Virus record (IMG/VR): IMGVR_UViG_3300027861_000221 | Location: 1-21,677 of that record | Length of the DNA: 21,677 nucleotides | DNA from: a virus | Reading direction: 5' to 3' (one strand) | Shown: positions 1 through 21,677 of the stretch, one piece after another | Layout of the letters: each line of letters starts with the position of its first letter | How positions within the stretch are numbered: position 1 is the stretch's first letter | The notes under the pieces: generated by a model | What the model was told of the DNA's origin: nothing | Databases searched by the model: none | Seen by the model: the letters and a program-made list of their open reading frames with translations, nothing else | Position numbers and translations under genes: made by a program

Positions 1-326
1 TTAATTGCTCACATTATTGTCCGAGAGGTAGTTTTTTAGGTAAATGGCTGGAGGGTGTATCGTTGAAAAACACTCCACCAAGAATGATAACTAAGAGGTG
101 GTTTAAAAACTTAATCATATTTATTATAACAGCAATGCTTATTATTGGAATCGCAATAAGTGATAAAAGTTTATCATCAATCGGATTTGTGTTCATAAAA
201 CTAATATTTGCGTCAACAGCAATTTCAATCATATTGGGAGTGATGTATAAACCGAGAAGCTGGTGTGCAATTTGCCCAATGGGGGTTGTGTCTGGAGATA
301 TTGCTAGTTATAAAAGGAGGAAATAA
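1..326 (+). CDS. 4Fe-4S-binding membrane protein, 5' end missing
   Basis: The reading frame is open from base 3, so the gene enters from the left and its start is not visible. The frame begins with an N-C-S-H-Y-C-P-R-G stretch (bases 3-29). About 85 residues later comes a second motif, W-C-A-I-C-P-M-G, near base 265. Between them are two hydrophobic segments, roughly bases 111-160 and 180-245. Paired C-x(n)-C-P-(R/M)-G motifs flanking membrane helices are typical of small 4Fe-4S-binding membrane proteins of the NapH/NosR/CcoG-like class in anaerobes, which carry electrons at the membrane. A TTG at 63 with an upstream GGAGGG could serve as an internal start, but it would lose the first Cys motif, so I favour a longer gene. 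The stop overlaps the next gene's ATG (TAATG), placing it in the phage-like operon. The electron partner is unknown. Confidence 0.7.
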   Translation, partial: NCSHYCPRGSFLGKWLEGVSLKNTPPRMITKRWFKNLIIFIITAMLIIGIAISDKSLSSIGFVFIKLIFASTAISIILGVMYKPRSWCAICPMGVVSGDIASYKRRK

Positions 327-409
327 TGAAGTGTGCTTATGGATTAGATAAGAAGTGTGATAGGTTGGATTGTAGTGGATTATGCAAAGATGAGGACGGT
401 GGAGATTAA
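326..409 (+). CDS. 27-residue cysteine-rich microprotein
   Basis: A 27-codon frame starts at the ATG inside a TAATG junction with the upstream Fe-S protein. A near-perfect AAAGGAGG ribosome site (314-320) lies five bases ahead. Four of 27 residues are Cys (C3, C11, C16, C20; spacing C-x7-C-x4-C-x3-C), the rest are mostly charged, and the tail is acidic (D-E-D-G-G-D). Four cysteines with several acidic residues suggest metal or Fe-S binding, but I recognise no family. It is translationally coupled on both sides: its stop TAA shares a base with the next ATG. Support comes from the ribosome site, the coupling and the Cys density, because the frame is too short for length to count as evidence. 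Confidence 0.5.
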   Translation: MKCAYGLDKKCDRLDCSGLCKDEDGGD

Positions 410-498
410 TGGAATATTCTGCTAATATCAACGGAGTGGAACTATACCGAGTTAATTATAAAACCTATAAGCGACAGTACTTTGCTATTGGGCTTTAA
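409..498 (+). CDS. 29-residue small protein of unknown function
   Basis: A 29-codon frame starts at the ATG of a second TAATG junction, with GGTGGAG (398-404) as ribosome site inside the preceding gene. The product is basic and aromatic-rich (five Tyr and one Phe, with K-x2-K-R near residues 18-22). There is no Cys and no membrane segment. Coupling to the 27-residue gene suggests it is translated, but nothing indicates a function. It could be a spurious frame. The 56 bases after it (499-554) hold only the AAGGAGG ribosome site of the next gene. Confidence 0.35.
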   Translation: MEYSANINGVELYRVNYKTYKRQYFAIGL

Positions 499-554
499 GC
501 CTGTGAAAAGCACTTGTTTACAAAGATATTAAAAAAATAAAAGGAGGAATAAAA

Positions 555-812
555 ATGAAAGTAGTTGATGAATTAGTAGATGATGTCATAGGAATTGCAA
601 CTGAGGAAATACAAAATGAATTATTAGGTATTTTAAACATTAGGTATAGCAATATTTTGAAAGGTGGAGGTCTCTTGGGAGATGAGAAAACTTTTAAACG
701 TGGGTATTTGTCAGGGATGGCTGATACATTGGTGCAATGTCAAAAAGATATTCTAGCACTGCCACATAGTGTTGATTTTGACAGTAATTTAATCATAGAG
801 AAGGAGGATTAA
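555..812 (+). CDS. Hypothetical phage protein, 85 aa
   Basis: The ATG at 555 has an AAAGGAGG ribosome site (540-547) seven bases upstream. The 85-residue product is acidic at both ends and looks largely helical, with a Gly-rich turn (G-G-G-L-L-G, residues 37-42), one Cys and no signal peptide or membrane helix. I do not recognise the family. The stop overlaps the next start in a TAATG junction, so it is part of the same small-gene cluster and probably expressed early, like the neighbouring accessory genes. Confidence 0.75.
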   Translation: MKVVDELVDDVIGIATEEIQNELLGILNIRYSNILKGGGLLGDEKTFKRGYLSGMADTLVQCQKDILALPHSVDFDSNLIIEKED

Positions 813-973
813 TGGCATTAGGAGATTTGACAAGTAGATTAGCAGTATTTAACCACGAGTTAATTTTAGGTGGAGATTTAAGTGTTAAGGTGGACAATGG
901 AGTTAAAACACTTGAATTTGACAATTTATCAGACGTTAAAAAATTTGTTGAGAAACTTGAAGATAATAGTTGA
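812..973 (+). CDS. Hypothetical small protein, 53 aa
   Basis: A 53-codon frame starts in a TAATG junction with the preceding gene, with AAGGAGG (801-807) as ribosome site. The product reads as a beta-rich first half (alternating hydrophobics, residues 17-36) followed by a predicted amphipathic helix (D-V-K-K-F-V-E-K-L-E, residues 41-50). The family is not recognised. Its TGA stop (971-973) lies inside the -35 hexamer TTGACA (970-975) of the next promoter, so the end of the gene and the start of the next transcription unit share bases. Confidence 0.6.
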   Translation: MALGDLTSRLAVFNHELILGGDLSVKVDNGVKTLEFDNLSDVKKFVEKLEDNS

Positions 974-998
974 CAAAAGTTTAAAAGTGTGATACACT
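970..998 (+). promoter_or_regulatory. Sigma-70-type promoter P1
   Basis: -35 TTGACA (970-975), a 17-base spacer ending TGTGA, and -10 TACACT (993-998). The TG of the spacer sits in extended -10 position. It is one of six promoters of the same design in the window. The predicted start is near 1005, which leaves a leader of about 130 bases before the gene at 1138. Confidence 0.75.
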
Positions 999-1004
999 AT
1001 GTTA

Positions 1005-1137
1005 TCAGGAAATAATACGGTAAATGCAACTTGTAAGAAAATGCAACAAGAAAGAAGCAAAGTGCTAGTGAGTCTGTAAACTCACTAGCTAAAATGTAAG
1101 TCGCTGTAAATAAAAACTATAAAAGGAGATGGATTAA
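1005..1137 (+). ncRNA. Structured 5' leader RNA (candidate regulatory element)
   Basis: The untranslated leader between promoter P1 and the ATG at 1138 can fold. A perfect 10-bp hairpin is formed by 1064-1073 and 1080-1089 with a six-base loop (CTGTAA). Outside it, 1026-1035 can pair with 1095-1104 (nine of ten positions including two G-U, one A-C mismatch), giving a closing stem around the hairpin and an A-rich single-stranded stretch (1036-1063). The hairpin is not followed by a T-run, so it does not read as a terminator. The element matches no riboswitch class I can name. Folding was done by eye. Confidence 0.45.
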
Positions 1138-1386
1138 ATGAGAGAAAAGGTTAAAAATATTAAAGGGAATTTAACAAATATTACAAATGGGAAGGAGTAT
1201 GAGGTAGTAGGCGAGACAAAATTAAGCTACGTTCTCATAAATGATATGGGAAGCCAAATGGCTTACGATAAGGCTAGTTTTGAGAAAGTAGAAATAGTTG
1301 AAGTTGTCAAAGTGGTAGAGGTTGAGCAAGTCGTAGAAGTGGAAGAGAAGGTTGAAACACCTAAGAAATACAAGAAGAGAAAGTAA
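1138..1386 (+). CDS. Hypothetical protein with SH3-like N-terminus and Val/Glu-rich tail
   Basis: The 82-residue product has two parts. Residues 1-52 look like a small beta-barrel of the kind often found in phage early proteins (N-G-K-E-Y-E-V-V-G-E pattern, then a second strand pair and a K-A-S-F-E-K-V-E end). Residues 53-73 are almost only Val, Glu and Lys in a loose V-V-x-V-E repeat, followed by a strongly basic end (K-K-Y-K-K-R-K). The ribosome site AAAGGAG (1121-1127) precedes the ATG. It is the first gene after the structured leader of P1 and overlaps the next gene (TAATG). Function unknown; the basic tail would suit nucleic-acid binding, which is inference only. Confidence 0.7.
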   Translation: MREKVKNIKGNLTNITNGKEYEVVGETKLSYVLINDMGSQMAYDKASFEKVEIVEVVKVVEVEQVVEVEEKVETPKKYKKRK

Positions 1387-1535
1387 TGGAGATATTGGAA
1401 ATGTATGGGACTGCGTTGCTGTGTAAAAATAGCAATGTAGTGAAATTGTGTGAGGCGATATTTAGTGAGTTCGATGAATGTGTGAACAGAGATGAGTGTT
1501 GTGAGAAATGTAAATATGAGGAGGAAATGGAGTGA
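1386..1535 (+). CDS. 49-residue cysteine-rich protein
   Basis: A 49-codon frame starts in a TAATG junction. Six cysteines (C13, C22, C32, C38, C39, C42) end in a C-C-x2-C cluster, followed by an acidic C-terminus (Y-E-E-E-M-E). No start-proximal ribosome site of the AGGAGG type is visible, so translation probably depends on coupling to the preceding gene. Its TGA stop overlaps the GTG start of the redoxin gene (GTGA), and its 3' end carries that gene's ribosome site (GAGGAGG). The Cys density and position next to a redoxin and nrdD suggest metal, Fe-S or disulfide chemistry. The family is not recognised. Confidence 0.5.
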   Translation: MEILEMYGTALLCKNSNVVKLCEAIFSEFDECVNRDECCEKCKYEEEME

Positions 1536-1765
1536 AGGTTGAAGTTTATGGTAAAAAACAATGTACTCAATGTATCAATATAAAAGCAGATTTGGACGCA
1601 TTAGGATGTTCATACACTTATTGTGAGAACGAGGCTACATTGAATGGTAAAGCGTTGGAATTAAGAGAAAAGGGTGTGTTGATAGAAATGATTGCACCTA
1701 TAGTAGTAGTGAACGGTATTCAAGTGAAACATAGAAATATAAAACACACATTAGGAGGAGAATAA
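1532..1765 (+). CDS. Glutaredoxin/NrdH-like redoxin
   Basis: The 77-residue product has the thioredoxin fold of glutaredoxins: beta-strand K-V-E-V-Y, redox motif C11-T-Q-C14 at the start of the first helix, and the cis-proline signature A-P-I-V-V-V-N-G (P56). Such proteins pass electrons through a dithiol/disulfide cycle. It starts at GTG 1532, overlapping the previous stop, with GAGGAGG upstream. It lies five bases ahead of nrdD, as NrdH-type redoxins commonly lie beside reductase genes. Class III reductases usually take electrons from formate, but subfamilies using thioredoxin or glutaredoxin-like donors are known, so a role as NrdD reductant is plausible. Two further cysteines (C26, C31) lie outside the active site. 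Confidence 0.85.
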   Translation: MKVEVYGKKQCTQCINIKADLDALGCSYTYCENEATLNGKALELREKGVLIEMIAPIVVVNGIQVKHRNIKHTLGGE

Positions 1766-1769
1766 TTGT

Positions 1770-3881
1770 ATGAGATTAGAGCATAGTTTAGATAGAGACT
1801 TTGAAGCTGTATACAAGAATATAGGCGAGGAGTTTTTAAAAATAGAAGCTATTGATGCCGACAGTATGAATGTAGGAGATAGGAGAAGCAAATATCATCA
1901 AAACAAAAAGATAGCTGGGGAAGAAAATGCCAATGTCGGCAACAATAAAAACCCCAATAATAGAGAAGGTGTTTTGTATGAGCCTCTTAGAAAAATTGAC
2001 TCCTACAATGTCTTATATGAGAAAATAAAAGATAAATATGGGTTGGAAGTTGGAAACGAAGCTATTAAGGAGATGTTATCGGGTAGCTTGTTGATGAATG
2101 ATTCTGACGGTTCAGATCAAAGATATTGTATAGCAATGTCGGCACACTCTTTAGTGAATAAAGGTAGAGACTATGTAACAGATGTTCCCAATACGAATCC
2201 AAAGCACTTTAGGAGCTATCTTCATACTTGTGTCGAGCAGATAATGCAAATGAGCATGGAATTTAAAGGGGCGACGGTAATTTATGATATACTTATCTTC
2301 CTAGCCGGGTTTACAAAGCCAGTAAGAGATTATAAACACAAATCTTTCGATGAGTTAGATTATGAAATGTATATAAAGTTTGCAATCTCGGAATTGATAA
2401 ACCCATACAAAGATGAAGATAAATGGGAAGCTGAACTAAGAGAGAAGACTAATACTACATCAGAATTAATAGACTATACGTTCGATTATTGGATAAGGAA
2501 TGAGCTACAGGGAGTGGTGTTGATACTTAATAATAAATATCGCAACGCTTCCCAAAGTCCGTTTGTAAATTTCTCCCTGTTTTCTCCGAGAGTTTTAGAT
2601 GGTCAATTTGATTATTTCAGATATCCAAATGGAGAAAAAATACAAAATTATATAAGGGAAATAACAAGAATACAAGAAATATTTGCTGAATTTTTCAGTC
2701 AAGGAATACAGGGGAGAGTTAGAGATATTGATGGAAACCTAACAGACAAGAAATTAACTAAGCTAGTTCCGTTTCCCGTAGTAACTCTATCGAAGCCAAA
2801 TGACGATATAGGTTCAGAACACCTTCTTGGAGAAGACAATAGATTTATAGATAAGATAGAGAGGTTGTTTAGTAAATACCACAACACGAATATATATAAA
2901 GGCGTAAAGCTTGCACTTTGTTGTAGATTACTTACAGAGAGTCACGAAAAAGTCAATCATACTACCGAGATGTCGTCATTAGGAGTTGTTACCAATGCCA
3001 CGAGTTATGATGCAGTAGGCTCTTTGAGGGTAGTAGCATTGGGATTGCCTAGTATAGCTTTACAATTGAGTGAAAATGATAGAAATATAGAAAATTATTT
3101 AAAAGTTTTGGACGTAAAGTTAGATTTAGTAGTCAAGATTTTAAATTCACAAAGAAGTCTGATAGAAGACAGAACCAACGAAAACTTCTTTGACTTCACG
3201 GAAAAACAAGGCGTAAAGAATGACAAATTGGCATCCACTATTGGAGGGTTGGGTTTATACGAGGCTGTCAAATTATTAACTGGTTCTGAATGGGGGGAAA
3301 CTTACACGCAATATGAATTAGATATTGCCAATGAAATATTAAAAGCTGTAGATGCAAAATGTGCTCAAGCGAGCAAAGCTACTGGAAAAATATTTAACAT
3401 GGAATTAAGTATTCCGGGAGAGTCATCAGCTAAGAGATTGCAAAAGAGAGACGTTCTTAATTTTGGTAACGAAGTTAATTATAAGGAATTGAGTAACCAG
3501 TTTTTACCTGCGACAATTGATACTACCATAAATGAAAAGCTTAAAGTTGAAAACGAGTTATGCAAATATGTTCCGTCAACTACAATAGCTCACTTGAATA
3601 TAGATGTGGAACTGTCAGAGGAACAAACTGTTCAGTTACATAAAAAAATAAGTGAGGCTTATCCAAATCTAAGTCACTATGCGTTTAATCCCATAACTTA
3701 CCTATGTGAAGACGGGCACTTGAATACGACTTCAACAGATGATGGGTTGTGTATTGAATGTGGTGGGAAAATAGTTGATAGGAGCACAAGAAGTATCGGA
3801 TACATAAGATCTATAGATTATGAGTTCGGAAAAAACAGAAAAGATGAACAAAGTAGAAGGACTTACTACAAATTAAAATAA
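1770..3881 (+). CDS. nrdD: Anaerobic (class III) ribonucleoside-triphosphate reductase
   Basis: Reduces ribonucleotides to deoxyribonucleotides using a glycyl radical, which oxygen destroys. The 703-residue length fits the family. Visible signatures are Y-C-I-A-M-S-A (C120, one candidate thiol), S-Q-S-P-F-V-N-F-S near residue 262, L-A-L-C-C-R-L (C384/C385, the thiyl-radical finger-loop cysteine) and, at the end, R-S-I-G-Y-I-R with G677 as radical glycine. Ahead of that glycine is a metal-binding knot with C646, C661 and C664; the usual fourth Cys is absent, and H650 in C-E-D-G-H may replace it. The N-terminal 60 residues are polar with many Asn and Lys. The activase follows after eight bases and a redoxin precedes. 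It supplies dNTPs for phage replication in an anaerobic host. Confidence 0.93.
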   Translation: MRLEHSLDRDFEAVYKNIGEEFLKIEAIDADSMNVGDRRSKYHQNKKIAGEENANVGNNKNPNNREGVLYEPLRKIDSYNVLYEKIKDKYGLEVGNEAIKEMLSGSLLMNDSDGSDQRYCIAMSAHSLVNKGRDYVTDVPNTNPKHFRSYLHTCVEQIMQMSMEFKGATVIYDILIFLAGFTKPVRDYKHKSFDELDYEMYIKFAISELINPYKDEDKWEAELREKTNTTSELIDYTFDYWIRNELQGVVLILNNKYRNASQSPFVNFSLFSPRVLDGQFDYFRYPNGEKIQNYIREITRIQEIFAEFFSQGIQGRVRDIDGNLTDKKLTKLVPFPVVTLSKPNDDIGSEHLLGEDNRFIDKIERLFSKYHNTNIYKGVKLALCCRLLTESHEKVNHTTEMSSLGVVTNATSYDAVGSLRVVALGLPSIALQLSENDRNIENYLKVLDVKLDLVVKILNSQRSLIEDRTNENFFDFTEKQGVKNDKLASTIGGLGLYEAVKLLTGSEWGETYTQYELDIANEILKAVDAKCAQASKATGKIFNMELSIPGESSAKRLQKRDVLNFGNEVNYKELSNQFLPATIDTTINEKLKVENELCKYVPSTTIAHLNIDVELSEEQTVQLHKKISEAYPNLSHYAFNPITYLCEDGHLNTTSTDDGLCIECGGKIVDRSTRSIGYIRSIDYEFGKNRKDEQSRRTYYKLK

Positions 3882-3889
3882 AATATAAA

Positions 3890-4357
3890 GTGATAGAGGA
3901 GAACAATTTAAACCATTATTATAAAAACGGTTTGTTGATAGCCACTGTTAATTGTGATTGGAAATGTCTCAAAGAGAGCAATCTCTCTTTGGATGTTTGC
4001 CAAAACAGTCACACTAACAAAATGAAGACTAAAACTATAGAAGTTTCTAAGTTAGTGTGTATGTTTGAAGAAAACCTGATGTCTGATTGTGTTATATTTG
4101 CTGGACTCGAACCTATGCTCCAAATTGAAGAGATTGTAAAATTCATAGAAGTGTTTAGAGTGAGCAATGATTCGGATGTGATAATATATACAGGTTATTA
4201 TAAGAAAGAAATAGAAGATACAGTGAACAGATTGAAAAAATATGATAATATCATTATTAAGTTTGGAAGATTCATACCTAACGTAGATAGTGTATATGAC
4301 AACGTGTTGAAAATAAAATTAGTTAGCGGCAATCAATATGCTGAGAAGATAAGCTAA
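3890..4357 (+). CDS. nrdG: Anaerobic ribonucleotide reductase activase, radical-SAM type
   Basis: NrdG enzymes use a 4Fe-4S cluster and S-adenosylmethionine to make the glycyl radical on NrdD. The 155-residue length is typical. Cysteines C22, C26 and C37 give C-x3-C-x10-C instead of the classical C-x3-C-x2-C, but the third ends in C-Q-N-S as in many activases. A G-L-E-P (72-75) corresponds to the SAM-binding GGEP motif. The C-terminal pattern (I-I-K-F-G-R-F-I-P and the N-Q-Y-A-E-K-I-S end) resembles a clostridial NrdG-like subfamily as I remember it. The start is uncertain: GTG 3890 has no clear ribosome site, while GAGGAGAA (3896-3903) lies just inside the gene, and a downstream start such as TTG 3932 would shorten the protein. 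It lies directly behind nrdD. Confidence 0.8.
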   Translation: MIEENNLNHYYKNGLLIATVNCDWKCLKESNLSLDVCQNSHTNKMKTKTIEVSKLVCMFEENLMSDCVIFAGLEPMLQIEEIVKFIEVFRVSNDSDVIIYTGYYKKEIEDTVNRLKKYDNIIIKFGRFIPNVDSVYDNVLKIKLVSGNQYAEKIS

Positions 4358-4409
4358 AAAAATAGAGTTTCTTATAGAGTATAATTAAAAATTATAGAGG
4401 AGGAGTTAA

Positions 4410-5033
4410 TTGACAAAAGTTAAATTAGAGAATGAATTAGTAATATTCACAGAGGTAGTAAACGCCATACAAGCTATGAGAACGTGTTATAGCTCAAACG
4501 ATAAATCAGACTCAAGGGGTTTGTATCTTGGCGAAAAGGATAAGGATTTATTAAGAAATGCTGTTAAAATTGGACACTTTACTCCTTTAGAGTTTATAAC
4601 ATTTACATTTTCAATAGAGGATATGACGAGACTGGTGCTTCAGGAATTGGCACGCCACAGAACGCAAGTATTGAATATTCAATCAACGAGATACACTTTG
4701 AAGAGAATGAAAGATGATGTGCGTGATAATCTTTCCAAGTATTTTTACACAGAATTGCCTCACTATGATGAATATTTGAATATGATATTCGATTTTATTG
4801 AGGAGAAGGATTTGTGGAGCTTACCTAATGATAAATTGAAGGCTTATTTTCCAGAGACATTATATTGTAAAGGTTATATGAAAGTTAATTTAAAGAATTA
4901 CTTCAACTTTTACAAATTGAGGTCAAGCGATAAAGCCCACTATTTAATAAGAGAGTTGGCTGATGCCACATATGACTCACTTCCACCTTTCCCAAAAGAG
5001 TTAGTTGATATTTTTATGGAGAACAATGGGTAA
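4410..5033 (+). CDS. thyX: Flavin-dependent thymidylate synthase
   Basis: Converts dUMP to dTMP using FAD, NADPH and methylene-tetrahydrofolate, with no need for a separate dihydrofolate reductase. The diagnostic motif is A-R-H-R-T-Q-V-L-N-I-Q-S-T-R-Y (RHR at 82-84). The classical form is RHRxxS-x(n)-S-x-R; here Val stands at the first Ser position, while the second Ser and the following Arg are kept. G-H-F-T-P-L-E-F (residues 54-61) matches the conserved GHxSPxEH-type segment. At 207 residues it is near the short end of the family. It starts at TTG 4410 behind GGAGGAG. It follows the reductase genes and overlaps the next small gene, forming a dNTP supply block with the dUTPase further right. 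Confidence 0.92.
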   Translation: MTKVKLENELVIFTEVVNAIQAMRTCYSSNDKSDSRGLYLGEKDKDLLRNAVKIGHFTPLEFITFTFSIEDMTRLVLQELARHRTQVLNIQSTRYTLKRMKDDVRDNLSKYFYTELPHYDEYLNMIFDFIEEKDLWSLPNDKLKAYFPETLYCKGYMKVNLKNYFNFYKLRSSDKAHYLIRELADATYDSLPPFPKELVDIFMENNG

Positions 5034-5205
5034 AAATAAGGTAGAGCATCCGTGTTCTACCTGTTACTTTGTTGAGTATAGTGAAAACAATATCAAGAAG
5101 ATAACAAATATGAAGTATAAATCCATAGCCGAGTTTGAGCTATTCCTAAGTAATAAGTGTTTGGTTGGGAAGGTTGTGGATTATAAATTAATTGAGGAGG
5201 ATTAA
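5026..5205 (+). CDS. Hypothetical small CxxC protein, 59 aa
   Basis: I choose ATG 5026, which has GGAG four bases ahead and overlaps the last codons of thyX by eight bases; an upstream in-frame ATG at 5005 lies inside thyX without a ribosome site. The product carries one C-S-T-C pair (residues 10-13) in an H-P-C-S-T-C-Y context and one later Cys (K-C-L-V-G), so it might bind one metal ion with three cysteines and a histidine. The acidic C-terminus encodes the GAGGAGG ribosome site of the endolysin gene, whose ATG follows the stop directly. Family not recognised. Confidence 0.65.
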   Translation: MGKNKVEHPCSTCYFVEYSENNIKKITNMKYKSIAEFELFLSNKCLVGKVVDYKLIEED

Positions 5206-5745
5206 ATGTTGACAGATAAAACATTGAATAGGTTGAGAGAAATATTAGTGGAAGATGAGGGTTTATACCTAAAAAAATACAAATGTAGCAAAGGAGTCCC
5301 CACCGCTGGATGTGGTTTTGCAGAGACGTTCGGATTTCCTAACGCAATAAAGACTATCACAGGAGTTAATTCTTTTGATGAATTAGAGATTTTAACTGAA
5401 AAGCAAGCATTTGAAATACTGGATTACCAATTAAGATATTTTGAAGGGCAATTAAACAATGAGTTTGATTGGTACAAATATAAATCACAGCCAACGAAAT
5501 TGGTGATGTTGAGTTTAGTGTTTAATGTAGGCTTGGGCACTCTAAAGAAGTTTAAAAATACCCTCAACGCATTAGAAAGAGATGATATGATGGATGCAAC
5601 AAAAGAGTTATGGGATAGTAATTTATTAGGAGATATAAAAGGTAGAGCCATTAAGAACGGATTAATGCTATTAACTCAAGACATCAATATAGAAAAAGAT
5701 GACACAGACAAGTTGTATAAGATATTAAAAAAGAGAGTGGTATAA
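5206..5745 (+). CDS. GH24 (T4-type) lysozyme / endolysin
   Basis: Hydrolyses the glycan strands of peptidoglycan. The 179-residue length matches T4-like lysozymes. Residues 17-37 carry the catalytic signature E-x8-(D/C)-x5-T: E18, C27, T33, followed by A-G-C-G-F. The T4 equivalent is E11, D20, T26; Cys at the Asp position is a known natural variant, and the T4 D20C mutant stays active. Later, M-L-S-L-V-F-N-V-G-L-G-T-L-K-K-F (near residues 102-117) fits the conserved helix of the family. There is no signal peptide or wall-binding domain, so release would need a holin. It is unusual that the gene sits between thyX and a resolvase, far from the holin-like gene at 21366. Confidence 0.88.
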   Translation: MLTDKTLNRLREILVEDEGLYLKKYKCSKGVPTAGCGFAETFGFPNAIKTITGVNSFDELEILTEKQAFEILDYQLRYFEGQLNNEFDWYKYKSQPTKLVMLSLVFNVGLGTLKKFKNTLNALERDDMMDATKELWDSNLLGDIKGRAIKNGLMLLTQDINIEKDDTDKLYKILKKRVV

Positions 5746-6561
5746 TTGGGAAAATATGACGAGTTTATATCTAAGATTAGGTATAATCGTGAAAGTGAAA
5801 AATGGGGTTTATACCGAGTTGATGAGTTTGATGAGAAAATTAACAAGTTTAAAGTTAAGTTTAAAAACTCTGGACACGTAATTGAGACTTCATTAAAGAA
5901 TATTAAGGCTGGGAAGGTTATTGATATAGTGCAACAGAAAAAAGATACCGAGAAAAGAAAGAAGGCTAAAAAAAAGAAAGCTAAAGACGATAGGAAGTTC
6001 GCCAAAAGTTATATATCAAATTTAGGCGTTGATCCAATATTGTTATCAATAGATGCATCAACTCATTCAACTGGAATTTCTATATTTGCTAAAGGCAAGT
6101 TAATTCATTACGATTACATATATCAATCAAAGACTAATAAATGGGATACTTCAAGGATTAATTATATGAAGAATGAAATTATTAAAGTGATTGACAAATA
6201 TAATGTTAATTGTGTAGCTATGGAAGATGTGATAATGAAAAATATGATTTCATTATATGTTTTAAGTAAGCTACAAGGCGTATTGTGTGATTACTTCTAC
6301 AAAAATAACATTAAATATCTAAAACTTACACCCAAGGAGTGGAAGGGTGCTTATAATATCAATAGAGCTGATGCCACATTTGGTGCGAATAGTAGAGAGG
6401 AGTCGAAAGAGAAAACTGTAAAATGTGTTAATTTAGATTTCAATTTATCTTTGGAATCAGAGTTCAAAGACTCCCCAAGAGACTTATCAGAGCCTGCTTG
6501 GTATGACGTGGCTGATGCTATTGGCGTAGGAGTAGTAGCATTAAAAAGAATTAAAAAATAA
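5746..6561 (+). CDS. RuvC-like Holliday junction resolvase with N-terminal module
   Basis: Residues 98-271 form an RNase H-fold nuclease of the RuvC type: I-D103-A-S-T-H-S-T-G (motif 1), A-M-E160-D (motif 2) and Y-D254-V-A-D257-A-I-G-V-G near the end. These acidic residues hold the metal ions that cut branched DNA. The middle contains L-T-P-K-E-W-K, as in RuvC. Residues 1-62 form an extra domain (K-V-K-F-K-N-S-G-H then S-L-K-N-I-K-A-G-K-V-I-D) that resembles a small module I associate with phage homing-type endonucleases, followed by a Lys-rich linker (65-84). The start is TTG 5746, directly after the endolysin stop, with only a weak ribosome site (GAGAG), so coupling is likely. It probably resolves replication or packaging branches. 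Confidence 0.85.
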   Translation: MGKYDEFISKIRYNRESEKWGLYRVDEFDEKINKFKVKFKNSGHVIETSLKNIKAGKVIDIVQQKKDTEKRKKAKKKKAKDDRKFAKSYISNLGVDPILLSIDASTHSTGISIFAKGKLIHYDYIYQSKTNKWDTSRINYMKNEIIKVIDKYNVNCVAMEDVIMKNMISLYVLSKLQGVLCDYFYKNNIKYLKLTPKEWKGAYNINRADATFGANSREESKEKTVKCVNLDFNLSLESEFKDSPRDLSEPAWYDVADAIGVGVVALKRIKK

Positions 6562-6564
6562 GTA

Positions 6565-6593
6565 TTGACAACAGTTTAAATTTGTGATATACT
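6565..6593 (+). promoter_or_regulatory. Sigma-70-type promoter P2
   Basis: -35 TTGACA (6565-6570), 17-base spacer ending TGTGA, -10 TATACT (6588-6593). The predicted start is near 6600, the first base of the folded leader. Confidence 0.8.
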
Positions 6594-6599
6594 ATGTAA

Positions 6600-6676
6600 G
6601 ATGTCAAGTCGAGGTAAATCTCGCTAAAAATTAAAATTGCAGAAAGGAAAACTATAGCAATATAAATCTTGACATC
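6600..6676 (+). ncRNA. Three-stem 5' leader RNA (candidate regulatory element)
   Basis: The leader can form a three-way junction starting at the predicted first base of the transcript. The closing stem is 6600-6608 with 6668-6676 (nine perfect pairs). Inside are a short hairpin, 6610-6614 with 6619-6623 and loop TAAA (one G-U), and a second hairpin, 6636-6640 with 6657-6661, whose 16-base loop holds a purine-rich AGAAAGG. The ribosome site (AAGGAGG, 6687-6693) lies just past the closing stem. No T-run follows, so this is not a terminator. It may protect the 5' end of the mRNA or sense a ligand; I recognise no known class. Confidence 0.5.
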
Positions 6677-6702
6677 AATAAAAATAAAGGAGGAATAAAG
6701 AA

Positions 6703-7143
6703 ATGGCATTAAAATTACACGAGGTATTAAAGTTAAGAAACGCATTACACGAGGAGTTAGACGGAGAAACTGTTGCTAAGAAAAGACTTAATGGAGAAAT
6801 TGTTAAAGTGTCTACTAAATTCCTATACGCAGGTAGGAAGAATATACAAAAGATAACAAGTCAATTAGAAGTAATTGTAGAGGTTGAGAAGCCTATTGCA
6901 GAATTAGTAAAAGAGAGAAATGAGATACTGGCTAAATACAAAGATGAGGATGGTAATTTTATAGCTGATAAAATAAAAGAAACCGAGAATGAAGTCAAGC
7001 CAATTATTGAGAAAATAGATGAAATATCTAAAATCGTAGGGGAAATGCTAGATGAGGAATTTGAAGGGGAGTTAAATTTAGTCGATATAGATGATATGCC
7101 TAAAGAAATTAGCGAACCGATATTATTAATGGTTAGAGATTAA
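6703..7143 (+). CDS. Hypothetical helical protein, 146 aa
   Basis: The ATG 6703 follows AAGGAGG by nine bases. The 146-residue product is charged (many Glu and Lys) and appears mainly helical, with heptad-like spacing over residues 50-115 that suggests a coiled coil. There are no Cys, no Trp and no membrane segment. The family is not recognised. It has its own promoter and folded leader and is the only gene between P2 and P3, which suggests separately controlled, perhaps abundant, expression. Its neighbours are recombination and ssDNA-binding genes. Confidence 0.8.
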   Translation: MALKLHEVLKLRNALHEELDGETVAKKRLNGEIVKVSTKFLYAGRKNIQKITSQLEVIVEVEKPIAELVKERNEILAKYKDEDGNFIADKIKETENEVKPIIEKIDEISKIVGEMLDEEFEGELNLVDIDDMPKEISEPILLMVRD

Positions 7144-7149
7144 AAAAAC

Positions 7150-7178
7150 TTGACAGTAGCTACTATATGTGATATAAT
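7150..7178 (+). promoter_or_regulatory. Sigma-70-type promoter P3
   Basis: -35 TTGACA (7150-7155), 17-base spacer ending TGTGA, -10 TATAAT (7173-7178). It is the closest to consensus of the six. A small hairpin (about 7200-7213, GTGCT/GGCAC with loop TTGA) lies in the leader ahead of the ribosome site. Confidence 0.85.
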
Positions 7179-7231
7179 TATTAAGTAGAAAAGAAATAGT
7201 GCTTTGAGGCACAAAAAAGGAGGAAACAAAG

Positions 7232-8314
7232 ATGGCAAGAATGAGTAATAGTTTTAGATTTATAGGTGATGTGGTGTCAAAGAAGGATAAAGGCATTCAT
7301 AGTTTGGTGAAGTCGAGCAAAGAGGGTAGCAAATGGGAAGGACACAAGCTTGAGTTTGGAATTGGTAACGAACAAAAAAAGTCAACTTGGGTAGAGCTAT
7401 TAGGAGGAAATCATCACACTATTTACAGCTTTAACATCAACAAGGAAAAAGTTGAGATACCTTTTGAGAATAGATTAGACAAAGAAGTAGTAGAGTCTAT
7501 AGCAGGATGGAAGAAATTAAGAGTCGTAAACGGGGATGACGTAAAAGAATTTATAGCCGAGTGGGATTTTGTGTTAGCGTTAAAAGACACAATAGAAAGT
7601 CTTGCAGAAGGGGAAAGGTTGGAAGTTTCTGGAAGTGTACAGATTGATTTTCACAAAGGTAAAACTTATAAGAAGTATATACCTAATTTTGTAAGAGTAA
7701 TAAAAGATAAAGATGTTAAATCTAAATTCTCAGTTGACTTAGAGTTGTATTATACCGCTGACGCAGTTGACAACGCAATGGATGATGAGGATAGAAAGAT
7801 ATTTATAAACTCTTACATAAAAGGATACAACTCAAAAGACAAGACTAATTATATGATACCGAATAATGTTGTCATAAATTGTTCGCCATTGAATAACTCC
7901 GATATAAGTGATGAGAAGAAAGCTATATTTAAAAAGAAAGCAAATTGGATGGCAAAACAGTTTGAAGTCACAGAAGGATGGTATAAGCTTGGTTGGGAAA
8001 CTACTTTATTCAAAGGTTCAGAAGGTGCTTCTTTTACAGAGGACGACTTGACTGATTTCCAAAAGGAGCAAATAGATTTTGGTATGCAGACTTTTGAAGA
8101 CATTGCAAAACAATTCTCAATCAGAGGTGCAGACAAAGTCGAGCAAAGGCTTCAAAGGGTTGCCAAGTTGTTTAGCGAAGAAGGAAGAGAAGAGATAGAA
8201 GAGGAGAGCGTTAAATTTTATACAGATGGAAGCAATACTGAAACTCCTACTACGACAAGTGTAAAACAAGAAGCTGTTATCAGTGATGCTGATATAGACG
8301 GTATGTTCGAGTAA
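7232..8314 (+). CDS. Probable single-stranded DNA-binding protein
   Basis: The assignment rests on fold pattern, context and tail. The protein has beta-rich segments typical of OB-folds: F-R-F-I-G-D-V-V-S-K-K-D at the start, and G-E-R-L-E-V-S-G-S-V-Q-I-D then Y-K-K-Y-I-P-N-F-V-R near residues 127-155. It ends in a Ser/Thr-rich linker and an acidic, hydrophobic tip (D-A-D-I-D-G-M-F-E), the hallmark by which SSBs recruit partners. At 360 residues it is longer than bacterial SSB and closer to phage gp32-like proteins. It sits under the strongest promoter of the window and just ahead of a Sak4-type recombinase, a common pairing. It could instead be an unrelated OB-fold protein. Confidence 0.6.
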   Translation: MARMSNSFRFIGDVVSKKDKGIHSLVKSSKEGSKWEGHKLEFGIGNEQKKSTWVELLGGNHHTIYSFNINKEKVEIPFENRLDKEVVESIAGWKKLRVVNGDDVKEFIAEWDFVLALKDTIESLAEGERLEVSGSVQIDFHKGKTYKKYIPNFVRVIKDKDVKSKFSVDLELYYTADAVDNAMDDEDRKIFINSYIKGYNSKDKTNYMIPNNVVINCSPLNNSDISDEKKAIFKKKANWMAKQFEVTEGWYKLGWETTLFKGSEGASFTEDDLTDFQKEQIDFGMQTFEDIAKQFSIRGADKVEQRLQRVAKLFSEEGREEIEEESVKFYTDGSNTETPTTTSVKQEAVISDADIDGMFE

Positions 8315-8323
8315 AGAGATGTA

Positions 8324-8342
8324 GTGGGGTTAAAGTCCCCAC
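8324..8342 (+). other. Intercistronic GC-rich hairpin between ssb-like and sak4-like genes
   Basis: GTGGGG (8324-8329) pairs with CCCCAC (8337-8342) across a seven-base loop. A scattered T-rich stretch (8344-8354) follows but no clean T-run, so it is either a weak terminator or an mRNA processing or stability hairpin that would set SSB above the downstream ATPase. Confidence 0.55.
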
Positions 8343-8371
8343 ACATTTAAGTTTTAAGGGAGGAGTAAAAT

Positions 8372-9463
8372 ATGGCAAAGTTTGGAAAGAAAAATAAAAT
8401 AAAGTTAGATATATTGAGGTATAATTTAGGATTAATCGGAGAATCGGGAGTTGGAAAATCAACATTAGCTAAAGAAGTTTGTAAGAAGCTTGTAGGAGAT
8501 GAAGGGTATCTTATGTTAAACATAGGAAAAGAAGATGGAATAGATGCGATAGACGGAGCTATGTATGAAGATATATCAGATTGGGGAGTGTTTGACGCAT
8601 TTGTTAAAGATGTCGTAGCTAATAAAGATACAGACTATAAGGATTTGAAAGTTTGCGTGTTTGACACTATAGACGAATTATTCTCTATTGCAGAGCCACA
8701 AGTTATAAGGTTGCACAATAGACAATTTCCAGAAAAAACAACTAAAAATATAAACTCTGCTTTCGGCGGTTTTGGGAAGGGTTCGCAAAAGGCAATAGAT
8801 ATTGTGCTTGAAAATATGTGGAAATTGAAAAAAGTTGGAGTATCTATGTTTGTGATTGGACATACAAAACAAAGAGTTAAAACAGACATCCTTAGTGGTG
8901 AAGAGTATACGGTTCTTACAAATAAAGTTCAAAACAATTACTTTGACGCTGTAAAAACAAAACTTCACGTACTTGGAGTGGCTTCTGTGGATAGAGAGAT
9001 AGTAAAAGAAGCTAAGAAAAACAAAGTAACTGGAAAAGATGAGTACACGGGTAAGATAGCAAAAGAATCGAGAGTTATAACATTCAGAGATGATAGCTAC
9101 AGTGTTGAATCTAAATCAAGATTTGCTGAGATTGAGCCAAGAATATCTCTTAACTCTGACGAGTTTATAGGTGCTATTCAAGATGCGATTAAAGCTGGGT
9201 ACGCTAAGAACAATAATGTTGAAGATATAGCGAAAGCTAAAGTTGAACAAGACGAAGAGATTAAAAAGGCTCAATCAGAGAGTCTTGACAATAGATTTTC
9301 AAATGATGAATTAGTCGAACAAATACAAAATGGGCTTAAAGTGGCTTCGGCGGAAAAGAAAGCTGAATTAAAAGCAAAGATGCAGGAATTAAAAGTGGTA
9401 AGCTTTAAAACTCCAGAGAGTTTGGATGGAGAAGTGTTAAAGCAATTAGTAGCGATATTTTAA
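8372..9463 (+). CDS. Sak4-like RecA-fold ATPase (phage recombination)
   Basis: RecA-like phage ATPases of the Sak4/AAA_24 type promote single-strand annealing with the phage SSB. The product has Walker A G23-E-S-G-V-G-K-S-T31, Walker B V-C-V-F-D98-T-I-D-E-L, and a F-V-I-G-H-T-K sensor-like strand near residue 165. The core (about 1-240) fits the family length. Residues about 270-363 are a charged, helical extension not seen in the minimal family. ATG 8372 follows GGGAGGAG. The gene lies directly behind the probable SSB, as expected for a Sak4-SSB pair, and is followed by another hairpin. A general AAA ATPase role cannot be excluded. Confidence 0.82.
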   Translation: MAKFGKKNKIKLDILRYNLGLIGESGVGKSTLAKEVCKKLVGDEGYLMLNIGKEDGIDAIDGAMYEDISDWGVFDAFVKDVVANKDTDYKDLKVCVFDTIDELFSIAEPQVIRLHNRQFPEKTTKNINSAFGGFGKGSQKAIDIVLENMWKLKKVGVSMFVIGHTKQRVKTDILSGEEYTVLTNKVQNNYFDAVKTKLHVLGVASVDREIVKEAKKNKVTGKDEYTGKIAKESRVITFRDDSYSVESKSRFAEIEPRISLNSDEFIGAIQDAIKAGYAKNNNVEDIAKAKVEQDEEIKKAQSESLDNRFSNDELVEQIQNGLKVASAEKKAELKAKMQELKVVSFKTPESLDGEVLKQLVAIF

Positions 9464-9469
9464 ACAAAT

Positions 9470-9493
9470 TAGCCGAGTGTAAAAGCTCGGCTA
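9470..9493 (+). other. Perfect 8-bp hairpin after the sak4-like gene
   Basis: TAGCCGAG (9470-9477) and CTCGGCTA (9486-9493) pair fully across an eight-base loop, seven bases after the stop codon. What follows is ATAATTATAT rather than a T-run, so intrinsic termination would be inefficient. An mRNA 3'-end protection role is as likely. Confidence 0.6.
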
Positions 9494-9515
9494 TAATTAT
9501 ATGGAGGGTGCGTGA

Positions 9516-10043
9516 ATGGGTGTTAAGGTTAAATGTCAAGTAACAGGAAGTAAAGTTGAGAAAAACACAGCGTATAAATATTTGGAAGACGGCAAAAAGG
9601 TTGCAAAATACTTTACAGACTTGGAACACTTTAATATATGGCAGAAAAAAGCAGAGAATGTGTGTAGAGTTGAGGAATACAGAAGTAGATGTTATATCGA
9701 AATTAGAAAACTATTGGGTGTTGATAAATATATATCGTTGCCTATTCATATAAAAACAAGAGTAAAAAAGTGGTCGGAGCAAGTTGGATACAATGGTGTG
9801 TTGTATGCTGTTGATTATGTTAGCAAATCTCCTTACACTATGACTGCGTTTAACTCTTCGACTCATAAAATAAACTATATGATGGTGCAGGTGGAAAACA
9901 ATCTTATCATTGGAAGCTCAATTAGTAAAAGAGTGTCTGAACATTCATTAATATGCAAAAGGCGAGGCGTTAAGGTTGATTATATTGATGAAGTGGGATA
10001 TTTAATTCCCCCTAAATCAGATGGCATATTGAGTTTTTTATAA
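9516..10043 (+). CDS. Hypothetical phage protein with C-x-V-T-G start
   Basis: The 175-residue product begins K-V-K-C-Q-V-T-G-S-K-V with A-Y-K-Y and Y-F-T-D following. I associate this layout with short domains of unknown function in phages of Gram-positive bacteria, but can name no family. Only one Cys lies in that region (C7), so a zinc finger is unlikely. The rest is mixed alpha/beta with a basic middle (I-K-T-R-V-K-K-W). ATG 9516 has GGAGGG 10 bases upstream. It lies between the recombination and helicase-primase units and ends just before promoter P4. Confidence 0.75.
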   Translation: MGVKVKCQVTGSKVEKNTAYKYLEDGKKVAKYFTDLEHFNIWQKKAENVCRVEEYRSRCYIEIRKLLGVDKYISLPIHIKTRVKKWSEQVGYNGVLYAVDYVSKSPYTMTAFNSSTHKINYMMVQVENNLIIGSSISKRVSEHSLICKRRGVKVDYIDEVGYLIPPKSDGILSFL

Positions 10044-10048
10044 ATATG

Positions 10049-10077
10049 TTGACTTATGTGTGAATATGTGATAAGAT
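10049..10077 (+). promoter_or_regulatory. Sigma-70-type promoter P4
   Basis: -35 TTGACT (10049-10054), 17-base spacer ending TGTGA, -10 TAAGAT (10072-10077). It is the weakest of the set by consensus, but keeps the spacer length and the TGTGA block. It serves the helicase-primase genes. Confidence 0.65.
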
Positions 10078-10104
10078 AAGGTATAAAATTTTAGGAGGTT
10101 TTAG

Positions 10105-11553
10105 ATGAGGGGTAAATTAATAGAAGAAAAAAGGATTATTGAGGCTAATTTTATATTTAGCTTGTGGAGTGAGCCTGACCTATATGGAGATTATAAAGGG
10201 TTAAATGCGAAAAAAGACTTGCATCATAGCGATTCTAAGTTTTACTACCAATTAGGGAAAGCAATGTATGAGTTGGATTTCAGCTCATTTGACAATACCG
10301 CTATATACACATATTTGGATACAAGAGATGCTTTGAAGGGTGCGTTTGAGAAGCTAGGTGGGTATCAAACTGTTAAAGAGATGTTGTCAATAACAAAAGT
10401 GGATAATATTGGAGCTTATCACGACAAACTCGTCAAGAATAATATATTGATAAATATGATTGATAAAGGGTTTTCTATTGAAAAAGACTACCCAAAGTTG
10501 AAAAATATGACAAGTGGAGAGTTATATGATTTCTACGAGTATCACTTGAATGACGTATTTTCAGAAAGAAAGGACAATATAGAGATAGAAGATATGATAG
10601 TGGATGATGAGTTTATAGCACAAATGCAATCTGGACAAGATGTTGGTGCAAGTTACAGCACGTTTTCTCCAAGACTGTCATACGCAACGCTGGGTGTGCC
10701 AAAAGGGGAGTTAATGTTGATGGCATCATATGTTAATAACGGTAAAACGTCATTCACATCAGCGAATATATTTTTAGACCTACTTGATAGAGGGCATAAG
10801 GTCGCATTTGTGTCGAACGAGCAAGGAATAGAAAATTTTAAAAGACTAATGGTGTTACATATATTGACAACTAAGTTCGACTATTGGAAGTTGACAAGAA
10901 AAAAGTTGAAAATAGGAAAGTTTACAGAGGATGAAATTGTTATGCTGAGAAAGGCGAGAGATTATAGCTCTAAACACTATCTTAATAATGTTAAATTTGC
11001 AAGGTTGTATAATTATGATATGAATGTGGTTAAAAAGATAATAAAAAAGTTGGCGAAGGTTGGATATGAGTATTTTGTGTATGATGTATTGAAGTCAAAT
11101 GGAACAGAAGAAGATTATAGACATATCATAGAGTCGACAAAAACACTACACCAGTTAGCAAGTAAAGAGAATATAGGAATAATACCCATAATGCAATTAG
11201 CACTTCACACTAAGAAGACTGCAAGGTTTCTTGATGTCGATTCGCTTGGTGGTGCAAAAGGTGCAAGTGAAGTTCCGAGTGAAATAATTATATTTAGAGA
11301 GGTTCTTGACGACGAGAAAGAGGGAGAGAAGTTTGATATTAAACCATATAATTATAGTAAAAACAGTGATGGAACTACTAACTATAAAATGAAAGTTCAA
11401 TACACAATGAAAGTAGATGTCAAGTATATGGTATTCTTCTTAGCAAAGACGAGGAATGACGATAATGGACTAACACTTCTTTATGAGTATAAAGGCGATT
11501 GGAATAGATGGGATGAGGTTGGATATTGCCACGTAAGTCAAACTTTAAGGTAG
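10105..11553 (+). CDS. DnaB-like replicative helicase
   Basis: Ring helicases of this family unwind the fork 5'-3' and recruit primase. The 482-residue length and two-part layout fit: a helical N-terminal part (L-G-G-Y-Q-T-V-K-E near 90 matches DnaB), then a RecA-like core from about residue 180. The Walker A is S208-Y-V-N-N-G213-K-T, with Ser in place of the first Gly. V-A-F-V-S-N-E-Q follows as the 'S-L-E-M'-type segment, and F-V-Y-D-V is the Walker B strand. A Q-L-A-L-H segment (near 368) and S-L-G-G-A-K-G-A-S-E-V-P-S match the DnaB H4 and arginine-finger regions. ATG 10105 follows AGGAGG. The primase follows after eight bases, which supports a helicase-primase pair. Confidence 0.85.
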   Translation: MRGKLIEEKRIIEANFIFSLWSEPDLYGDYKGLNAKKDLHHSDSKFYYQLGKAMYELDFSSFDNTAIYTYLDTRDALKGAFEKLGGYQTVKEMLSITKVDNIGAYHDKLVKNNILINMIDKGFSIEKDYPKLKNMTSGELYDFYEYHLNDVFSERKDNIEIEDMIVDDEFIAQMQSGQDVGASYSTFSPRLSYATLGVPKGELMLMASYVNNGKTSFTSANIFLDLLDRGHKVAFVSNEQGIENFKRLMVLHILTTKFDYWKLTRKKLKIGKFTEDEIVMLRKARDYSSKHYLNNVKFARLYNYDMNVVKKIIKKLAKVGYEYFVYDVLKSNGTEEDYRHIIESTKTLHQLASKENIGIIPIMQLALHTKKTARFLDVDSLGGAKGASEVPSEIIIFREVLDDEKEGEKFDIKPYNYSKNSDGTTNYKMKVQYTMKVDVKYMVFFLAKTRNDDNGLTLLYEYKGDWNRWDEVGYCHVSQTLR

Positions 11554-11561
11554 GGATAAAA

Positions 11562-12635
11562 ATGAAAGCAGACGTAATTAAAGACTATTTCAAAGACAAC
11601 AGAGAGGAGATTTTTAGATTGTTAGAGTATTATGAGTTTGAAAACTTAAAGACATACGCACAGCAGATTAGATTCTCGCTTGACGGCTCAGAAGATGGGT
11701 CTGCTAATAGGATAAAATTAAGTTCTCTCTCATATAAGAATTATAAAACTGGGGAAGGTGGAGATATTATATCCTTAATACAAACAAAGAATAATTGGGG
11801 GTTTGTCGAAACTTTAAAACAGTTGTATATATTTGCTGGATTGAAACCATCTGAAAAAAGAACTGCAACACAGTTTCCATTCGGTGGTTTCTACAAGAGC
11901 ATAATAAAAGATTGCGAGTGCGATACAGAGTTAGAGCCTTTAAATGAGGATATATTGAATGGGTATGAGTTGTCGCAATTTGAAATGTTTAAAAGTGATG
12001 GCATCTCATATCAAACGCAGTTGGATTTCAGGCTAAGATATGATGAAAACTCAAACAGGATAGCCATTCCAATATATGCAGACTGTGGACTTGTTGGTGT
12101 ATTGGGAAGATATAATGGAAATAAAGAAGGTGTTGCAAAATACCTCCCCATTGTTCCGTACTCTAAGAGTCAAGTTTTGTTTGGATATGTTGAAAATTAT
12201 AAAGATTTAATCTCATCCGATAGGATATACGTTGCCGAAAGCGAGAAAGCAGTAATGCAATGTAGGGATATGGGGATTAGAAATGTTGTAGCATTGGGTG
12301 GTTCTTCCATATCTAAAACACAAAAGAAAATACTTTACACTCTCAATCCAAAAGAAATCATTATGTGTTATGATGAAGGATTCCTAAGAAGACAAGTCGA
12401 GGATGCGATTCATAGCAATTTAGAAGTTGTGAGTGATGAGAATGTTGAAAAGTATTCAAAGATTAAAATCGAAGAGAGGGTTGTGGATTTATGTATGAAA
12501 AATGACTTTGTAAACGTTAAAGTAGGCTACACTTGGGACAAAGAAGGAGAATTGAAATCTAAACAGTCTATATTTGACAATGGGAAAGATATGGCGTTAA
12601 GATTAATGTCTCAAATAGTGTGGATGGATAAGTAA
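11562..12635 (+). CDS. DnaG-type DNA primase with TOPRIM domain
   Basis: Makes RNA primers for the replication fork. I choose ATG 11562 (AGGTAGGGA ahead), not TTG 11526 inside the helicase gene. Residues about 20-90 correspond to the zinc-binding domain by the pattern Y-K-N-Y-K-T-G-E-G-G-D-I-I-S-L-I, but contain no cysteine, so it cannot bind zinc in the usual way. The TOPRIM core follows: Y-V-A-E226-S-E-K-A-V-M-Q, then V-V-A-L-G-G-S-S-I-S, then M-C-Y-D271-E-G-F. The usual D-x-D is D-x-G here. The catalytic Glu and one Asp are kept. The 357-residue length is short for DnaG and suits a phage form. The terminator at 12613 covers its last codons. Confidence 0.82.
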   Translation: MKADVIKDYFKDNREEIFRLLEYYEFENLKTYAQQIRFSLDGSEDGSANRIKLSSLSYKNYKTGEGGDIISLIQTKNNWGFVETLKQLYIFAGLKPSEKRTATQFPFGGFYKSIIKDCECDTELEPLNEDILNGYELSQFEMFKSDGISYQTQLDFRLRYDENSNRIAIPIYADCGLVGVLGRYNGNKEGVAKYLPIVPYSKSQVLFGYVENYKDLISSDRIYVAESEKAVMQCRDMGIRNVVALGGSSISKTQKKILYTLNPKEIIMCYDEGFLRRQVEDAIHSNLEVVSDENVEKYSKIKIEERVVDLCMKNDFVNVKVGYTWDKEGELKSKQSIFDNGKDMALRLMSQIVWMDK

Positions 12636-12655
12636 TTCCATTTGCACTATTTTTT
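12613..12655 (+). terminator. Strong intrinsic terminator overlapping the primase stop codon
   Basis: A 15-bp stem, 12613-12627 with 12638-12652 (three G-U pairs), has a ten-base loop that contains the primase TAA (12633-12635). A run of six T (12650-12655) overlaps the end of the right arm and closes the element. The promoter P5 begins two bases later. It is the only clear rho-independent terminator in the window and cleanly splits helicase-primase from nuclease-polymerase. Confidence 0.85.
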
Positions 12656-12656
12656 A

Positions 12657-12685
12657 TTGACATACAGATATATGTGTGCTATAAT
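12657..12685 (+). promoter_or_regulatory. Sigma-70-type promoter P5
   Basis: -35 TTGACA (12657-12662), 17-base spacer ending TGTGC, -10 TATAAT (12680-12685). It differs from the others only in the last spacer bases. It drives the nuclease and polymerase genes directly after a terminator. Confidence 0.85.
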
Positions 12686-12716
12686 GAGTTGATAAAATAA
12701 AAAAAAGGAGGTACAT

Positions 12717-13760
12717 ATGGGAGTTAAGTCAGTAAGCGACAAACTTGAAAGATTGCGTGAAAGTGGCGTGAATGTTTGGTCTTTTTCAAGGTTGGGCAAT
12801 TTTGATACCTGTCCAAATCAATTCAAGTTGTCATATATAGATGAAGTTGAAAATAAGCAAAATGTATACGGGAGTATGGGTGGCGTTTTACACGAAGGCT
12901 TGGAGGAGATTCATCTATGTGAAGATAAAGGCAAAGAGTATTTATCAGAAGTGTTAGAAGGTGGGTATTTAGATTTAGAGTTAGGCGGATTAAGGTTTCC
13001 AACGGAGCAAATAGAAAATGGATGGAAGGCAAATATATCACACTATGTAGACAACTTTGAAAAAAAATACGATAAGTCTATAGTGGAAAAACAAGTCCTT
13101 TACAATTTCAAAGAAGAATTGGGGCTCAATGAGGATTTGTGGGTAGTTGGATATGTGGATTTAATAGTACCATCTAAACAATCGGAAGGGCAATTAACCG
13201 TTGTGGATTGGAAAACAAGCTCTAAGTTTGCAGGGAAGAAATTAAAAGAAGCTGGAAGGCAGTTAATTCTTTACGCATATATCTTAGAAAAAACAACTGG
13301 TAGGAAAGTATCAAATGTTGCTTGGGAGATGCTAAAGTATATCAATGTGTGTTGTATGCAGAAAAATGGCAAAGTTAAAAAAACTATGACAGAGCGTAGA
13401 AAATGGGTTGATGCGATAAGGAATAAAGTGGAAAAGGAGTTATATTTGTTGGAATTTATGGAATTTGAAGTTGAAATGTATATTGACGATATGTTGCACG
13501 ACAAAAACCTTGACAAAATGCCTAAGAGTATAAGAGATATGTTTTGGCTTGAAGATAGCGTGGTGGAATATGACTACAACCAAGAGAAAGTTGAGGAGTT
13601 GTTTAGTTGGATGAAAGGCACAATAGAAGGAGTAAAAGAGAGTGATTTTGAAGCTGTAGAGATAAATAGGCAGACAAGTTTCTTTTGTACCTTTTTGTGC
13701 GGTGTAAGAGGTAGTTGTGCTTCATATCAAGAATACAAAAATTCATTAGGAGCGTGCTAA
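12717..13760 (+). CDS. PD-(D/E)XK nuclease with Fe-S cluster (Cas4/AddB-like)
   Basis: A RecB-family exonuclease. The nuclease motifs are V-G-Y-V-D148-L-I-V and V-V-D164-W-K166-T-S, followed by Q-L-I-L-Y-A-Y (the conserved QxxxY segment). Four cysteines frame the domain as in Cas4 and AddB: C32 in T-C-P-N-Q-F near the start, and C324-x3-C328-x5-C334 near the end, so a 4Fe-4S cluster is expected. S-F-S-R-L-G-N-F-D near residue 22 matches the S-x-S-x-L motif at the start of these domains. The 347-residue length is larger than Cas4 and like many phage RecB-type nucleases. It ends one base before the polymerase start. Likely role: DNA end resection with Sak4. No CRISPR locus is present. Confidence 0.87.
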   Translation: MGVKSVSDKLERLRESGVNVWSFSRLGNFDTCPNQFKLSYIDEVENKQNVYGSMGGVLHEGLEEIHLCEDKGKEYLSEVLEGGYLDLELGGLRFPTEQIENGWKANISHYVDNFEKKYDKSIVEKQVLYNFKEELGLNEDLWVVGYVDLIVPSKQSEGQLTVVDWKTSSKFAGKKLKEAGRQLILYAYILEKTTGRKVSNVAWEMLKYINVCCMQKNGKVKKTMTERRKWVDAIRNKVEKELYLLEFMEFEVEMYIDDMLHDKNLDKMPKSIRDMFWLEDSVVEYDYNQEKVEELFSWMKGTIEGVKESDFEAVEINRQTSFFCTFLCGVRGSCASYQEYKNSLGAC

Positions 13761-13761
13761 T

Positions 13762-16700
13762 ATGAGAAGCTATGTGAAATACCACCTGCATACCGATGGA
13801 AGTAACGCTGATGGGTATTTTGATTCAGCGACCGAGTTTCAAGCGTATATAGACTTGGCAGTCAAAGAGGGCGACAGTGCTATTGCGTTTTCGGAACACG
13901 GTAACATTTATGACTGGATAAAGAAAAAGCTAGCTTGCGACAAGGCTGGAATAAAATACATACACGGTGTTGAAGCTTATATGTGCAGAACCTTAGAACA
14001 TAAAGAAAGATTTCACATAGGGCTATATGCCAAGAATTATGAAGGTGTAACGGAGTTAAACAGGATGCTGGCGATGAGTACAAATAAAGAGGATGGACAC
14101 TTTTATAAGTCGCAAAGATTCTCTGTCGAAGAGATAATGGGAACAACTGCCAATATAATAGTGACAACCGCCTGCGTCGCGTCTATGTTGGCGAAGATTC
14201 CAGAGGATGAATACACAGTAAGATTTTTGGAGTGGATGTCTGACAATAGAGATAGATGCTTTTTAGAGGTGCAATATCACACACACGAAATACAAAAAGA
14301 TTATAATAGAAGGTTGTTAGAATTTAATAAAAAATACGACATTAGGCTAATAGCAGGGACTGACACACATTCGGCTAGTGATTACTTGGCGAAATGTAGA
14401 AAGATTTGCCAAATAGCGAAAGATAGTTACTATGGTGACGAGGATAGCTTCGACGTGGTTTGGAAGTCTTATGATGAGATAATAGATGCTTTTAAGACAC
14501 AAGATGTGTTAAGCGAAGAACAGTATCTCGATGCAATCGAAAACACAAATATTCTTGCAGATATGGTTGAAGGGTTTGAGATTGATAGAAGTTTTAAGTA
14601 TCCAAAATTATATGGGGACGAAGCTGTTGATGTGTGGAAGAGTGGCATAATAGAAAAGCTTCGTAATAAGATAAACTCAGGAGAGATTGACGGCAAAAGA
14701 TTTCAAGAATATAAAACTAGAGTAAGAGAAGAGTTTGACGCAATGGCATCGCAAGGAATGGAAAGCTTTATGATGTTTATGTCTGAGCTTGCAGATTTTT
14801 GCAAGTTGGAGGGAATACCTATAGGCGACTGTAGAGGTTCGGTAGGAGGAAGTGAGATAGCATTTATAACAGACATTACAGACGTAGACCCAATGGTTTG
14901 GGGGACGGTGTTTTCAAGATTTGTCAACTCAAAAAGAGTAAGTTTAGCAGATATTGATATAGATCTAGCCCCAGAGGACAGGGTTAAGGTTTATGAGTAT
15001 ATATCAGACAGGTTTGGAAAGAATAAAACATCTCTAATATTAACCTTTTTGAGAGTTAAAACAAGGGGTGCGATAGATATGATAGCAAAAGGTTTGGGGT
15101 ATGAAGACCTTGATAATGTCAAAGCGATAAAGTCTGAATTTGAAAAAATAGAAAAAGAATATATCTCAATAGTCCAGTCCGAGGTAAATATCGAAGAGCT
15201 TGATGCCGAGCATAGGAATATAGATTTTGACTCTCACGACATATATTTGCATCAAATAAGAAACGAAAAGGCTAAAAAAACACTAATCAAGGCTAATGAC
15301 GCATTTGAAATGCTGAAAAGCAAAGATGAGGAGTTGTTTTTTTATTTTAATGGGATAAAGGGGACTATCATCGCAAAGGGACAACATCCGGCTGGAATGA
15401 TAGGAAGCCCAATAACACTCGACGACAGCCTCGGAATATTCTATAAAAAAGGCGACACAAAACATCCAGTATCAACCTGCACAATGAAGGTTGTGGACTA
15501 TTGCAACTATGTCAAGTTTGATATACTCGGACTAAAGACTATGGGAATACTAAAGGATGTATACGCTATGAAAGGAGAAGAGTGGGAGAGGTCGTATAAG
15601 ATTGACTGGAATGATGGGGATGTTTGGAGCGAGATGCTAAACGGGCAGGTTGGGCTGTTTCAGTTCGAGGGAGATTTTGCTTATGGACTTCTAAAAAAGT
15701 TTAAACCTAAGAACATAAACGAAATATCGTTAGCAAATGCCAGCCTTAGACCAAGTGGTAAGTCGTATAGAGATAGGTTGATAAATCGGGAGATAAATAA
15801 AAACCCATCAAAAGAGATAGACGAGCTTCTTGATAGTAATGGAGGCTTCCTAGTTTTTCAGGAGGATACCATAAAGTTCTTAACAGATATATGTGGCTTC
15901 GAGGGAGGGCACGCCGACAATGTTAGGAGATGTATTGGTAAAAAAGACCGAGAGGGTCTTGAGCTTGAACTTCCTATGATAATAGATGGATATTGCGACA
16001 CGTCAACCAAATCAAGAAGTGTGGCTGAGTTGGAGGCTAGAGAGTTTGTCCAAATAATAGAAGATAGTGCCGAATACCAATTTGGACTCAACCATTCTAC
16101 TGGATATTCAAAATTAGGATATAGGTGTATTAGATTTAGGCGTAGTGATTTAGTGTATTTTATAACAGCATACTTGAATCGTGCGTCAAACAACGACGAT
16201 ATAAAAGCTGGGACATCGCTGGCTTTAGACAATAAGGTTAAGATAAACGGAATTAGGTTTGGATTTTCTAAAAGCGATTACAGTTGTGATGTTGAAAGTA
16301 GGCAGATATACAAAGGCTTATCTTCTATAAAAGATATAGGAAGGGCGACTCCCAATGATTTGTGGGAATTGGGGCGAAGCAAGAAATATGACGACATATT
16401 GGATTTGTTAATAGACATAGATAAAAACGGTGCTTGTAAAAAAAACCAACTTGACATATTGATCAAACTGGGGTACTTTTCTGCGTTTGGCTCTGATAAA
16501 ACACTGTGGAGTTTTGTAGAGTATTATGGAGCGATAAAGGATAGAAAGGTGTTTAAAAAAGCAAAGCTACCAGAATTGGCTAAGAATTTGCCTCTCATTA
16601 CAGAGATAAAAGATTACTGCACCGAAACAGATAAACAGTTTAAATTAACAGACTGGGAAACTCCGTTGCGTAAGATATTGAAAAAGCTACCACAAGAGAA

Positions 16701-17037
16701 ATTTACAATCAATAGCAAAATACAATTCCAAATTGAGTCGCTTGGATATATAGAGGACGTGTATGATGTGGACTACGATATATGGGCTGTTGTTGCTAAG
16801 GAAACTAAATACAAGAATCCAATACTGACATTGAAAAATTTAGCAAGCGATAAATCTATCAACATAAAAATTAGAGCTAAAACCATCAAGGAAAACCCAG
16901 TTGAAAAAGGTGCTGTTATAAGGGTTTGTCAAATAGCTGATGAAAAAAGATGGATAAAAACATCTGACGGATTTAAACAAATTGATGAGACGGAAAAGAT
17001 ATTAAAAAAATATAAAGAAATTGTAATAAACAGTTGA
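13762..17037 (+). CDS. dnaE: DNA polymerase III alpha subunit (C-family) with PHP domain
   Basis: The phage replicative polymerase. The 1091-residue product starts with a PHP domain: H8-L-H10-T-D, F-S-E45-H46-G-N, G-V-E71-A-Y and later G-T-D-T-H-S-A-S-D. These look like an intact metal site, so PHP-based 3'-5' proofreading is possible. The polymerase core has G-D-C-R-G-S-V-G-G-S (nucleotide-binding loop), A-D397-I-D399-I-D401-L (the P-D-F-D-I-D-F type acidic motif) and K-F-D587-I-L-G-L-K-T-M (third catalytic Asp). S-L-A-N-A-S-L-R-P-S-G and the F-Q-E-D segment also fit. It is slightly shorter than bacterial DnaE (about 1160). No clamp or clamp loader lies in the window. Its TGA overlaps the -35 of P6. 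Confidence 0.93.
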   Translation: MRSYVKYHLHTDGSNADGYFDSATEFQAYIDLAVKEGDSAIAFSEHGNIYDWIKKKLACDKAGIKYIHGVEAYMCRTLEHKERFHIGLYAKNYEGVTELNRMLAMSTNKEDGHFYKSQRFSVEEIMGTTANIIVTTACVASMLAKIPEDEYTVRFLEWMSDNRDRCFLEVQYHTHEIQKDYNRRLLEFNKKYDIRLIAGTDTHSASDYLAKCRKICQIAKDSYYGDEDSFDVVWKSYDEIIDAFKTQDVLSEEQYLDAIENTNILADMVEGFEIDRSFKYPKLYGDEAVDVWKSGIIEKLRNKINSGEIDGKRFQEYKTRVREEFDAMASQGMESFMMFMSELADFCKLEGIPIGDCRGSVGGSEIAFITDITDVDPMVWGTVFSRFVNSKRVSLADIDIDLAPEDRVKVYEYISDRFGKNKTSLILTFLRVKTRGAIDMIAKGLGYEDLDNVKAIKSEFEKIEKEYISIVQSEVNIEELDAEHRNIDFDSHDIYLHQIRNEKAKKTLIKANDAFEMLKSKDEELFFYFNGIKGTIIAKGQHPAGMIGSPITLDDSLGIFYKKGDTKHPVSTCTMKVVDYCNYVKFDILGLKTMGILKDVYAMKGEEWERSYKIDWNDGDVWSEMLNGQVGLFQFEGDFAYGLLKKFKPKNINEISLANASLRPSGKSYRDRLINREINKNPSKEIDELLDSNGGFLVFQEDTIKFLTDICGFEGGHADNVRRCIGKKDREGLELELPMIIDGYCDTSTKSRSVAELEAREFVQIIEDSAEYQFGLNHSTGYSKLGYRCIRFRRSDLVYFITAYLNRASNNDDIKAGTSLALDNKVKINGIRFGFSKSDYSCDVESRQIYKGLSSIKDIGRATPNDLWELGRSKKYDDILDLLIDIDKNGACKKNQLDILIKLGYFSAFGSDKTLWSFVEYYGAIKDRKVFKKAKLPELAKNLPLITEIKDYCTETDKQFKLTDWETPLRKILKKLPQEKFTINSKIQFQIESLGYIEDVYDVDYDIWAVVAKETKYKNPILTLKNLASDKSINIKIRAKTIKENPVEKGAVIRVCQIADEKRWIKTSDGFKQIDETEKILKKYKEIVINS

Positions 17038-17062
17038 CAAGATTTGTTTTTTATGATATACT
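17034..17062 (+). promoter_or_regulatory. Sigma-70-type promoter P6
   Basis: -35 TTGACA (17034-17039), which contains the polymerase stop TGA (17035-17037), then a 17-base spacer ending TATGA and -10 TATACT (17057-17062). It drives dut and the genes behind it. Confidence 0.8.
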
Positions 17063-17093
17063 TACTTGTAGTTAAATAAAAGGAGGAATATAA

Positions 17094-17546
17094 ATGAGAG
17101 GATTTAAAATGGTTGAAGGTGAGTATGAGAAAAACAATGGCACTATCTTAAACTTGCCAAGAAGAGGTACGCCAAATAGTGCTGGATATGATTTCTATAT
17201 GCCTATTGATGCGACTATTCCAGCAGGAGCGAGAGTGTTAGTCTGGAGTGATGTTAGGGCTTATATGTTGCCTGACGAAGTGTTAAATGTTTATCCAAGA
17301 AGTAGCTTAGGTGTAAAAGGATTGATTTTAAGTAATACTATAGGAGTTATAGATTCCGATTACTATTCCAATAGAAATACTGGCGGAAACATTGGATTGA
17401 CCTTATGGAATACTACAGATAAACCTTTTGAATTAAGGAAAGGAGACAGAGTTTGTCAGGGTATATTTGGAAAGTATCTAATAGCAGATAACGATATTCC
17501 TATTTCACAAGAGAGAATCGGTGGAATGGGTAGCACTAAAGCATAA
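17094..17546 (+). CDS. dut: dUTP diphosphatase (dUTPase)
   Basis: Hydrolyses dUTP to dUMP and pyrophosphate, keeping uracil out of DNA and feeding ThyX. All five motifs of the trimeric dUTPase family are present in 150 residues: motif 1 N-S-A-G-Y-D-F-Y, motif 2 Y-P-R-S-S-L-G-V-K-G, motif 3 N-T-I-G-V-I-D-S-D-Y, motif 4 K-G-D-R-V-C-Q-G and motif 5 R-I-G-G-M-G-S-T-K (Met replaces the usual Phe). ATG 17094 follows AAAGGAGG by a few bases; a second ATG at 17109 has no ribosome site. It is first behind promoter P6. Its presence argues against a uracil-containing phage genome. Confidence 0.95.
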   Translation: MRGFKMVEGEYEKNNGTILNLPRRGTPNSAGYDFYMPIDATIPAGARVLVWSDVRAYMLPDEVLNVYPRSSLGVKGLILSNTIGVIDSDYYSNRNTGGNIGLTLWNTTDKPFELRKGDRVCQGIFGKYLIADNDIPISQERIGGMGSTKA

Positions 17547-17558
17547 GGTGGTGTATTA

Positions 17559-18026
17559 ATGGTAGATATGAAGAACATTAATAAGAAATGGAGAGTAGTT
17601 ATGCCTTTTGATGATAAAGGCAAGCCACTTAAAACTGATTTAGTTGGAGGTAAAAATACCTTCGACTTGGATTCAGCATTTATATATTGTGGAGATGGTA
17701 GCGTTCATATAGATAGATTTAACGAAGATGTTATGAGGTTGACATCATTTAGCATTAGCAAGTTAAAAACCATTAGAACTAAGATGAATAAGGCTGAAAT
17801 TGAGTTGCTGGGATATTATGAATTGGACTCCGAAGGTCATTTAGACTTCAACGATAGCGATTTAGATAAGGTTTGTAAGATTGCAAAAGCTAAAAAACAG
17901 AGAAAGTCGCCAGTAGGTATAACAAATATAAAAGACAACTATGCTTATTTTTTAAGGACATACAAAAACGTGAATGTTGAATATGCTGAAAAATTAGAAA
18001 GTTGGGATAAAAAAAGGAGGAAATAG
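17559..18026 (+). CDS. Hypothetical phage protein, 155 aa
   Basis: ATG 17559 has GGTGGTG upstream; an in-frame ATG at 17568 is a possible alternative. The product is charged, starts with a W-R-V-V-M-P-F-D strand, has two Cys (C44 and C106), and ends in a basic stretch (W-D-K-K-R-R-K) that encodes the AGGAGG ribosome site of the next gene. There are no membrane segments. I do not recognise the family. It lies between dut and a DUF3310 gene, so a role in nucleotide metabolism is possible but unsupported by motifs. Confidence 0.8.
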   Translation: MVDMKNINKKWRVVMPFDDKGKPLKTDLVGGKNTFDLDSAFIYCGDGSVHIDRFNEDVMRLTSFSISKLKTIRTKMNKAEIELLGYYELDSEGHLDFNDSDLDKVCKIAKAKKQRKSPVGITNIKDNYAYFLRTYKNVNVEYAEKLESWDKKRRK

Positions 18027-18027
18027 T

Positions 18028-18246
18028 ATGGCTTTAGACAACATAAATAACCCTAAACACTATGGTGGGTGCGATGCGGTGTATGAGGCAATTAAAGTAA
18101 TTGAAGCTTGGAACTTAGGGTTTAATTTAGGAAACACTGTTAAGTATATAAGTAGAGCAGGTAAAAAGGATAAAAATAAAGAAGTTGAGGATTTGAAAAA
18201 GGCTGTTTATTACTTAAATAGACACATTAAAAATTTAGAGAGCTAA
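18028..18246 (+). CDS. DUF3310 protein
   Basis: The 72-residue product matches the DUF3310 pattern closely: I-N-N-P-K-H-Y near the start, then V-I-E-A-W-N-L-G-F-N-L-G-N-T-V-K-Y-I-S-R-A-G-K (in parts) and D-L-K-K-A-V-Y-Y-L-N-R-H-I at the end. The domain is frequent in phages of Gram-positive bacteria, and it also occurs in T7 gp1.7, a nucleotide kinase. On its own its biochemical role is not settled. It starts one base after the previous stop with AAAGGAGG upstream. Its place behind dut fits a nucleotide-metabolism block. Confidence 0.9.
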   Translation: MALDNINNPKHYGGCDAVYEAIKVIEAWNLGFNLGNTVKYISRAGKKDKNKEVEDLKKAVYYLNRHIKNLES

Positions 18247-18271
18247 TTTACTTGAGGAGGTATTTGAGGTT

Positions 18272-19786
18272 ATGACAAAGGTTTTTAAATTAATAGCATT
18301 AACGGAAGACAATGAAGACACTGGTAGCGTTTTATATTACAAAAGTAAGAAGAAAATGTGTAGCGAATTGAATCTCACAGAGAGAGTTATATCGGCTACC
18401 ACAACTAAGTATCGTGAGAAGTATAATAAGCTTACAAACGAAGTTAAGCTTGTGCGTATGAATCCACGCTATCAGCATAAAGGGTTTAGATTGGAGATTT
18501 TGAAGGTTGATGATTTGAGCGAGTACAAACTTGAAGATTATGATGTGGAAAATGTTGTTGGAAAGGAAGAGAGAAAGCCTAAGTTTACCGAAAGTGAAAA
18601 TGGATATGTTGTTCACGGCAAATTGAGGAATGTTACTATAACTAAGGATGAGCTTAGAAATATTAAAAATATTTACTGCACTCATAAGATGACAATAAAT
18701 AAAACAGCATTAGAAGTTGGATTAGTTAGAGAAGAATTAACGTTGATATTATCAGCGTTCTCAATAACTAAGGACGACATACCTTTTATAGATGATGACG
18801 TGGTTGATATGTCTGCAGAAGAAATGGCTGAAATTACTAGGTTGGAGAAGAAGAGAAGTTACTTTAGGAAGTTGGAAGATAATAAAATTAAAGATATGGA
18901 GAAAGAGTTGAAAAGACTTCATAGGAATAATTTTGTATTTGAGAACGCTGTTGAACAATTAGCAAATATAACCCTTCCCAAGCCTAATTATTGTGAATCA
19001 CAAGGTAGTAATGCTAATAAAACTATGTTAATCAACTTAGCAGACATTCACGCTGGAGCAAAGTTTCAAGTTGTAGGAAATTCTTATAGCTTGGATATAA
19101 TGAAACAGAGATTTGCAAAGTTTACAGCGGATATATTAAAAAGGTTAGATGTGTATGATGTAGACAAAATAATCATATGCAACCTTGGAGATACAGTGAG
19201 TGGATTGGTTCATGTCGCCAATAGAGTTGCGAGTGAAGTTGGTGTAAACGTGGCATTGGTTGAAGTTATTGAACAAATAGGAATGTTAATAAAAACCTTA
19301 TCAGAAGTAACTAATCTCCCTATTGATTACCGAAACACGTTAGGTAACCATTCAAGGTTTGTGCCTAATAAGACTGAAAATATAACAGATGAGAATATGG
19401 AAACGTTGATACCATTTAGTTTAGACTTAATGTTTAAGAATTATGAGAATGTAAATATTTATAAAGCTAAAGCAGTTGATGAGTTTATGTTGTATGGAGA
19501 GCCAATAGCACTACATCACGGCGATCAATTTAGAGATAACAGAAAGCTTATGGCAAGCAGAAATAAGTTTTACCGTTTAATATATCAAGGACATTTTCAC
19601 AACTTTGATATTACTACTTTAAATGGAACGGAAATTGTCCAAGTGGGAACTATGATGGGGAGTGATGACTATGCAAGTAGCAAGCAGTTATACAGCAGAC
19701 CTATGCAATTAATAACTATAGTTGATTCAGAGTGGAATATTGCACATTATCCATCATACTTTAAAACAGAAGGGGTTGATGTCTAA
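18272..19786 (+). CDS. Calcineurin-like metallophosphoesterase (SbcD/Mre11-like) with long N-terminus
   Basis: The C-terminal half (about 250-504) carries the full two-metal phosphoesterase set: L-A-D258-I-H260-A-G, N-L-G-D307-T-V-S-G, T-L-G-N359-H360, A-L-H-H416-G-D and G-H441-F-H443-N-F. This arrangement fits phage enzymes related to SbcD/Mre11 nucleases that trim DNA ends, but a protein or nucleotide phosphatase is also possible. Residues 1-240 are unusual in size: a charged, partly helical region including I-N-K-T-A-L-E-V-G-L (about 140-149), which reads like a helix-turn-helix, then a likely coiled coil (about 188-225). No SbcC partner is in the window. ATG 18272 lies 11 bases after GAGGAGG. 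Its stop overlaps the next start. Confidence 0.85.
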   Translation: MTKVFKLIALTEDNEDTGSVLYYKSKKKMCSELNLTERVISATTTKYREKYNKLTNEVKLVRMNPRYQHKGFRLEILKVDDLSEYKLEDYDVENVVGKEERKPKFTESENGYVVHGKLRNVTITKDELRNIKNIYCTHKMTINKTALEVGLVREELTLILSAFSITKDDIPFIDDDVVDMSAEEMAEITRLEKKRSYFRKLEDNKIKDMEKELKRLHRNNFVFENAVEQLANITLPKPNYCESQGSNANKTMLINLADIHAGAKFQVVGNSYSLDIMKQRFAKFTADILKRLDVYDVDKIIICNLGDTVSGLVHVANRVASEVGVNVALVEVIEQIGMLIKTLSEVTNLPIDYRNTLGNHSRFVPNKTENITDENMETLIPFSLDLMFKNYENVNIYKAKAVDEFMLYGEPIALHHGDQFRDNRKLMASRNKFYRLIYQGHFHNFDITTLNGTEIVQVGTMMGSDDYASSKQLYSRPMQLITIVDSEWNIAHYPSYFKTEGVDV

Positions 19787-20031
19787 TGATTACATTTGAA
19801 GTATTTCACAATCCAAGTATCGAGGAAGGTTTATCCTTCTTTGATACATTTGGGATATTGCCACCAGATGGATTTTTAACTGGAAGTGAGACTAATATAT
19901 CCTACTTCTGCAACGATAATCTAGCACAAATTATGATAAGCAAGAGAAATGATAGTAATGCCAAGACTAAATTTGGCGGAGTTACATCTGAAACTATTAA
20001 AATTACACAAGATGGAGGTTGGTTATGTTAG
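19786..20031 (+). CDS. Hypothetical protein, 81 aa
   Basis: Starts in a TAATG junction with the phosphoesterase gene, with AAGGGG (19770-19775) as a probable ribosome site. The product is aromatic-rich in its first half (F-E-V-F-H, S-F-F-D-T-F-G-I) and looks beta-rich overall. It has two Cys and no membrane helix. Its last codons hold the ribosome site and start of the next gene (seven-base overlap). Family not recognised. Confidence 0.7.
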   Translation: MITFEVFHNPSIEEGLSFFDTFGILPPDGFLTGSETNISYFCNDNLAQIMISKRNDSNAKTKFGGVTSETIKITQDGGWLC

Positions 20032-20291
20032 AATTAATGAAGAAACTTAGAATGTTGGTGGGAAATGACAATCATTTCTCGTCTGTGATTTATGATGATT
20101 GTATTATATTTGAATTATGGGAAGTCGAAGTACCTTTGATATTCACTAAAGATATGTTATATTTGGACTGTGAACTTTACGACTACAAGCTATATCCCAA
20201 TATGATAGATGATATTCAGACAGCACTTGAATATATAGAAGAAGCTAGAGGGGAGTTAATAGAGTTGTTGGAGGTTGGAGATGGAAAATAA
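20025..20291 (+). CDS. Hypothetical protein, 88 aa
   Basis: I choose ATG 20025, six bases after GGAGG (20014-20018), over the TTG at 20019. The acidic product has a strand-rich first half (S-V-I-Y-D-D-C-I-I-F-E-L-W) and an amphipathic C-terminal helix (D-D-I-Q-T-A-L-E-Y-I-E-E-A). It overlaps both neighbours, by seven bases before and 11 after, so its translation is likely coupled with that of the kinase-nucleotidase. Family not recognised. Confidence 0.75.
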   Translation: MLELMKKLRMLVGNDNHFSSVIYDDCIIFELWEVEVPLIFTKDMLYLDCELYDYKLYPNMIDDIQTALEYIEEARGELIELLEVGDGK

Positions 20292-21366
20292 AATATTTAT
20301 ACTACTTGGAGCAAGTGGTAGTGGTAAATCAGAATTATCAAAAGTTTTCAAAGAGTATGAAATAGCTGAACTAATATCGCATACTACACGCAAGAAAAGG
20401 GTTGGAGAGAGTGATAATGTTTATCATTTTGTAGATAAGAGTGAATTTGACAAAGTTGACTTCATAGAAAAGGTTGTTTACTCCAATAATCACTATGGGT
20501 TGTCTATGAATGAAGTAGAAGCTAAGCTTATGATTGGAGATGTGTTTACGATTATGGATGCTGTAGGAGTTAGTGAAATGAAAAAGTTATATGGCGATAG
20601 AGTTAAAGTTATATACATTTACACTCCAATGTCTGAATTGAAAAAGAGGATGCTGGCAAGAGGCGATGATGAAGTTTTGATTGATGCAAGACTTAATCAC
20701 GCTGTTGAAAAAGGCGAAATGAATAACTTTGATATTGCAGACTTAACTATATATAATATGAATTTAGAAATCGCTAAGCAATCATTAAGAGAGTTTATCA
20801 CTCCAACAATCTATATAGACTTAGACGAGGTAGTATTTAAAAGTGTTGAGAGGTTTGTTGAGATATATAATGTCTTACACGGTAAAAATTGTAATTATAA
20901 GAAAGTTTATGACTATGATTTCAGCCCAGCAATAAGTGAGTTAAGTAACATTGAAAAAACTTCTATCTTTAACACTGGAGAGTTTTACTTAGGGTGTGAT
21001 TTATATGAGGATTGTAAAAATGTCATCAATAAGCTTAACGAAGTGTATAATGTAAAGTTTTTAACCTTAGGAACTCATTGCAACAATAAGAATAAAATTA
21101 GCGTTATTGAGAATTTGTTTCCTAATATACCTATAATAAATCAATCAAGTAAGAATGTAGTTATGAGGAAACACTTTATCAATTATGGATTTAGAGATAT
21201 ATTAATTGATGACGTAGAGAGTAATCTCATTACAAGCGGTTGTCCAAACAAATTGTTATTTGCACCAAATGGAGAAAAGGCATACAATAGAAATTTTAGA
21301 GGGTTAAAGTGTAGTAGTTGGAAAGATATTTATAATATACTAAAAATAGAAGGAGATGATGCGTAG
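20281..21366 (+). CDS. Guanylate kinase fused to HAD 5'(3')-deoxyribonucleotidase
   Basis: Two complete-looking domains share one 361-residue chain (start ATG 20281, behind GGAGG at 20270). Residues 1-170 are a guanylate kinase: P-loop G10-A-S-G-S-G-K-S17, GMP-binding S33-H-T-T-R37-K-K-R40-V-G-E43, Y-H-F-V (48-51), N-H-Y-G (70-73) and D-A-V-G (93-96). Residues 175-361 are a HAD phosphatase of the 5'(3')-deoxyribonucleotidase type: I-D180-L-D182-E-V (nucleophile motif), F-L-T-L-G-T (260-265, motif 2), a Lys-bearing segment (291-297) and I-L-I-D310-D311-V (motif 3). One half phosphorylates nucleoside monophosphates, the other dephosphorylates them, so the combined role is not obvious. It may tune the dNMP pool. 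It overlaps genes on both sides. Confidence 0.85.
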   Translation: MENKIFILLGASGSGKSELSKVFKEYEIAELISHTTRKKRVGESDNVYHFVDKSEFDKVDFIEKVVYSNNHYGLSMNEVEAKLMIGDVFTIMDAVGVSEMKKLYGDRVKVIYIYTPMSELKKRMLARGDDEVLIDARLNHAVEKGEMNNFDIADLTIYNMNLEIAKQSLREFITPTIYIDLDEVVFKSVERFVEIYNVLHGKNCNYKKVYDYDFSPAISELSNIEKTSIFNTGEFYLGCDLYEDCKNVINKLNEVYNVKFLTLGTHCNNKNKISVIENLFPNIPIINQSSKNVVMRKHFINYGFRDILIDDVESNLITSGCPNKLLFAPNGEKAYNRNFRGLKCSSWKDIYNILKIEGDDA

Positions 21367-21677
21367 TGAGTTGGATAGTTTTAAATTGGCAGTGGATAGT
21401 AGGTGCATTTATATTACTTGCAACAGTAGCGAGGTTAATATATAAGAAGTCTTGGAAGCCTTTAGCAAAGGTTGCATTAGATTCAATTATACTAATGTCT
21501 ACAAATACTGAATTGGAAGGTAAAGAGAAAATGGATAAGGTTGTAGATGATGTATTCAATACTATACCTATCAAGTATAATAAGTTTATACAAAAGAAAT
21601 ATATCAAGTTTTTCGTCCAAGGGTTGTATAATAGATTACAAGGTAAAATAAATAAGAAATCTCCTCATATAGAATTA
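21366..21677 (+). CDS. Membrane protein, possibly LLH-type holin, 3' end missing
   Basis: GTG 21366 shares its first base with the preceding TAG and has AGGAG 11 bases upstream. The frame stays open for 104 codons to the window edge. Residues about 10-26 form one membrane helix (W-I-V-G-A-F-I-L-L-A-T-V-A-R-L-I-Y), followed by K-K and a long charged region with L-E-G-K-E-K-M-D-K-V-V near residues 53-63. One N-terminal helix followed by an amphipathic region with G-K-E-K resembles LLH-family phage holins, which let the endolysin reach the wall. It could also be an unrelated small phage membrane protein. If it is a holin, its partner endolysin would be the gene at 5206. Confidence 0.55.
   Translation, partial: MSWIVLNWQWIVGAFILLATVARLIYKKSWKPLAKVALDSIILMSTNTELEGKEKMDKVVDDVFNTIPIKYNKFIQKKYIKFFVQGLYNRLQGKINKKSPHIEL

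What the first reader, a model, noticed from the sequence alone, without database searches (positions are those of the whole stretch)
20281..21366. Guanylate kinase and 5'(3')-nucleotidase joined in one protein
Both active-site sets look complete, yet the two halves do opposite chemistry on nucleoside monophosphates: the kinase makes NDPs, the HAD domain returns NMPs to nucleosides. Such a fusion could be a futile cycle unless the domains differ in substrate. Possibilities are a pool editor that keeps dGMP and removes another nucleotide, a supplier for a modified base, or a counter-defence that removes a signalling or toxic nucleotide. I do not know this fusion as a described enzyme.
Basis: partly seen in the sequence, partly recalled or inferred. 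Interest (0 to 1): 0.65.

Follow-up and report, generated by a model that had tools for sequence, protein, structure and literature searches.

The report
Phage kinase–nucleotidase pair fused together
A phage gene really does join a guanylate kinase to a nucleotidase in one protein; in other phages the same two enzymes are made from neighbouring, often overlapping genes, so this looks like a natural fusion of an existing phage nucleotide-handling pair rather than a sequencing error or a wholly new kind of enzyme.

Summary
ORF 20281-21366 encodes a 361-aa protein whose residues 4-174 are a guanylate-kinase domain and 176-354 an NT5C-type HAD 5'(3')-deoxyribonucleotidase domain, with almost no linker. 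A frameshift artefact is unlikely: the other frames are full of stops at the junction, and no usable start codon lies there for a separate HAD gene. Catalytic motifs are complete in both halves, and the two-domain model is confident (pLDDT 88). No second copy of the fusion was found in 50,697 phage records, about 400 Bacillota genomes or the IMG/VR loci recovered.

The new fact is the context. In unrelated phages an NMP kinase gene lies directly beside, usually overlapping, an NT5C gene. The kinase may be GMK-like, a deoxynucleoside-monophosphate kinase, or SPbeta's thymidylate-kinase-like YorR. In a scan made with GMK-like kinases alone, 11 of 13 loci (about 7 of 9 distinct) had NT5C next. 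So this is a fusion of a recurring operon pair in DNA-precursor modules.

Most likely it is a branch-point enzyme that keeps guanine nucleotides and discards other dNMPs. Substrates are untested.

The parts
20281..21366 (+). Fusion gene, guanylate kinase-like domain plus NT5C 5'(3')-deoxyribonucleotidase domain, 361 aa
   Evidence: ORF and translation; Pfam and PHROGs; two-domain model pLDDT 88.2, pTM 0.76
20281..20802 (+). Guanylate kinase-like domain, residues 1-174
   Evidence: Guanylate_kin 5.9e-14; VIA-align Z 23.2 to 7luy; motifs
20806..21342 (+). NT5C HAD nucleotidase domain, residues 176-354; D180, D182, T262, K297, D310, D311
   Evidence: NT5C 1.7e-8; VIA-align Z 20.7 to 3bwv, about 17 to human mitochondrial deoxyribonucleotidase; alignment of phage homologues
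17094..17546 (+). dUTPase, part of the DNA-precursor gene set
   Evidence: Pfam dUTPase 6.6e-20
18272..19786 (+). SbcD/metallophosphoesterase-type exonuclease upstream of the fusion, a possible source of dNMPs
   Evidence: phrog_284 exonuclease 2e-48
1532..1765 (+). Glutaredoxin/thioredoxin-like small protein (NrdH-like)
   Evidence: phrog_22 2.8e-6, Glutaredoxin 3.5e-4, below cut-off
1770..3881 (+). Anaerobic (class III) ribonucleotide reductase NrdD
   Evidence: NRDD 9.8e-58
3890..4357 (+). NrdG-like activase
   Evidence: Fer4_12 1.4e-5; phrog_626 2e-5
4410..5033 (+). ThyX, flavin-dependent thymidylate synthase
   Evidence: Thy1 1.6e-28

Best explanation
It is a bifunctional enzyme of the phage's DNA-precursor module, formed by fusing two genes that lie side by side in other phages. 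The N-terminal domain phosphorylates (d)GMP to (d)GDP (inferred from family and conserved residues). The C-terminal HAD domain hydrolyses 5'- or 3'-deoxynucleoside monophosphates to nucleosides through an aspartyl-phosphate (inferred from family and motifs). Both domains draw on the dNMP pool, fed in part by breakdown of host DNA by phage exonucleases. The kinase commits guanine nucleotides to dNTP synthesis; the nucleotidase discards other or surplus dNMPs, so the phage's own NrdD/ThyX/dUTPase pathway sets the pool. Because the domains are made together at 1:1, separation in time (possible where the two are separate genes) cannot prevent conflict here, so the domains should differ in substrate or be regulated. 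Shown: fusion, motifs, folds, recurrence of the gene pair. Inferred: substrates and the triage role.
For: Both domains are over family cut-offs with complete catalytic motifs. The model matches GMKs (Z 23.2) and deoxyribonucleotidases (3bwv Z 20.7; human mdN Z about 17). The same pair occurs unfused: L015 dut-gmk-NT5C with a 41-base overlap and 44% GMK identity; L010/L011/L012 thymidylate synthase - GMK-like - NT5C - nrdD; L049/L133 GMK-like - NT5C - nrdD, with thyX upstream in L049. A kinase-only scan: 11 of 13 loci, about 7 of 9 distinct, have NT5C as the next gene. NT5C also pairs with other NMP kinases: DNMK in L047, L143, Streptomyces phage SparkleGoddess (behind an exonuclease) and Microbacterium phage Big4; YorR-YorS in SPbeta. 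8 of 20 NT5C groups are paired; binomial P about 3e-6 if adjacency by chance were 5% (groups are not fully independent). The window carries NrdD, an NrdG-like protein, ThyX, dUTPase and exonucleases. Precedent: T5 Dmp degrades dNMPs and remodels the dNTP pool (PMC12265719).
Against: No substrate has been tested. The GMK half is below the guanylate kinase equivalog cut-off and has Leu at a Thr position, so its base preference could have shifted. Mammalian NT5C enzymes prefer dUMP and dTMP (from memory); hydrolysing dUMP would compete with the phage's own ThyX, so the discarded nucleotide is unclear. Nucleotide genes cluster in phages, so adjacency may reflect general clustering rather than a joint reaction. 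Only one copy of the fusion is known.
Confidence: 0.52

Rival explanations
1. Neutral operon fusion: two enzymes that were already co-transcribed became one polypeptide; each works alone, with overlapping substrates, and the join has no function beyond equal dosage.
For: Unfused neighbours overlap by 4-50 bases, so loss of a stop plus a small indel can join them. The linker is minimal and only one fusion is known.
Against: The adjacency is kept across several kinase families and phage groups, which suggests that joint presence matters.
Confidence: 0.25
2. Modified-base supplier: the kinase activates an unusual dNMP and the nucleotidase removes its normal counterpart, as dUMP kinase and dTMP phosphatase do in PBS2-type phages (from memory).
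For: Same logic of one kinase and one phosphatase on dNMPs. Leu74 replaces a guanine-side Thr.
Against: No base-modification gene was recognised in this 21.7-kb record; ThyX and dUTPase point to ordinary thymine DNA. The GMK-type P-loop, S-x3-R-x2-R, Y, E and D residues are kept.
Confidence: 0.07
3. Nucleic-acid end healing, like T4 polynucleotide kinase/phosphatase, which also joins an N-terminal P-loop kinase to a C-terminal HAD phosphatase.
For: Same domain order; viral polynucleotide kinases align over both domains in BFVD. Weak phrog_505 match to the kinase half. DNA ligase-like genes lie near L010 to L012 (read from ORFs).
Against: Polynucleotide kinases match far less well (E about 1e-8 to 1e-6, rmsd 17-20 Angstrom) than GMK and nucleotidase entries. 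The kinase keeps the GMP-binding residues and the HAD half is closest to deoxyribonucleotidases.
Confidence: 0.04
4. Counter-defence: the nucleotidase removes a signalling or toxic nucleotide, or the pair shifts pools away from what a nucleotide-sensing defence detects.
For: Phage dNMP phosphatase state is read by at least one defence: dmp mutants of T5-like phages escape Clover (PMC12265719).
Against: There the phosphatase helps trigger the defence, and its mutation gives escape. The gene lies among replication and precursor genes, not in an anti-defence cluster.
Confidence: 0.05
5. Assembly or sequencing artefact that joins two genes.
For: A single record; unfused relatives exist in another frame (L015).
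Against: Stop-rich alternative frames and no usable separate start at the junction; both domains are modelled with high confidence.
Confidence: 0.03

Closest known systems
Phage and bacterial guanylate kinases (PF00625, phrog_1815; e.g. Lactococcus phage 949, C. difficile phage LIBA6276)
   Same: Fold, P-loop, most GMP-binding residues, 35-46% identity to phage members
   Different: Fused to a phosphatase; L74 in place of Thr; below the NCBI equivalog cut-off
NT5C 5'(3')-deoxyribonucleotidases (PF06941; 3bwv, human cdN/mdN, SPbeta YorS)
   Same: HAD fold with small cap and all four catalytic motifs
   Different: Only about 22% identity to 3bwv and about 15% to the human enzymes; joined to a kinase; substrate unknown
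T5 Dmp, deoxynucleoside 5'-monophosphatase
   Same: Role: a phage dNMP phosphatase beside phage dNTP-synthesis genes
   Different: Separate gene; not compared here by sequence
SPbeta yorR-yorS and Streptomyces phage dNMP kinase-phosphatase gene pairs
   Same: NMP kinase gene directly beside an NT5C gene
   Different: Two proteins, and the kinase is of another family
T4 polynucleotide kinase/phosphatase
   Same: N-terminal P-loop kinase and C-terminal HAD phosphatase in one chain
   Different: Different P-loop kinase and HAD families; acts on nucleic-acid ends

Membership tests
Guanylate kinase (PF00625) | Match over the curated Pfam cut-off | tested here: met
   52.6 bits against 25.2
Guanylate kinase (PF00625) | P-loop and GMP-phosphate residues S-x3-R-x2-R, Y, E, Y-G, D | tested here: met
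   S33, R37, R40, Y48, E63, Y72-G73, D93
Guanylate kinase equivalog (TIGR03263) | Score over the NCBI equivalog cut-off, a proxy for orthologous GMK function | tested here: not met
   92.9 bits against a cut-off of 160.45; it is filed as a member of the PF00625 family, not as this equivalog
Guanylate kinase (PF00625) | ATP-dependent phosphorylation of GMP/dGMP | not testable with these tools
   Needs an assay
NT5C 5'(3')-deoxyribonucleotidase (PF06941) | Match over the curated Pfam cut-off | tested here: met
   35.0 bits, and 36.9 for the half alone, against 24.8
NT5C 5'(3')-deoxyribonucleotidase (PF06941) | Four HAD motifs: DxD, S/T, K, DD | tested here: met
   D180/D182, T262, K297, D310/D311
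NT5C 5'(3')-deoxyribonucleotidase (PF06941) | Fold of the deoxyribonucleotidases | tested here: met
   Z 20.7 to 3bwv over 163 residues, rmsd 2.0; Z about 17 to human mdN
NT5C 5'(3')-deoxyribonucleotidase (PF06941) | Hydrolysis of dNMPs | not testable with these tools
   Needs an assay
T4 polynucleotide kinase/phosphatase | Pnk-type P-loop kinase family | tested here: inconclusive
   Kinase half matches Guanylate_kin strongly and phrog_505 only at 0.0037; VIA rows list no Pnkp among the best 50, which proves nothing

The most novel reading that the evidence does not exclude
Phages carry a general NMP-triage module: an NMP kinase (GMK, DNMK or TMK type, interchangeable) physically or functionally coupled to an NT5C nucleotidase, so that each dNMP is either committed to dNTP synthesis or discarded; this window holds its first fused form, which shows that the two act together.
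Probability: 0.3. Interest if true: 0.6.

Novelty: new variant of a known kind. Interest (0 to 1): 0.42.

Why it matters
Both enzymes are known one by one in phages, but the literature searched here does not describe them as a coupled unit. The fusion plus the recurring gene pairs give a concrete hypothesis about how phages steer the dNMP pool, and one protein with which to test it. It bears on why phages encode nucleotidases at all, and on how nucleotide-sensing defences read phage infection.

Tried and rejected
Exact-peptide scans of viral contigs with the fused protein and with a two-sequence NT5C alignment gave nothing. The apparent longer match MT836768 is a bacterial-type gmk followed by a short ORF and a nadD-like gene, not a fusion (assignment read from the translation). 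MT835883 (L008) is also chromosomal in look. A large mixed alignment put NT5C rows on the GMK half and was not used; A9 aligns both halves properly. Frameshift artefact: rejected on frames and start codons. Futile cycle: rejected on chemistry. Trees do not resolve whether the window's two halves come from an L015-like pair: support around the window rows is low and branches are long. Aeromonas PAc/2L372X NT5C neighbours (genes 0127/177) looked like candidate kinases but hit only unknown PHROGs. BFVD entry Q332I0 (305 aa) aligns over 339 columns but with 18 Angstrom rmsd; its identity was not established. Chains absent from the VIA list prove nothing. Caps limited the collection searches, and the pattern-based scans of viral contigs are not exhaustive.

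Full report
WHAT IS THERE. The window is a complete IMG/VR record of 21,677 bases with 34% GC. ORF 20281-21366 (+) encodes 361 aa. Pfam places Guanylate_kin on residues 4-174 (5.9e-14) and NT5C on 176-354 (1.7e-8), both over their cut-offs; PHROGs agree. The catalytic motifs of both halves are present: P-loop 10-17, S33/R37/R40/Y48/E63/Y72/D93 in the kinase; D180/D182, T262, K297, D310/D311 in the HAD half. Two reservations on the kinase: Leu74 takes the place of a Thr in the three solved bacterial GMKs aligned, and the NCBI equivalog score is 92.9 against 160.45. Substrate identity should therefore not be assumed.

ARTEFACT OR REAL. The reading frame is open throughout; the two other frames have 34 and 63 stops and are stop-rich at the junction, and the sequence shows no ATG, GTG or TTG in frame between residue 162 and the HAD nucleophile. 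A single indel or one misread stop would therefore not leave two sensible genes. An AlphaFold2 model from an alignment that covers both halves (A9) has mean pLDDT 88.2 and pTM 0.76. VIA-align gives Z 23.2 to a guanylate kinase (7luy), Z 20.7 to the deoxyribonucleotidase 3bwv over residues 174-358, and Z about 17 to human mitochondrial deoxyribonucleotidase. The relative placing of the domains was not judged, because no inter-domain error was reported.

IS THE FUSION FOUND ELSEWHERE. No record among 50,697 phages covers 80% of the query, even at E 10. In 398 Bacillota genomes about 75 NT5C matches lie in open frames no longer than 308 aa, too short for this fusion. Among the IMG/VR loci recovered here, none but the window is fused; those scans use short patterns and are not exhaustive.

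THE PAIR IS COMMON, UNFUSED. Reading the neighbours of the hits changed the picture. L015 (a 124-kb viral contig) has dut, gmk (44% identical to the window's) and NT5C in a row, the last two overlapping by 41 bases. L010, L011 and L012 have a thymidylate synthase gene (thyX, in L012 thyA by eye), then a diverged GMK-like kinase, NT5C and an nrdD-type gene. L048/L049/L050 and L133 have GMK-like kinase, NT5C and nrdD, with thyX upstream in L049. A scan made with the kinase alone, so not biased towards NT5C, gave 13 loci; in 11 (about 7 of 9 distinct) the next gene is NT5C, and in L162 and L167 it is not. The partner need not be GMK: DNMK-type kinases adjoin NT5C in L047, L143, Streptomyces phage SparkleGoddess (behind an exonuclease gene) and, in reverse order, Microbacterium phage Big4, and SPbeta yorR (thymidylate-kinase-like) adjoins yorS. 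The Streptomyces phage rows shown (28 such records match) carry the same annotated pair. Pairing is not universal: 12 of the 20 NT5C groups looked at lack it, among them Bp8p-C/Bobb, Culver, Kumao and pf16. Eight of twenty would be unlikely if adjacency by chance were 2-5% (P 3e-9 to 3e-6), but the groups are not independent and nucleotide genes cluster in phages anyway.

EVOLUTION. In the GMK tree the window falls near L013, L014, L015 and an Aneurinibacillus plasmid protein, apart from the starred clade of L049, L133, L010 and L012. In the NT5C tree window, L015, L047, L010 and L012 share one clade (93/97) although their kinases belong to two GMK clades and to DNMK. That fits a nucleotidase that keeps a kinase partner while the kinase type changes; the support is too low to prove it.

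MECHANISM. A kinase (NMP to NDP) and a nucleotidase (NMP to nucleoside) compete for one substrate pool; they are not forward and back reactions. The window has an anaerobic ribonucleotide reductase, an NrdG-like protein, ThyX, dUTPase and two exonuclease-type genes, so the setting is DNA-precursor supply. [quoted passage not shown] The best reading is a dNMP branch-point enzyme that retains guanine nucleotides and drops others. Fusion makes the two activities simultaneous, so separation must come from substrate choice or regulation. All of this step is inference; the identity of the discarded nucleotide is open, and dUMP or dTMP would sit badly with ThyX.

WHAT WAS NOT FOUND. No paper in the held library describes a guanylate kinase-deoxyribonucleotidase fusion. 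Two Bacillus phage papers list both enzymes as separate gene products (PMC7685451, PMC10454425). No base-modification or anti-defence gene was recognised in the window.

VERDICT. Observation confirmed; interpretation partly supported. A new variant of known enzyme families: the first fused case seen here of a recurring phage kinase-nucleotidase pair.

Noticed in passing
L051 4995-6017 (Aneurinibacillus sp. Ricciae_BoGa-3 plasmid): Another GMK fusion: residues 4-179 are Guanylate_kin (1.9e-20), followed by about 160 residues that look CYTH/triphosphatase-like by eye (EVERKFLVKKLPEL); no Pfam hit for that part.
   Followed up: partly
L138 4992-8350: NT5C gene directly followed by a 918-aa protein with an RNA-dependent RNA polymerase-type domain (PF05183, 2.3e-21), as in crAss-like phages.
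   Followed up: partly
L134 4983-8672: NT5C gene directly followed by a PolC/DnaE-type DNA polymerase III alpha gene.
   Followed up: no
window 18028-18246: 72-aa DUF3310 protein (4.9e-15), common in phage replication modules, between dUTPase and the exonuclease.
   Followed up: no
L153 1512-3469 (Pseudomonas phage pf16): NT5C gene preceded by a macro-domain protein (6.2e-5) and followed by a 4Fe-4S/radical-SAM-like protein.
   Followed up: no
L009 2393-3004 and L154 1269-1865 (Aeromonas phages PAc and 2L372X): An unknown protein (phrog_4521) directly precedes NT5C near thymidylate synthase; it could be an unrecognised partner.
   Followed up: partly
L013 (ORF in the stretch upstream of 3453): The metallophosphoesterase near gmk seems to carry an inserted intein-like segment (DGACFDDKTEILTKDGWKLFSELN ... 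SHNSYALSY) compared with the intact copy in L014 5404-6612 (translations).
   Followed up: no
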